From assembly GCF_014648275.1 (NCBI RefSeq), contig NZ_BMQU01000001.1, positions 1-64,000 of the forward strand: a stretch of DNA of 64,000 nt, read 5' to 3'. The translations under genes and the position numbers were made by a program. Position 1 is the first letter of the stretch. The number at the start of each line of letters is the position of its first letter. The notes below the pieces were generated by a model. It had not been told where the DNA came from. It ran no database searches and was given only the letters and a program-made list of their open reading frames with translations. Below, piece by piece: positions 1-64,000 of the stretch. Origin of the DNA: Pseudomonas laurentiana. GTDB taxonomy: Bacteria > Pseudomonadota > Gammaproteobacteria > Pseudomonadales > Pseudomonadaceae.

Positions 1-63
1 CATTCAGCCACCACAGCCAAACGGGTTGCGCTAACGCGCAACGCGCCATGCCTGGCGCACAAC

Positions 64-90
64 AAAAAGCCCCGACACGTCGGGGCTTTT
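64..90 (-). terminator. Rho-independent terminator after gltP
   Basis: A perfect hairpin (AAAAGCCCCGA, loop CAC/CGT region, TCGGGGCTTTT) lies 20 bases beyond the gltP stop codon. Its A-tract and T-tract make it usable from both strands, so it may also serve a gene to the left of the window. The first 60 bases of the window hold no gene I can recognise. Confidence 0.85.
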
Positions 91-109
91 AATCAGATCA
101 TGCAGTCGC

Positions 110-1441
110 TTACTTGGTCGCCATTTTACCGGCAGGTACGGCTTCCTTGCTGCGCCAGTGCGGCAGCGAGTTCCAGTAGCGCTGGCCTTTGGCATCGTCG
201 TACATGCCTTCCCAACGAGCAACAACCAATACCGCCAGGGCGTTGCCGATCACATTCAACGCCGTACGGGCCATGTCCATGATGCGGTCGACACCGGCGA
301 TGAAAGCCAGACCTTCCAGCGGAATACCAACACTGCCCAAGGTGGCTAGCAGTACAACGAAGGACACACCCGGAACGCCAGCGATACCTTTGGAAGTAAC
401 CATCAAGGTCAGCACCAGCAGCAGTTGCTGGCTGATCGAAAGATCAATGCCGTAGAGCTGGGCGATGAAAATCGCAGCAATGCTTTGGTACAAGGTCGAA
501 CCGTCGAGGTTGAACGAGTAGCCAGTCGGGACGACGAAGCTGCAGATGGCCTTTGGCGCACCATAGGCTTCCATCTTCTCGATAACGCGCGGCAGTACCG
601 TCTCGGAGCTGGCGGTGGAATAGGCCAGGACCAGTTCGTCCTTGAAAATACGCATCAGCTTCAAGATCGAAAAGCCGAACAACCGGGCGATCAGGCCAAG
701 CACCATGAAACCGAAGAAGGCGATGGCGAAGTAAACCAACAGCACCAGCTTGGCCAGCGGCAGCAGTGACGCGAAGCCGAAGTTGGCAACAGTGACCGCG
801 ATCAGCGCAAACACACCGATTGGTGCGTAGTTCATGATCATGTGAGTGACCTTGAACATGGCTTCGGAGACACCCTGGAAGGTTTTCACTAACGGGTCGC
901 GGATATCCGCCTGCAGGCTAGAAAGACCCAGGCCGAACAACACAGAGAAGAAAATGATCGGCAGCATTTCACCGCGCATCAGCGCCGCGAAGATGTTCGA
1001 CGGGATCAGGTTGAGAATGGTCTCGATGAATGCGTGCTCATGCTGCACTTCAGCAGCAGTTGCCTGGTACTTGGAGATATCCACCGTACCCAGCGTGCTC
1101 ATGTCGATACCGGCACCCGGGTGGAACAGGTTGGCCAACAGCAGGCCCACCACGATCGCGATGGTGGTGACCACCTCGAAGTAGATGATGGTTTTCAGGC
1201 CAATACTGCCCAATTTTTTCGCATCGCCAACCCCGGCGATACCCACGACCAGTGAAGAGATCACGATCGGGATGACGATCATCTTGATCAGGCGAATGAA
1301 GATGTCACCCGCTGGCTGCAGAACGTTACTGATCCACCATGCCTTTTCTGCACTGAAATGATTCAGTACCGCACCGATTGCAATCCCGAGAATCAAACCG
1401 ATGAGTATCTGCCAAGCGAGGCTTAGTTTTGCCTTCTTCAT
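110..1441 (-). CDS. gltP: Glutamate/aspartate:proton symporter (DAACS family)
   Basis: A 443-residue inner-membrane carrier of the dicarboxylate/amino acid:cation symporter family, importing L-glutamate and L-aspartate with protons. The protein begins MKKAKLSLAWQILIGLILG, has about eight hydrophobic segments, and carries the family's signature regions: the serine-rich stretch near residue 275 (AYSTASSETVLPR) and the NLDGSTLY motif near residue 313 that lines the substrate and cation sites. Length is typical of GltP. It is the only gene in its transcription unit, with a terminator just after it and a 580-base regulatory region upstream holding putative AauR sites, which fits acidic amino acid uptake. 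A C4-dicarboxylate carrier is the main alternative. Confidence 0.9.
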   Translation of the reverse strand: MKKAKLSLAWQILIGLILGIAIGAVLNHFSAEKAWWISNVLQPAGDIFIRLIKMIVIPIVISSLVVGIAGVGDAKKLGSIGLKTIIYFEVVTTIAIVVGLLLANLFHPGAGIDMSTLGTVDISKYQATAAEVQHEHAFIETILNLIPSNIFAALMRGEMLPIIFFSVLFGLGLSSLQADIRDPLVKTFQGVSEAMFKVTHMIMNYAPIGVFALIAVTVANFGFASLLPLAKLVLLVYFAIAFFGFMVLGLIARLFGFSILKLMRIFKDELVLAYSTASSETVLPRVIEKMEAYGAPKAICSFVVPTGYSFNLDGSTLYQSIAAIFIAQLYGIDLSISQQLLLVLTLMVTSKGIAGVPGVSFVVLLATLGSVGIPLEGLAFIAGVDRIMDMARTALNVIGNALAVLVVARWEGMYDDAKGQRYWNSLPHWRSKEAVPAGKMATK

Positions 1442-1570
1442 ATCGTTACCCTTTCTTCAAGTGGTCACGGGCATTGCGCTGAAAACATCGACCTAGAGCC
1501 ATTGAAAGCCTCAAGGAATCAGTTGGTAACAGCAAGCAAGGCGCCGTAGAAGGTCACCGCAGGCAAGCGA

Positions 1571-1586
1571 AAGAACGCTCGTGCCA
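1571..1586 (-). promoter_or_regulatory. Candidate sigma-54 promoter for gltP
   Basis: On the minus strand TGGCAC is followed after five bases by TTCTT. The -24 half matches the sigma-54 consensus exactly; the -12 half (TTGCA expected) has lost the normally conserved GC, so this is weak on its own. It gains support from its place about 130 bases upstream of the gltP start and 130-220 bases downstream of the AauR-type sites, the normal spacing for an enhancer-dependent promoter. Confidence 0.35.
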
Positions 1587-1649
1587 GCGAAAAAAGGCGC
1601 AACTATTCCGACGCGAAGGGGTAACGTCTAATGCCGTAAGCGACTACCC

Positions 1650-1666
1650 TATGCCGAATCGGCATA
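1650..1666. repeat. 17-bp palindrome in gltP upstream region
   Basis: TATGCCG-AAT-CGGCATA is a perfect 7-bp inverted repeat. It lies between the sigma-54-like element and the first AauR-type site. It looks like an operator for a dimeric regulator; I do not recognise the regulator. Confidence 0.4.
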
Positions 1667-1713
1667 ATGATTCTCGCCAAAAACGCACATCCGAAACGGT
1701 TTAAATAGAGGCG

Positions 1714-1727
1714 TTCGGAATTCCGAA
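1714..1727. promoter_or_regulatory. Putative AauR binding site 1
   Basis: TTCGG-AATT-CCGAA matches exactly the inverted repeat TTCGG-N4-CCGAA that I recall as the target of AauR, the response regulator for acidic amino acid uptake in Pseudomonas. It sits about 270 bases upstream of the gltP start, a position suited to a sigma-54 enhancer. The match is seen in the sequence; the function is inferred. Confidence 0.6.
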
Positions 1728-1790
1728 GATGGCCAAAGCGCCATATTTAGGCCGATTTAGCCATATCCGCTTGGGTGCTAAATGCCTTTG

Positions 1791-1804
1791 TTCGACAATC
1801 CGAA
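1791..1804. promoter_or_regulatory. Putative AauR binding site 2
   Basis: TTCGA-CAAT-CCGAA matches the TTCGG-N4-CCGAA repeat with one mismatch. It starts 77 bases from site 1, about seven helical turns away, so the two sites would lie on nearly the same face of the DNA, as expected for cooperating enhancer-bound dimers. Confidence 0.5.
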
Positions 1805-1999
1805 TGCGTGAAAGCACCTCGAAATTGTCGAAGGGGTCAGCTAAAAAAATATCGATGTACGGTCGGCAAGACGCATGCATCGACACGCCCTGTAGGAAAC
1901 AACCAAAAACAGCGGCAATGATGCCTATCACCCCAACAGGCGTTCGGATGTCCGCTCAGTGCCCACGCCAACACTTGAACATTCAGTGCTCTAGACAGA

Positions 2000-2016
2000 G
2001 CAGCCCGAAGGGCTGC
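2000..2016 (-). terminator. Hairpin after the DUF1328 gene
   Basis: GCAGCCC-TTC-GGGCTGC on the minus strand starts 7 bases beyond the DUF1328 stop codon. The loop is a stable triloop, but the following T-run is short and interrupted (TCTGT), so it may be a weak terminator or an RNA-stabilising hairpin for the EAL/DUF1328 transcript. Confidence 0.5.
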
Positions 2017-2023
2017 GCCTACC

Positions 2024-2212
<189 letters not shown>

Positions 2213-3832
2213 TCACGCCTCATCGTCGATCCGCCGAGGCCCCCTGCGCCGACCTCGGGTCACCAGCTCGGCAAATTGCCTGGCACTGAGTGGATGCGCA
2301 AACAGCCAGCCCTGTCCATAGTTCACACCCTCGCTGTTCAGCAACAGCGCCTGATCCTCGTACTCGATCCCTTCCGCGATGACCCTTAACTGCAGAGCAT
2401 GCGCCATGCGGATGATATGAGGAGCAACGCCGCTACTGGCGGCGTCATGCCCCAACGCGTCGATAAATGCCTTGTCGATCTTCAGGCAATCGACCGGCAA
2501 TGTTTGCAGGTAGGCCAGGCTGCAGTAACCCGTGCCAAAGTCATCGATCAGCACTTGATGCCCCACCGAACGCAACGCTTGCAGGTTATCCCGTGCGACT
2601 ACCACATCGATCAGCCCGCGCTCAGTCACCTCAAATGCAATCTGACTGGCCGCAACATGGTGCAGTGCCAGCAAACGAGCCGCCACGCGACCAATCCGGG
2701 GCACCATTACATCGCAAGCGGCCAGGTTGATAGATATGTACAACTGAGGGTTCGCACGCAGCAGTTGCCCCAATTGTTCCAGCACGCGCTGCAGAACAAA
2801 GTCGGTGATCTGGCGAATCTGGCCCGTGTTTTCTGCCAACGGAATAAACAGATCCGGACTGGTCAGCGTGCCATCTGGATGGCGCCAGCGCACTAGCGCC
2901 TCGGCCCCCACGCATCGTCGACTGTTGAGTTCGAGGATGGGTTGATAGAGCACCTGCAACTCCCCACGTCGTAACGCCCCCTGCAACTCCGAGCTCATTG
3001 ACTGGCGTTGACGTACCAGTTGCAGTACCAGCCAGCCGATACACCAGGCCAGCAGCAGACTGCCTGGGAACAATAACCAGATGACCCCATTCATTTTCAA
3101 CGGCAGGCTGGCTCTTGGGGTGATCAGCACCAGTTGATAATCCGGAGACTTGGTTGGCATCCGATAAATCAGGTGATCGGGCAACTCCCACATGGAGTTT
3201 GCAACGTCGAGTGACCAGTCAGGGGTTGGAGGCCAAGCCTGCGCCGGTCCCAACACCGGTACTGCACGCATGCCATTGTCGAGCACTACCAGCAGGCTCC
3301 CGCCAGGTGGAAGATCAACAACATCGCTGAGGTGCCCACGGGACGTCGAGATACGAAAATGTCCTCGACCCAACATCAACGCCGCCAGATTATCGTTTGG
3401 CTCCGTACTGGTATTTAGCCAGTAGCTGTAGGTCGGCCCTTGAATATCCGGAGGCCTTACAGGCTCTGTGCTGTGCTCACCAAGACGGTTGGAACAACGG
3501 GTTTCACCGTCTATATAAGCGGCTTCAAAGACAAAGCGATTGTTGAAACCCACCTGCTGCAATGCGGCGAGCATCTGCGGGCTGCACCCTCGCAACGGCT
3601 GAGCCTGAAGCTGGTCAACACCTTCGCGTAACTGACCAAAGATCTGCTCCAATCGCTCCAGAAAACGCTCGCCCTTGGCATTCATCTGTTCACGTTCGCT
3701 TTGCTGCACTTGATGCATGGCCAAACCAATGCTGGCGATCAGCAACAGAATCGCACTAGCCGAAGCCGCGAGTGCGGCCAGTAGCCAGGGGCGAAGGAAC
3801 AGATTGCGTAGCGCGGCGAAGGCAGATGACAT
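2213..3832 (-). CDS. Membrane c-di-GMP phosphodiesterase, CSS-motif sensor plus EAL domain
   Basis: A 539-residue protein with transmembrane helices near residues 17-39 and 249-273, a periplasmic domain between them, and a cytoplasmic EAL domain from about residue 285. EAL is present at 311-313 (GAEALVRW) and the metal/lysine motifs DDFGTGY and KIDKAFI follow, so it is probably active, hydrolysing c-di-GMP. The periplasmic part has cysteines at 83 (GCSPQ) and 113 (RCSNR), as in CSS-motif sensors such as E. coli PdeC, where a disulfide restrains activity. This makes an envelope-redox signal plausible. It precedes the DUF1328 gene. Confidence 0.88.
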   Translation of the reverse strand: MSSAFAALRNLFLRPWLLAALAASASAILLLIASIGLAMHQVQQSEREQMNAKGERFLERLEQIFGQLREGVDQLQAQPLRGCSPQMLAALQQVGFNNRFVFEAAYIDGETRCSNRLGEHSTEPVRPPDIQGPTYSYWLNTSTEPNDNLAALMLGRGHFRISTSRGHLSDVVDLPPGGSLLVVLDNGMRAVPVLGPAQAWPPTPDWSLDVANSMWELPDHLIYRMPTKSPDYQLVLITPRASLPLKMNGVIWLLFPGSLLLAWCIGWLVLQLVRQRQSMSSELQGALRRGELQVLYQPILELNSRRCVGAEALVRWRHPDGTLTSPDLFIPLAENTGQIRQITDFVLQRVLEQLGQLLRANPQLYISINLAACDVMVPRIGRVAARLLALHHVAASQIAFEVTERGLIDVVVARDNLQALRSVGHQVLIDDFGTGYCSLAYLQTLPVDCLKIDKAFIDALGHDAASSGVAPHIIRMAHALQLRVIAEGIEYEDQALLLNSEGVNYGQGWLFAHPLSARQFAELVTRGRRRGPRRIDDEA

Positions 3833-3907
3833 CAGGCGATATCCAGTTGAATACCAAGAGGTATAGCAACTGAGTGACGAATCAGCTTCGCCGTTGGGCG
3901 GCGCTCA

Positions 3908-4684
3908 TCAGCGCGGACGGTTGAGTACCTGCAATATTGCCGCCGTCTGTGAATCAGGCACACCATCAAAACGTTGCGGACGGAAGCGCATCTGGAAGGC
4001 CGCCAACACGTGCCGGGTGCTGACATCATTGACCCCTGTCTGCTCGATGGCATAACCGAAACGGGCCAGCTGCTGCTGATACCAGATGATACTCGGCGGA
4101 TTCACCTCGAAACGGGCTTGCTGCTGTGCCACGGCACCGGCATCGGGCCAGACACCAACACCGGCATCAGCCAGGCGCTTCCAAGGAAAGAGCGGGCCTG
4201 GATCGAGTTTACGTGACGGGGCTATATCGCTATGCCCGATGATATGCCGTGGATCGATGTCATTACGTTTGACGATGTCCTTGAGCAGCAGAATCAACGC
4301 TTGTATCTGCGCCTCGGAGTAGGGGTGCCACACACGTCCAGAAGGTGTGTCGGTAAAACCTGGGTTTACGATCTCGATGCCAATGGAGCTTGAGTTGAGC
4401 CAGGTACGCCCCTGCCATTGGCTGTCACCGGCGTGCCAGGCACGGCGGTTCTCGTCTACCAATTGGTAGATGGTCGCTGGATTATCGCCGATCAAGTAGT
4501 GGCTGCTGACTTCACCATGGGTCAACAACGCCAGTGAACGTTCCAACGAAGCGTTGGTGTAGTGCAGGACAACAAACTGGATACGGCTGTCCTGGTTGGC
4601 GGATGGGTGGCTTCGGTCAATCTGGAGGGTGTTTGCACAACCCGCCAGAGACAGAAGAAACAGAGCGCAGAAGAAGGCTTTCAT
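3908..4684 (-). CDS. N-acetylmuramoyl-L-alanine amidase, AmiD-type lipoprotein
   Basis: About 258 residues. The N-terminus has a lipoprotein signal ending LSLAGC, so the mature enzyme is lipid-anchored. The amidase_2 (PGRP-like) fold is visible: LHYTNAS holds the first zinc histidine, the middle keeps HAGDSQW and SIGIEIVN, and IIGHSDIAPSRKLDPGP supplies the later histidine and catalytic residues. The last about 70 residues resemble a peptidoglycan-binding domain. It cleaves the amide bond between N-acetylmuramic acid and the peptide stem, for murein turnover. The start at MKAFFCALF is chosen because it places the signal peptide at the N-terminus; an ATG five codons earlier is also open. Confidence 0.87.
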   Translation of the reverse strand: MKAFFCALFLLSLAGCANTLQIDRSHPSANQDSRIQFVVLHYTNASLERSLALLTHGEVSSHYLIGDNPATIYQLVDENRRAWHAGDSQWQGRTWLNSSSIGIEIVNPGFTDTPSGRVWHPYSEAQIQALILLLKDIVKRNDIDPRHIIGHSDIAPSRKLDPGPLFPWKRLADAGVGVWPDAGAVAQQQARFEVNPPSIIWYQQQLARFGYAIEQTGVNDVSTRHVLAAFQMRFRPQRFDGVPDSQTAAILQVLNRPR

Positions 4685-4905
4685 GGCAAGAGGGCACATC
4701 TATGGATATCAGTAATGCAATAGCATAACGTACCCTCTCTAGCGATGGCGCAAATACATCAAGGCGTTGCATCAACCGCACACAAGCAGGAGAGACACTG
4801 TTTTGATGGTTCGGGTCCTTGATTTAGTTAACGACAAGGGCACTTGCCCAAGCAACGTCAACCCTGACCAACGGGATGACCCAAACAGTGATAACTATAT
4901 AGCGC

Positions 4906-6915
4906 TCATCCTTGCTCGACGCGGTTACGGCCTTGGTGCTTGGCGCGATACAGCGCCTCGTCGGCACGCTTGAGGGCGATATCACTTCGCTCTCCGTCAC
5001 GCAGCGCGGTAATGCCTATCGACATCGTGATCGTCACCCGTTCGCCTTTGAAGTGGAAAGGGCAGGCCTCGACGGCTGAGCGCAAGATTTCAGCCTGCTG
5101 GCATCCACTGGCCAGATTGCTCTGTGGCATCAACAGAACAAACTCTTCGCCACCAAATCGTGCAATAAAGTCACGACCGCGCAGCCGTTTGCGCAGTTCA
5201 TTGGCAACAATTTTCAGCACCTTGTCACCGGCAAGATGACCGTAGTTGTCATTGATCCTCTTGAAATGGTCCAGATCAAGCATCGCGACCAAAAGATGGC
5301 CACCCTGTGCCTGCCAAGCCTGCATTTCACGTTCAAGATGTTCGGACCAGGCCGCACGGTTGGGTAGGCCGGTGAGCGGGTCGATCAAGGCCTTTTGCCG
5401 CTGTTCTTCCAGATGCTCCCGATAACCTTGGGCTTCCTGCTCCATATGTGTGACCCGCTCGGCCAGTCCGCGCAAACGACCGGCCATTTCCTGTTCGCGC
5501 TGATCGCGTTGCTGCTGGTGCACGTCAATCGTGTTCAACAAGCCTTCCAGGCGGTTATCCAGAATATGTTTGAGGCTGTCCAGATCGGCCGCACCCTGAA
5601 CGCTGCTTTGCAGCCCATCAACCTGTTCGCGCAATTGACTATCCAGATCACGAGCTGCCGTACGACTATCGGCATGTCCGGCACTGGCTTCCTGCAAATG
5701 GCTCTGGAACGACTCCAGCCGTTCGTTGACCTGCTGCAGGTAGGCTTCAAACTCATGCTGGCCACTGCTGGTAATTGCCAACATCAGTACAACCAGATCG
5801 TCCAGGACCGGTAACAGCTCATACCAGTTCAGGCCATGCTGCAGGCGCTCACGCATGGATTGCGCCTGAGCCTTGTGCCGCTCAGGCAGCGTCAGATCAT
5901 CCAGTAAGCCGAGCAGGGTTTCTTCGATGTGACTGGCGACCGAACTGTAGCTTGGCTCCGTGTTTTCAGGCAGGGCGTACGCTTCTTCAGTCGGTGCAAG
6001 CTCACCCGCCGGGATGTCAGCGATGAACGGCAGAACGTCTGCGCGCAACTCAGGCGTTTCAGCTGGCTCAGGCGCTGGCATTGGCTCCGGTGCCAACACG
6101 TCCAGTGGCGCAATGACTGGAGGAGGGGAAGCTTGTACAGCCTCGACTTGCGATTGTTCGGCCTGAGGTTGTTCGACCATCCCAGGCGTCACGACCTCAC
6201 CGCCTGTCTCGACTACCGGCTCCGGCAGTGCATGCAGCTCATCTGCATCGGCCTCGTCAGGTACTGCGAGACGCACCGTTTCAGGGCCTGCAGCCTCAAC
6301 GTTAAGGTCAGCATGAACATCAACGGTCGCAGAGACTGCGTCGACAGCCACAGGAGTCGCTGTCGGCGCTGTCGGCGCTTCGGAAACCGCCTCACGGTTG
6401 CCGAACAATCGCTGCAAAAAACCTGGGCGACCTGCGTCTTCCGGTTTATCGAGAGCAGCAAACGCCTTGCCTTGCAAACTGCTCAGCTCGCCAAGCAGCA
6501 GGGGCATCTCGCGGGGCTGGCCCGCACGCGCATCCAGTTGTTTGGCAAACTTTTTCAACGGCCGATTAACATCACTCGGCAATGGCAACGCCTGCAACTG
6601 GTTCACCAGTGCGGCCAATGCCGTACCAATCTGTGCAGTCCGGGTTTCCCGACGCTGCTCAGAGTCCAGTACGGCCTTCTCCAATCGCGGAATCAAGCCA
6701 GCCAGCGCGGCGTCCATATTGTCGGTACGGATGACATCGCGCATCTCTTTCATGCACTTATCAACAGCCAGGTCGCTACCTTCGGCCGCCAAAGTGCTGC
6801 GCACCAAGCCTCGACGCAGCAAGTCGAGGCGAGCTTCCCAGCGACGTTCGAGTTTTTCTTGCTGCTCAATACTCTTGAGGTATTTCTCTTTCCAGCGCTG
6901 GGCTTCTTCGGTCAT
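4906..6915 (-). CDS. Diguanylate cyclase with large coiled-coil N-terminal region
   Basis: A 669-residue cytoplasmic protein making c-di-GMP from two GTP. Residues 1-90 are charged and helical (coiled coil), about 170-330 are a low-complexity stretch rich in A, E, P and V, 330-510 are again coiled coil, and the GGDEF domain fills the last about 165 residues. The signature is GGEEF at 588-592, preceded by the allosteric inhibitory site RGRD at 579-582, so product inhibition is expected. No membrane segment is seen. By size and context it matches the conserved Pseudomonas cyclase I remember as DgcH. It starts 28 bases after the nuclease-fold gene and opposes the EAL enzyme encoded nearby. Confidence 0.9.
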   Translation of the reverse strand: MTEEAQRWKEKYLKSIEQQEKLERRWEARLDLLRRGLVRSTLAAEGSDLAVDKCMKEMRDVIRTDNMDAALAGLIPRLEKAVLDSEQRRETRTAQIGTALAALVNQLQALPLPSDVNRPLKKFAKQLDARAGQPREMPLLLGELSSLQGKAFAALDKPEDAGRPGFLQRLFGNREAVSEAPTAPTATPVAVDAVSATVDVHADLNVEAAGPETVRLAVPDEADADELHALPEPVVETGGEVVTPGMVEQPQAEQSQVEAVQASPPPVIAPLDVLAPEPMPAPEPAETPELRADVLPFIADIPAGELAPTEEAYALPENTEPSYSSVASHIEETLLGLLDDLTLPERHKAQAQSMRERLQHGLNWYELLPVLDDLVVLMLAITSSGQHEFEAYLQQVNERLESFQSHLQEASAGHADSRTAARDLDSQLREQVDGLQSSVQGAADLDSLKHILDNRLEGLLNTIDVHQQQRDQREQEMAGRLRGLAERVTHMEQEAQGYREHLEEQRQKALIDPLTGLPNRAAWSEHLEREMQAWQAQGGHLLVAMLDLDHFKRINDNYGHLAGDKVLKIVANELRKRLRGRDFIARFGGEEFVLLMPQSNLASGCQQAEILRSAVEACPFHFKGERVTITMSIGITALRDGERSDIALKRADEALYRAKHQGRNRVEQG

Positions 6916-6943
6916 GCCTGATTTCGCAAAGGAGTAGGGGCAA

Positions 6944-7798
6944 TTAGCTCAAGACCGGAAGCGTATCCATCGCAAGAGCATCAGGCAAACGAATCTCAAC
7001 CGCGACCGGAAGATGATCGGAAATAGGCTGGGCAAGGACCTCGAAGCGCTCCAGCGTCAGGCTAGGACTGAGCAAAATATGATCAAGGCAACGCTGTGGT
7101 CGCCAGCTGGGGAACGTGGCTTGCGCCTGCGGGGCAATCAAACCGAGATCACGCAGCGGCGAGTGCTCCAGCAAATCGCTGGCATGGGTGTTCATGTCGC
7201 CCATCAATACCTGATGGCGATAGCCACCAATCAACTCACGGATGTAGGCAAGCTGACGTGCACGGGTCCGCGACCCTAGCGCCAGGTGCATCATCACCAC
7301 GACCAAGGCATCGTCCCCTTCACCAAAACGCACCAGAATCGCACCACGACCGGAAGGGCCGGGCAGCGGATGGTCTTCCAGCAACTGCGGTTTCAGGCGA
7401 CTGAGTACCCCATTGCTGTGCTGGGCGAAACGGCCAAGGTTGCGATTGAGCTGTTGGTACCAGTAAGGGAAAGCACCCAGTTGCGCCAGGTATTCGACCT
7501 GATTGACGAAACCTGAACGCAGGCTGCCACCATCGGCCTCCTGCAAGGCGACCAGATCAAAGTCACCGAGCAGGTCACCGATTTTCTGCAAATTGCCGGC
7601 CCGGCCGGTAGTAGGCAAGAGGTGCTGCCAACTACGCGTCAGGTAATGGCGGTAACGCTCGGTACTGATACCCACCTGGATATTGAAACTGAGCAGGCGC
7701 AGGCGGCCGTCCTGCGGGAGGCTACTGGTCTGCAAATGGTGTTCGTTGACCTGCGGATCATGCAGGCCAACACACCGCTCAGTTTTCCAACGCCGCAT
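6944..7798 (-). CDS. Endonuclease/exonuclease/phosphatase family protein
   Basis: A 284-residue protein of the EEP fold. Visible motifs are RLLSFNIQVG (metal-binding Asn), ALQEADGGS (catalytic Glu), MGDMNTHASDL (Asp/Asn pair) and ISDHLPVAVEI (catalytic His), all in family order, so it should be an active metal-dependent phosphodiesterase or phosphatase. The substrate cannot be read from sequence. There is no clear signal peptide. It begins 12 bases after the dsbA stop and ends 28 bases before the diguanylate cyclase, which suggests one dsbA-EEP-cyclase transcript. The first about 30 residues are weakly conserved-looking and a later start is possible. Confidence 0.82.
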   Translation of the reverse strand: MRRWKTERCVGLHDPQVNEHHLQTSSLPQDGRLRLLSFNIQVGISTERYRHYLTRSWQHLLPTTGRAGNLQKIGDLLGDFDLVALQEADGGSLRSGFVNQVEYLAQLGAFPYWYQQLNRNLGRFAQHSNGVLSRLKPQLLEDHPLPGPSGRGAILVRFGEGDDALVVVMMHLALGSRTRARQLAYIRELIGGYRHQVLMGDMNTHASDLLEHSPLRDLGLIAPQAQATFPSWRPQRCLDHILLSPSLTLERFEVLAQPISDHLPVAVEIRLPDALAMDTLPVLS

Positions 7799-7810
7799 GG
7801 CAATCGCCGC

Positions 7811-8440
7811 TTACTGGGCGGCGCGCTCCTTGGCAATCAGTTGGTCAGCAACGTTGATGGTTTCCTCAGGACCGCCGGCAGAGCCCAGATCGAAACGGTA
7901 CTTGCCGTTGACAACCATGGTTGGAACACCGCTGATTTCATATTTTTTGGCCAGATCACGAGCCTTCTGTACCTGGCCCTTGATCGCAAAGGAGTTGAAT
8001 GTCGCCAGGAACTTGTCCTTGTCGACACCCTGTGTCGCAAGGAAGTCGGCCATTTCCTCAGGCTTGGTCAGGCGCTTGTGCTCCACTTGGATCGCATTGA
8101 ACACGGCACTGTGCACCTTGCCCTCGACACCCATGGCTTCCAGGGTCAGGAACATCTGCCCGTGGGCATCCCAGGCGCCGCCAAACATGGCAGGTACGCG
8201 CACGAAGTGGACATCCTTTGGCAGCTTCTCGATCCATGGGTTGATGGTCGGCTCAAAGCTGTAGCAATGTGGGCAACCGTACCAGAACAGTTCCACCACC
8301 TCGATCTTGCCAGGTACCGCAACCGGTACCGGATTGTTCAGCTCGACATACTTACCGTCTGCAGGTGGCTCGGCAGCCTGGACGGACATGCCAAAGACGC
8401 TGGCGGCGACCAGCGCGGCGCTGAGAATCAGATTACGCAT
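7811..8440 (-). CDS. dsbA: Periplasmic thiol:disulfide oxidase DsbA
   Basis: A 209-residue periplasmic protein that introduces disulfide bonds into exported proteins and is re-oxidised by DsbB. It has a Sec signal peptide cleaved after VQA (about residue 22) and the active site C56-P-H-C59, the classical DsbA dipeptide, in a thioredoxin fold with an inserted helical domain. The cis-proline loop GVPTMVVNG is present near the C-terminus. A spaced ribosome binding site (AGGAG) precedes the ATG. The gene is separated from cytochrome c4 by a terminator, so it should have its own promoter in the 8441-8536 gap. Confidence 0.95.
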   Translation of the reverse strand: MRNLILSAALVAASVFGMSVQAAEPPADGKYVELNNPVPVAVPGKIEVVELFWYGCPHCYSFEPTINPWIEKLPKDVHFVRVPAMFGGAWDAHGQMFLTLEAMGVEGKVHSAVFNAIQVEHKRLTKPEEMADFLATQGVDKDKFLATFNSFAIKGQVQKARDLAKKYEISGVPTMVVNGKYRFDLGSAGGPEETINVADQLIAKERAAQ

Positions 8441-8536
8441 GCTTTACTCCTGAGCAGTAATGAGTCGCCACGACGCGACCTGTCTTCTGACAGATCGACA
8501 CAGGCCTGAGTTCGATAGTGTAACGGTAGCGGGCAC

Positions 8537-8564
8537 AAAAAAGGGTGGCCCAAGCCACCCTTTT
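8537..8564 (-). terminator. Terminator after cytochrome c4 gene
   Basis: AAAAGGGTGGC-CCAA-GCCACCCTTTT is a near-perfect hairpin with T-run, about 80 bases downstream of the cytochrome c4 stop. It separates the cytochrome unit from dsbA. Confidence 0.85.
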
Positions 8565-8641
8565 CATGCTTCCGCAGCTGCATTAACGGCACGTTAACGT
8601 TGCGAGAGATGTATTCCCAAGCAACGCCGCACCGCCATCGG

Positions 8642-9259
8642 TCAGTGTAGACCCTGAATGTAGCTCGATACGGCCTCGATATCCTTGTTGCTCAGCTTGG
8701 CAGCGATGGAGCGCATGGTCATCGCGTCGCCGTCGTTGGTGCGGTTGCCTTCACGGAAGTCGGTCAATTGCTTGGCGACATACTGCGAATGTTGGCCACC
8801 CAGGTGCGGGAAGCCGGCAGCGGCCAGGCCTGCGCCGTTAGGCGAGTGACAGCCGGTGCACGCAGGCATGCCTTTGTCGAGGTTACCACCGCGGAACAGG
8901 GCCTCGCCCTGAGCAACCAGTTTCGGATCGGCGGCACCGACACTGCCTTTCTGGCTGGCGAAGTAGGCCGCGATGTCTGCCATGTCCTGATCACTCAGGT
9001 TGGTCAGCAGGCCGGTCATTTCCAGCACGGTGCGCTTACCCGACTTGATATCGTGCAACTGCTTCTCCAGGTACTTCTCACCCTGGCCAGCCAGTTTCGG
9101 GAAGTTCGGCGCCATGCTATTACCGTCTGGACCGTGACAAGCGCCACATACAGCAGTTTTGCCCTGACCGGCAGCGGCATCGCCAACAAGATTGCCAGCG
9201 GCATTTGCAGCGCCGGTGACGCCCAAGGTCAACAGCAGACTCACGAGTAGTTTGTTCAT
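8642..9259 (-). CDS. Diheme cytochrome c4
   Basis: A 205-residue periplasmic diheme cytochrome. A signal peptide ends near residue 20 (GAANA). Two tandem class I cytochrome c domains are seen, with heme sites C38-G-A-C-H42 and CTGCH about 100 residues later, each followed by a distal methionine (AMTMRS-type in the second). It carries electrons between the bc1 complex and terminal oxidases, including the aa3 or cbb3 oxidase. It follows the cytochrome c5 gene by 46 bases, so the pair are probably co-transcribed, and it ends at a strong terminator. Confidence 0.94.
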   Translation of the reverse strand: MNKLLVSLLLTLGVTGAANAAGNLVGDAAAGQGKTAVCGACHGPDGNSMAPNFPKLAGQGEKYLEKQLHDIKSGKRTVLEMTGLLTNLSDQDMADIAAYFASQKGSVGAADPKLVAQGEALFRGGNLDKGMPACTGCHSPNGAGLAAAGFPHLGGQHSQYVAKQLTDFREGNRTNDGDAMTMRSIAAKLSNKDIEAVSSYIQGLH

Positions 9260-9305
9260 CAGCTAATCCAACTACGGCTAAGGGTGAAAGAGTTATGTAT
9301 CGATG

Positions 9306-9596
9306 CTACCGGCTCATCCACTGGATAATTGCCCGGTAGTCTTCGGCACTGCAGTCCATGCACAATCCACGCGGCGGCATAGCCTTGAAACCCTGGGTGA
9401 CATGCACCACCAACGTCTCCATACCCCGCGCCAGTCTCGGTTCCCAGGCTGCACGATCACCTGGTTTCGGTGCCTGTGGCAGCTGCCCGGCGTGACACGC
9501 CGCGCATGCGCGGTTGTACAACGCCTCGGGATCCTGTGTAGCCTGAGCGCTGAAAAACGGTACCAAGACAACGGTAACCAACAGCCATTTCGTCAT
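9306..9596 (-). CDS. Monoheme cytochrome c5
   Basis: A 96-residue secreted monoheme cytochrome. The N-terminus is a signal peptide ([19 protein letters not shown]), the heme site is C31-A-A-C-H35 and the likely distal methionine is in AMPPRG. A second cysteine pair (GLCMDCS) near the C-terminus is typical of cytochrome c5, where it forms a disulfide. It is the first gene of the c5-c4 unit and diverges from engB. Confidence 0.9.
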
Positions 9597-9790
9597 GCGA
9601 ACGACCTTTCAGGGCTGGGGGCCTGCACTGCGTTCTAACGCGCAATATTGAATCGGGTACCCCCGTGAACCTCATCCTACGCTGGGATAAAGCGCACACA
9701 AAATCTGCGGCATTATATACTCCCGTTATCGAAACGGAAACGACACCCCTTGCCGAGCCTGCCTCGGACAAGCCCCCAAGCGGATACCCC

Positions 9791-10423
9791 ATGCACGTAA
9801 AAAACCCCATTCTCGGCCTCTGCCAACAGGCCAAATTTGCTCTCAGCGCTGCCAAAGTGGACCAGTGTCCAGAAGACCAGGGCTATGAAGTGGCCTTTGC
9901 CGGGCGCTCCAACGCCGGCAAGTCCAGCGCCCTCAACACACTGACCCACGCCAGCCTGGCGCGCACCTCGAAAACACCTGGTCGCACCCAGTTACTCAAT
10001 TTTTTCAGTCTGGACGAAGAACGGCGTTTGGTCGACCTGCCAGGCTATGGCTATGCGAAAGTCCCAATCCCGCTAAAACAGCACTGGCAGCGCCACCTGG
10101 AAGCCTATCTGGGCAGCCGTGAGAGCTTGCGGGGCGTGATTTTGATGATGGATGTGCGTCATCCCATGACCGACTTCGACCAGATGATGCTCGACTGGTC
10201 AGTGGCCAGTAACATGCCGATGCATATTCTTCTGACCAAAGCCGACAAACTCACCTATGGCGCGGCAAAAAACACCCTGCTCAAGGTGCAAGCGGAAATC
10301 CGCAAGGGCTGGGGAGAGGGCGTGACCATTCAGCTGTTCTCCGCACCTAAACGACAAGGGTTGGAAGAAGCCTACGGCGTTCTGGCGAACTGGATGGAAT
10401 TGGCCGACAAGCCCGCAGAATAA
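9791..10423 (+). CDS. engB: Ribosome-biogenesis GTPase EngB/YihA
   Basis: A 210-residue TRAFAC GTPase needed for assembly of the large ribosomal subunit. Motifs: G1 [10 protein letters not shown]2 in KTPGRTQ, G3 DLPGYGYA, G4 LTKADK. The start at [10 protein letters not shown] is chosen because it gives the length of the E. coli enzyme (210); an in-frame start 42 codons upstream would add a low-quality N-terminal extension. It is the neighbour of the polA sRNA region, an arrangement shared with enterobacteria. Confidence 0.94.
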
Positions 10424-10446
10424 GGGCCCGGCGCCAAACGCAAGGC

Positions 10447-10577
10447 AAAAAAAACCCCGGACTTCGTATGGGGAGGGGGAAGTTCGGGGTTCAAGTTCCG
10501 GACCGCTAGGGCGGGGTCCAGATATCTGCCAACACTTAACACAACATAGGAGCATTGAAGGGCTTCACCACCCATTC
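10447..10577 (-). ncRNA. ersA: ErsA / Spot 42-like small RNA
   Basis: About 131 nucleotides transcribed on the minus strand in the engB-polA gap, where Pseudomonas ErsA (and enteric spf) is located. The 3' end is a 13-bp stem with one mismatch (AACCCCG-A-ACTTC against its partner) and eight U residues; its loop is C-rich (CCCCTCCCCATAC), the known seed type of ErsA for pairing to G-rich ribosome binding sites. An AlgU-type promoter lies at exactly the right distance, giving a length near the 132 nt I recall for ErsA. ErsA post-transcriptionally regulates envelope and exopolysaccharide genes (algC, oprD) with Hfq. The 5' end is inferred. Confidence 0.85.
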
Positions 10578-10583
10578 AGTTAC

Positions 10584-10611
10584 TCTGAGTCTTGGTTCGC
10601 CTGATTAGTTC
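10584..10611 (-). promoter_or_regulatory. AlgU (sigma-22)-type promoter of ersA
   Basis: On the minus strand GAACTA (10606-10611), 17-base spacer, TCAGA (10584-10588). This fits the envelope-stress sigma consensus GAACTT-N16/17-TCnGA with one mismatch in the -35 box. The predicted start, about 7 bases downstream, gives a 131-nt RNA. Confidence 0.7.
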
Positions 10612-10676
10612 CGGGCGTTTAGAAACTATTTGCGATAGCGATAGAATTTCTAGCACTAGCAGCCTCTGCCCAGCCC

Positions 10677-10706
10677 AAAAGCCGCGACGATATGCCGCAG
10701 CTTTTT
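10677..10706 (-). terminator. polA terminator (bidirectional hairpin)
   Basis: AAAAGC-C-GCG, nine-base loop, CGC-A-GCTTTTT. On the minus strand the stem is followed by TTTT and lies 10 bases past the polA stop codon, isolating polA from the ersA promoter. Confidence 0.75.
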
Positions 10707-10715
10707 CAGGGTTAT

Positions 10716-13478
10716 TTAGTGCGCTTCATCCCAATTCGAGCCCACACCCACCTCAACCAGCAGCGGAACATCCAACTGTGCGGCGCCGCTCATGTAAGGA
10801 CGGATCTGTTCACGCACCTGATCGATCAGGTCTTCACGTACTTCAAGCACCAATTCGTCGTGAACCTGCAGAATCACCCGGGCATCCAGCCCGGAGTCGT
10901 TCAACCAATTGTCTACTGCCACCATGGCACGCTTGATAATGTCGGCTGCAGTACCCTGCATCGGCGCGTTGATCGCCGTGCGCTCGGCGCCTTTGCGCAG
11001 TGCCGGGTTCTTTGCATTGATGTCCGGCAGGTACAGCCGACGACCAAACAGCGTTTCGACAAACCCTTGCTCCGCAGCCTGAGCACGCGTGCGCTCCATG
11101 TAGGCCAGCACGCCTGGGTACTGGGCGAAATAGCGGTCGATGTAAGCCTGGGACTGCTTGCGGTCGACACCAATCTGCTTGGCCAGGCCGAAAGCGCTCA
11201 TACCGTAGATCAAGCCAAAGTTGATCGCCTTGGCACTGCGTCGCTGGTCGCTCGTGACATCTTCCAAGGCAACACCGAAGACCTCAGATGCCGTGGCCCG
11301 GTGAACGTCCAGGTTGTGTCGGAACGCATGCAACAAGCCTTCGTCCTTGGCCAAGTGAGCCATGATGCGCAGCTCGATCTGCGAATAGTCCGCAGCCAGC
11401 AGGCGGTAACCGGGCGCAGCAACAAACGCCTGGCGAATACGTCGTCCCTCAGGGGTGCGGATCGGAATGTTCTGCAGGTTCGGATCACTTGAGGACAAGC
11501 GACCGGTAGCTGCCACGGCCTGATGGTACGAGGTATGAATACGCCCGGTGCGCGGGTTGATCTGCTCAGGCAGACGGTCGGTATAGGTACTTTTCAGCTT
11601 GCTCAATGAACGGTACTGCATCAGCACCTTGGGCAGGGGATAGTCCTGCTCGGCCAGTTCCGCCAACACGGCTTCGGCCGTTGAAGCCTGGCCCTTGGCG
11701 GTTTTGCTCAGGATTGGCAGGCCGAGTTTTTCGTACAGAATGACCCCCAGTTGCTTGGGCGAACCCAGGTTGAATTCTTCACCCGCGATCGCGAAGGCTT
11801 CGCGCTCCAGCGCGACCAGTTTCTCGCCTAGCTCCAGGCTTTGGATACCGAGTAACTTGGCGTCGACCAAGGCACCCTGACGCTCGATCTTCGCCAGCAC
11901 CGGCACCAACGGCATCTCGATTTCATTCAGCACCGGCAGCACGCTCGGCGTCTTGGCCAAGCGCGCCTGCAGCGCCTGATGCAGACGCAACGTCACATCG
12001 GCATCTTCGGCCGCGTAAGGGCCGGCCTGTTCAAGTGAGATTTGATCGAAGGTCAGCTGCTTGGCACCCTTGCCTGCGATGTCCTCAAAGGCGATGGTGG
12101 TGTAATCCAGGTACTTGAGCGCCAGGCTGTCCATGTCATGACGGGTCGCGGTGGAGTCCAGCACGTAGGACTCCAACATCGTGTCAAAAGCAACGCCGCG
12201 CAGTGCGATACCGTTGGATTGATCACCACCAATCGCGCAATTAGCCAGAATATTCATGTCATATTTGGCGTTTTGACCGACTTTCAGCGTATTCGGATCT
12301 TCCAGGATCGGTTTGAGCGCCAACAGCACGGCATCACGATCAAGTTGCTCAGGCACCCCCATGTAGGCGTGAGCCAAAGGTACATAGGCCGCCTCAAAAG
12401 GCTCAACAGCAAACGACACACCGACCAGTTGCGCTTGCTGGGCATCCAGGCCCGTGGTCTCGGTATCAAAGGCAATCAGCTTGGCTTTCTTCAGCTTCTC
12501 AAGCCAGGTATCAAAGCGCGCCTGATCAAGAATGGTTTCGTACTTCACTTCGGCAGTGGGCTTTTCTGTCACCTCTGCAATCGCCAGGCCTTCACGCTTG
12601 GCTTCACGCTGAAGGTCCTCGACCCAGCTCTTGAACTCCAACTCGGTATACAGCGCCAGCAAGGCCTCGCGATCAGGTTCGCCGCACACCAGGGCATCGA
12701 CCTCGACATCCAGCGGGACATCGAGCTTGATCGTCGCCAGCTCATACGAAAGGAAGGCCGCATCGCGGTGCTCCTCAAGCTTGGCCGGTAAGGTCTTGGC
12801 CCCCCGAATAGCCAGGCTGGGCACTTTGTCGAGGTTTTCGTAAAGATCGCGCAGACCACCACCGACGCCGGTCAGCAGGCCCAGAGCAGTCTTCTCACCC
12901 ACCCCCGGCACGCCAGGAATGTTATCGACCTTGTCACCCATCAGGGCCAGGAAGTCGATGATATGTTCAGGGCCGACACCGAATTTCTCTTTCACGCCCG
13001 CGACGTCCAAGACACTACCGGTCATGGTATTGACCAGCGTAATGTGGCCGTCGACCAGTTGCGCCATGTCCTTGTCACCTGTGGAGATGATCACCGGACG
13101 TCCGGCAGCTGCGCTGCTGCGGGCCAGGGTGCCGATCACGTCATCGGCTTCAACGCCCTCCACGCAGAGCAGCGGATACCCCAGTGCGCGCACGCTGGCG
13201 TGCAGCGGTTCGATCTGCACCCGCAGGTCATCCGGCATACTAGGGCGATTGGCTTTGTACTCGGCGAACATTTCATCGCGGAATGTGCCGCCTTTTGCAT
13301 CGAAAACAACCGCAAAAAGGCTATCAGGGTACTGCTTGCGCAGACTCTTCAGCATGTTCAGCACGCCCTTGACCGCACCGGTCGGCAGGCCCTTTGAGGT
13401 AGTCAGTGGCGGCAGCGCATGGAAGGCACGGTACAGGTAGGAAGAACCGTCCACCAGGACGAGGGGAGCTTGGCTCAT
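10716..13478 (-). CDS. polA: DNA polymerase I
   Basis: About 920 residues, the usual size. Three domains are present: an N-terminal 5'-3' exonuclease ([29 protein letters not shown]), a proofreading 3'-5' exonuclease (FDTETTGLD, with later acidic residues, so likely active) and the family A polymerase (motif [11 protein letters not shown], motif [15 protein letters not shown], motif [10 protein letters not shown]). It fills gaps and removes RNA primers in replication and repair. The ATG at [11 protein letters not shown] is preferred over one four codons upstream. It is a single-gene unit ending at its own terminator before ersA. Confidence 0.98.
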
Positions 13479-13552
13479 GAGCAGAATCAACCTTTTCGGC
13501 GGGCCCGGCGCTAGAATGTCCGGATCATTGACGACAAAGGGACAAGGTTATC

Positions 13553-13837
13553 ATGCGCACACTCAATCGCCTGTTGCTGCTAGGCCTCCTGGCTACACCG
13601 TTCGCGGCGATGGCTGCGGATGATGCGCCGTCGCCAGAACCACAAGTCACCATTCGCCAGGAAGGCGATAAAACCATTCAGGAGTACCGCCAGAATGGTT
13701 TTCTGTATGCCATCAAGATTACCCCCAAGCATGGCAAACCTTACTTCCTGGTTCGCGCCGACGGCACCGAAGCCAATTTTATTCGCTCGGATCAACCGGA
13801 CATGCTGATTCCATCCTGGAAGATTTTCGAGTGGTAA
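13553..13837 (+). CDS. DUF2782 periplasmic protein
   Basis: A 94-residue small secreted protein with a signal peptide cleaved after AMA (about residue 21). The mature part (VTIRQEGDKTIQEYRQNG, then LYAIKITP and IPSWKIFEW) matches the DUF2782 family, whose function is unknown. It diverges from polA and lies 64 bases upstream of thrB, the order usual in Pseudomonas, so co-transcription with thrB is likely. Confidence 0.88.
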   Translation: MRTLNRLLLLGLLATPFAAMAADDAPSPEPQVTIRQEGDKTIQEYRQNGFLYAIKITPKHGKPYFLVRADGTEANFIRSDQPDMLIPSWKIFEW

Positions 13838-13901
13838 TGCGCGAACTCTACTATCAACCCGGCACTTCCTGGCCGAAGTGCCCGAACGAGCAGTTTTGAC
13901 C

Positions 13902-14852
13902 ATGTCTGTGTTCACCCCTTTGACCCGGCCTGAGCTGGAAACCTTTCTGGCCCCTTATGGCCTGGGCCGCCTTCGGGATTTCCAGGGCATTGCCGCCGGA
14001 ACCGAAAACAGCAACTTCTTCGTCAGCCTCGAACAGGGTGAGTTTGTGCTGACGCTGGTCGAGCGCGGGCCGATCCAGGATTTGCCGTTCTTCATTGAAC
14101 TGCTCGACGTCCTGCACGAAGCCGACCTGCCCGTGCCATACGCGCTGCGAACCACGGACGGCGTGGCGCTGCGCGAGCTGGCTGGTAAACCGGCCCTGCT
14201 CCAACCGCGGTTGCCAGGCAAGCACATCAAGGAGCCGAACAACCAGCATTGCCATCAGGTTGGCGAGCTGCTCGGCCACCTGCATGTGGCGACCCTCGAA
14301 CATGTGCTGGAACGTAAAACCGACCGTGGCCTGGACTGGATGCTGCAAACCGGTGCCGAGCTGATGCCGCGCCTGAACACGGATCAGCGCCAGCTGCTGC
14401 AAGCCTGCCTGGAGGAAATCAGAACCCATCACGCGCAGATCATGGCCTTGCCACGCGCCAACCTGCACGCGGACCTGTTCCGTGACAACGCGCTGTTCGA
14501 AGGCACGCACCTGACCGGCCTGATCGACTTCTACAACGCCTGCTCCGGGCCGATGCTCTACGATCTGGCGATTACGCTGAACGACTGGTGCTGTGACGAC
14601 GACGGGCAGATTGACGGTGCGCGGGCGAGGGCGCTGCTGGGTGCCTACGCGGCACTGCGCCCCTTCACCGCAGCTGAGGCGCAGCTCTGGCCTGTCATGC
14701 TGCGCGTGGCCTGTGTACGTTTCTGGCTGTCGCGGCTTATTGCGGCAGAGTCCTTCGCGGGCATGGACGTATTGATTCACGACCCTGCCGATTTCGAAGT
14801 GCGCCTGGCGGCGCGCCAGCAGGTCAGCGTGGCGTTGCCGTTCGCGCTCTGA
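13902..14852 (+). CDS. thrB: Homoserine kinase (APH-fold type)
   Basis: A 316-residue enzyme phosphorylating L-homoserine to O-phospho-L-homoserine in threonine synthesis. It belongs to the aminoglycoside-phosphotransferase-like homoserine kinase family, not the GHMP type of E. coli: IAAGTENSNFFV forms the nucleotide loop, LHADLFRDNALF is the catalytic loop and GLIDFYNAC holds the metal-binding Asp. The start at MSVFTPLTRPE gives the family's standard 316 residues. It converges with znuA, 26 bases away. Confidence 0.94.
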   Translation: MSVFTPLTRPELETFLAPYGLGRLRDFQGIAAGTENSNFFVSLEQGEFVLTLVERGPIQDLPFFIELLDVLHEADLPVPYALRTTDGVALRELAGKPALLQPRLPGKHIKEPNNQHCHQVGELLGHLHVATLEHVLERKTDRGLDWMLQTGAELMPRLNTDQRQLLQACLEEIRTHHAQIMALPRANLHADLFRDNALFEGTHLTGLIDFYNACSGPMLYDLAITLNDWCCDDDGQIDGARARALLGAYAALRPFTAAEAQLWPVMLRVACVRFWLSRLIAAESFAGMDVLIHDPADFEVRLAARQQVSVALPFAL

Positions 14853-14878
14853 GCCCGTTATTGCACGGAGGCGGCTAC

Positions 14879-15805
14879 CTAGAGCGCCTCCAGGCAACCC
14901 GCCAGATCATTGCCGAGCTTTTCCAGCACCTGCTCATAGCCTTGGGCGGTCGCTGGAGTGTTGCCCCCTAATGCGTCCAGTTCGGCCAGACGTACCGGCA
15001 ACCCGGCCGTCAGGGTCTCGGCTAACCGAGGACGCAACGGCGGCTCACTGAAGACACAGGTCTTGCCGACGTCCTGCAAACGCTTGCGCATGGCCGCCAC
15101 GTGCTGGGCACCAGGCTGCACTTCGGCGGCAACGCTGAACACGCCGGTATGTTGCAAACCATAGGCCGCCTCGAAGTAATCAAAGGCTTCGTGAAAGACA
15201 AAGTACGGTCGGCCCGAAACACCTGCCAGCCGGGCCTTCAAGCGCACATCGAGGGCGTCCAGGCGCTGCTCGAACGCGCTCAGGTTGCTCTGATAACGGA
15301 CAGCATTGGCCGGATCCGCAACCGCAAGATCAGCCGCCATTTTTGCGGCGATTACCCGTGCATTGGCCGGCGCCAACCAGAGGTGCGCATCCAGGCTACC
15401 CGGCCGATGATCATGATCATGCTCATCCGCCGACTCGTGGGAGTGGCTGTCTTCGCCAAAGTGCCGCAACTGCAGCCCCGGCACAGCCTGTACCGCCACA
15501 CTGGGCTTGCTGCGACCGTTCAACACACGCGGCAGAAAACCTTCCATATCAGGGCCGATCCAGTAGAGCAGGTCGACCTCGGCCACCCGCCGAACATCGG
15601 AGGGACGAAGGGCATAATGGTGAGGCGAAGCGCCCGGCGGCAGCAGCACTTCGGGTGTACCGACACCGTCCTGAACCGCTGCCGCAATCAACTGCAGCGG
15701 CTTGATGCTGGTCAGTACACGGACCTCGGCCTGCGCTGGCGCCAAGACGACAAGGCTGGAGACAAAAGCGACAAAAAGGGCAAAAAATCGGGACACGATG
15801 GCCAC
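14879..15805 (-). CDS. znuA: Zinc ABC transporter periplasmic binding protein
   Basis: A 308-residue cluster A-I metal-binding protein that delivers Zn(II) to ZnuBC. A signal peptide ends near residue 26 (APAQA). Zinc ligands are expected at PHHYALRP, the DAHLWLAP region and HEAFDYFE. A charged His-rich loop (about residues 118-134, with HSHES and HDHDH) is the typical ZnuA metal-capture loop. It is divergent from zur, sharing a 57-base region with a putative Zur site. Confidence 0.95.
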   Translation of the reverse strand: MAIVSRFFALFVAFVSSLVVLAPAQAEVRVLTSIKPLQLIAAAVQDGVGTPEVLLPPGASPHHYALRPSDVRRVAEVDLLYWIGPDMEGFLPRVLNGRSKPSVAVQAVPGLQLRHFGEDSHSHESADEHDHDHRPGSLDAHLWLAPANARVIAAKMAADLAVADPANAVRYQSNLSAFEQRLDALDVRLKARLAGVSGRPYFVFHEAFDYFEAAYGLQHTGVFSVAAEVQPGAQHVAAMRKRLQDVGKTCVFSEPPLRPRLAETLTAGLPVRLAELDALGGNTPATAQGYEQVLEKLGNDLAGCLEAL

Positions 15806-15823
15806 TCAATCAGTCAGGAACAG

Positions 15824-15836
15824 GTAACATAATAAC
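15824..15836. promoter_or_regulatory. Putative Zur operator between znuA and zur
   Basis: GTTAT-TAT-GTTAC on the minus strand resembles the Zur box core GTTATA-N-TATAAC but its right arm is degenerate. It lies in the 57-base divergent znuA/zur gap, where a Zur site is expected to repress both directions under zinc sufficiency. Confidence 0.45.
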
Positions 15837-15862
15837 GTCTCTCACAAGAACCGTCGCCGCTC

Positions 15863-16345
15863 ATGCCTACTACACCGCTGGCCAATCGTCCCCACGACCA
15901 CTCCCACTGCGTCCACAGCGCCCTGGCCGAGGCCGACGCGCTGTGCGTTCGTCAAGGCCTGCGCCTGACCGCCTTGCGTCGGCGCGTGCTGGAGTTGGTC
16001 TGGCAGAGCCACAAGCCATTGGGCGCCTACGACATCCTGGCCGTGCTCAGTGAGCAGGACGGCCGCCGCGCCGCGCCGCCCACGGTATACCGGGCACTGG
16101 ATTTCCTCCTGGAAAACAGCCTGGTTCACCGAATTGCATCGCTCAATGCCTTCATCGGCTGCAGCCATCCAGAACATGCCCACCAAGGGCAATTCCTGAT
16201 TTGCCGCGAATGCCATGTAGCGCTGGAACTGGAACAGGCGTCGATCAGCGATGCCATCGTTGCCAGCGCCAAGAATGTCGGTTTCAGCGTTGAAACGCAG
16301 ACCGTCGAAGTGGTTGGGCTCTGCGCCAGTTGCCGGAGCGCGTGA
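15863..16345 (+). CDS. zur: Zinc uptake regulator Zur (Fur family)
   Basis: A 160-residue Fur-family repressor controlling zinc uptake. The winged-helix DNA-binding half ends near residue 90 ([20 protein letters not shown]), and the dimerisation half has a structural zinc site (ICRECH early and LCASCRS at the C-terminus). The His-rich N-terminus (HDHSHCVHS) adds further ligands. Its stop overlaps the znuC start by one base, so zur, znuC and znuB are one operon, and the regulator controls its own expression. Confidence 0.93.
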
Positions 16346-17124
16346 TGAGCAATGCCCTGATTCGCCTGGAGCAGGTGAGCGTCGGCTTCGCTGGCCAGGC
16401 TGTCCTCGACAACATCGACCTCAGTGTCGAACCCGGCCAGATCGTCACCCTGATTGGCCCCAACGGTGCCGGCAAAACAACCCTCGTGCGCGCGGTGCTC
16501 GGGCTACTGAAGCCCGACAGCGGCAAGGTCTGGCGCAAACCCAGACTGCGTATTGGCTACATGCCACAGAAACTGCACGTCGATGCGACCTTGCCGCTCT
16601 CGGTACTACGGTTTCTGCGCCTGGTACCCGGCGTAGACCGCAACACAGCCCTGGCAGCGCTCAAGGAAGTGGGTGCCGAACAAGTTATCGACAGTCCTGT
16701 TCAGGGTATTTCCGGCGGTGAAATGCAACGCGTGTTGCTGGCCCGGGCGCTGCTGCGCGAGCCTGAGCTGCTGGTGCTCGACGAGCCAGTCCAGGGCGTC
16801 GACGTGGCAGGCCAGGCCGAACTGTATAGCCTGATCACGCGGCTACGCGATCGGCACGGCTGCGGCGTACTGATGGTCTCCCATGACTTGCACCTGGTCA
16901 TGAGCACCACCGATCAGGTTGTCTGTCTCAACCGGCACGTGTGCTGCTCCGGGCATCCCGAGCAAGTCAGCGGCGACCCGGCCTTTGTCGAACTGTTCGG
17001 CAACAACGCGCCAAGCCTGGCGATCTATCACCACCACCACGACCACGCCCACGACCTGCACGGTTCAGTGGTCGCGCCGGCCAAAGCCGGCCATGTACAC
17101 GGAGACCACTGCAAGCATGGCTGA
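16345..17124 (+). CDS. znuC: Zinc ABC transporter ATPase
   Basis: A 259-residue ATPase energising zinc import. Walker [10 protein letters not shown], signature [15 protein letters not shown], Walker B LLVLDEP and switch HDLHLVM are all intact. The C-terminus ends in a His-rich tail (HHHHDHAHD, later [10 protein letters not shown]), which may bind zinc. The ATG chosen overlaps the zur stop by one base; a start five codons upstream lies inside zur. Confidence 0.95.
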
Positions 17125-17899
17125 TTTTCTGCTCTACGCCCTGCTTGCAGGCTTGGCTCTGGCTCTGGTCGCGGGCCCCTTGGGATCGTTCGTGGTCTGG
17201 CGGCGCATGGCCTATTTTGGCGACACACTGTCTCACGCGGCGCTGTTGGGCGTGGCATTGGGCTTCGTCCTCGACATCAGCCCAGCGCTGGCTGTTACGG
17301 TAGGCTGCCTGTTGCTGGCTTTACTGCTGGTCACCCTGCAACAGCGCCAGCCGCTGGCCTCCGACACCCTTCTGGGTATTCTCGCGCCCAGCACCTTGTC
17401 CCTCGGTCTGGTCGTACTCAGCTTCATGCACGATGTGCGAATCGACCTGATGGCCTACTTGTTTGGTGATCTGTTGGCAATCAGCCCTGGCGATCTTGCC
17501 TGGATACTCGGCGGCAGTACCGTGGCCTTGGTGCTGATCGTGGCCCTGTGGCGACCCTTGCTGGCCGTGACCGTCCACGAAGAACTGGCCATGGTCGAAG
17601 GCCTGCCAGTGGCCGCATTGCGCTTGGCCCTGATGCTGTTGATTGCGGTGGTCATTGCGGTGGCCATGAAAATCGTCGGCGTGCTATTGATTACATCACT
17701 GCTGATTATCCCCGCAGCAGCGGCCCAACGTCATGCTCGCTCACCTGAGCAGATGGCCTTGGGCGCCAGCCTTCTGGGGGTAGTGGCGGTATGCTGCGGG
17801 CTGGCCCTGTCCTGGTTCAAAGACACGCCGGCCGGGCCGTCAATCGTGGTCTGCGCTGCAGTGCTATTCTTGATTAGCCTGGCGCTTCCCCGGCGCTGA
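17117..17899 (+). CDS. znuB: Zinc ABC transporter permease
   Basis: A 260-residue integral membrane permease of the ABC-3 family with about eight hydrophobic helices (start [20 protein letters not shown]). It forms the channel of the ZnuABC system. The family loop [15 protein letters not shown] near residue 40 is present. It overlaps znuC by eight bases, showing translational coupling, and is followed by a strong hairpin. Confidence 0.95.
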
Positions 17900-17910
17900 A
17901 CGGCGGCGCA

Positions 17911-17954
17911 GTCGCGCAGGGTACAACCACACAGGTTGCACCCTGCGACATTTT
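17911..17954 (+). terminator. Terminator of the zur-znuCB operon
   Basis: Left arm GTCGCGCAGGGT-A-CAACC and right arm GGTTG-C-ACCCTGCGAC around a five-base loop form a long stem, followed by ATTTT. It starts 12 bases after the znuB stop. Confidence 0.8.
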
Positions 17955-18043
17955 AATCGCGCATACACTCTGAAGAATTATTTTCGAGTCAGCGAGCTGG
18001 GTGTAGACTTGCTCGTTTTTTGCGCAAATAGAGAGTCGCAGGA

Positions 18044-18757
18044 ATGAAGCCGTTCGCCTCCCGTTATCTGCTCCTTGCCGCGTTTTCCCTGGCCTTGGCC
18101 GCATGCTCCAGCAACCCTGCCGACAGCACTGCTTCGCCTGCAGTGCCGGACGCCTGGCAGCAGCTGGAACAAAGCATCGCCAGCAGCGAGCTGGCAACAG
18201 CCGAAGATCAACTCGCCGCACTGCAGGTTCAAGCGCCGGGCGACAGTCGCCTGGAGCAGTATCAGCGGCAACTGGCCGAAGCCTACCTGCAACGCAGCCA
18301 GGTCGTGCTGCAAAAAGGCGATGTGAATGCCGCCGCCACAGCACTTAGCCGCGCCCGCGCGCTGATGCCCAAAGCCCCGGCACTCACCGGTGGTGTCAAC
18401 GGCGCCATTACCCAGGCGCGTAAAGCCGAACTCGACAAGGCAGAAGCTGCACTGAAGGCGGCTGAGGCACGCCCTGCAGCCAAGCTCATCGACCCCTCGG
18501 CAACCAACACGGTGATCACGCTGAAAGTTGGCAAAATAAGCGAACTTCGCCGCCAACTCGACGATATTGCCAGCGATACCGTCAACTATGACTGTGACCT
18601 GCTGTTTCAGGTGCCACGCAAGCAGGACTACCCCTGGCTTTCCACACTGCTGAGCAAGCGCGTACACAAGCTTGCCCCTGACTTCGCGCTGCAGCAGCGC
18701 CATGAGATACACCGCAACCAGCCAGCCCAGGTTGTGCTGACACCGCGCCGTCCCTGA
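18044..18757 (+). CDS. Conserved outer-membrane lipoprotein of unknown function
   Basis: A 237-residue predicted lipoprotein: signal peptide with lipobox LALAAC, cysteine at about residue 22. Residues 45-160 are alanine- and glutamine-rich amphipathic helices (QQLEQSIASSELATAEDQLA), resembling TPR-type repeats. No catalytic motif is seen. It lies between the zinc and methionine importers, its normal place in Pseudomonas (PA5502-like from memory). It appears to be a single-gene unit ending at a hairpin. Confidence 0.8.
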   Translation: MKPFASRYLLLAAFSLALAACSSNPADSTASPAVPDAWQQLEQSIASSELATAEDQLAALQVQAPGDSRLEQYQRQLAEAYLQRSQVVLQKGDVNAAATALSRARALMPKAPALTGGVNGAITQARKAELDKAEAALKAAEARPAAKLIDPSATNTVITLKVGKISELRRQLDDIASDTVNYDCDLLFQVPRKQDYPWLSTLLSKRVHKLAPDFALQQRHEIHRNQPAQVVLTPRRP

Positions 18758-18765
18758 GCCCAGTT

Positions 18766-18792
18766 GCCGGGACGCCCTTCGGGTATCCCGGC
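18766..18792 (+). terminator. Hairpin after the lipoprotein gene
   Basis: GCCGGGA-CG-CCC-TTC-GGG-TA-TCCCGGC forms an extended hairpin 8 bases past the stop. There is no good T-run, so it may be a weak terminator or stabilise the 3' end. Confidence 0.5.
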
Positions 18793-18984
18793 CTGCTCCG
18801 AGCCCGCTAGCCCACGCTCACAGACAGCCCTGGCACTCATTTCGCGCAACTGACCACTGATCGCGTTATTCCCGTATCGTTGGTTGTTTTCGAAATAAAT
18901 GCTAAGAACCTCTATGTGAACAGGCTAAAATGCGCGCCCGGCCATCCGCTGACCCTAATTCATGCGCCCCACAAGGTTCGCTAC

Positions 18985-19992
18985 GTGATCGAGTTTCAAA
19001 ACGTCCATAAAACCTACCGCGTTGCCGGTAAGGAAATCCCCGCCCTGCATTCGACCGACCTGCGCGTCGAGAACGGGCAGGTATTCGGCCTGATTGGCCA
19101 TTCCGGTGCTGGCAAAAGTACCTTGCTGCGCCTGATCAACCGCCTGGAAGCCCCAAGCGGCGGGAAAATCATTGTCGACGGTGAAGATGTCACCGCATTC
19201 AATGCCAATGAGCTGCGCCGCTTCCGGCAGCAGGTCGGGATGATCTTCCAGCATTTCAACCTGCTGGCGTCCAAGACGGTCGCCGACAACGTAGCCCTGC
19301 CATTGACCTTGGCCGGTGAGCTGTCGCGCAACGAAATCGATAAGCGCGTCAGCGAGCTGCTGGCCCGTGTCGGCCTGAGCGAACACGCCAAGAAGTACCC
19401 GGCGCAACTGTCTGGTGGGCAAAAGCAGCGCGTCGGCATCGCCCGCGCCTTGGCTACCAAGCCAAAAATCCTGCTGTGCGACGAAGCCACCAGCGCCCTT
19501 GACCCGCAAACCACCGCCTCGGTGCTGCAACTGCTGGCAGAGATCAACCGCGAGCTGAACCTGACCATCGTCTTGATTACCCATGAAATGGATGTGATCC
19601 GCCGGGTCTGTGATCAGGTTGCCGTGATGGACGCTGGGCAGATCGTCGAGCACGGCCCGGTGGCAGAGGTGTTCCTGCACCCGAAGCACCCGACCACAAA
19701 GCGTTTCGTTCAAGAAGACGAACAGATCGACGAAAACGAACAACGCGATGACTTCGCCCATGTACCCGGGCGGATTGTGCGACTGACGTTCCAGGGCGAT
19801 GCCACCTATGCGCCGCTGCTGGGTACCATTGCCCGTGAAACCGGGGTGGACTACAGCATCCTGGCCGGACGTATCGACCGTATCAAGGACACTCCCTATG
19901 GGCAGTTGACCCTGGCCATCACCGGTGGCGACATGGATGCGGCGTTTGCCCGCTTCCACGCGGCCGACGTTCATATGGAGGTACTGCGTTAA
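18985..19992 (+). CDS. metN: Methionine ABC transporter ATPase
   Basis: A 335-residue ATPase for D/L-methionine uptake. Walker [10 protein letters not shown], signature [15 protein letters not shown], Walker [12 protein letters not shown] and the C-terminal NIL regulatory domain (last about 90 residues, where methionine binds and trans-inhibits) are seen. The start is a GTG ([14 protein letters not shown] follows), preceded by AAGG and giving the usual 335 residues; a longer in-frame reading upstream is out of keeping with the family. It begins the metNIQ operon. No SAM riboswitch is seen in the leader. Confidence 0.95.
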
Positions 19993-20663
19993 TGGACGCC
20001 TTGAATTTCTTTGCCAACGTCGACTGGAGTGAAATCTGGTTGGCCACCGTCGACACCATGACCATGCTCGGCGGTTCGCTATTCTTCACTGTTCTGCTCG
20101 GCCTGCCGCTGGGCGTATTGCTGTTTCTCTGCGGCCCGCGCCAGCTGTTTGAAGAGAAACGCGTGTATGCGCTGTTATCGTTGATCGTCAACATCCTGCG
20201 CTCGCTGCCGTTCATCATTCTGCTGATCGTGATGATCCCGATCACCGTACTGATTACCGGCACCTCGCTGGGCGTCGCCGGGGCCATTCCACCGCTGGTG
20301 GTCGGGGCCACACCGTTCTTCGCGCGCTTGGTGGAAACCGCCTTGCGTGAGGTCGACCGCGGCATTATCGAAGCCACGCAAGCCATGGGCGCCACCACGC
20401 GACAGATCATCGTCAACGCGCTGCTGCCAGAAGCTCGGCCCGGTATTTTCGCGGCGATCACCGTCACCGCCATTACCCTGGTGTCCTACACCGCCATGGC
20501 CGGCGTCGTCGGCGCTGGCGGGCTGGGTGACCTGGCTATCCGCTTTGGTTATCAGCGGTTCCAGACCGATGTCATGGTGGTCACCGTGGTGCTGTTGTTG
20601 GTGCTGGTTCAAGTACTGCAGAGCGTCGGCGACAAACTGGTTGTGCATTTTTCCCGTAAATAA
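19992..20663 (+). CDS. metI: Methionine ABC transporter permease
   Basis: A 223-residue permease with five hydrophobic helices; the EAA loop (EATQAMGATTRQIIVNALLPEA) that contacts MetN is present. Its start overlaps the metN stop by one base, so the two are translationally coupled. Confidence 0.95.
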   Translation: MDALNFFANVDWSEIWLATVDTMTMLGGSLFFTVLLGLPLGVLLFLCGPRQLFEEKRVYALLSLIVNILRSLPFIILLIVMIPITVLITGTSLGVAGAIPPLVVGATPFFARLVETALREVDRGIIEATQAMGATTRQIIVNALLPEARPGIFAAITVTAITLVSYTAMAGVVGAGGLGDLAIRFGYQRFQTDVMVVTVVLLLVLVQVLQSVGDKLVVHFSRK

Positions 20664-20723
20664 CCCCATGGGTCGGCCATGCCGACACCCGGGGGCCGTA
20701 ACGGCCCTCACAAGGAGTGATGA

Positions 20724-21497
20724 ATGAAAAAACTGCTTGCTGTTGTCGCCGCCGTTGCGGCCTTCTCCGCCCAAGCGGCCGAGACCCTGACCGTCGCTGC
20801 GACCGCCGTGCCGCACGCCGAGATCCTCGAGTTCGTCAAACCGAGCCTGGCCAAAGAAGGCGTAGACCTGAAAGTGAAGGTCTTCACCGACTACATCCAG
20901 CCTAACGTGCAGGTTGCCGAGAAACGTCTGGACGCCAACTTCTTCCAGCACCAGCCATACCTGGATGAGTTCAACAAGGGCAAGGGCACCAATCTGGTCA
21001 GCGTTGCCGGCGTGCACCTGGAGCCACTGGGGGCCTACTCGAGCAAGTACAAGAAGCTGGACGAAATCCCGTCGGGCGCCAACGTGGTGATCCCTAACGA
21101 CGCCACCAACGGCGGCCGTGCATTGCTGCTGCTGGAGAAGGCGGGCCTGATCAAGCTCAAGGATGCCAAGAACATCCTGTCCACGCCGAAAGACATCGCC
21201 GAAAACCCGAAAGGCCTGAAGATCCGCGAACTGGAAGCTGCGACCCTGCCGCGCGTCCTGACCCAGGTCGACCTGGCGCTGATCAACACCAACTACGCGC
21301 TGGAAGCCAAGCTGGACCCGGCCAAGGATGCACTGATCATCGAAGGCAGCGACTCGCCTTACGTCAACATCCTGGTTGCACGTCCAGACAACAAGGACTC
21401 CGACGCCATGAAGAAACTGGTTGGCGCACTGCATACGCCTGAGGTGAAGCAGTTCATCCTCGAGAAATACAAAGGCGCTGTCGTTCCAGCGTTCTGA
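20724..21497 (+). CDS. metQ: Methionine-binding protein
   Basis: A 257-residue NlpA-family periplasmic binding protein with a clear signal peptide (MKKLLAVVAAVAAFSAQA) ending in AQA without a lipobox cysteine, so it is probably soluble rather than lipid-anchored. The binding-fold landmarks VPHAEILEF, FFQHQPYLDEFN and INTNYALEA are typical of MetQ. It is the last gene of metNIQ, 60 bases after metI, with a good ribosome binding site (AAGGAG). Confidence 0.94.
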   Translation: MKKLLAVVAAVAAFSAQAAETLTVAATAVPHAEILEFVKPSLAKEGVDLKVKVFTDYIQPNVQVAEKRLDANFFQHQPYLDEFNKGKGTNLVSVAGVHLEPLGAYSSKYKKLDEIPSGANVVIPNDATNGGRALLLLEKAGLIKLKDAKNILSTPKDIAENPKGLKIRELEAATLPRVLTQVDLALINTNYALEAKLDPAKDALIIEGSDSPYVNILVARPDNKDSDAMKKLVGALHTPEVKQFILEKYKGAVVPAF

Positions 21498-21507
21498 TCG
21501 ACCTGCC

Positions 21508-21536
21508 TGCTGGGGCCGGTGTGACCGGCTCCAGCA
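21508..21536 (+). terminator. Hairpin between metQ and sco1 (convergent genes)
   Basis: TGCTGG-G-GCCGGT-GTG-ACCGGC-T-CCAGCA is a symmetrical stem with one mismatch, between two convergent genes. It lacks a T-run; it may terminate poorly in both directions or work with Rho. Confidence 0.5.
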
Positions 21537-21544
21537 CATCCCCC

Positions 21545-22177
21545 TCAATCACGCTTGACCAACCCCGGTAGCTGGGCGATCAGTTTCTGGTTGTTGAAGG
21601 GCGCTCGAATGAAACCACGCTGCTTCCCGTCCGGCCCCAGCAGGGCCAGGTTGCCGCTGTGGTCAACTGTGTAGTTCGGCTTGCTGGTATCGGCTGGAAT
21701 AAACGGGATGCTCAGCGCGTTGGCCAGCTTCTGGGTCGTCTCCAGTGAGCCTGTCAGGCCACGGAACTCCGTATCGAAGTAACCCAGGTACTGCTTGAGC
21801 TGAGTCGGCGTGTCGCGGTTCGGATCAACACTGACCAGAACCACCTGCAAGTGCTCAGCCGCCTCTTTAGGCAATTCAGCCCTGACCTGGCGCAGTTGCG
21901 CCAAGGTGGTCGGGCAAACGTCCGGGCAGAAGGTGTAGCCGAAGAACAGCAATGACCACTTGCCTTTCAACTGGTCCATCGTCACAGGCTGGCCATTCTG
22001 GTCGGTCATTTCCAGCGCAGGCACGCTGCGGCTTTGCGGCAACAGAATGATCCCGGCATCAATCAGCTCGGCGGGGTTGGCCTGGCCTTTGGTGGTGATC
22101 ACCTTGTTGATGGTAAGCCCCAGTACAATGGCGACCAGGGCGACGAGGATAAAGACTGTTTTCTGGGTTCGGGTCAT
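21545..22177 (-). CDS. SCO1/SenC copper chaperone for cytochrome c oxidase
   Basis: A 210-residue membrane-anchored thioredoxin-fold protein. One N-terminal helix ([14 protein letters not shown]) anchors it, and the copper site CPDVC with a later His (TVDHSGN) is present. It loads copper into the CuA site of subunit II. The ATG overlaps the cyoE stop (ATGA), so it is coupled to cyoE and is the last gene of the oxidase assembly operon. Confidence 0.93.
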
Positions 22178-23073
22178 AGGTTCAACAGTAGGTAATGGTC
22201 TACAAGCAGCGCGATGAACAACAGGAACAAGTAGTAGATAGAGTACTTGAAGGTCTTGATCGCCGCGTGCGGCCGACTGCCACGGTACAACACCCACGCC
22301 CACTGCAGGAAGCGCGCGCCCAACAGCAGGGCACAACCGAGATAGAGCGGCCCACTCATATGGATGGCATAAGGCAGCAGGCTGACAGCCAGTAGCACCA
22401 AGGTGTAGAGCACGATATGAACCTTGGTGTAATGCTCACCGTGGGTCACTGGCAGCATCGGTATGTCTGCCAAGGCGTACTCCTGTTTGCGGTGAATGGC
22501 CAGGGCCCAGAAGTGCGGCGGGGTCCAGGCGAAGATGATCAGTACCAACAGCAGGGGCTCAGCACTGAGATGCCCAGTGACTGCCACCCAACCCAGTAAC
22601 GGTGGCGCCGCACCGGCCAGGCCGCCGATGACGATATTCTGCGGCGTTGCGCGCTTCAGAAAGCCGGTATAGATCACCGCGTAACCCAACAGTGAGCCCA
22701 GGGTGAGCCAAGCAGTCAGGACATTGGTAAAGGTCAGCAGAAGGGCCATACCCAACACGCCGAGCAACAGGGCAAATGCCAGTGCTGCGGCTGGCGCCAC
22801 GCGCCCTGCAACCAGCGGACGTTTATGGGTGCGGGCCATTAATGCATCAATGCGCCGGTCCAGCACATGGTTGACCGCCGCCGCTGCACCCGCACAACAC
22901 GCGATTCCGAGATTGCCAAAGATCAGTACCGTCCACGGTACGCCTGCCCGGGTGGCCAGGAACATGCCGACCAGCGAGGTGATCAGCATCAGCAGCACAA
23001 CCTTGGGTTTGGTCAACTCAAGGTAGTCACGCCAACCTGCCTGGCTACGACCCGCACTCAGAAGCGTTGCCAT
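22174..23073 (-). CDS. cyoE: Protoheme IX farnesyltransferase (heme O synthase)
   Basis: A 299-residue UbiA-family prenyltransferase that adds a farnesyl tail to heme B to give heme O. About nine membrane helices and both Asp-rich sites are seen ([19 protein letters not shown] and the later [11 protein letters not shown] region). It lies between ctaA and sco1 with overlaps of 16 and 4 bases, so its product passes directly to heme A synthase for the neighbouring aa3 oxidase. It is often also called ctaB. Confidence 0.94.
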
Positions 23074-24140
23074 GGATTATCCCCCAGATAATGCACCACG
23101 CCTCCGGCACTCAGAGGCCGCAGCCGCCATTCGCGGCCCACACGACGCACCTTCGGTTGAGCCACACGGCGGGTGCAGTAATTGACCAGTACCAGGGTCA
23201 GAAGCAGGGCGGCACCCCCAGCGTTATGTGCCACGGCCACGGCCAATGGCAGGTGGAACAGCACGTTGCTGATACCCAGGCTGATTTGTACCGCCAGCGC
23301 CACCAGCACCAGAGCCGCCAACCGCTTGAGGCCAACGCGGCGCAATTGCCAGGCCAATGCCAGCAGGGTACCTGTCAGCAACAAGGCGCCGAGGCGGTGA
23401 GTGATATGGATGGCCGTGCGCGCATCGCTGTCCAACTGCCCACCCAGGTAGTTCGGACCGATATGCTGGGTCAGGTGGAAACCATTGGCGAAGTCGGCCG
23501 TCGGCCACCACTGGCCATGGCAGGTAGGCACATCGATACACGCCACGGCCGCATAGTTGGCACTGACCCAGCCACCCAGGGCAATCTGACCTATCACCAT
23601 CAGCAACGACAAGGCCGCAAGACGGCGTAAACCCGTGGGCAAAACCGGTAGCGGGGCAAGCGCGTGTGACAGGCGCAGGCTCAACAGAAACAACAGGCCA
23701 AGCGTGGTGAAACCGCCCAGCAGATGCGCCGTCACGACCTGTGGCCACAACTTGAGGGTGACGGTCCACATGCCAAACGCCGCCTGTGCCACCACCACCC
23801 CAAGCAGCACCAAGGGCAGTTTAAAAGGCTGGCCATCCCGCCCATGACGACGGATCGCCTGAACAGCAAGCATTGAAATCACCAGCGCCAGGGTTCCGGC
23901 AAAATAACGGTGGATCATTTCGTTCCAGCCCTTATGGGCCTCCACCGGCGCATCGGGATAATGCAACTCGGCATGCGCCAACTGCGCTTCGGTCTTCGGC
24001 ACGCTGAGGAAACCGTAACAACCCGGCCAGTCAGGGCAGCCGAGTCCGGCATGGGTCAGGCGGGTGTAGGCACCGAGCAAGATAACCACCAGTGCCAGCA
24101 ACGTAGCGAACACCGCAAGGCGATAACCGGGTCTGACCAT
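23058..24140 (-). CDS. ctaA: Heme A synthase (CtaA/COX15)
   Basis: About 360 residues with eight helices; it oxidises heme O to heme A. Conserved heme-ligating histidines appear in [37 protein letters not shown] and VAHNAGG. I chose the ATG at 24140 ([11 protein letters not shown]): AGGAG lies six bases before it, whereas it abuts the ATG at 24146 directly. It ends within cyoE (16-base overlap) and follows the 197-residue gene by nine bases. Confidence 0.94.
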
Positions 24141-24149
24141 GACCATCTC

Positions 24150-24743
24150 CTAACCAATGTTAGAAAGCTTCAGCAACTGACGCAGGTCGTTGAGCACGTC
24201 CTTGCCGTTGGCTCTGGCGTCGTAACGCAGCACCAGGTTGCCGTGAGGATCGATAATCCATAGTTGAGCATCCGGCTTGCCTTGGCTCATCCGACCGTAC
24301 TGGGAAAGGTCCAGCGGATAGCGCTGCAGTTGCGGGTATTCACGTGCGAGCTTGGCTTGATAGTCCGACGCCAATGCTTGGCCGACGGCCAGCGCATGGC
24401 TGGCTCGGCTGGCATCACGTCCCAGGCCGATTTGAATCTGACGGGCCAGATAGACCAACTGCTGACAGTCCGTAGCGCACTCATTCGGCGCACTGACCAA
24501 TAGCTGCCAGCGTTGCTCGTCAGCCTGCACGCCAAGGTCAGTGCGGTTCTGACCATTGCCGATCAACTCGCCGTGGTAGATACGGCTGTCGGGGACCCAG
24601 AACTGATACTTGTACATGCCTGTGGCAAGAATCATCGGCCCGATCGTCAGCAATAGAATCAACAGCAGTTGCAACCGACCACGACCACGCCCTTGCGGGG
24701 CCTTGAGGTCAGAGGTGCTGGACGGATTCATGACGGTCCCCAT
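24150..24743 (-). CDS. Conserved membrane-anchored protein of the cytochrome oxidase assembly operon
   Basis: A 197-residue protein with one N-terminal transmembrane helix (LQLLLILLLTIGPMILATGMY) and an extracytoplasmic domain. A cysteine pair (NECATDCQQLVYLARQ) and the terminal LWIIDPHGNLVLRYD recall a thioredoxin/SCO-like fold, hence perhaps a copper or redox role; this is inference only. It overlaps the surf1 gene by 35 bases and precedes ctaA, as in other Pseudomonas. The function is not established as far as I know. Confidence 0.82.
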   Translation of the reverse strand: MGTVMNPSSTSDLKAPQGRGRGRLQLLLILLLTIGPMILATGMYKYQFWVPDSRIYHGELIGNGQNRTDLGVQADEQRWQLLVSAPNECATDCQQLVYLARQIQIGLGRDASRASHALAVGQALASDYQAKLAREYPQLQRYPLDLSQYGRMSQGKPDAQLWIIDPHGNLVLRYDARANGKDVLNDLRQLLKLSNIG

Positions 24744-25449
24744 GGCGTTTCTCCTTGTTGTTATGCCAGCCGAAGTAGAGGTAGAGCGCGATCAAGGCCA
24801 GCGCCAGCGCAAACCACTGAACGGCATAGCCCAGGTGCTTTTCCGGGCCCATGGCAACCACCGGCCAATCCAGCCTGAAGGCTGCCGGACCAGGTTCCAG
24901 GCGCAATTCGTGGGCAAAACCTTCAAGCTGCAGCTGTGGCCAGAACTGCATGGCATCCACAGCGGTCACCAAATGCGGCCAAGCACCGCCTTGCGGGTCG
25001 GCCTGCAGTTGAAATGCCGCACCGGGCGACACATAGACCCAAGCCTCCAGGCTCATTGGCTGATCCGGCGTACTGAACGACACGGGTATGCGTCGGTCAG
25101 GCCACGGCACCCAGCCGCGATTGACCAGCAGCCACAGCCCGCTGGGCTGATCATGGAAGGGTTGCAGCACCTCGACCCCCGGGCGGCCATCACGTATCCG
25201 GTTGTCCAGCAACAGGCTGTGCTGCGCCTCGAAACGGCCGTAGAGCCTGACTCGCCGGTAGGCCGAGTCCTCAATCAGCGGCAACTGTGTAGCGGCCACC
25301 GGATCGGCGCTGCGGCGCTCGGCATACGTGGCCAGCAGCTGACGCTTCTGCTCGGCACGGCTCAGTTGCCAACAGCCAAGCGCCACCAGACCGGGCAGCA
25401 GCAAAAGCACTACCACGGTCGGCAGTACACCAGGCCGGAAGGGCTTCAC
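24709..25449 (-). CDS. SURF1 family cytochrome oxidase biogenesis protein
   Basis: A 246-residue protein with one helix at each end (LPTVVVLLLLPGLVALGCW and the last about 30 residues before HNNKEKRHG) and a periplasmic domain between. The family features LGCWQLSRAEQK, YGRFEAQHSLLLDNR and VNRGWVPW are plain. SURF1 helps insert heme A into subunit I. It appears to start with GTG (VKPFRPG). It is the first gene of a five-gene overlapping assembly operon (surf1, 197-residue gene, ctaA, cyoE, sco1). Confidence 0.93.
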   Translation of the reverse strand: MKPFRPGVLPTVVVLLLLPGLVALGCWQLSRAEQKRQLLATYAERRSADPVAATQLPLIEDSAYRRVRLYGRFEAQHSLLLDNRIRDGRPGVEVLQPFHDQPSGLWLLVNRGWVPWPDRRIPVSFSTPDQPMSLEAWVYVSPGAAFQLQADPQGGAWPHLVTAVDAMQFWPQLQLEGFAHELRLEPGPAAFRLDWPVVAMGPEKHLGYAVQWFALALALIALYLYFGWHNNKEKRHGDRHESVQHL

Positions 25450-25509
25450 CCGGCCACCCCACAGTCAGTCGCTATACTGAAAGTCATCGCATCCCCCCGG
25501 AGTTTCGCC

Positions 25510-25713
25510 ATGCTAAAAGCCGCGATTGTCCTGATGCTGCTGGCGACCATCGCCAGCCTGTTCAGCGGTCTGGTCTTTCTGGCCAAGGACGAAGGACACT
25601 CGACCCGTCTGCTCAAAGCACTCACCGTGCGGGTGAGCCTGGCCGCCGCTACCCTGGTTCTCATCACGTGGGGCTTCTACAGCGGCCAACTGGTGTCCCA
25701 CGCCCCTTGGTAA
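25510..25713 (+). CDS. DUF2909 (twin transmembrane) protein
   Basis: A 67-residue protein with two helices (MLKAAIVLMLLATIASLFSG and AAATLVLITWGFYSG) joined by a charged loop (AKDEGHSTRLLKAL), characteristic of DUF2909. It is on the opposite strand to the oxidase genes, ends seven bases from coxC and begins 60 bases from surf1. Family members sit regularly at this place, which implies a link to oxidase biogenesis, but the role is unproven. Confidence 0.88.
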   Translation: MLKAAIVLMLLATIASLFSGLVFLAKDEGHSTRLLKALTVRVSLAAATLVLITWGFYSGQLVSHAPW

Positions 25714-25719
25714 GCCCGG

Positions 25720-26607
25720 CTAAAGCACGTACACGAAAATAAACAGACCGACCCAGACCACATCGACGAAGTGCCAGTACCAGCTGGCGGCCTCGAACCC
25801 GAAGTGCTTGTCGGCATTGAAGTGTCCACGCAGGATACGGATGAACATCACCAGCAGGATCACCGTGCCCAGTGTCACGTGGGCGCCGTGAAAGCCGGTG
25901 AGCATGAAAAAGGTTGCGCCGTAGACCCCCGAACCCAGTGTCAAACCGAGCTTGGTGTAGGCCTCGTGATACTCGTAGGCCTGCAGTATCAGGAAAGAGA
26001 TCCCCAACAGGATGGTCAGGCCCAGCCACAGCTTGAGCGGTCCACGATGGTCCTTGCGCAACGCGTGGTGAGCGATGGTGACGGTGACACTCGAGCTGAC
26101 CAGAAAGATGGTGTTGATCAGCGGCAGATGCCAAGGATCGATGACTTCCCGGGGGGGCGGAAACAACTTCGGATCAGGGGTCTGCAGCAACGGCCAGGCA
26201 AACTCGAAATTTGGCCACAACATGTGTGCCACGCCCTTGGCACCATCACCGCCAAGCCACGGCCCGGCCAGCGTACGCACGTAGAACAATGCGCCGAAGA
26301 AGGCGAGGAAAAACATCACTTCGGAGAAAATGAACCAGGACATCCCCCAGCGGAATGAGCGGTCCAACTGTGGACTGTACAGCCCAGCACGACTTTCCCT
26401 GACCACCGAGCCGAACCAGCCAAACAGCATGTAGGCCAGAAACAGCGCCCCGACGAAGAAGATCAGCGGCCCATGGGAATCGGGACGACCAGCCTTCATG
26501 TCGTTGAACCAGGTGCCCAGGCCGAACATAGTGATCAACATCCCGATCGTGGCAATGATCGGCCACTTGCTCTGCGCCGGTACGTAGTAGTGCTGATGTG
26601 AAGCCAT
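25720..26607 (-). CDS. coxC: Cytochrome c oxidase subunit III
   Basis: A 295-residue, seven-helix subunit of the aa3-type oxidase. Landmarks are HGPLIFFVGALFLAYMLFGW, FIFSEVMFFLAFF (with the conserved acid) and the C-terminal GFEAASWYWHFVDVVW. It stabilises the proton uptake route of subunit I. It is the last gene of the coxB-coxA-cox11-coxC order and converges with the DUF2909 gene. Confidence 0.96.
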   Translation of the reverse strand: MASHQHYYVPAQSKWPIIATIGMLITMFGLGTWFNDMKAGRPDSHGPLIFFVGALFLAYMLFGWFGSVVRESRAGLYSPQLDRSFRWGMSWFIFSEVMFFLAFFGALFYVRTLAGPWLGGDGAKGVAHMLWPNFEFAWPLLQTPDPKLFPPPREVIDPWHLPLINTIFLVSSSVTVTIAHHALRKDHRGPLKLWLGLTILLGISFLILQAYEYHEAYTKLGLTLGSGVYGATFFMLTGFHGAHVTLGTVILLVMFIRILRGHFNADKHFGFEAASWYWHFVDVVWVGLFIFVYVL

Positions 26608-26619
26608 GGGATGTTCTCC

Positions 26620-27189
26620 TTATCGAGCGCCCTGGGAAGCCTGGCCGGCCACCTGAGCCACCGGCGGCTGACGAGCGGTGATGTCGAACAGCGTGTAAGC
26701 AAGTGTCAGGTGCTTCACATCCTTGGGCAGGTCACGGTCAACAATGAACCGTACCGGCATCTCGATGCGTTCACCCGGTTGCAACACCTGCTGGCTGAAA
26801 CAAAAGCATTCGGTCTTGTGGAAATACGCCGCCGCCTCGGCCGGCGAAATGCTCGGAATCGCCTGGGCAGTCATCGGCCGATTGCTGGGGTTGCGGGCCA
26901 CGAAAATCATCTGGTTCAACGCGCCCGGGTGCACATCCAACTGATCGGCCTTGGAATAGAAGTCCCAGACCATGTCGCTGGCATTGGTCGACATGAACTG
27001 CACCTTTACCGTACGGCTCGGGTCACTGACCTGGCTGCCCTCGTACTGCCCACCGGTTTTGCCGTTGATACCGAAGGCCTTGCACATGACGTCATAGATC
27101 GGCACCAGGGCAAAGCCAAAAACGAACATCACCACCGCCAGCAGCATCAGCCGGACGATCAGTGTTCGCGTGGCGAGTTGTTCGCTCAT
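26620..27189 (-). CDS. Cytochrome c oxidase assembly protein CtaG/Cox11
   Basis: A 189-residue copper chaperone that forms the CuB site of subunit I. One N-terminal helix (LIVRLMLLAVVMFVFGFALVPIYDVMC), then an immunoglobulin-like periplasmic domain carrying the copper-binding KTECFCFSQQVLQPGE motif. It lies 31 bases after coxA and 12 before coxC, so it is made with its client. Confidence 0.94.
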   Translation of the reverse strand: MSEQLATRTLIVRLMLLAVVMFVFGFALVPIYDVMCKAFGINGKTGGQYEGSQVSDPSRTVKVQFMSTNASDMVWDFYSKADQLDVHPGALNQMIFVARNPSNRPMTAQAIPSISPAEAAAYFHKTECFCFSQQVLQPGERIEMPVRFIVDRDLPKDVKHLTLAYTLFDITARQPPVAQVAGQASQGAR

Positions 27190-27220
27190 GGCTCGCTCCC
27201 TGAACCGCCCGCCGCGGTGC

Positions 27221-28813
27221 TCATTTCACCTCCGGTGGGGTCACGAACGTGTGGTAGGGCGCAGGTGAAGGGATCGTCCACTCCAGGCCGTCCGCTCCGT
27301 CCCATGGTTTGGCCGGGGCCGGTTTGCCGCCCCGAATGCACTTGATGACGATGAACAGGAAGAAGATCTGCGTAGCGCCGAAGGTGAACGCACCAATCGA
27401 AGAGATCATGTTGAAGTCAGCGAACTGCAGGTTGTAGTCCGGAATCCGCCGGGGCATGCCGGCCAGGCCGACAAAGTGCATCGGGAAAAAAGCCATGTTC
27501 ATGCCAATGAACGAAAGCCAGAAATGCAGCTTGCCCAGCGTCTCGTCATACATGTGCCCGGTCCACTTCGGCAGCCAGTAGTAGGCCGAAGCGAAGATCC
27601 CGAAGATCGCCCCCGGCACCAGCACGTAGTGGAAATGCGCGACCACGAAGTAGGTGTCGTGGTACTGGAAGTCCGCCGGTGCGATGGCCAGCATCAACCC
27701 GGAAAAGCCACCAATGGTGAACAGAATCACAAAGGCCACGGCAAACAACATGGGCGTCTCAAAGGTCAACGAGCCCTGCCACATGGTGCTCACCCAGTTG
27801 AACACCTTCACCCCGGTCGGCACTGCGATCAACATGGTGGCGTACATGAAGAACAGTTCGCCGACCACCGGAATACCAACCACGAACATGTGGTGCGCCC
27901 AGACAATAAAGGACAGGAAGGCAATCGCACCGGTGGCGTAGACCATCGAGGTGTAGCCAAACAGCGGCTTGCGCGAGAAGGCCGGAATGATCGAACTGAC
28001 CGCGCCGAAAGCCGGCAGGATCATGATGTACACCTCAGGATGGCCGAAGAACCAGAACACGTGCTGGAACAGCACCGGGTCGCCACCGCCGGCAGCGCTG
28101 AAGAAGCTGGTACCAAAATGGATGTCCATCAGCATCATGGTCACCACCCCGGCCAGCACCGGCATCACGGCGATCAGCAAGAACGCGGTAATCAGCCAGG
28201 TCCAGACGAACAACGGCATTTTCATCAGGGTCATGCCGGGTGCGCGCAGGTTGAGGATGGTGGCAATGACGTTGATCGCCCCCATGATCGAGCTGATACC
28301 CATCAGGTGAATGGCGAAAATGAAGAAAGTCACGCTCTCTGGCGCATAGGTGGTCGACAGGGGCGCATAGAAGGTCCAGCCAAAGTTCGGCCCGCCGCCA
28401 GGCATGAACAGGGTCGAAACCAGCAACAGGAAGGCCGCAGGCAATAGCCAGAAGCTGAAGTTGTTCATCCGCGGCAGCGCCATGTCCGGCGCACCGATCA
28501 TCAGCGGAATCATCCAGTTGGCCAACCCAACGAAGGCCGGCATCACGGCACCGAAGACCATCACCAGGCCATGCATGGTGGTCATCTGGTTAAAGAACTC
28601 CGGCTGGACGATCTGCAGGCCCGGCTGGAACAGTTCGGCGCGAATCACCATGGCGAACGAGCCGCCCAACAGAAACGCGCAAAAGCTGAACCACAGGTAC
28701 ATCGTGCCAATGTCTTTGTGGTTGGTGGTCAGTACCCAGCGCATCAGGCCCTTGGCCGGGCCGTGGGCGTGGTCAGCGCCGGCATGACCGTGGTCGTCGA
28801 TCACTGCACTCAT
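27221..28813 (-). CDS. coxA: Cytochrome c oxidase subunit I
   Basis: A 530-residue, 12-helix catalytic subunit of an aa3-type heme-copper oxidase reducing O2 to water and pumping protons. The six metal-ligand histidines are recognisable: TTMHGLVMVFG (heme a), WFFGHPEVYI (CuB and the cross-linked Tyr), WAHHMFVVG (CuB pair) and FVVAHFHYVL (heme a3/a). The XGHPEVYI glutamate marks an A1-type oxidase. The start at MSAVIDDHGHAGADH has AGGAG six to eight bases upstream. It follows coxB by 70 bases. Confidence 0.97.
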   Translation of the reverse strand: MSAVIDDHGHAGADHAHGPAKGLMRWVLTTNHKDIGTMYLWFSFCAFLLGGSFAMVIRAELFQPGLQIVQPEFFNQMTTMHGLVMVFGAVMPAFVGLANWMIPLMIGAPDMALPRMNNFSFWLLPAAFLLLVSTLFMPGGGPNFGWTFYAPLSTTYAPESVTFFIFAIHLMGISSIMGAINVIATILNLRAPGMTLMKMPLFVWTWLITAFLLIAVMPVLAGVVTMMLMDIHFGTSFFSAAGGGDPVLFQHVFWFFGHPEVYIMILPAFGAVSSIIPAFSRKPLFGYTSMVYATGAIAFLSFIVWAHHMFVVGIPVVGELFFMYATMLIAVPTGVKVFNWVSTMWQGSLTFETPMLFAVAFVILFTIGGFSGLMLAIAPADFQYHDTYFVVAHFHYVLVPGAIFGIFASAYYWLPKWTGHMYDETLGKLHFWLSFIGMNMAFFPMHFVGLAGMPRRIPDYNLQFADFNMISSIGAFTFGATQIFFLFIVIKCIRGGKPAPAKPWDGADGLEWTIPSPAPYHTFVTPPEVK

Positions 28814-28883
28814 GTCCTGTCTCCTGCAATCCGCTGTACGTGTCTGGCCACCCGGCCAACGCGAGTTCCGACGAAGGGCCGGC

Positions 28884-30011
28884 TCACTGGCTTTCTGCCT
28901 GCTTGAGCGCCAGCACATCCTTTGGTGTGACCATGTCGCCCTTGTTGTTGCCCCAGGCGTTGCGCTCGTAGGTCACCACAGCAGCAATATCCACTTCCGA
29001 CAGTTGCTTGCCGAACGCCGCCATCGCCGTACCCGGCTTGCCGTGGAACACCAGGCTCAGGTGTCCTTCTTTAGGCCCGGTGGCGATTTTCGAGCCCTTG
29101 AGCGCCGGGAACATGGGCGGCAGGCCTTGCCCCTCGGCCTGGTGACAGGCTACGCAGGTGGTGTGGTAAACCTTGTCACCGCGTTCAACCAATTCCTGCA
29201 GCGTCCATTCCTTGCTGGTCAGTTCTTTGAGCTTGGCGCTCTCAGCCTTACGCTCGGCCAGCCAGGCATCGAAGTCCGGCTTGGACTTGACCTCGACCAC
29301 GATCGGCATGAAACCATGGTCCTTGCCACACAGTTCGGTGCATTGCCCCCGATAGATTCCGGGCTTTTTGACCCGGGTCCAGGCTTCATTGACGAAACCC
29401 GGAATCGCATCGCGCTTCACGGCGAAGGCCGGCATCCACCAGGAATGGATGACATCGGCTGCCGTCACCAGAAAGCGCACCTTGGCGTCGACCGGCAGCA
29501 CCAGCGGCTGATCCACTTCGAGCAGGTAATGCTCGTCCTTGGGTGATTTGTTATGGATTTGATCGGCGGGCGTGGCCAGGTTGCTGAAGAACTCGACATC
29601 CTGGCCCAGGTACTTGTAGTGCCACTTCCACTGATAGCCGGTAACCTGAACATCCAGGTCTGACTCACTGGCATCGTAGATATCGATCAGCGTTTTCGTG
29701 GCCCGAATGGCCATCGCCACGAGAATCAGAAAGGGCACCACGGTCCAGAGGATTTCTACCCAGGTATGCTCATGGAAGTGAGCGGGCTCCTGCCCGGTAG
29801 AGCGACGGTGAATGATCATCGACCAGAACATCGCGCCGAAGACCACCAGGCCGATGATCACGCAAATCCAGAAGATGGTCATGTGCAGGTCGAAGACCGC
29901 GTTGCTGACTTCAGTCGCCCCCGGCGCCATATTCACTGTCCAGGCGGCGTGTGCCTGACCGAATACCGACCACAACAGGAGGCCCATCCAGACATGTGGA
30001 TGTCGCATCAT
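28884..30011 (-). CDS. coxB: Cytochrome c oxidase subunit II with fused cytochrome c domain
   Basis: A 375-residue subunit: signal peptide, two helices, the CuA domain (GQCTELCGKDHGFMP, with WEILWTVVPF in helix II) and a C-terminal class I cytochrome c domain, heme site C286-V-A-C-H290. The fused heme makes this a caa3-like variant in which electrons enter through a tethered cytochrome. It is the first gene of the operon, with GGGG six bases before the ATG and a structured leader upstream. Confidence 0.96.
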   Translation of the reverse strand: MMRHPHVWMGLLLWSVFGQAHAAWTVNMAPGATEVSNAVFDLHMTIFWICVIIGLVVFGAMFWSMIIHRRSTGQEPAHFHEHTWVEILWTVVPFLILVAMAIRATKTLIDIYDASESDLDVQVTGYQWKWHYKYLGQDVEFFSNLATPADQIHNKSPKDEHYLLEVDQPLVLPVDAKVRFLVTAADVIHSWWMPAFAVKRDAIPGFVNEAWTRVKKPGIYRGQCTELCGKDHGFMPIVVEVKSKPDFDAWLAERKAESAKLKELTSKEWTLQELVERGDKVYHTTCVACHQAEGQGLPPMFPALKGSKIATGPKEGHLSLVFHGKPGTAMAAFGKQLSEVDIAAVVTYERNAWGNNKGDMVTPKDVLALKQAESQ

Positions 30012-30374
30012 TGCGGGTTCCCCTTATCGTTCTTGTTATCCCGGAGGCATGGACCTACGGCTAAGGGTACGGCGGCCAAGACTGCACACTTTGGGGCCGA
30101 GCCCCTGCTGCTGTGCAGTCGGGCCTCGTCAGCCAATCACTTTCAACCGGAGTATAGACAGCGACCCTGACCGCGCAATCGATCGGAAAAATTCAGCACA
30201 AAGGTCAAATGTTCGAGGTGATTTCCGCAACCAACGACCAATACCCGCGTGTTGGCACTTCAATATAACCTCCGACTATAAGTGCCCTCTGATTATGACA
30301 AATGCGTCTTAATCTCTCGCAGAACCGAGCTACCTTATGTCTTCCGTTTGTAATCCTTTGTCCCTGGAGTTGTC
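30012..30374. other. Divergent intergenic region between coxB and a conserved gene
   Basis: A 363-base gene-free stretch holding the promoter of the cox operon on the minus strand and that of the 215-residue gene on the plus strand. A striking nested hairpin at 30080-30120 is listed separately. I see no convincing sigma-70 or regulator consensus that I would assign. Confidence 0.6.
30080..30120 (-). promoter_or_regulatory. Nested hairpin in the coxB upstream region
   Basis: Outer arms GACTGCACA / TGTGCAGTC (9 bp) enclose inner arms GGGGC / GCCCC around CGA. It begins 69 bases upstream of the coxB start and no T-run follows on the minus strand, so it is not an ordinary terminator. It could be an mRNA leader structure or an operator. 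Confidence 0.55.
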
Positions 30375-31022
30375 ATGAACATCGCCGCATTGCGCGAGCA
30401 GATCACCCGTGCCCACCAACATGAGGCCGAAACCGGCCAGCTGAAACAGCAACTCGCACAACAACTGCCACACCTGCATCCTGCGATCCAACTGCCTGAG
30501 CAGGATGCTCAGGGTGTGCTGACCCGCTTCGTCAGTGCCTACATCGATCAAGTACCTGAAGTATTGGAAGCCGCCCACGACGTTGCCCGAGAAGCGGGCA
30601 TCGAGTCCCAGATCAAGCCGGTTTTGGCGATCGCCGAGGCGTATTTCGTCACGCCCCCAACAATCATGGATGGCCATGTCGGCCTCGACAGCCTGCTCGA
30701 TGAAGCCTACCTGGCCCATCGCCTGGTCGAGGAAGTGAACGACCTGTACATCAAGCATTTCCAGCAGCCGCTTATCCCACTGGATACCACGGTTGCCAAC
30801 CTGATCGCCCACCAGTTGATCGGCGAAAGCTTCGCCAATCAATTGGACGAGGTGGTACACCATTCAGTGGATAACCTGCTCAATGAGGAAAGCTTCGCAC
30901 TGGAATCGGTGGAAGCCTATCGAGAGAAGCTCAGCAGCCCGGATACCGGTGCAGCCTGGAAGCGCTGGCCGTGCCTGTCACGCCAATTGGGCGTGGGCCT
31001 GGACCTCGACCAATCGGCCTGA
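30375..31022 (+). CDS. Conserved protein of unknown function next to the cox operon
   Basis: A 215-residue predominantly helical soluble protein (start MNIAALREQITRAHQHEAE) without signal peptide, membrane segment or catalytic motif. It is acidic, with long amphipathic helices such as SYIDQVPEVLEAAHDVARE-like segments in its middle. The start has GGAG seven bases upstream. It is divergent from coxB, a position conserved in Pseudomonas (PA0104-like, from memory). No function can be assigned. Confidence 0.78.
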   Translation: MNIAALREQITRAHQHEAETGQLKQQLAQQLPHLHPAIQLPEQDAQGVLTRFVSAYIDQVPEVLEAAHDVAREAGIESQIKPVLAIAEAYFVTPPTIMDGHVGLDSLLDEAYLAHRLVEEVNDLYIKHFQQPLIPLDTTVANLIAHQLIGESFANQLDEVVHHSVDNLLNEESFALESVEAYREKLSSPDTGAAWKRWPCLSRQLGVGLDLDQSA

Positions 31023-31029
31023 AGGTATT

Positions 31030-31060
31030 CCCGGGAAGCCGGCCTTGCCGGCAACTCGGG
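31030..31060 (+). terminator. Hairpin after the 215-residue gene
   Basis: CCCG...GCCGGC-CTT-GCCGGC...CGGG: a strong inner stem with a weaker outer extension, 8 bases after the stop and between convergent genes. No T-run, so termination may be partial; it may be REP-like. Confidence 0.45.
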
Positions 31061-31096
31061 TACCTGTGGGGTTCAAGCCGGTCAGGCAGCGTTTGA

Positions 31097-31816
31097 CTAG
31101 AAGCGCCCCTTGGGAGTCGCGCAGGGAATAGGTTGCCCGACGCTCAACGGCAGGAACGCATCGCGCTCAGCATCGTAAGCGCTGATTTCGCTGGTCTCGA
31201 TATTGTAGATCCAGCCATGGATGAACAACTGACCAGCCGCCATGCGCGAGGCCACCGAAGGATGCGTGCGCAAATGCTGCAATTGCGCAATCACGTTTTC
31301 CTTGGTCAGCACCTGCATGCTTTCATGCTCATTACTGCAATGGCAGTTGTCCTCGACAACGGTCCTGGCAACCTCTGCATGGCGCAACCAGGCCTTTACT
31401 GTCGGCATTTTCTCAAGACTTTGAGGGTTCAACACCGCACGCATGGCACCACAATCGGAGTGGCCGCAAACGATGATGTGGTGCACACCAAGCGCCATGA
31501 CAGCGTATTCGATCGCGGTGGAAACACCGCCGTTCATTTGCCCGTAGGGCGGCACCACGTTACCGACATTACGGGTTACGAACAGGTCGCCAGGCGAGCT
31601 CTGAGTGATCAGTTCAGGGACAATTCGCGAGTCCGCACAGGTGATGAACATCGCTCGGGGTGTCTGCGCGGTAGCGAGCTTCTTGAACAGCTCTTCCTGT
31701 TGTGGGAAGACTTCATGATGAAAACGCAGAAAGCCGTCGACGATGTGCTTGAGCGCCGCATCGGCGTCATTGGCATCAACCACCGGGCCGGACGGAGAGG
31801 GTTCCTTGTCTTGCAT
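31097..31816 (-). CDS. Beta-class carbonic anhydrase
   Basis: A 239-residue zinc enzyme interconverting CO2 and bicarbonate. Ligands are C60 (MFITCADSR, with the D62/R64 dyad), H119 and C122 (VCGHSDCGA). It has an extended N-terminus of about 20 polar residues, no signal peptide, so it is cytoplasmic. The length fits the main Pseudomonas beta enzyme. It stands alone, convergent with the gene upstream. Confidence 0.93.
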   Translation of the reverse strand: MQDKEPSPSGPVVDANDADAALKHIVDGFLRFHHEVFPQQEELFKKLATAQTPRAMFITCADSRIVPELITQSSPGDLFVTRNVGNVVPPYGQMNGGVSTAIEYAVMALGVHHIIVCGHSDCGAMRAVLNPQSLEKMPTVKAWLRHAEVARTVVEDNCHCSNEHESMQVLTKENVIAQLQHLRTHPSVASRMAAGQLFIHGWIYNIETSEISAYDAERDAFLPLSVGQPIPCATPKGRF

Positions 31817-31932
31817 GATTTATCCTCTTTGACGGTTTGAACGTTAATTCCATATTAACGGGATATTGATTCAGGCAAAGCGTGACTATTAGATGACGTC
31901 ACTGACACACCCATCACACCTGCACGCGTCAT

Positions 31933-32991
31933 TCACAGCAAAGACAATTGCCCCCCAGGCGGGCAAAACGCGCTGCAATCCAGGCCCAGTCCTTCGCGGT
32001 GGTTCAGCCCAAGGCCGCGAATTGCCTTGTTGAAGCGCTGTGCCAACAGTTCAGCAAACACCCCCTCACCGCGCATCCGCGCACCGAACCGGCTGTCGTA
32101 CAAATCACCACCTCGGCTCTGACGAATCAGGCTGAGTACATGTGCAGCCCGTTGCGGGTAGTGGTCGTGCAGCCACTGCTCGAACAGCGGCGCGACCTCC
32201 AAGGGCAAACGCAACAACATGTACGCGGCGCTCAAAGCCCCTGCACCCTTGGCCGCTTCCAGCAGGTGTTCAAGCTCGCTGTCATTGATCATCGGAATCA
32301 TTGGCGAGCACAGCACGCCGACCGGAATACCCGCCTCGCGCATGACTCGAATGGCCCGCAAACGTGCCTTCGGAGCCGCTGCACGGGGCTCCAGGACACG
32401 CTTTAGCTCATCATCCAGTGTGGTAAGGCTGATCATCACCCTCACCAATCGCTGCTTCGCCAGTTCGGCCAACAGGTCCAGGTCGCGCAGGATCAACGAA
32501 CCCTTGGTAACGATCGTGACTGGGTGGCGATAGCGCAACAGTACTTCCAGCAGGCGGCGGGTCAGTTTCTGCTCACGCTCGATCGGTTGATAAGGGTCGG
32601 TATTGGAACCCAGGTTGATCGGCGCACAGACGTAACCCGGCTTGGAGAGTTGCTGTTCCAGCACCGCTGCAGCATTGGTCTTGGCGATCAGCTTGGTCTC
32701 GAAGTCCAGCCCGGGGGACAGGTCCCAATACGCATGACTGGGCCGTGCATAGCAGTAGATGCAACCATGCTCACAGCCCCGGTAGGGATTGATGGAGCGG
32801 TCGAAGGGCAGGTCTGGCGAACGGTTGCGGGTGATGATGGTCTTCGCCGTCTCGATGCGAACTTCAGTGCCCTGCGTGAGCGGGACTTCCTGATACCAGC
32901 CGTCGTCCTCACGCACCGAGCGGTTCGGCGCGAAGCGGTTGTGTGGATTGCTCGCAGTACCGCGGCCGCGCACGGGTGGTGGAGTGGACAT
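31933..32991 (-). CDS. SplB-like radical SAM protein, SOS-regulated
   Basis: A 352-residue radical SAM protein with the [4Fe-4S] site C-E-H-G-C-I-Y-C in the order CX3CX2C (YRGCEHGCIYCYAR), like the PA0069/SplB-like family. That family resembles spore photoproduct lyase but its substrate is unknown. The ATG at 32991 (MSTPPPVRGRG) is chosen: the alternative upstream TTG reading would run through the LexA site. A near-consensus LexA box overlaps its promoter, and I recall PA0069 as a LexA regulon member in P. aeruginosa, pointing to a DNA-damage role. Confidence 0.9.
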   Translation of the reverse strand: MSTPPPVRGRGTASNPHNRFAPNRSVREDDGWYQEVPLTQGTEVRIETAKTIITRNRSPDLPFDRSINPYRGCEHGCIYCYARPSHAYWDLSPGLDFETKLIAKTNAAAVLEQQLSKPGYVCAPINLGSNTDPYQPIEREQKLTRRLLEVLLRYRHPVTIVTKGSLILRDLDLLAELAKQRLVRVMISLTTLDDELKRVLEPRAAAPKARLRAIRVMREAGIPVGVLCSPMIPMINDSELEHLLEAAKGAGALSAAYMLLRLPLEVAPLFEQWLHDHYPQRAAHVLSLIRQSRGGDLYDSRFGARMRGEGVFAELLAQRFNKAIRGLGLNHREGLGLDCSAFCPPGGQLSLL

Positions 32992-32997
32992 GAAAAC

Positions 32998-33033
32998 GCC
33001 CCATATACTGTTTTTATATACAGTATATGGGGC
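32998..33033 (-). promoter_or_regulatory. LexA (SOS) box inside a 36-bp palindrome, with overlapping promoter
   Basis: The core CTG-TTTTTATATA-CAG (33008-33023) matches CTG-N10-CAG. The palindrome extends to 13-bp arms (GCCCCATATACTG and its complement). On the minus strand a -35 (TTGGTT) and -10 (TATAAA) with an 18-base spacer would have LexA cover the -10 box, and transcription would begin about 15 bases before the ATG. Confidence 0.85.
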
Positions 33034-33080
33034 GATAACCAATTACCAGAACCGTCTGGCGCCCGGTACTACCGGCCGGA

Positions 33081-33362
33081 TTACTCGGCTGGTTTCTTCA
33101 GCTTCGGGTTCGGAAAGAACTGAACCGTCTGCACCGCAGGCCTGGCCGGCTTGAGCTCGACATGATTGACCCGCGTGCCGAGTTCCTTAGGTACCGACAA
33201 GCCCTGCTCATTGAGGGTATCGGTGAAACCACAGGCTACGCATTCACGGTGTGGCACGCTGTCTTCGCTCCACATCATCAACTTGTCCGGCTCACTGCAT
33301 GCCGGGCAAACAGCACCGGCGATAAAGCGTCGTTTCGTTACATTCACAGGCGCTTCGCTCAT
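33081..33362 (-). CDS. YheV-family putative metal-binding protein
   Basis: A 93-residue protein with a zinc-ribbon-like half: AVCPACSEPDKLMMW and RECVACGFTD supply two CXXC pairs. The rest is short and lacks a catalytic site. This is the YheV/DUF2387 family, whose function is unknown. Its start overlaps the prlC stop (ATGA), so it is coupled to prlC, as in enterobacteria (prlC-yheV order). Confidence 0.88.
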   Translation of the reverse strand: MSEAPVNVTKRRFIAGAVCPACSEPDKLMMWSEDSVPHRECVACGFTDTLNEQGLSVPKELGTRVNHVELKPARPAVQTVQFFPNPKLKKPAE

Positions 33363-35410
33363 GCCGCCACATCCTCACTCAGACCACTGTGACGCAAGAG
33401 TGCATCGATTGACGGTTCACGGCCACGGAAGTCGACGAACAGCAGCATCGGCTCCTGCGAACCACCGCGCGCCAGCACCGCCTCGCGGAAGGCGCGGCCA
33501 GTTTCGGCGTTCAGTACGCCTTCTTCCTCAAAACGCGAAAACGCGTCTGCCGACAGCACTTCTGCCCATTTGTAGCTGTAGTAACCCGCGGCATAGCCGC
33601 CAGCAAAGATGTGCGCAAAGCTGTTGGGGAAACGGTTATACGCTGGAGGACGCATGACCGACACTTCCTCACGGATGCTCTCAAGCACCTCCAGCACGCT
33701 GCGACCATCGCCATGGTGAGCATGCAGTTCAAAGTCGAACAGCGAGAACTCCAGTTGGCGCAGCATCATCAAACCGGACTGGAAGTTTTTCGCCGCCAGC
33801 ATTTTTTCCAGCAGGTCCTTGGGCAGTGCTTCGCCAGTTTCATAATGCGCGGAAATCAGCGCCAGACCTTCAGGCTCCCAGCACCAGTTTTCCATGAATT
33901 GGCTCGGCAACTCGACAGCATCCCACGCCACGCCATTGATACCGGAAACACCTGCATGCTCGATTCGCGTCAGCAAGTGGTGCAGGCCGTGGCCGAACTC
34001 GTGGAACAGCGTGGTAACTTCATCGTGAGTCAGCAACGCTGGCTTGCCGGGCGCTGCCGGTGTGAAGTTACACACCAGGTTGGCTACCGGGTTCTGCAGG
34101 TCGCCAGTTGCTGTGCGCCGACGATCGCGAGCGCCGTCCATCCAGGCACCACCGCGCTTGTTGGCGCGTGCATACAGGTCGAAGAAGAAGCGCCCAACAT
34201 GCTGGCCATGCTCCTTGATTTCGAAAAGACGTACGTCCGGGTGCCAGCTGTCGAAACCTTTGAGCTCGGTAATTTCGATGCCGTACAAACGCTGAACGAT
34301 TGCAAACAATCCCGTCAGCACCTTATCGATCGGGAAGTAGGCGCGCAGGGTTTCCTGGGAAACGCTATAGCGCTGCTCTCGCAGCTTCTCGCCGAAGTAA
34401 CCACTGTCCCAGCTCTGCAGATCGGCACAGCCTTGCTCAGCAGCGTAGGCCTTGAGCTGAGCCAGGTCCTGAGCTGCGAACGGCTTGCTGCGTTTGGCCA
34501 GATCACGCAAGAAACTCAATACCTGATCGCTGGACTCGGCCATCTTGGTCGCCAGGCTCAACTCGGCGAAGTTGGCAAAACCAAGCAGCCCGGCCAGTTC
34601 CTGACGCAGGTCGAGGATTTCGCTCATCACCGGGCCATTGTCGAACTGGCCGGCATTGGGGCCTTGGTCGGACGCACGCGTGCAGTACGCGGCATAGACT
34701 TCTTCACGCAGGGCTCGGTCCTGGGCGTAGGTCATCACGGCGTAATAGCTTGGGAATTCCAGGCTGATCAGCCAGCCTTCGAGGCCCTTGGCCTGGGCAG
34801 CTGCAGCCATTTGCGCCTTGGCCGAATCGGTCAGGCCAGCCAGAGCCGCGTCGTCAGTGACATGCTTGGTCCAGGCTTGAGTAGCGTCCAGCAGTTGGTT
34901 GGAGAACCGGCTGCCCAGTTCCGACAACTTGCTCTGGACCTCGGCATAACGCTTCTGTTTGTCCGCAGGCAGGTCGATACCCGACAGACGGAAGTCACGC
35001 AGGGCATGTTCGATGATGGTTTTCTGCGCAACATCGAAGTGTGCCGCAGCCGGGCTGGCGGCCAGAGCCTCATAGGCCTGGAACAGTTCGCGGTTCTGCC
35101 CAAGCTCGGTGGCGTAGGCGCTAAGTGCGGGCAAGCAAGACTCATAGGCCTCGCGCAACTCAGCACTGTTGCACACTGCGTTGAGGTGGCTGACCGGGCT
35201 CCAGGCAGCGCCCAGACGGTCATTGAGTTCATCCATGGCCAAGACCAGGCCTTCCCAGGTGGGATTATCACGCTGGGATTTCAGAATAGCGGCGATAGCA
35301 CTACGGTTGTCGGCCAGGATCTGTTCAATCGCCGGCAGCACATGCTCGGCACGGATCGCCGAGAAGGGCGGCAGGTCGTAGGACTGCAGAAGCGGGTTGT
35401 TCGCACTCAC
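33359..35410 (-). CDS. prlC: Oligopeptidase A
   Basis: A 683-residue cytosolic M3 metallopeptidase that degrades oligopeptides, including cleaved signal peptides. The active site is TLFHEFGHGLHH (HEXXH) with a following conserved glutamate. The start is a GTG (SANNPLLQSYDLPPF follows), with AGGTG seven bases before it, giving the usual length. It forms an operon with the yheV-like gene downstream. Confidence 0.95.
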   Translation of the reverse strand: MSANNPLLQSYDLPPFSAIRAEHVLPAIEQILADNRSAIAAILKSQRDNPTWEGLVLAMDELNDRLGAAWSPVSHLNAVCNSAELREAYESCLPALSAYATELGQNRELFQAYEALAASPAAAHFDVAQKTIIEHALRDFRLSGIDLPADKQKRYAEVQSKLSELGSRFSNQLLDATQAWTKHVTDDAALAGLTDSAKAQMAAAAQAKGLEGWLISLEFPSYYAVMTYAQDRALREEVYAAYCTRASDQGPNAGQFDNGPVMSEILDLRQELAGLLGFANFAELSLATKMAESSDQVLSFLRDLAKRSKPFAAQDLAQLKAYAAEQGCADLQSWDSGYFGEKLREQRYSVSQETLRAYFPIDKVLTGLFAIVQRLYGIEITELKGFDSWHPDVRLFEIKEHGQHVGRFFFDLYARANKRGGAWMDGARDRRRTATGDLQNPVANLVCNFTPAAPGKPALLTHDEVTTLFHEFGHGLHHLLTRIEHAGVSGINGVAWDAVELPSQFMENWCWEPEGLALISAHYETGEALPKDLLEKMLAAKNFQSGLMMLRQLEFSLFDFELHAHHGDGRSVLEVLESIREEVSVMRPPAYNRFPNSFAHIFAGGYAAGYYSYKWAEVLSADAFSRFEEEGVLNAETGRAFREAVLARGGSQEPMLLFVDFRGREPSIDALLRHSGLSEDVAA

Positions 35411-35509
35411 GGTTAAACACCTTGGCAGAAGAAACACAGGCCCATCTTAATTACAATCAGCGCTCCCCGCAGCTATCCAAAGTTATACATTCCATACAAG
35501 GAAACGATC

Positions 35510-36058
35510 ATGGCCATTCGCAGTTTCCAGAACCACACGCCACGCTTGGGCGAACGGGCCTTTGTCGACCGCTCGGCGGTCGTGCTGGGTGATGTCGAGA
35601 TCGGCGACGACAGCTCTGTCTGGCCACTGACCGTCATTCGTGGCGACATGCACCGCATCCGCATCGGGGCACGCACCAGTGTGCAGGATGCCAGCGTGTT
35701 GCATATCACCCACGCCGGCCCCTTCAACCCGGACGGGTTCCCGCTGCTGATCGGTGACGATGTGACCATCGGGCACAAAGTCATGCTGCATGGCTGCACG
35801 CTCGGCAACCGGATCCTGGTGGGCATGGGCAGCACAATCATGGATGGCGCGGTCGTCGAGGACGAGGTCATCATCGGGGCGGGTAGCCTGGTGCCTCCTG
35901 GCAAGCGCCTGGAAAGCGGCTTCCTCTACGTCGGCAGCCCGGTCAAGCAGGCACGCCCGCTGACCGACAAGGAGCGCGCCTTCTTCCCTTACAGCGCCGC
36001 CAACTACGTCAAGCTCAAGGACCAGCACCTGGCTGAAGGCTACGATCGCCCGGAATGA
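35510..36058 (+). CDS. Gamma-class carbonic anhydrase family protein (YrdA-like)
   Basis: A 182-residue left-handed beta-helix protein made of hexapeptide repeats, with zinc-binding histidines in the repeats (VLHITHAG, IGHKVMLHGC). Members may have carbonic anhydrase activity, but many homologues are inactive. The start ATG follows AAGGAAACG. It is divergent from prlC and is followed 28 bases later by the HAD gene, with which it is likely co-transcribed. Confidence 0.9.
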   Translation: MAIRSFQNHTPRLGERAFVDRSAVVLGDVEIGDDSSVWPLTVIRGDMHRIRIGARTSVQDASVLHITHAGPFNPDGFPLLIGDDVTIGHKVMLHGCTLGNRILVGMGSTIMDGAVVEDEVIIGAGSLVPPGKRLESGFLYVGSPVKQARPLTDKERAFFPYSAANYVKLKDQHLAEGYDRPE

Positions 36059-36060
36059 CG

Positions 36061-36069
36061 TTATCCACA
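36061..36069 (+). promoter_or_regulatory. DnaA box TTATCCACA
   Basis: A perfect consensus DnaA-binding 9-mer between the gamma carbonic anhydrase and HAD genes. See the finding on DnaA-box distribution. Confidence 0.6.
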
Positions 36070-36086
36070 GCCCATTAGAGATTGCC

Positions 36087-36731
36087 ATGCACTATCAGAA
36101 CATCCTCTTCGACCTGGACGGCACCCTGACCGACCCGCGCGAGGGCATTACCCGTTCGATCCAGTATGCGCTGAGCAAACTGGGCATTGACGAGCCAGAC
36201 CTGAGCCGCCTGGAACACTTCATCGGCCCGCCATTGCTGCAGGCCTTCATGCAGTTCTATCACTTTGACGAAGCACGTGCCTGGGACGCGGTGAACTTCT
36301 ACCGCGAGCGCTTCAAGGTCACCGGGCTTTATGAGAACCGCGTCTTCGAGGGTGTTGGCGAGCTATTGCAGGCACTGCAAGGGCAGGGCAGGACGCTGTA
36401 CATCGCGACCTCAAAGCCTTGGGTGTACGCGCGCGAAATCGCAAGGCACTTCGAGTTCGACCGCCATTTCAAGGTCATCTACGGCAGTGAACTGGACGGC
36501 ACCCGCACCGACAAGGTCGAACTGATCGCCCACCTGCTTGAGCAGGAGCAACTTGAGCCGACGCAAACCCTGATGATCGGCGACCGCAAGCACGACCTGA
36601 TCGGAGCCCGCCGCAATGGCCTGGATGCAGCGGCAGTGGGCTATGGCTTCGGCAGTTTCGAGGAACTCAACGCCGAACAACCGGCCTACCACTTCGCCAC
36701 GTTGAGTGATCTGCATCGCGCCTTTCTGTAA
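36087..36731 (+). CDS. HAD-superfamily phosphatase (phosphoglycolate phosphatase-like)
   Basis: A 214-residue HAD hydrolase with motif I FDLDGTLTDP, motif II (YIATSKPW), motif III lysine region (TDKVELI) and motif IV GDRKHDLIGAR. A helical cap follows motif I, placing it in the Gph/PGMB-type C1 cap group. It removes phosphate from a small sugar phosphate; the substrate is not clear. It follows the gamma carbonic anhydrase. Confidence 0.88.
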   Translation: MHYQNILFDLDGTLTDPREGITRSIQYALSKLGIDEPDLSRLEHFIGPPLLQAFMQFYHFDEARAWDAVNFYRERFKVTGLYENRVFEGVGELLQALQGQGRTLYIATSKPWVYAREIARHFEFDRHFKVIYGSELDGTRTDKVELIAHLLEQEQLEPTQTLMIGDRKHDLIGARRNGLDAAAVGYGFGSFEELNAEQPAYHFATLSDLHRAFL

Positions 36732-36757
36732 CGGGTGCCGATGGCAGGGCCTGTCCG

Positions 36758-37843
36758 TCAGTGCAGGGCATTCTCAAGCGCCTGCTTGCGTTGCATTGGC
36801 GGCAACCGCCCCCAAGCCTCCACCGCGGTGTAAAAGGCCGTCCAATCACCATTCACCTGCTTGAACAACGTGGCAAACGCCGGCACCCACTGGTCATACA
36901 AGCCAAAGGGCAACAACTTTGCGTTGTTCAGCGGCGATTCAACCCAGGCATCAAACCGGCCAACACCGCCCCACGCGCTGTCGCGCAGCGCCCGGTACTC
37001 ACGCCGCAGCCGCTCGAACTCGGCAGCTTTCGCTGCACGCTTGGCAGGTACCGCCAGAGGTTCAGCGTACAAGGCCTTCAAGCGTTCACGACTGGCCAAC
37101 ACCAAGGCGATGAACTGGTCTCGCTGTTGACTGGTACTGTCCTGCTGGGGCGGCAAGTTCCTCGCCTGGCGCCATTGGCGCGTGCCTTCCTGCTCGACGA
37201 AGGTGGCGAAGGACTCATTGAATTCGGTGTCATCCTTCACGTACACCCGCTGATGAGCCAGCTCATGGAATATCAGCGTGGCCAGACGTTCATCCCCCCA
37301 ACCCATCATCGAACTGAGGATCGGGTCATCGAACCAGCCCAGCGTCGAATAGGCTTGCACACCGCCAATGTAAACATCCTGCCCCTGCTGCCGGGCCAGT
37401 GCCGCCGCACCACGCGCCGCACCTTGGGTGTAGTAGCCGCGATACGCCACACAACCGGCAACAGGGAAGCAATGGGTGAGGGGTTCAAGGGCGAACTCGG
37501 GGGTTGCGAACACGTTCCACACCACAAATGGTCGACCGATGTCGGCATACACCCGATAGCTGCGGTTGTCCGGCAGTTTCAGCTGCGCGCTGGCAAAGGC
37601 GCGGGCCTGCTCTGCCTTCGCCAGATGTTCACGCAAGGTGGCATCGCGGGCAGGGTCGGCGATGATCTCGGCCACAGGTTCGCGGGCTTGCAGCAGGTGC
37701 CACTGACCACTCGCCAACTGGCCGTAATAACCCAGGCTGGAACAACCGCTGAGCAGCAAAAGTGCTGACAGGGGAACAAACAGCCGGCTGACGCGGTCGA
37801 GTACCCGAAGACCTGAGCGCAGCAAAAAAATCAGTCGAATCAT
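36758..37843 (-). CDS. Predicted aminopeptidase lipoprotein (COG4324-like)
   Basis: About 361 residues with a lipoprotein signal (LLLLSGC, cysteine about residue 34), so it is envelope-anchored. A zinc metallopeptidase site FHELAHQRVYV with a downstream conserved DTEFNESFATFVEQEG is seen, matching a family annotated as predicted aminopeptidase (DUF2265). The ATG at 37843 puts the signal peptide at the right place; it is divergent from the small lipoprotein genes. Substrate unknown. Confidence 0.83.
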   Translation of the reverse strand: MIRLIFLLRSGLRVLDRVSRLFVPLSALLLLSGCSSLGYYGQLASGQWHLLQAREPVAEIIADPARDATLREHLAKAEQARAFASAQLKLPDNRSYRVYADIGRPFVVWNVFATPEFALEPLTHCFPVAGCVAYRGYYTQGAARGAAALARQQGQDVYIGGVQAYSTLGWFDDPILSSMMGWGDERLATLIFHELAHQRVYVKDDTEFNESFATFVEQEGTRQWRQARNLPPQQDSTSQQRDQFIALVLASRERLKALYAEPLAVPAKRAAKAAEFERLRREYRALRDSAWGGVGRFDAWVESPLNNAKLLPFGLYDQWVPAFATLFKQVNGDWTAFYTAVEAWGRLPPMQRKQALENALH

Positions 37844-37908
37844 GACGCCAGGCGTTCCGCTCAAGTCCTTGTCGCCTCAAGACTATCCTGCCAACCCGGA
37901 GTTTTGCC

Positions 37909-38322
37909 ATGCGTATGATGCTTGTTGCCTGCAGCCTGCTGATATTGTCCGGTTGTGCAGGCCTGCCTGCCCCCGACCCCAACCAGGCCTGGATCGACCT
38001 CACGCCCCATTCGGACGAATCACTGCATGCCATTGAAGTGGACGAGCGAGCCTGGGCTGATAGACGCTACTTTGAAGTCTCCCCCGGTAGTCATGAACTG
38101 ACGGTGCGTTATCAGTTCCCGGTCGCTCCCGGCAATATTGGCCCGGTCAGCGAGCCGCTGTGGCGCGATTGCCAACTGAACGTGAAATACAAGGACTTCA
38201 ATGCTGGTCAACGCTATCAGTTGGAGGCGGGGAGTATCGGCCTGAACCCCTGGGTGAAGCTCTATGATGACCAACGTCGGCTGGTCGGCAAGGGATCACC
38301 GGCAGGCTGTCAGCGTACCTGA
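37909..38322 (+). CDS. Small lipoprotein, paralogue 1
   Basis: A 137-residue predicted lipoprotein (lipobox LILSGC at about residue 16). Recognisable features are a WIDLTPHSDE-type start, the pattern PGSHELTVRYQF, and DCQLNVKYKDFNAGQRYQLEAG. It is clearly a paralogue of the next gene, about 45 percent alike by eye. Function unknown; the pattern of conserved beta-strands suggests a carboxypeptidase-regulatory or PEGA-like beta-sandwich. A GGAG precursor (CGGAG) lies eight bases before the ATG. Confidence 0.83.
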   Translation: MRMMLVACSLLILSGCAGLPAPDPNQAWIDLTPHSDESLHAIEVDERAWADRRYFEVSPGSHELTVRYQFPVAPGNIGPVSEPLWRDCQLNVKYKDFNAGQRYQLEAGSIGLNPWVKLYDDQRRLVGKGSPAGCQRT

Positions 38323-38374
38323 CGAGCATAATGGCGCTATGCTTGAACTTTGAAACCTGCCATTGGAGACCATC

Positions 38375-38785
38375 ATGCGCCAGCCGCTGATGTTGCTCAC
38401 CGTCAGTACCTTGGCCGCCTGTAGCAACCCCTTGCCCCCCATCGATACCAAGCAGGCCTGGGTCGACCTCTACACTATTACCCCTGGTCGTCTGGTGATG
38501 GCTGATCGTCTGGACGGCACGCGCCTGAATGACGGTCGCTACTTCCAGGTACCACCAGGCCCACACGAACTGATCGTGCGTTTCGACTACGAAGTCTATG
38601 CCGGCGGTTTCACCAGCGAGCCAGTCGAAAGAACCTGCTACCTCACCGTTCGCTACGACAACTTTCAAGCGGGCCAACGTTACCGCCTGGAAGCCCGCGC
38701 AATGAGCATGACCCCCAATGCGTGGCTTTACGACGCCGAACGCAAGGTACTCGCGGAGGAGCGAGACGTGCACTGCATCCCCTGA
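38375..38785 (+). CDS. Small lipoprotein, paralogue 2
   Basis: A 136-residue predicted lipoprotein (STLAAC lipobox) with the same pattern as the preceding gene: WVDLYTIT, PPGPHELIVRFDYE, CYLTVRYDNFQAGQRYRLEA. The ATG chosen has GGAG six bases upstream; an ATG four codons earlier is also open. The two are tandem duplicates, kept separate in Pseudomonas genomes (PA0061/PA0062-like, from memory). Function unknown. Confidence 0.83.
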   Translation: MRQPLMLLTVSTLAACSNPLPPIDTKQAWVDLYTITPGRLVMADRLDGTRLNDGRYFQVPPGPHELIVRFDYEVYAGGFTSEPVERTCYLTVRYDNFQAGQRYRLEARAMSMTPNAWLYDAERKVLAEERDVHCIP

Positions 38786-38788
38786 GTG

Positions 38789-39022
38789 CTAGCGATCATT
38801 CTTCTGGTAAATGATCTTTCGGGTTCCGCCGTCGCAACTCCCCACGACCATGTTCTGGTCATGAACCTCGTGGTTGGGGACGATTTCCAGGGTGTAAGTG
38901 GTAACACCACGCGCCTGGATCTTGGCTTCGATCTCCGCCTTGAGCGCTTCACAAGGTTTGGGCGCTGCCAGTACCGCCGACGTCATCAGCATGGCCAATA
39001 CGGTAAGTACAAAACGAATCAT
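38789..39022 (-). CDS. DUF1161 family periplasmic protein, copy 1
   Basis: A 77-residue secreted protein: signal peptide ending VLAAPK, then PCEALKAEIEAKIQARGVTTYTLEIV and GSCDGGTRKIIYQ. These two cysteines flank a helix and probably form a disulfide. This is DUF1161, function unknown. GGAG lies seven bases before the ATG. A second copy is at 40286-40510. Confidence 0.86.
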   Translation of the reverse strand: MIRFVLTVLAMLMTSAVLAAPKPCEALKAEIEAKIQARGVTTYTLEIVPNHEVHDQNMVVGSCDGGTRKIIYQKNDR

Positions 39023-39204
39023 TGAACGGCTCCTTGTAGTGGCACGAAGGCTTGTGCCCTGCCTGGTTTCAGAGACCCAAACGGCAGGCAAGTTCAGCTC
39101 GATTTCATAGACGGGGCATTGAATCCCGGGGATATGCCCATACAGAGCAGGGAGGGTCGTCGCTCGACGTCGGCCAAACGACTGTCCAGGAGCCCCAGCA
39201 GCCC

Positions 39205-40212
39205 ATGAAGCGACTTGCGGATATCAAGATTTCCACCCTCGACCTGGTGCCAGTACGCCAGGACGGCGGTCCGGCACAATCCCTACGAAACGCCATCGAT
39301 CTGGCGCGTAATGTCGAAAAATTCGGCTATAACCGCTTTTGGGTTGCCGAACACCACAACATGGACGGCATTGCCAGTTCGGCCACGGCAGTACTGCTCA
39401 GTTACCTGGCGGGCGGCACCTCGACTATTCGCGTCGGTGCCGGTGGCGTCATGCTGCCAAACCATGCGCCACTGGTCATAGCCGAACAGTTCGGCACCTT
39501 GGCCAGCCTCTATCCAGGCCGAATCGACCTGGGCCTGGGCCGTGCACCAGGTTCCGATCAATTGACCGCCCGGGCCCTGCGCCGTGAACGCTCCGGCAGT
39601 GCCGACGACTTCCCTGAAGATGTTGCCGAGCTGGCGCGCTACCTGGGCCCGCGTACAGCTGATCAAAAAGTGATCGCTGTGCCCGGCTATGGCACTCAGG
39701 TACCGATATGGCTGCTCGGCTCAAGCCTGTTCAGCGCCCAACTGGCCGGCCAGCGGGGTTTGCCCTACGCCTTTGCCTCACATTTCGCCCCACGCTACAT
39801 GCACGAAGCCATTCGCGTGTATCGCAACCATTTCCAGCCTTCAGCCGTGCTCGACAAACCTTATGTGATGCTCGGTGTACCGTTGGTCGCCGCCGATACC
39901 GACGAGCAGGCCGATTACCTGGCCACCTCGGTGTACCAGCGCATCCTGGCATTGATGCGGGGGCAAAGCCTGATGCAACGCCCGCCGGTAGAATCAATGG
40001 ATGGCCTGTGGTTGCCCCACGAACGCGAAGCAGTGGGCAGTTTCCTTGGCCTGGCAATGGTCGGCGGCCCGGAGAAGATCCGCGCCAAACTGGAGGTATT
40101 GCTGGAGCAGACCCAGGCCGATGAGCTGATCTTCACCTGCGACCTGTATGAGCATGCAGACCGGATACGGTCTTACGAGTTGTTGGCGCAGACGGTGCTT
40201 GGCAGCCGATAA
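39205..40212 (+). CDS. LLM-class flavin-dependent monooxygenase (luciferase-like)
   Basis: A 335-residue TIM-barrel protein of the bacterial luciferase superfamily, which uses FMN and NAD(P)H with oxygen. Recognisable segments are [21 protein letters not shown]-type, [22 protein letters not shown], and [10 protein letters not shown]. The group resembles E. coli YhbW; its substrate is unknown. The start ([11 protein letters not shown]) has AGGAG 15-20 bases upstream and AGCAGCCC nearby, so the ribosome binding site is weak. It lies between the two DUF1161 copies. Confidence 0.9.
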
Positions 40213-40238
40213 CGTTATCAAGCCATTCACGTGGCAAT

Positions 40239-40275
40239 GTCGGCTCCTGCGCAGGTGTAAACCGCGGGAGCCGAC
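40239..40275. terminator. Hairpin between convergent LLM gene and DUF1161 copy 2
   Basis: GTCGGCTCC...GGAGCCGAC: 9-bp arms plus a further GCG/CGC pair, and no T-run. Between two convergent genes it probably serves both as terminator; its sequence resembles the REP-like elements of P. putida. Confidence 0.5.
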
Positions 40276-40285
40276 GCTTACTGGC

Positions 40286-40510
40286 TTACCCGCGCTTGTA
40301 GATGATTTCCTTGGTACCGCCCTCGCAGGTACCTACAACTTTTCCACCCGCAGCGGCCCCTTTGGCAACGATCTCCAGTGAATAACCGGAAACGCCCTTC
40401 GCCTTGAGCTTCGCGTCGATCTCGCTCTTCAGTGTTTCGCAGGGTTTACCGGCTGCCAAAGCCGTTCCAGCGAGCATCATCAAACCGAACGCCATAACCA
40501 CCTTCTTCAT
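40286..40510 (-). CDS. DUF1161 family periplasmic protein, copy 2
   Basis: A 74-residue secreted protein: signal peptide ending ALAAG, mature part KPCETLKSEIDAKLKAKGVSG and VGTCEGGTKEIIYKRG. It is the paralogue of the 38789-39022 protein, same cysteine spacing and same strand. A good ribosome binding site (AAGGAAAGCG) precedes the ATG. Function unknown. Confidence 0.86.
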   Translation of the reverse strand: MKKVVMAFGLMMLAGTALAAGKPCETLKSEIDAKLKAKGVSGYSLEIVAKGAAAGGKVVGTCEGGTKEIIYKRG

Positions 40511-40623
40511 CGATCGCTTTCCTTGTTCAGATCAAAAAGAAACGGGTACCGGACATTGCCCGGCATCTTTACCTATGTACCCCAAGCTACGCCTTCAAGC
40601 CAGTACTGCGGCATCAGGACGCA

Positions 40624-40839
40624 TCAACTATTGGCAATGCGAAAACCCACCTTGAGCGTCACCTGAAAATGCGCGGCCTTGTTGTCCTTGATATGCCCAC
40701 GGGTATCGACCACCTCAAACCACTCCAGGAGCTGGATACTCTTGCCAGCCTCGGCCAGCGCATTGTTGATGGCCTCTTCGATGCTGTTGGGGGATGAGCC
40801 GACAAGCTCGACTTTCTTGTAAGTGTGATGATCGGACAT
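40624..40839 (-). CDS. Dodecin flavin-storage protein
   Basis: A 71-residue dodecin that forms a hollow dodecamer binding flavins, protecting and buffering them. It contains [19 protein letters not shown] and [11 protein letters not shown]; the conserved tryptophan that stacks on flavin is present. The start at [11 protein letters not shown] has GGAG seven bases upstream. Confidence 0.93.
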
Positions 40840-40914
40840 GGCGTTTCTCCTGACGGGCCTGAATTCAGAGCCTAGCAGCGCCATACGGATTTACCTGCCG
40901 AACCCATGCAACCA

Positions 40915-41811
40915 TCAGGCAATTTGCTGCGCCAATTCGGCACGCAGCCAACGGGCAAGCTGTTCGGCGCGCCCGTCGGCTGCGCGGCGTGGCACCCACA
41001 GCACCAGCGCGGCGTGGGTCTGGCAAAAACCCCACGGTGCAGCCAGACGTCCGGCGCGCAGGTCATCGGCTACCAGGGGCTGTGGCGCGATGGCAACACC
41101 GAGGCCGGCGACAGCCGCCTCCAGCAGGTAATACAGGTGCTCAAAATCCTGCCCATACCTCAGCGCCTGCGGGTCCAGACCTTGTTGCCGGGCCCAACTG
41201 GGCCACGCCTGTGGGCGCGATGTGGTCTGCAACAACGCTTCACCGAGCAAGGCGCTGGCCGGTGCCTGCTGCAAGCGCGCAAAGCCGCTGAAGTGCGGGC
41301 TCAGCACCGGACCGATACGCTCCTCGGCCAACACATGTACCTGCATGTCTGCAGGCCACGGCGGTTCAGCGAACACCAAGAGGGCATCCAGGCCTGGGCG
41401 GCGCGGATCAAGGTCACCTTCGCCCGCAGACAAGTGCAGCCGCAACTCCGGCAAATCGGCTTTCAACCGCCCCAGCCTCGGTATGAACCACCGCGCCAGC
41501 AGGCTACCTGAACAGCCCAGAACGAAGGGCGCCTCGGCACTGTCGCGGCTCAACTCGGCGCACACGGCCCGCAGGCGCTCGAACGCATCGCTACTGGCAT
41601 CCCGTAGCCGCACTCCGGCATCTGTGAGTTTAATGCCGCGCCCATCCTTGACGAACAAGCTCACGCCCAAGTGCTCTTCCAATACCTTGAGCTGACGGCT
41701 GACTGCCCCGTGGGTAACGTGTAGTTGCTCGGCAGCCTGGCTGACGCTGTTTAACCGGGCGGTGGCTTCAAACGCTCGCAAAGCGTTCAGGGGAGGCAAG
41801 TCGTGGGCCAT
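40915..41811 (-). CDS. trpI: TrpI, LysR-type activator of trpBA
   Basis: A 298-residue LysR regulator with an N-terminal winged helix ([39 protein letters not shown]) and an effector domain. TrpI activates trpBA with indoleglycerol phosphate. It is divergent from trpB, 111 bases apart, in the classical Pseudomonas arrangement, which is the main basis for naming it, since GcvA-type LysR proteins look similar. Confidence 0.93.
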
Positions 41812-41817
41812 TTTATT

Positions 41818-41834
41818 TGTGAGTTTTCCTGACA
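41818..41834. promoter_or_regulatory. Putative TrpI operator site I
   Basis: TGTGAG-TTTTC-CTGACA is a dyad with one mismatch. A trpB promoter is suggested at TTTTCA (41855-41860), 17-base spacer, TAGAGT (41878-41883), start about 41890. The dyad would then span about -72 to -56, agreeing with the -77 to -52 TrpI site I I recall from P. aeruginosa. Confidence 0.55.
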
Positions 41835-41922
41835 GGTTGTGGCGATCTTATCGGTTTTCAGATGTGCGTGTCGTGGTTAGAGTAGAGCCAATCCCAGTCT
41901 AGATAACGCCCTGGAGCGACCC

Positions 41923-43123
41923 ATGACCCAGACCCACTACCGCAGCGGCCCTGATGCCAACGGCCTGTTTGGCGATTTCGGCGGCCGTTACGTCGCGGAA
42001 ACCCTGATGCCACTGGTTCTTGACCTGGCCAAAGAATACGAAGCAGCAAAGGCCGACCCTGCTTTCATTGAAGAACTGGCCTACTTCCAGCGCGATTACA
42101 TCGGTCGCCCTAACCCGCTGTACTTCGCTGAACGCCTGAGCGAGCACTGCGGCGGTGCAAAGATCTACTTCAAGCGCGAAGAGCTCAACCACACCGGCGC
42201 GCACAAGATCAACAACTGCATCGGCCAGGTATTGCTGGCCAAGCGCATGGGCAAAAAGCGCCTGATCGCTGAAACCGGCGCCGGCATGCACGGCGTGGCC
42301 ACTGCCACCGTTGCCGCCCGCTTTGGCTTGCCTTGCGTGATCTACATGGGCGCCACTGACATCGAGCGTCAGCAGGCCAACGTGTTCCGCATGAAGCTGC
42401 TGGGCGCCGAGATCGTCCCCGTCACTGCCGGTACCGGTACGCTCAAGGACGCGATGAACGAAGCCCTGCGCGACTGGGTGACCAACGTTGATGAGACCTT
42501 CTACCTGATTGGTACTGTTGCAGGTCCGCACCCGTATCCCGCCATGGTTCGTGACTTCCAGTCGATCATCGGCAAGGAAACCCGCGAACAGATGAACGCC
42601 AAGGAAGGTCGCCTGCCTGACAGCCTGCGCCATGGGCCTGTTCCACGACTTCCTTGATGACGCCAGCGTGCAGATTATCGGCGTCGAAGCCGGTGGCCAT
42701 GGCGTTGACACCGACAAGCACGCTGCCAGCCTCAACGGCGGTGTACCGGGCGTACTGCACGGTAACCGTACCTACCTGCTGCAGGACGCAGACGGCCAGA
42801 TCACCGACGCCCACTCGATTTCTGCGGGTCTCGACTACCCGGGCATCGGTCCGGAACACGCTTACCTGCACGAAGTGAAGCGTGTCGAGTACGTCAGCAT
42901 CACCGATGATGAAGCCCTGGCCGCATTCCACACCACCTGCCGCCTGGAAGGCATCATCCCGGCGCTGGAGACCGCCCACGCCCTGGCTGAAGCGATCAAA
43001 CGCGCACCGACCCTGCCCAAGGATCACCTGATGGTGGTGTGCCTGTCCGGGCGCGGCGACAAAGACATGCAAACCGTGATGAACCATATGGCAGCGACCG
43101 CACAGCAGGAGAAGCAGGCATGA
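41923..43123 (+). pseudogene. trpB: Tryptophan synthase beta chain, frameshifted by an internal deletion
   Basis: Two open segments encode TrpB: residues 1-234 from 41923 (through GRLPDSL, then RHGPVPRLP and a stop at 42655-42657) and the C-terminal part in another frame from ATG 42632 ([14 protein letters not shown]) to 43123. The whole span is 1201 bases, not divisible by three. Intact Pseudomonas TrpB has VACVGGGSNA between SL and MGLFH; here that loop, which holds the PLP phosphate-binding glycines, is gone. About 26 bases are missing, which restores 408 residues. The PLP lysine ([10 protein letters not shown]95) is present. The product should be inactive. The last four bases overlap trpA. 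Confidence 0.93.
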
Positions 43124-43932
43124 GCCGTCTTGAACAACGTTTTGCCACGCTCAAGGCCGAAGGCCGTGCGGCACTGGTCACCTTCGTCACCGCCGGCGAC
43201 CCAGGCTACGATGCCTCACTGGCCATTCTCAAGGGTCTGCCAGCGGCTGGCGCCGACGTGATCGAACTGGGGATGCCCTTCACCGACCCAATGGCCGATG
43301 GCGTGGCAATCCAGCTGGCGACCTTGCGCGCCCTGGACGCCGGTCAGACCCTGGCGAAAACCCTGCAGATGGTGCGCGAGTTCCGTGTCGACGACAGCAC
43401 CACGCCCATTGTCTTGATGGGCTACTACAACCCGATCCACCGCTTTGGTGTCGAAGCCTTCGTCGCTGAAGCCAAGGAAGCCGGTGTCGATGGCTTGATC
43501 ATTGTTGATTTGCCGCCAGAGCATGATGCCGAACTGGCGACTCCGGCCCAATCCGCCGGGATCGACTTCATCCGCCTGACCACCCCGACCACCGACGATG
43601 CACGTCTGCCGCGCGTGCTGGAGCGCAGTTCGGGCTTTGTCTACTACGTCTCGGTTGCAGGCGTGACCGGTGCAGGCTCTGCCACCACCGATCAAGTCAG
43701 CAGCGCCATCGAGCGCCTGCGTCGGCATACCGACCTGCCGATCAGTGTTGGCTTTGGCATCCGCACACCGGAACAGGCCGCGGCCATCGCCCGACTGGCA
43801 GACGGCGTGGTCGTCGGCTCGGCACTGGTGGACAAGATTGCCCACGCAACCAACGCTGAACAGGCCGTAGGCGATGTGCTGGAGCTGTGCTCGGCGCTGG
43901 CCGAAGGTGTGCGGGCAGCACGCAAGGCGTAA
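43120..43932 (+). CDS. trpA: Tryptophan synthase alpha chain
   Basis: A 270-residue TIM-barrel enzyme cleaving indole-3-glycerol phosphate to indole and glyceraldehyde-3-phosphate. It has the catalytic Glu/Asp region ([14 protein letters not shown]) and phosphate loop ([12 protein letters not shown]), and looks intact. The ATG overlaps the trpB stop (ATGA), so translation is coupled to trpB; the upstream frameshift may reduce its expression. A strong terminator follows. Confidence 0.96.
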
Positions 43933-43940
43933 GCCTCAAT

Positions 43941-43980
43941 CGCAAGCAAGCCTCCTGCACCTTTTGGGGGCTTGCTTGCG
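43941..43980. terminator. Bidirectional terminator after trpA
   Basis: CGCAAGCAAGCC-TCC...GG-GGGCTTGCTTGCG: arms of about 14-15 bp with one mismatch around a loop containing TTTT, placed between convergent trpA and the dioxygenase gene. Strong stem, no clean T-run outside. Confidence 0.65.
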
Positions 43981-43985
43981 GCACC

Positions 43986-44321
43986 TCACGCTTGACTGAA
44001 GATCGACAGGTCGAGCGGTCGCACCGCCCCCATCCAGATCCCATGGTCACGATGATCGGCCAGTTCATCACCGGTCAGCGGGTGCAGGAACACCACCAGC
44101 CCATGGCGGTACAACGCCAGCCACGGCAGCACCACGCCGACCACTTCCGGGGCAAACGCCAACTGGCAACTCCAGTCGGGGTGTGGCCCTACTGGCTGCT
44201 GGTGCATCCGCCCCATCGTCACCGGAAACAACTGTGAAGCTTCCTCGCACAGCGCCCGGGCCTGTGCCATGGTGCTAGCGTCGTAATAGACGTGGGCGTG
44301 ATAGCCCTTGATTCTTTGCAC
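43986..44321 (-). CDS. DOPA 4,5-dioxygenase family protein
   Basis: A 111-residue single-domain protein of the extradiol DOPA-4,5-dioxygenase family. The family's metal-binding His and Asp appear in GYHAHVYYD, GPHPDWSCQ and LTGDELADHRDHGIWMG. The substrate in bacteria is unclear. The start is GTG (QRIKGYHAH follows), with GGAG five bases before it, giving the family's usual length. Confidence 0.85.
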   Translation of the reverse strand: MQRIKGYHAHVYYDASTMAQARALCEEASQLFPVTMGRMHQQPVGPHPDWSCQLAFAPEVVGVVLPWLALYRHGLVVFLHPLTGDELADHRDHGIWMGAVRPLDLSIFSQA

Positions 44322-44435
44322 ACGAACTCCTGACCCCAAAGAACTTTCACAACTATACGCCGCCCGCTCAGTGACGGCTTGCACCACCGCGCAGGAAATC
44401 GCACCCTGTGCACTGCTCAGCCGACCGAGAACCCC

Positions 44436-46007
44436 ATGGCCTGGCCCGACCGCCACACACTGCTGCCGTTCCTCTCCTGGCTACCTCGGCAGACCCGTGC
44501 CAGCATTGGCCGCGACCTGCACGTAGGCCTGAGCGGGGCGATCCTGGCCCTGCCACAATCCATTGCCTATGCCCTGATCGCAGGACTGCCCGCCGAGTAT
44601 GGCCTGTACGCAGCCATCGTGCCGGTGCTGATCGCGTGCCTGTGGGGTTCGTCCTGGCACCTGATCTGCGGCCCCACCGCCGCGATATCGGTCGTGCTGT
44701 ATGCCAGTGTCAGCCCTCTGGCCGTCGTGGGCAGCAGCGATTACATCACGCTTATCCTGCTGCTGACGTTCCTCGCCGGCGTGTTTCAGTGCGTGCTGGG
44801 CATGCTCCGGTTCGGTGCTCTGGTCAATTTTGTCTCCCAGCCCGTGGTACTCGGCTTCACCCTCGGCGCCGCCGTGGTTATTGCCTTGGGGCAACTCCCC
44901 AGCCTTCTGGGGCTGAACCTGCCCAGCCAGACAACGGCCTTGAAAGCCTTGCAGGGCCTGCTTGAGCATGCAAAAGACGCCGACCTGCGTTCACTCGTCC
45001 TAGGTACGGGTACGCTGCTGCTGGGCATTGCCCTGAGACAGCTGCGACCGCGTTGGCCGAGCCTGTTGATCAGCCTGGCCAGCGCCAGCCTGCTGAGCGG
45101 GTTATGGCCCTCCGCCTTCGGCCAGGTAGCACGGGTGCAGGGCTTCGTCGGCCAACTACCGCCCTTGAGTCCACTGCCACTATGGGACCTGGAACTGCTG
45201 CTGCGACTGCTGCCCGGTGCCGTAGCGGTGGGTATGCTCGGTCTGGTGACGAGCCTGTCGATTGCCCGTGCATTGTCAGCACGCTCGGAGCAACTGATCA
45301 ACGTCAATCAGGAAGTCCGCGCTCAGGGCCTGTCGAACATGGTCGGGGCCTTCTTCTCCGGTTACCTGTCCTCTGGCTCTTTCACCCGCTCGGGATTGAG
45401 CCTGGAAGCAGGTGCCCGCTCGCCGCTGGCCGGCGTGTTTTCCGCGCTGTGGGTCGCGCTGTTCGCCGTAACCGGTGCCACGCTGATCGCCCACATTCCG
45501 CTACCGGCCATGGCCGGCAGTATTCTGCTGATTTGCTGGGGGTTGGTTGACCACCAGGCGATTCGGGCACTGTTCCGCGTCAGCCGAGCGGAGTTCCTGG
45601 TGATGGCGGTGACCTGCGCCGCCACGCTGCTGCTGGAATTGCAGACCGCTATCTATGCGGGCGTATTGGTATCGCTGTTCTTCTACCTCAAGCGCACATC
45701 GCAGCCTAGCGTCCAGCACAGCCGGGAAGGTGATGAGGATATCCTGCGGGTCGGCGGGTCGATTTTCTTCGGCGCCAGCCATTACTTGCAGGTGCGCCTG
45801 CAACGCTGCCAAGGCCCGAAAGTGGTGATCGATGCGCGACAGATCAACTTCATCGACTATTCCGGCGTCGAGATGCTGCACCGTGAAGCCCGCCGCCTGC
45901 GTCGGCAGGATGGCAGCCTGACACTACGTCGCGCACGACCCCAGGTGATAGAAGAGTTGCACAAGCTGGAGGGGGCAGCGCACTGCCCCATTCATTTCGA
46001 GGATTAG
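44436..46007 (+). CDS. SulP family anion transporter with STAS domain
   Basis: A 523-residue inner-membrane protein with about 12-14 helices (start of core: [28 protein letters not shown]) followed by a STAS domain near residues 425-515 ([20 protein letters not shown]). SulP transporters carry sulfate, bicarbonate or other anions. The start follows a weak ribosome binding site (GAGAACCCC). It converges with aroE, overlapping its 3' end by four bases. Confidence 0.9.
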
Positions 46008-46828
46008 CCACGCGCCAGCTGGCGGCGTAACTCATCGAGGACAGGCGCGGTATCAGGGTGTACACCACGCCAGATGAAGAACGCTTCGGCGGCCTGTTCA
46101 ACGAGCATGCCCAAACCGTCCAGCACCTGCGCCGCACCCTTTTCGCTGGCCCAGCGGCAGAACGGGGTCGGTTCCTTGCCATACATCATGTCGTAGCACA
46201 CGGTATGTCCCGGCTGGATCAAGCTGGCGGCAATCGGCGGTACCTCACCGGCCAGGCTGGCCGAGGTGGCATTGATGATCAGGTCAACCGGCTCTTTCAA
46301 CCAGGAAAACCCACTGGCCGCCACCGGTCCAAGGTCAGCGAACTCGCGCGCCAGTTGTTCGGCCTTTTCCACCGTGCGGTTGGCAATCACCAGCGACGCC
46401 GGATTGTGCGCCAACAACGGTTCCAGCACACCACGCACGGCGCCACCGGCGCCGAGCAGCAAAATGCGCTTGCCAGTCAGTTGCACCCCGGCATTCACGG
46501 TCAGGTCACGGACCAGCCCGGCGCCATCAGTGTTGTCGCCCTGCAGACTGTCATCAGCCAACTTGCTCAAGGTGTTCACCGCACCGGCTCGGCGCGCCCG
46601 CGGGGTCAAGCTATCGACCATGCGGAAGGCTTCTTCCTTGAACGGCACGGTGACATTGGCCCCACGACCCTGCTTGAAAAAGCCCAGGGCACAGTTACTG
46701 AAGTCGTCCAGCGGCGCAAGCAGGGTGCTGTACTCCAAGTGCTCACCGGTCTGGTCGGCAAACAGCCGATGGATCAAAGGCGATTTGCTGTGGCCAATCG
46801 GGTTGCCGAAGACGACATACTGGTCCAT
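46004..46828 (-). CDS. aroE: Shikimate dehydrogenase
   Basis: A 274-residue NADP-dependent enzyme reducing 3-dehydroshikimate to shikimate in aromatic amino acid synthesis. The substrate site [12 protein letters not shown] and catalytic [16 protein letters not shown], and the nucleotide-binding [10 protein letters not shown] motif are present. It is on the minus strand, after hemF with about 68 bases between, in which DnaA boxes occur. Confidence 0.96.
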
Positions 46829-46866
46829 TCACGCGATTCCTGAGTCAGGCCCGAGGCACGGGCAAG

Positions 46867-46889
46867 TTATCCACTGCGAGTTATCCACA
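46867..46889 (+). promoter_or_regulatory. Two adjacent DnaA boxes
   Basis: TTATCCACT (one mismatch, 46867-46875) and TTATCCACA (perfect, 46881-46889) lie in tandem in the aroE-hemF gap, five bases apart. Confidence 0.6.
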
Positions 46890-46896
46890 ACGCGGT

Positions 46897-48938
<2,042 letters not shown>

Positions 48939-48960
48939 TACGCCTTCAGTAGAAACCCGC

Positions 48961-49021
48961 CTTGCCGGTGACACCCGCAGCGCCATGCCTGTTCTTTCAT
49001 GGCGCGCGGATCACTGGCAAG
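48961..49021. terminator. Long imperfect hairpin between qor and tsaC
   Basis: Left arm CTTGCCGGTGACA-CCCGC, right-arm complement of CTTGCCAGTGATC-CGCGC, then a GCGCCATG/CATGGCGC inner stem around a ten-base loop. With only a few mismatches and bulges it is a 24-27 bp stem between convergent genes. It may be a shared terminator or a REP-type repeat. Confidence 0.55.
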
Positions 49022-49037
49022 GGCAGTTCACTGCCGG

Positions 49038-49595
49038 TCAACCAGGCCGAACGATGTTGCCAGTCGCCAGGTCACGAATCACGCTTGGGTGCTTGCGACC
49101 ACCCAAGGCACCACCGAGCACCAGGTCCAACTGGCCATGGAAATACTGCTCAACCCGTAACCGCGTCCGGGCTGCCGGCCGGCCCTGGGGATTGGCCGAG
49201 GTCGACACCAGCGGCCCGACCAACGCACACAGATCCCGCACCACCGGGTGATCGCTAACACGCAAGGCAACCGTGTCGTGCATGCCGGTAATCCACTCCG
49301 GGAGCATTCCCTGGTGGGGTACCAACCACGTGTTCGGACCTGGCCAGGTACTGCCCATACGGTCGAGCCAGGTTTCCGGGAAGTCCTCGAACAGAAAGTC
49401 GAACTGGCGGATATTGTCAGCGATAAGGATCAAGCCCTTGTCCACCGAGCGCGACTTGATTGCCAGTAACCGATCAACCGCTTCCTCATTCCAGGGATCA
49501 CAGCCCAGACCCCAGACTGCTTCGGTGGGATAGGCAATCACCGCACCCGCCCGAATCTCGCGTGCAGCTTGTTGCACACGCCAATTGCTCACCAT
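49038..49595 (-). CDS. tsaC: Threonylcarbamoyl-AMP synthase (Sua5/YrdC family)
   Basis: A 185-residue YrdC-domain enzyme making threonylcarbamoyl-AMP from threonine, bicarbonate and ATP for tRNA t6A37. It carries [17 protein letters not shown], the KSRSVDKG motif and [11 protein letters not shown]. The start at [14 protein letters not shown] is the family start; upstream sequence in frame has no likeness. It lies 37 bases after dprA and may share its transcript. Confidence 0.94.
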
Positions 49596-49632
49596 TGCTG
49601 TCACTCCGCTAAAAGGCTGATGAGCAGTGTAC

Positions 49633-50736
49633 TTAGCCAGGCTGAGCAAACCAACGGCCCGCTTCATTACAGACCTGTCCGGCCAGTTCAAGCTCGGTCA
49701 ATGCTGCCAACACACGCGACAACGGCCAACCACTGGTATGAGCCAGGCTTTCGCTGCTTTGCGGCGCAGCCAGGAGTAGTGCCAGCAACGGGTTGGACGG
49801 CGCTTGCAACACCGACGACGTCGTCGGCAGGTTCTGCCACCCACTCAAGGTCTCCAGTATGTGCTCAACGCTCTCGACCAGCAGCGCGCCATCGCGGATC
49901 AATTGGTGACAGCCCTTGGCGCCCGGGTGATGGATCGACCCAGGAATGGCATAGACCTCTCGCCCTTGCTCGGCGGCCAGACGTGCCGTAATCAACGAAC
50001 CACTGGCCAGGCTGGCCTCGACCACCAGCACGCCCAGCGACAGGCCGCTGATGATGCGATTGCGCCGGGGAAAATTCCCGGCGACGGGCCCGGCGTCCAA
50101 CGGAAACTCGGACACCACTGCGCTACCGCGTTCAGCCATTGCCGCCGCCAGCGCCCGATGGCGCTGTGGATAACATTTTTGCAGCCCGGTACCAACCACC
50201 CCGATTGTCTGCCCGCCAATGTCCAGTGCAGCCTGGTGGGCCACACCATCAATGCCCGCGGCCAAACCACTGGTGACAACAAAACCAGCCTGTGCCAGAC
50301 AACGGGAAAACGCCGCCGCGGTCGCCAGGGCAGGGGGTGATGCACGCCGACTGCCGACGATCGCCAGCTGCGGTTTCTCCAGAATGCTTGGGTCACCGGC
50401 CACAAACAGCAACGGCGGGGCATCGTCCAACTGAGCCAGTAAGGCCGGGTATGTGGCTGCGTCCCACATCAGTAAACACTGACCGGGGCGCTCTAGCCAG
50501 GCCATTGCAGCCGCAGCACCGTCTCGGACATCTGGGCTGCGCCGCGCCTCGGCAGCAATGGCTGGCACGCCCAATGGGCGCCAGGCCGCAGCAGGTGCAC
50601 TGAGTGCTGCCGAGGCGCTGCCAAAGGCCTCGATCAGTTTACGAAAACGCCGGGGGCCAAGCTCTGGCAGCCGATGCAAGCGCAGGCGTGCCTCCAGTTC
50701 GGCTGGCGGACAGGTCGAAAAATCGCTGCACATCAT
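49633..50736 (-). CDS. dprA: DNA-processing protein DprA/Smf
   Basis: A 367-residue protein that loads RecA on single-stranded DNA during natural transformation. The Rossmann core has [36 protein letters not shown] and [13 protein letters not shown]; an N-terminal SAM-like region and C-terminal winged helix flank it. The start [14 protein letters not shown] is preferred. It faces def across a 232-base gap that in other Pseudomonas holds a LysM gene, which is missing here. Confidence 0.93.
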
Positions 50737-50968
50737 CTGATCATCCTTGATCCAGAGGCCCGGTGAAGCCGATAACAAGCTGTGGATAACTCTGTTGATA
50801 AGCGATTGACAACATGTGCGTCAGTCAACACCACTCCGCTCACCAGGCCGATGCATGGGGGTAGCTGCTAAACGTTAGCTGACCTTTTCACAGGTGCCGA
50901 ACGCGTCGAATCCCTTTATTATGTGCATTCATGTTTGTATTACTTCGCACAGTGCAGCTCATACGCTT
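50737..50968. other. dprA-def gap lacking the usual LysM gene, with a DnaA box
   Basis: The 232-base gap holds no gene on either strand. A perfect DnaA box (TGTGGATAA, minus strand) lies at 50781-50789, next to a further near-match TTGATAAGC. The divergent promoters of dprA and def must be here. I see no leftover LysM coding sequence. Confidence 0.6.
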
Positions 50969-51475
50969 ATGGCCATTCTGAACATCCTCGAATTCCCTGA
51001 CCCGCGTCTTCGCACCATCGCCAAACCGGTAGTGGAAGTTGACGACGCCGTACGCCAGCTGGTCGACGACATGTTTGAAACCATGTACGAAGCGCCGGGT
51101 ATCGGCTTGGCCGCAACCCAGGTCAACGTGCACAAGCGCATCGTGGTCATGGACCTGAGCGAAGACCGCAGCGAACCACGGGTGTTCATCAACCCCGAGC
51201 TGGAAATGCTCACCGACGACATGGGCCAGTATCAGGAAGGCTGTCTGTCGGTACCGGGCTTCTACGAGAACGTCGACCGCCCACTGCGTGTCCGGGTCAA
51301 GGCCCTGGACCGTGATGGCCAACCGTTTGAACTGATCGCCGAAGACCTCCTGGCCGTGTGCATTCAACATGAGTGCGATCACCTCAACGGCAAGCTGTTC
51401 GTCGATTACCTGTCGACACTGAAACGCGACCGGATCAAGAAAAAGCTGGAAAAACTTCACCGCCAGCAAGCGTGA
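50969..51475 (+). CDS. def: Peptide deformylase
   Basis: A 168-residue metalloenzyme removing the formyl group from nascent N-terminal methionine. The three motifs are intact: [16 protein letters not shown] and QHECDHLNG (HEXXH). The start [15 protein letters not shown] gives the usual length; the longer upstream frame lies in the intergenic region. It is followed by a terminator before fmt. Confidence 0.97.
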
Positions 51476-51488
51476 TCCCCTCATCCAG

Positions 51489-51519
51489 AAGGCTTGCTCC
51501 GGCAAGCCTTTTTCTTTTT
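51489..51519 (+). terminator. Rho-independent terminator between def and fmt
   Basis: AAGGCTTGC-TCCG-GCAAGCCTT followed by TTTCTTTTTT: a textbook intrinsic terminator, 14 bases after the def stop and 15-20 bases before the fmt start. The T-tract abuts the fmt ribosome-binding region. Confidence 0.85.
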
Positions 51520-51533
51520 TAAGCGAGAACTCC

Positions 51534-52466
51534 ATGCGCATCGTCTTCGCGGGCACTCCTGAGTTTGCCGCCGAACACCTCAAAGCCCTGCTCGACAGCC
51601 CCTACGACATCGTCGCTGTCTACACCCAGCCAGACCGGCCCGCCGGGCGCGGACAAAAACTGATGCCTAGCCCGGTCAAGCAATTGGCCGAGCAGCACGG
51701 TATCCCCGTGCTGCAACCGCCGACCCTGCGCGATGCCGACGCCCAGGCCGAACTGGCCGCCCTGCAACCGGACCTGATGGTGGTGGTGGCTTATGGTTTG
51801 ATCCTGCCGCAGGTCGTGCTGGATATTCCGCGCCTGGGTTGCATCAACAGCCACGCCTCCTTGCTGCCGCGCTGGCGCGGTGCGGCGCCGATCCAGCGGG
51901 CCGTGGAAGCGGGCGACCGGGAAAGCGGCGTAACCGTGATGCGCATGGAGGCGGGCCTGGATACCGGGCCGATGCTGCTCAAGGTCAGCACGCCGATCAG
52001 TGCCACCGATACCGGTGGCAGCCTGCACGACCGCCTCGCCGAAATGGGCCCGCCCGCAGTCCTGCAAGCGATTGCCGGCCTCGCCGACGGTACGCTTCAG
52101 GGCGAAGTGCAGGACGATGCACTGGCCACCTATGCGCACAAGTTGAACAAGGACGAAGCGCGCCTGGACTGGAACCGGCCAGCGGTTGAGCTGGAACGCC
52201 TGATCCGTGCGTTCAACCCCTGGCCCGTGTGCCACAGCACCCTGAGCGGCGAAGCCGTGAAAGTACTCGCGGCAACCCTGGCAGAAGGCCATGGTCAACC
52301 CGGTGAAATCATCGGCGCGAGCAAGGATGGCCTGCTGGTCGCCTGTGCTGATCAGGCGTTGCGCCTGACCCGCCTGCAACTGCCCGGGGGCAAAGCGCTG
52401 AGCTTCAGCGACCTGTTCAACAGCCGTCGCGAAAAATTCGCCATCGGCACGGTGCTGGGCCAATGA
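51534..52466 (+). CDS. fmt: Methionyl-tRNA formyltransferase
   Basis: A 310-residue enzyme formylating initiator Met-tRNA with 10-formyltetrahydrofolate. The catalytic region [18 protein letters not shown] and the C-terminal anticodon-side domain are present. ATG follows GCGAGAACTCC, a modest ribosome binding site. It overlaps rsmB by four bases (ATGA). Confidence 0.97.
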
Positions 52467-53773
52467 ACCCGCGTCTGGCCGCAGCACGCGCCCTGGCCGC
52501 CGTTCTCAGCGGCAAGGCATCGTTGAACAGCTCGCTCCCGGCACAACTGGATAAAGTCGAGGCGCGTGATCGCGGCCTGACCCAGGACCTGGCCTTCGGT
52601 ACGGCCCGCTGGCAGCCGCGCTTGTCGGCACTGGCCGAGCAATTGCTGCAAAAGCCCTTCAAGAGTGCCGACGCCGATGTGCAGGCATTACTGCTGGTCG
52701 GTCTGTATCAACTGCTCTACACCCGTACTCCCGCGCATGCGGCCATCGGCGAGACCGTTGGCTGTGCCGACAAGCTGAAAAAGCCGTGGGCCAAGGCCTT
52801 GCTCAATGCCGTGCTGCGCCGGGCCCAACGCGAAGGCAGTGAGTTGCTGAGTGCGCTGGAACGCGATCCGGTGGTACGTACCGCCCACCCGCGCTGGCTG
52901 CAAAAATCGCTCAAGGCGTTCTGGCCAGAGCAGTGGGAAGCCATCTGCGCCGCCAACAACGCGCACCCGCCGATGATCCTGCGGGTCAATCGTCGTCACC
53001 ACAGCCGCGACAACTACCTGCAGCTGCTCGCCGAGGCCGGTGTTCAAGCCACACCGTGTCAGTACAGCCGCGATGGCATTGTCCTGGCCGAAGCCAGTGA
53101 CGTGCGTAACCTGCCAGGCTTCGACCAAGGCTGGATCAGCGTTCAGGACGAAGCCGCACAACTGGCCGCCGACCTGATGGACCTGGCCCCGGGGCAACGG
53201 GTGCTGGACGCCTGCTGCGCCCCAGGCGGCAAAACCTGCCACCTGCTCGAAGCAGAGGCCGGACTGCAGCAGGTTGTCGCCATCGACCTGGAAGCCAAAC
53301 GCCTGACACGCGTGCGGGAAAACCTCGACCGCCTGGGCCTTGAGGCCCAATTGATCGCCTGCGACGCACGGGACACCGCCAGCTGGTGGGATGGCAAGGG
53401 CTTCCAGCGCATCCTGCTCGACGCCCCTTGCTCGGCGACCGGGGTCATCCGCCGACACCCGGACATCAAGCTGACCCGCCAGGCCGAGGACATTCCGGCC
53501 CTGGCCAGCCTGCAGGGTGAACTGCTCGATGCCCTGTGGCCAACCCTGGAAGTCGGCGGGATCCTGCTTTACGCCACCTGTTCGAGTCTGCCAACGGAAA
53601 ACACGGAAGTGATAGAGGCTTTCCTCGCCCGCACGCCAGGTGCCCGCGAGCTGGACCTGGCGACCAGCGCCGGGATCCGTCAACCTCATGGCCGCCAGTT
53701 ACTGGCGCAAGAGGGTGGGCACGACGGTTTCTATTACGCCAAGCTGATCAAGATCGCCGCGGCTCGCGGATAA
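52463..53773 (+). CDS. rsmB: 16S rRNA (cytosine-967-C5)-methyltransferase
   Basis: A 436-residue enzyme methylating C967 of 16S rRNA. It has an N-terminal NusB-like RNA-binding domain (residues 1-140) and a Rossmann methyltransferase with [15 protein letters not shown] (SAM site), [15 protein letters not shown] (catalytic Cys) and [13 protein letters not shown]. Start overlaps fmt, showing coupling. It precedes trkA. Confidence 0.96.
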
Positions 53774-53796
53774 CGACAATGGAAGGGGAGTAGCGG

Positions 53797-55170
53797 ATGA
53801 AGATCATCATCCTGGGGGCAGGGCAGGTCGGCGGTACACTGGCCGAACACCTGGCCAGCGAAGCCAACGACATCACGGTGGTCGATACCGATGGTGATCG
53901 CCTGCGCGACCTCGGCGACCGCCTGGACATCCGTACGGTCCAGGGCCGTGGTTCGTTCCCAACGGTCCTGCGCCAGGCCGGTGCCGACGATGCCGACATG
54001 CTGGTTGCAGTGACCAACAGTGACGAGACCAACATGGTCGCCTGTCAGGTCGCCTACACCCTGTTCCATACCCCGACCAAAATTGCCCGGGTACGTGAGT
54101 CAGCCTACCTGACCCGCGCTGGCCTGTTCGACAACGAGGCCATTCCGGTCGATGTGTTGATCAGCCCAGAACAGGTGGTGACCCATTACATCAAGCGTCT
54201 GATCGAACACCCAGGTGCGTTGCAGGTGATCGACTTCGCCGACGGCAAAGCCCAACTGGTGGCGGTCAAAGCCTATTACGGTGGCCCGCTGGTGGGCCAG
54301 CAACTGCGCCAGATCCGCGCGCACATGCCGAATGTGGATACCCGTGTTGCAGCGATCTTCCGCCGCGACCGACCCATCCTGCCGCAGGGCGACACGGTTA
54401 TCGAAGCTGACGATGAAGTGTTTTTCATCGCCGCCAAGGCCCACATCCGCGCCGTCATGGGTGAACTGCGACGTATCGACGAAACCAACAAGCGGGTGGT
54501 CATCGCCGGCGGTGGGCAGATCGGCGAGCGCCTGGCCGAGGCCATCGAAAGCCGCTACCAGGTCAAAATCATCGAGATGAACCCGGCACGCTGCCGCTAC
54601 CTGTCCGACACCCTCGACAGCACCGTAGTCCTGCAGGGCAGCGCCTCGGACCGCGACCTGATGGTCGAAGAGAATATCGCCGAAGCCGACATTTTCCTGG
54701 CCCTGACCAACGACGACGAAGCCAACATCATGTCCTCACTGCTGGCCAAGCGCCTCGGTGCGCGCAAGGTGATGACCATCATCAACAACCCGGCCTATGT
54801 CGACCTGGTTCAAGGTGGCGAAATCGACATCGCCATCAGCCCGCAACTGGCGACGATCGGCACCTTGCTGGCCCACGTGCGGCGCGGCGATATCGTCAGC
54901 GTCCACTCGCTGCGCCGTGGGGCAGCCGAGGCCATCGAGGCCATCGCCCATGGCGATTCGAAATCAAGCAAGGTCATCGGCAAGGCCATCGAAAACATTG
55001 CGCTACCGCCGGGCACCACGATTGGCGCAATCATCCGCGACGAGGAAGTGCTGATCGCCCACGATGACACCGTGATCGAAGCCGGTGATCGGGTGATCCT
55101 CTTTGTTGTGGATAAAAAGTACATCCGTGACGTCGAGAAACTCTTCCACGTTGGCTTGAGCTTCTTCTAA
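53797..55170 (+). CDS. trkA: Trk potassium uptake system NAD-binding protein
   Basis: A 457-residue cytoplasmic regulatory subunit with two tandem RCK units. The two nucleotide-binding sites are visible: [17 protein letters not shown] (residues 3-19) and [17 protein letters not shown] (about 235). It gates the TrkH/TrkG channel. GGAGTAGCGG precedes the ATG. It follows rsmB by 23 bases, as is conserved in gamma-proteobacteria, and it contains a perfect DnaA 9-mer at 55107-55115. Confidence 0.96.
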
Positions 55171-55182
55171 GAGGAACGGCAG

Positions 55183-55497
55183 ATGCGCGAATCGCTGGAA
55201 AAAATGCTCGCCAAGGGTGTGGATAACGCCCTGTTACGCTTCGGTCTGGGCAAATCCTGGCTGGATGAGGGCAACGCTGCCGAAGCCGCCGTACACCTGC
55301 AACGCTGTGTGGATTTCGATCCGAAGTATTCCGCGGCGTGGAAGCTGCTGGGCAAGGCGCATCAGGCGCAGGGCGACCTGATAGCGGCGCGCCAGGCCTG
55401 GCAGCAAGGCCTGGACGCGGCAAAGGCACACGGCGACAAGCAGGCGGAAAAGGAGATGACGGTGTTTCTGAAAAAGCTCGATAAAGCTCAACACTGA
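55183..55497 (+). CDS. Tetratricopeptide repeat protein
   Basis: A 104-residue protein of helix-turn-helix TPR-type units (LRFGLGKSWLDEGNAAEAAVHL, YSAAWKLLGKAHQAQGDLIAARQAWQQGLDAA), forming about two full repeats. It likely mediates protein contacts. Function unknown; it is co-transcribed with trkA (12 bases after it, AGGAACGG ahead of the ATG), as in other Pseudomonas (PA0015-like, from memory). Confidence 0.83.
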   Translation: MRESLEKMLAKGVDNALLRFGLGKSWLDEGNAAEAAVHLQRCVDFDPKYSAAWKLLGKAHQAQGDLIAARQAWQQGLDAAKAHGDKQAEKEMTVFLKKLDKAQH

Positions 55498-55507
55498 GGT
55501 GTGTTTG

Positions 55508-55550
55508 TCGCTGGCAAGGCCGACTCCTGCAGGGGCGGCCTTGCCAGCGA
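55508..55550. terminator. Shared terminator / inverted repeat between TPR gene and acyltransferase gene
   Basis: TCGCTGGCAAGGCC and GGCCTTGCCAGCGA are perfect 14-bp arms around a loop (GACTCCTGCAGGGGC). Between two convergent genes it should terminate both. Its form is that of P. putida REP-like inverted repeats. Confidence 0.65.
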
Positions 55551-55558
55551 AGCTAGCC

Positions 55559-56446
55559 TCAATACCAGCGCGCTTCGCCTGCAGGGCGCTTCTTGAAGCG
55601 CTTCATGCTCCACATGTACTGGCTCGGGTAGGCCCGCACGTAACGCTCGATCACCTGGCTCATCGCTGCAGCCGAGGTTTCGGTGTCATCGCTGTACATG
55701 GCCTCTGGGGCCGCCTCAAGGATGACCTTGAAACCGGAACCGTCCGGCAGGCGCAGTGCATGCAGGAACACCCCCACGGCCTTTCCACCGGCCAGCATGT
55801 TCGGCACAAACTTGCTGGTCAGCGCCTGGGTAGCGAAAAACGGCACGAAGATACCTGCCGATTCAGCCGGTTCAGGGTCGGCTGGAATACCCACCTGACC
55901 GCCCTTGCGCACTTCCTTGATGATGCTGAGGATGCCTTCCTTGGTCGAGGCCGCGACACGGTTACCCAATTGCACACGCTGCTCGCGCAACAGGTCATCG
56001 ACGGCCTTGAGCTTGGGCGGACGGTAGAAAATGATCGGTTTGCACTGGCTGCAGTAGAAGTGGTTGAGCACCTCCCAGTTGCCCAGGTGGCTGGTGATAC
56101 CAACAACACCCTTGCCCGACGCCAGGGCTTTTTCCAGCACCTCAAGCCCTTCAACCTCACGCACCAGCGCCAGCGAGCGCTTGGCTGGCCAGATCCAGGC
56201 ACAGGCGCTCTCGGTGAAAGACTTGCCGATGTCCATCAGCGTGCGGCCTACCAGCCGTTCACGCTCGGCGGCGTCCATCTCCGGAAAACACTTGGCCAGG
56301 TTGATGCGCACGACATTGCGCGAGCTGTTCGGCAGCTTCCACATGATCCAGCCGATCGCCGCGCCGACCCGTTGCACTGCGCCCCACGGCAGCTTGGCAA
56401 ACAATCGCAGCACCCCGACCATCAAGGCGCCCTTGAATTTATCCAC
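55559..56446 (-). CDS. Lipid A biosynthesis lauroyl-type acyltransferase (LpxL/HtrB family)
   Basis: A 295-residue inner-membrane protein that adds a secondary acyl chain to lipid A. The acyltransferase motif HLGNWEVL (HX4E) and downstream QPGIPADPEPAE-like region are seen; the N-terminal hydrophobic stretch anchors it. The start is a GTG (DKFKGALMVG follows) preceded by GGAGG nine bases away; the GTG is covered by a DnaA 9-mer. Pseudomonas has several LpxL paralogues, so the exact acyl chain cannot be assigned. Confidence 0.88.
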   Translation of the reverse strand: MDKFKGALMVGVLRLFAKLPWGAVQRVGAAIGWIMWKLPNSSRNVVRINLAKCFPEMDAAERERLVGRTLMDIGKSFTESACAWIWPAKRSLALVREVEGLEVLEKALASGKGVVGITSHLGNWEVLNHFYCSQCKPIIFYRPPKLKAVDDLLREQRVQLGNRVAASTKEGILSIIKEVRKGGQVGIPADPEPAESAGIFVPFFATQALTSKFVPNMLAGGKAVGVFLHALRLPDGSGFKVILEAAPEAMYSDDTETSAAAMSQVIERYVRAYPSQYMWSMKRFKKRPAGEARWY

Positions 56447-56447
56447 A
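56439..56447 (+). promoter_or_regulatory. DnaA box overlapping acyltransferase start
   Basis: TTATCCACA, perfect, spans the GTG start codon of the acyltransferase gene. It may be a chance coding match as well as a DnaA site. Confidence 0.45.
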
Positions 56448-56485
56448 GGCAGGTTCCTCCTTCTGCAAGCCGGGCATTGTACCCC

Positions 56486-57037
56486 TCAGCGCAGCAAGGC
56501 GGCGTAGCGATCGCAATCGGTGGTGTGATCCATGACCATGCCGGTGGCCTGCATGAAGGCATAGCAGATGGTAGGTCCGACAAAGGTGAAGCCGGCTTTC
56601 TGCAGCGCCTTGCTCATGGCCTGGGCCTCGACGGTCACTGCAGGCACCTCGCTGCGCTGGCTGAAATGATTGATCTTCGGCTCACCGCCGACAAACGACC
56701 AGAGCCAATCGACTGGGTTTTCCAGCTCAAGCCAGGCCCGGGCATTGCGGCGGGCGGCATTCAGCTTCAGACGGTTGCGAATGATGCCCGGATCAAGCAG
56801 GCGCTCCTCGATTTCGTCGTCGCTCATCTGTGCCAGTCGCTGAGGATCGAAGCCAAACAGCACTTGCCGGTAGCGCTCTCGTTTCTTCAATACGGTGATC
56901 CACGACAGCCCGGCCTGAAAGCCTTCGAGCAGCAACATTTCAAACAATCGGCCGGGATCTCGCAGCGGAACACCCCACTCTAGGTCGTGATACGCCTGAT
57001 AAAGTGGATCGTCGGTACACCAAAAGCAGCGTGGCAT
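56486..57037 (-). CDS. tag: DNA-3-methyladenine glycosylase I
   Basis: A 183-residue base-excision repair glycosylase removing 3-methyladenine. The zinc-binding C4 (MPRCFWC) and H17 (YHDLEWG) and the C-terminal HTTDC are seen, as are the helix-hairpin-helix (YAFMQATGMVMDH) and catalytic E38-type region. It diverges from glyQ. Confidence 0.95.
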   Translation of the reverse strand: MPRCFWCTDDPLYQAYHDLEWGVPLRDPGRLFEMLLLEGFQAGLSWITVLKKRERYRQVLFGFDPQRLAQMSDDEIEERLLDPGIIRNRLKLNAARRNARAWLELENPVDWLWSFVGGEPKINHFSQRSEVPAVTVEAQAMSKALQKAGFTFVGPTICYAFMQATGMVMDHTTDCDRYAALLR

Positions 57038-57049
57038 AAGGCTCCATAG

Positions 57050-57100
57050 GTAGAGGCCCGCAAGAATCGGGTTATACTCCCGCTCTTTATATTCGCAGCC
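57050..57100 (+). promoter_or_regulatory. glyQS promoter region
   Basis: TATACT at 57073-57078 is a good -10 box. The -35 region is not well conserved. It lies about 40 bases upstream of the chosen glyQ start in the tag-glyQ divergent gap. Confidence 0.4.
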
Positions 57101-57119
57101 CTAGAAACAGGTGAATTTC

Positions 57120-58067
57120 GTGAGCCAGCCTACGCCAGCCGTGCGTACCTTCCAAGACTTGATTCTCGCCCTGCAGAACTACTGGGCCGAGCAAGGTTGT
57201 GTGGTACTTCAGCCCTACGATATGGAAGTAGGCGCCGGCACTTTCCATACCGCCACGTTCCTGCGCGCCGTCGGCCCGGAAACCTGGAACGCCGCCTACG
57301 TACAGCCCAGCCGTCGTCCGGCTGACGGCCGTTATGGCGAAAACCCTAACCGCCTGCAGCACTACTACCAGTTCCAGGTAGTACTCAAGCCAAACCCGGC
57401 GAACTTCCAGGAACTGTACCTGGGTTCTCTGAAAGCCATCGGTCTTGACCCACTGGTCCATGACATCCGCTTCGTTGAGGACAACTGGGAATCGCCGACG
57501 CTCGGCGCCTGGGGCCTGGGCTGGGAAATCTGGCTCAACGGCATGGAAGTCACCCAGTTCACCTACTTCCAGCAAGTGGGTGGTATCGAGTGCTTCCCGG
57601 TCACTGGTGAGATCACCTACGGCCTGGAACGTCTGGCCATGTACCTGCAGGGTGTCGACTCGGTCTACGATCTGGTCTGGACCGACGGTCCGTTCGGCAA
57701 GGTGACCTACGGCGACGTGTTCCATCAGAACGAAGTAGAACAGTCGACCTACAACTTCGAGCACGCCAACGTCGAGAAGCTGTTCGAGCTGTTCGACTTC
57801 TACGAAAGCGAAGCCAACCGCCTGATCGAGCTGGAGCTGCCGCTGCCGACCTATGAAATGGTCCTCAAGGCATCGCACACCTTCAACCTGCTCGACGCCC
57901 GCCGGGCCATCTCGGTAACCGAACGTCAGCGTTACATCCTGCGTGTACGGACCCTGGCCCGGGCCGTGGCACAAAGCTACCTGCAAGCCCGCGCCAAGCT
58001 GGGCTTCCCGATGGCATCCCCCGAACTGCGTGATGAAGTACTGGCTAAGCTGGAGGCAGCACAATGA
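57120..58067 (+). CDS. glyQ: Glycyl-tRNA synthetase alpha chain
   Basis: A 315-residue catalytic alpha subunit of the tetrameric alpha2beta2 glycyl-tRNA synthetase. It shows the class II core ([38 protein letters not shown], and [14 protein letters not shown]). The GTG at 57120 is chosen because AGGTG lies six bases ahead of it and it matches the Pseudomonas start (SQPTPAVR follows); a GTG three codons earlier is also in frame. It overlaps glyS by four bases. Confidence 0.96.
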
Positions 58068-60118
58068 GTGCTCAAGATTTCCTGGTTGAACTGGGCACCG
58101 AAGAACTGCCACCCAAGGCCCTCAGCGCCCTGGGCGATGCCTTCCTCGCCGGTATCGAAAAAGGCCTGCAAGCTGCCGGCCTGAACTACAGCGACAAGGT
58201 CGTGTTCGCGGCACCACGTCGCCTGGCGGTACTGATCCGTCAGCTCGATACCCAGCAGCCTGACCGCAGCATCAATGTCGATGGCCCACCGCGCCAGGCC
58301 GCGTTCGATGCCGAAGGCAACCCAACCCAGGCAGCCCTTGGCTTCGCCAAGAAGTGCGGCGTAGAGCTGGCGCAAATCGACCAGAGCGGCGCCAAGCTGC
58401 GCTTCTCCCAGCACATTCCGGGCAAGGCCACCGCCAGCCTGCTGCCGACCATCGTTGAAGACTCGCTGAACGACCTGCCCATTCCGAAGCGCATGCGCTG
58501 GGGCGCGCGCAAGGAAGAGTTCGTCCGCCCAACCCAATGGCTGGTCATGCTGCTGGGCGATGAAGTGGTCGACTGCACCATCCTCGCCCAGAAGGCCGGC
58601 CGTGAGTCCCGTGGCCACCGTTTCCATCACCCGGAAAACGTGCGCATCAGCTCGCCGGGCAGCTACCAGGAAGACCTGCGCAAGGCCTACGTTCTGACCG
58701 ACTTCGCCGAGCGCCGCGAGCTGATCAGCAAGCGTACCGCCGAGCTGGCGATGCAGCAGGAAGGCACCGCGATCGTGCCTCCGGCACTGCTCGACGAAGT
58801 GACCGCGCTGGTCGAGTGGCCTGTGCCGCTGGTCTGCTCGTTCGAGGAACGTTTCCTCGAAGTGCCGCAGGAAGCCCTGATTACCACCATGCAGGACAAC
58901 CAGAAGTACTTCTGCCTGCTGGACATCGATGGCAAGTTGCTGCCGCGCTTCATCACCGTGGCCAACGTCGAGAGCCGCGATCCGAAGCAAATCATCCTGG
59001 GTAACGAGAAAGTCGTGCGCCCGCGCCTGACTGACGCCGAGTTCTTCTTCAAGCAAGACAAGAAGCAGTCCCTGGAAAGCTTCAACCTGCGCCTGCAGAA
59101 CGTCGTGTTCCAGGCCCAACTGGGCAGTGTCTTCGATAAAGCCGAGCGCGTGGCCAAGCTGGCCGCCTTCATCGCCCCGCATATCGGCGGTGATGCCAAG
59201 CGTGCCGCCCGTGCCGGTCTGCTGTCCAAGTGCGACCTGGCCACCGAGATGGTCGGCGAGTTCCCTGAAATGCAGGGCGTAGCAGGTTACTACTACGCAC
59301 TGAACGACGGTGAGCCGGAAGATGTCGCCCTGGCCCTGAACGAACAGTACATGCCGCGCGGTGCAGGTGCCGAGCTGCCGTCGACCTTGACCGGCGCCGC
59401 CGTGGCCATCGCCGACAAGCTCGATACCCTGGTCGGTATCTTCGGCATCGGCATGCTGCCAACCGGCAGCAAGGACCCCTATGCCCTGCGCCGTGCAGCG
59501 CTGGGCGTGCTGCGTATCCTGATCGAAAAACAGCTGGACCTGGACCTGAACGATGCCGTGGCCTTCGCCGTGGCCCAGTTTGGCCACACGGTCAAAACCG
59601 CTGGGCTGGCCGATCAGGTGCTCGAGTTCATCTTCGACCGTCTGCGTGCACGTTATGAAGACGAAGGCATCGACGTCGCCACTTACCTGTCGGTACGTGC
59701 GCTGAAGCCAGGCTCTGCACTGGACTTCGACCAGCGCGTGCAAGCCGTTCAAGCCTTCCGCAAGCTGCCGGAAGCCGAAGCACTGGCCGCCGTGAACAAG
59801 CGGGTATCCAACTTGCTGAGCAAAGCCGAAGGCACGGTTGCCCAGCACGTCGAGCCGAAGTACTTCGACAACGCCAACGAGTTCTCCCTGTACTCGGCGA
59901 TTCAACAAGCCGATCAAGCGGTGCAGCCAATGGCCGCAGCGCGTCAGTACAGCGAGTCGCTAGCGCGTCTGGCTGCCCTGCGTGAGCCGGTTGATGCGTT
60001 CTTCGAGGCAGTGATGGTCAACGCCGAAGACGCCAAAGTTCGGGCCAACCGTTATGCCTTGCTCAGCCGCCTGCGCGGTCTGTTCCTGGGCGTAGCTGAC
60101 ATCTCGCTGCTGGGGTAA
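58064..60118 (+). CDS. glyS: Glycyl-tRNA synthetase beta chain
   Basis: A 684-residue beta subunit contributing tRNA recognition and an HD-type domain; opening [20 protein letters not shown] and [16 protein letters not shown] are typical. Start ATG overlaps the glyQ stop. It precedes gmhB by three bases, making glyQ-glyS-gmhB one operon. Confidence 0.97.
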
Positions 60119-60121
60119 GCC

Positions 60122-60655
60122 TTGAAACTGCTGATTATCGATCGGGACGGGGTGATCAATGAGGACTCCGACGCGTACATCAAGTCGGTGGAGGAGTGGA
60201 TACCGATTCCCGGCTCGATCGAAGCGATCGCGCAGTTGAGCAAAGCCGGCTGGACGGTGGCAGTCGCTACCAACCAGTCCGGCATTGCACGCGGCTACTA
60301 CCCCACGACCACCCTCGACGCCATGCATGAGCGCCTACGCGCCCTGGTGGCCGAGCTGGGTGGCGAGGTCGGCCTGATAGTCCATTGCCCGCATGGCCCG
60401 GATGACGGCTGCGATTGTCGCAAGCCAAAGCCGGGCATGCTCAAGACCATTGCCGCACACTATGCAGTGGAATTGACCGGGCTTTGGTTTGTCGGTGACA
60501 GCAAGGGTGACTTGGAGGCCGCGCTGGCCGTCGATGCACAACCCGTTCTGGTTAAAACCGGGAAGGGCGAACGGACCCTGAGCAAAGGGCTACCAGCAGG
60601 CACCTTGGTTTTCGAGGATCTGGCGGCCGTCGCCAGAGCACTTATCCACACGTAG
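60122..60655 (+). CDS. gmhB: D-glycero-beta-D-manno-heptose 1,7-bisphosphate 7-phosphatase
   Basis: A 177-residue HAD phosphatase of LPS heptose synthesis removing the C7 phosphate. Motif I DRDGVIN (nucleophile Asp and acid Asp), the zinc-binding loop CPHGPDDGCDCRKPKPGM and motif IV GDSKGDLEAA are present. It starts with TTG (KLLIIDRDGV follows), three bases after glyS. A perfect DnaA 9-mer (60642-60650) lies in its last codons. Confidence 0.93.
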   Translation: MKLLIIDRDGVINEDSDAYIKSVEEWIPIPGSIEAIAQLSKAGWTVAVATNQSGIARGYYPTTTLDAMHERLRALVAELGGEVGLIVHCPHGPDDGCDCRKPKPGMLKTIAAHYAVELTGLWFVGDSKGDLEAALAVDAQPVLVKTGKGERTLSKGLPAGTLVFEDLAAVARALIHT

Positions 60656-60670
60656 AGCGCCGCCGAATCT

Positions 60671-60708
60671 TCGTCGCCTCCAGAACCGCAGTAACGGTTC
60701 TGCGACGA
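60671..60708 (+). terminator. Hairpin between gmhB and plsC
   Basis: TCGTCG-CCTC-CAGAACCG-CAGTAA-CGGTTCTG-CGACGA: outer and inner stems, 15 bases after gmhB. No T-run, so termination is uncertain; plsC may still be read through. Confidence 0.5.
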
Positions 60709-60763
60709 GCGTTCCTCCGGTGCACTCCAACAGGCGGGCGAGCCCGCAACGGTACATGCCGCT

Positions 60764-61534
60764 ATGTCGATCCTGCAGGCGATCAGAATCTTTCTTTTTT
60801 ACCTGCTGTTGGGTACCAGCTCCTTGCTCTGGTGCACCCTGAGCTTTTTTATTGCGCCGTTCCTGTCGTTCCGCGCCCGATACCGTTTTATCAACGTGTA
60901 TTGGTGCCGCTTCGCACTGCTTCTGGTTCGGGTTTTTCTCGGTATACGGTTCAAGGTAACCGGGGCTGAGAACATTCCTGAACAGCCCTGTGTGATTCTT
61001 TCCAATCACCAGAGCACCTGGGAGACTTTTTTCCTCTCCGCCTATTTCCAGCCCTTGAGCCAGGTGCTCAAGCGCGAACTGCTCTACGTACCGTTCTTTG
61101 GCTGGGCAATGGCCATGCTCAAACCCATTGCCATTGATCGTGACAACCCCAAGGCCGCGTTGAAACAGGTCGCCAGCGAAGGTGACAAGCTGCTCAAGCA
61201 AAACATCTGGGTACTGATTTTCCCGGAGGGCACCCGTGTGCCATTTGGCACCATCGGCAAATTCTCCCGTGGCGGTACCGCCTTGGCGGTAAATGCCGGG
61301 CTGCCGGTATTGCCAATTGCTCACAACGCCGGCAAGTACTGGCCCAAGGAAGGCTGGGGCAAATTGCCCGGCACCATCGAGGTCGTCATCGGTGCGCCAA
61401 TGTGGGCCGAAGGTACTGGCCCACGGGCCATCGCCGAGCTCAATGACCGCGCAGCCGCCTGGAACGAGCAGACCCAACGCGACATGGGCTCCCTGCCGCC
61501 GGTGGCTCAGAATGAAGCCCATAGCGTACCCTGA
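60764..61534 (+). CDS. plsC: 1-acyl-sn-glycerol-3-phosphate acyltransferase
   Basis: A 256-residue membrane enzyme forming phosphatidic acid. It has a hydrophobic N-terminus and the acyltransferase motifs SNHQSTWET (HX4E here, HX4D in many), FPEGTRVPFG and the LPVLPIAHNAG region. It belongs to the PlsC family; Pseudomonas has more than one, and this near-origin copy matches PA0005 (from memory). In other Pseudomonas gyrB-recF-dnaN-dnaA lies beyond it; here a transporter follows. Confidence 0.92.
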   Translation: MSILQAIRIFLFYLLLGTSSLLWCTLSFFIAPFLSFRARYRFINVYWCRFALLLVRVFLGIRFKVTGAENIPEQPCVILSNHQSTWETFFLSAYFQPLSQVLKRELLYVPFFGWAMAMLKPIAIDRDNPKAALKQVASEGDKLLKQNIWVLIFPEGTRVPFGTIGKFSRGGTALAVNAGLPVLPIAHNAGKYWPKEGWGKLPGTIEVVIGAPMWAEGTGPRAIAELNDRAAAWNEQTQRDMGSLPPVAQNEAHSVP

Positions 61535-61539
61535 CGATC

Positions 61540-61548
61540 TGTGGATAA
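61540..61548 (-). promoter_or_regulatory. DnaA box after plsC
   Basis: TGTGGATAA (complement of TTATCCACA), perfect, six bases past the plsC stop. Confidence 0.55.
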
Positions 61549-61663
61549 CTTGTGTACAGTATTTTGATAAATCACCGCTACGATGAGCTAAGTGCTTAAT
61601 TTAAATACTTATTTCTCTGTATGACTGTTTTCTGAAAATCGTGCATAAGTTTTTTCAAGGCAT

Positions 61664-61694
61664 AAAAAAACCGGCGTTTACGCCGGTTTTTTTT
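61664..61694. terminator. Bidirectional terminator between plsC and transporter gene
   Basis: AAAAAAACCGGCG-TTTA-CGCCGGTTTTTTTT: perfect stem with A- and T-runs on both sides, 10 bases beyond the transporter stop. It efficiently terminates both convergent genes. Confidence 0.93.
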
Positions 61695-61703
61695 ACCTTC
61701 AGA

Positions 61704-63326
61704 TCAGACCTTGTCGATGTCCACGTCGCGGGTTTCTTTCAAGCAGAACAGCCCCACCACCAGGCTTACGCCGGTGATCAATACCGGGTACCAGAGGCCA
61801 TAGAAGATATCGCCGGTGTAGACCACCAAGGCGAATGACACCGTCGGCAGGAAGCCACCAAACCAACCGTTGCCAATGTGGTAAGGCAGCGACATCGAGG
61901 TGTAGCGAATGCGGGTCGGGAACAACTCGACCATCACTGCCGCCAGCGGTCCATAGGTCATGGTCGCAATCAGGATCATCACCACGATCAACAAAACCAC
62001 CATCGGCTGATTCACCGACGCGGCATCCGCCTTGGCTGGGTAACCGGCCTTGTCGATGGCTGCACGCATCGCCGCTTCATCGAAACCACTGATTTTCTGA
62101 TCGCCAATGGACACAACCACTGGGCTGCCAGGTTCTGCCGTCTCGGAGCTGTAGGGCAGGCCCTGTTTGACCAGGAAGGTTTTGACCTTGTCACATGGGC
62201 TGTCGAAACGCGCCTTGCCCACCGGGTCGAACTGGAAAGTACAACCTTGTGGATCAGCAATGACCACAATCGGCGCCTGGCGGCTGGCCGCGTCGATCTG
62301 CGGGTTGGCGTAATGGCTCAGGGCTTTGAACAACGGGAAGTAGAGCAGGGTGGCCAGCAGCAGGCCTGTCATCAGGATCGGCTTGCGTCCGACCCGGTCC
62401 GACAGCCAGCCGAAGAACACAAAGAACGGTGCACCGATGACCACGCTGATGATCAACAAGGTGTTGGCCTGGCCAGGGTCCATCTTGAGCATCTGGGTCA
62501 GGAAAAACAGCACGTAGAACTGCGCGGTGTAGAACGTCACTGCCTGCCCGGCATTGATACTGAACAGCGCGGTGAAAACCACCTTGAGGTTTTCCCAGGA
62601 GCCGAAGGACTCACGAATCGGCGCACGACTGGTTTTGCCCTGAGCCTTCATTTTCACGAAGGCCGGCGATTCGTGCATGCTCATGCGAATCCAGGTGGAG
62701 ATCGCCAGCAGCACAATCGACAACAGGAACGGCAGGCGCCAGCCCCAGACTTCGAACTGGTCCCCACTGACGTAACGGCTAGCCAACACCACCAGCAGGG
62801 ATAACAGCAAACCCAGAGTGGCTGTGGACTGGATGAAGCCGGTGTGGAAGCCACGCTTGCCGGGCGGAGCGTGCTCGGCGACATAGGTCGCGGCGCCACC
62901 ATACTCACCCCCCAGCGCCAGCCCTTGAAGCATGCGCAGCACCACCAGAATGATCGGCGCCGCAATGCCGATGCTCGCGTAGGTCGGCAACAAGCCCACG
63001 GCAAAGGTCGACAGCCCCATCAGCACAATGGTCACCAGGAAGGTGTACTTGCGCCCGATCATGTCACCCAGGCGGCCGAACACCAGCGCCCCGAATGGGC
63101 GTACCAGGAAACCGGCAGCAAAGGCCATCAAGGCGAAGATAAAGGCTGTGGTGTCGTTGACCCCGGCAAAGAACTGCTTGCTGATGACTGCCGCCAGGGC
63201 GCCATAGAGGAAAAAGTCATACCACTCGAAAACCGTCCCGAGGGATGACGCAAAGATGATCTTGCGTTCTTCCCGGCGGCTATTCACCACCGTTGCCGCG
63301 CCACGCTCTTGGATGTAGTCCGACAT
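61704..63326 (-). CDS. Metabolite:H+ symporter of the MHS family (major facilitator)
   Basis: A 540-residue carrier with 12 predicted helices and family motifs VRPFGALVFGRLGDMIGRK and FFGWLSDRVGRKP. Between helices VII-VIII and IX lies an extra hydrophilic loop of about 90 residues (around 325-430) with two cysteines, seen in the larger MHS members. Substrate unknown; homologues carry shikimate, alpha-ketoglutarate or other organic acids. It lies 105 bases after the GMC oxidoreductase gene on the same strand, suggesting uptake coupled to that oxidation. Confidence 0.88.
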   Translation of the reverse strand: MSDYIQERGAATVVNSRREERKIIFASSLGTVFEWYDFFLYGALAAVISKQFFAGVNDTTAFIFALMAFAAGFLVRPFGALVFGRLGDMIGRKYTFLVTIVLMGLSTFAVGLLPTYASIGIAAPIILVVLRMLQGLALGGEYGGAATYVAEHAPPGKRGFHTGFIQSTATLGLLLSLLVVLASRYVSGDQFEVWGWRLPFLLSIVLLAISTWIRMSMHESPAFVKMKAQGKTSRAPIRESFGSWENLKVVFTALFSINAGQAVTFYTAQFYVLFFLTQMLKMDPGQANTLLIISVVIGAPFFVFFGWLSDRVGRKPILMTGLLLATLLYFPLFKALSHYANPQIDAASRQAPIVVIADPQGCTFQFDPVGKARFDSPCDKVKTFLVKQGLPYSSETAEPGSPVVVSIGDQKISGFDEAAMRAAIDKAGYPAKADAASVNQPMVVLLIVVMILIATMTYGPLAAVMVELFPTRIRYTSMSLPYHIGNGWFGGFLPTVSFALVVYTGDIFYGLWYPVLITGVSLVVGLFCLKETRDVDIDKV

Positions 63327-63431
63327 CGTTGTTGTCCTCGGCCTTGAGGCCACAGTGATTATTGTTGTTGTTCCACTGTCGGTGCCGGGCGACTGCATCC
63401 GGCGCTCCGTTTACCACATCACCCTGTCAGA

Positions 63432-64000
63432 TCAAGGTGTAACGACTGCCGCTGTAACGGTCCCCCTTGGGCTTGCCGCATTGTTGAGTATCAGGTGTGC
63501 TGCCTTCTCGGCGATCATCAAGGTCGGCGAGCAGGTATTGCCCGAGACGATCTGCGGCATGATCGACGCATCGGCGATACGCAGGCCGGATACGCCGTGT
63601 ACACGCAATTGAGCATCCACCACATCCAGCGGCCCACTGCCCATGCGGCACGTACCGACCGGATGGAAGATGGTGGTACCGATCTTGCCGGCCGCTTCGT
63701 ACAACTGCTCCTCGGTCTGCAGTGCCGTACCCGGCAGGTATTCCCGCGGCTGAAAGGGTGCCAGAGCAGGTGCCTGCACGATCTGCCGGGTGAGGCGTAT
63801 GGCCTGGGCGGCAACCTTCAGGTCCTGAGGGTCGCTGAGGTAATTGGGATCGATCGTTGGAGCGGCTGCAGGATCTGCCGAACCGATGTCGACTCGACCA
63901 CGGCTGGCCGGGCGCAGGTTACAGACCGATGCAGTGAAGGCTGGGAACCGGTGCAGCGGCTCACCAAAACGCTCCAGTGACAACGGCTGCACGTGATACT
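63432..64000 (-). CDS. GMC oxidoreductase (choline dehydrogenase-like), 3' part
   Basis: The C-terminal about 189 residues of a FAD-dependent glucose-methanol-choline oxidoreductase; the start lies beyond the right edge. The C-terminal domain shows VCNLRPASRGRVDIGSADP, the active-site PVGTCRMG with the catalytic His, and GLRIADASIMPQIVSGNT. The reading frame continues upstream into the edge (YHVQPLSLERFGEP), so no start is present. Substrate class is choline or an alcohol. Confidence 0.9.
   Translation of the reverse strand, partial: YHVQPLSLERFGEPLHRFPAFTASVCNLRPASRGRVDIGSADPAAAPTIDPNYLSDPQDLKVAAQAIRLTRQIVQAPALAPFQPREYLPGTALQTEEQLYEAAGKIGTTIFHPVGTCRMGSGPLDVVDAQLRVHGVSGLRIADASIMPQIVSGNTCSPTLMIAEKAAHLILNNAASPRGTVTAAVVTP

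Follow-up and report, generated by a model that had tools for sequence, protein, structure and literature searches.

Does the strain of Pseudomonas laurentiana whose draft genome carries this locus still make a working β chain of tryptophan synthase? The question is raised by trpB, whose TrpB-coding span in the window (the whole stretch of 64,000 nucleotides analysed here) takes up 1201 bases, 41923–43123, which the ORF list and the translations divide over two reading frames. The features concerned are these:

40915..41811, reverse strand: trpI, which encodes the LysR-type activator and is divergent from trpBA; an open frame of 298 aa, matched in 109/109 relatives over 95% or more of its length.
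41923..42657, forward strand: N-terminal piece of trpB; 235 TrpB codons (41923–42627), 9 out-of-frame codons and a stop at 42655–42657, from the reading of frames.
42627..42628, forward strand: the join, between whose two positions 26 bases are missing that are present in 109/109 relatives, by alignment.
42632..43123, forward strand: C-terminal piece of trpB, running from ATG to TGA in another frame, with the second TIGR00263 match at 42602–43087.
43120..43932, forward strand: trpA; an open frame of 270 aa, likewise matched over 95% or more of its length in 109/109 relatives.

We consider it probable that a very recent 26-base deletion has inactivated the strain's only trpB and that the strain is, by prediction, a tryptophan auxotroph; that the deletion is present in the cells, that activity is lost and that auxotrophy follows are each steps that we infer from the DNA.

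The N-terminal piece is a 244-aa frame that follows TrpB up to GRLPDSL and then adds nine foreign residues and a stop; its matches to TrpB chains of known structure run as far as query residue 233–235. The C-terminal piece is a 163-aa frame whose ATG at 42632 sits inside the end of the first frame, and whose TGA at 43121–43123 overlaps the trpA start at 43120. Against the TIGR00263 profile, the former covers positions 1–222 of 385 with 362.3 bits and the latter positions 221–384 with 233.5 bits, both below the family cut-off of 392.45 bits, and no single frame covers the whole profile above that cut-off. The C-terminal tail of TrpB (43090–43123, forward strand) differs in length among relatives, and 9 bases (3 codons) at about 43096 are present in the window and absent from many of them.

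The size and place of the gap were settled by comparison with 109 related trpB loci, namely 29 relatives from one list of 30 loci and 80 named loci, which amount to 104 distinct trpB sequences (five sequences of one list have an identical partner in the other); both lists are the best-scoring part of longer ones and no random sample. All 109 of these aligned, best-scoring relatives carry 26 more bases at the join. The gap is placed singly, after 42627, in 102 of them, and is shifted or split nearby, with the same total of 26, in the other 7. The highest DNA identity to the window's trpB within the set is 87.3%, and the set hence holds no near relative. By match span, all 147 matched relatives among 149 genomes searched are longer here than the window, by 17 bases or more; one of the 149 (G076) gave no trpB match. 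Where the alignment ends before the variable C-terminus (36 cases) the excess is 26 in 35 and 25 in one (G054), in which the TrpB frame is open and includes the loop; one genome (G123) is a span outlier at +32. Span differences other than 26 are mostly due to the C-terminal length variation in TrpB. The preliminary description had placed a frame break with the loss of about 26 bases near 42601..42660 and had called for an alignment to TrpB of related Pseudomonas; that alignment puts the loss at exactly 26 bases against every aligned relative. The frame change comes with this 26-base loss, in agreement with the earlier statement that there was no homopolymer slip.

What is missing is the PLP-phosphate-binding loop. 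Neither piece of trpB covers alignment columns 245–254 (V/I, A, C, I/V, G, G, G, S, N, A), which bears out the loss of this loop proposed in the preliminary description: the 26 bases correspond to eight loop codons and most of a ninth, while the tenth codon survives in the DNA, directly ahead of the ATG at 42632. Of the ten loop columns, eight are invariant in 109/109 relatives, seven of these fall within the missing stretch, and the invariant residues lost include the serine and asparagine that hold the PLP phosphate. When the N-terminal piece is aligned to the Salmonella-type TrpB chain 1k8x_B, the match ends at residue 227 of that chain, which puts the lost residues immediately after this point. 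In the part of PMC6608616 that we draw on, the PLP phosphate site comprises helix H9, the short loop before H9 and conserved His, Ser and Asn side chains; an excerpt of PMC9512447 assigns the backbone of Val231 and Gly232 to part of the monovalent-cation site.

On this basis, translation would leave the frame after residue 235 and stop nine codons on, giving a product without the PLP-phosphate loop and all residues beyond it. The downstream piece, if translated from the ATG at 42632, would also be without the loop, so that the pieces together could not form a working β chain. TrpB activity would be lost, indole would not be joined to serine, and tryptophan auxotrophy is predicted. That both pieces are translated and cooperate as a split or frameshifted TrpB is barely credible: the second piece does have a start of its own, an ATG within the tail of the first, and stays in the TrpB frame up to the trpA overlap, but with the loop missing from both, neither frameshifting nor complementation would restore PLP-phosphate binding, and no good ribosome-binding sequence was seen, by eye, close before the ATG at 42632. 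If ribosomes nevertheless restart there, translational coupling to trpA could survive through the overlap of the C-terminal piece's stop with the trpA start.

The rest of trpB shows no trace of decay. None of the 253 columns that are invariant in the 109 relatives is changed across the two pieces in the window, so that the other conserved residues of a functional TrpB, including the region of the PLP lysine, are kept. The ratio of nonsynonymous to synonymous change is mid-range in both pieces when compared with 107 relatives treated alike (2 of the 109 were dropped, the start of the C piece not being as expected): the window's ratio is equalled or exceeded by 61/107 controls in the N-terminal piece and by 53/107 in the C-terminal piece. 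Decay of the remaining trpB is accordingly rejected, and with the invariant columns and these ratios speaking against it, an old pseudogene in a lineage that has long been auxotrophic is very improbable; the lesion would by itself be enough for auxotrophy in such a lineage, but the remaining trp genes are also all open. Rather, the lack of decay implies that the lesion is either very young, perhaps having arisen in culture, or absent from the cells.

Two smaller observations concern the same comparison. Residue 73 of TrpB (in the segment 41923–42627, forward strand) is serine in the window and threonine in 108/109 relatives, the sole departure among those non-invariant columns that are conserved in at least 97%. 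A hint of excess amino-acid change in the N-terminal piece, from five near relatives set against two control pairs, was removed by the 107-relative control.

Could another gene stand in for trpB? The draft genome of the strain (5.21 Mb, 223 contigs, completeness 99.99) was searched in several ways. PF00291 gives 12 matches, of which two are this locus and none is another TrpB; with the N-terminal piece as query, this locus is the sole strong match, followed by one with E 4.7e-4 at 35% over 92 residues; TIGR00263 returns the two trpB pieces and weak matches of 22.4 and 20.9 bits, none above the cut-off; and TIGR01415, the profile for TrpB2, returns 86.5, 43 and 19.6 bits against a cut-off of 518.85, the first two again being this locus. 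A draft in 223 contigs could be missing a second copy. The remaining trp genes read as open frames: trpC and trpF are open by family search and reading, and trpE, trpG and trpD are open as judged from their translations. The preliminary description had held that trpA and trpI are intact, which their open frames and near full-length matches confirm, and that the strain would be an auxotroph unless it had another trpB; the search for a second trpB that it proposed found none in the draft genome, nor a TrpB2, which supports auxotrophy as the expected result.

How a deletion of this kind may have arisen can be read, in part, from the letters at the join. The missing stretch opens with G in 72 relatives and with A in 37, whereas the join is followed by C; it closes with AA in 109/109 relatives, whereas the join is preceded by G. 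Against all 109 relatives, the join shows zero bases of overlap, that is, no microhomology. Replication slippage leaves a single repeat copy at the join, and no such copy is found; the slippage between short GCCTG repeats suggested earlier is thus unsupported, and if one event was responsible, it would have been a homology-independent deletion. A path in two steps, in which 8 bases between two GCCTG copies are lost first and then 18, is a possibility that fits the letters when worked through by hand, and the aligner splits the gap as 8 + 18 in three diverged relatives. It is less simple, because it requires two events.

The alternative that deserves most attention is that the strain's trpB is intact and that 26 bases were dropped from the draft by an error of sequencing, assembly or consensus, which we regard as quite possible. 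An error would leave the rest of trpB and the whole pathway preserved, just as they are found, and the assembly is a draft. None of the 109 aligned relatives has a broken trpB, so that natural loss is rare within this set, and this too is as expected of an error. The same holds for the join sequence, which at up to 3 mismatches, a limit at which more diverged copies would be missed, occurs only in the strain's own genome among 399 genomes of the genus and in none of the 398 others.

Several observations argue against an error. The join has no repeat that an assembler would collapse, and DNA folding gives no unusual hairpin there (z −0.01 for the region of an intact relative and −0.74 for the window). 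No other copy of the loop region turns up in the draft genome, a degenerate loop pattern allowing up to 2 mismatches being absent from the whole of it. The trpB site is interior to a contig of 425,953 bases. Furthermore, of the genes compared over 224 kb in total (the window and the adjoining 160 kb), trpB alone has its frame clearly broken. For this census four relatives were set against the window, with 65, 53, 19 and 16 ORFs retained, and one relative, G110, against the adjoining 160 kb (98 and 11 ORFs at 65% identity or more).

Most of the census flags were shadow frames and upstream extensions, and those checked had an open frame there or on the opposite strand; one flagged shadow frame is antisense to what we take to be rpmH. 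Partial matches in the window lie near 44432–44563, near 44228–44332 and at the window's end, and one more, in the adjoining 160 kb, is cut by the slice edge. At two places in the latter region only about 60% of the relative's ORF is aligned, with no stops. At 21548–22177 (reverse strand) the window has an ORF of 210 aa, compared with 265 aa in G110, and the ends differ.

A recent deletion in the cells being the reading that we favour, the locus can be set beside two known systems. It shares with the trpI-trpBA arrangement of Pseudomonas, which the part of PMC9105386 used here documents in P. putida KT2440, the gene order, the divergent trpI and the sequence of both trpB pieces, and its TrpB is that of TIGR00263; it differs in a trpB that is 26 bases short and out of frame, with both pieces under the family cut-off. 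In laboratory ΔtrpB mutants of P. aeruginosa PAO1 the β chain is likewise lost and the rest of the pathway kept, and the deletion gives an auxotroph, according to the portion of PMC5915560 consulted; auxotrophy is thus the expected outcome here, where a small deletion is read in a draft genome and the strain is no constructed mutant. The same portion of PMC9105386 describes activation of trpBA by TrpI in the presence of indoleglycerol phosphate. This compound should build up without TrpB, and the broken trpBA operon may therefore be strongly expressed. The deletion is unnamed in the titles and abstract openings that searches of one open-access library returned, a statement that extends to those texts only.

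Our best reading is a gene loss of an ordinary kind, a private and recent null allele of a housekeeping gene, or else an error in one draft. A larger proposal, that a free-living Pseudomonas has newly come to depend on tryptophan from its neighbours or a host with the pathway otherwise complete, and is caught at the first step of a metabolic dependency, appears unlikely. Either outcome leaves the knowledge of tryptophan synthase unchanged. If the 26 bases were lost to error, the public trpB sequence needs correcting; if the deletion is real, the strain would have to be given tryptophan in minimal medium, and the gap belongs in metabolic models that are based on the assembly.
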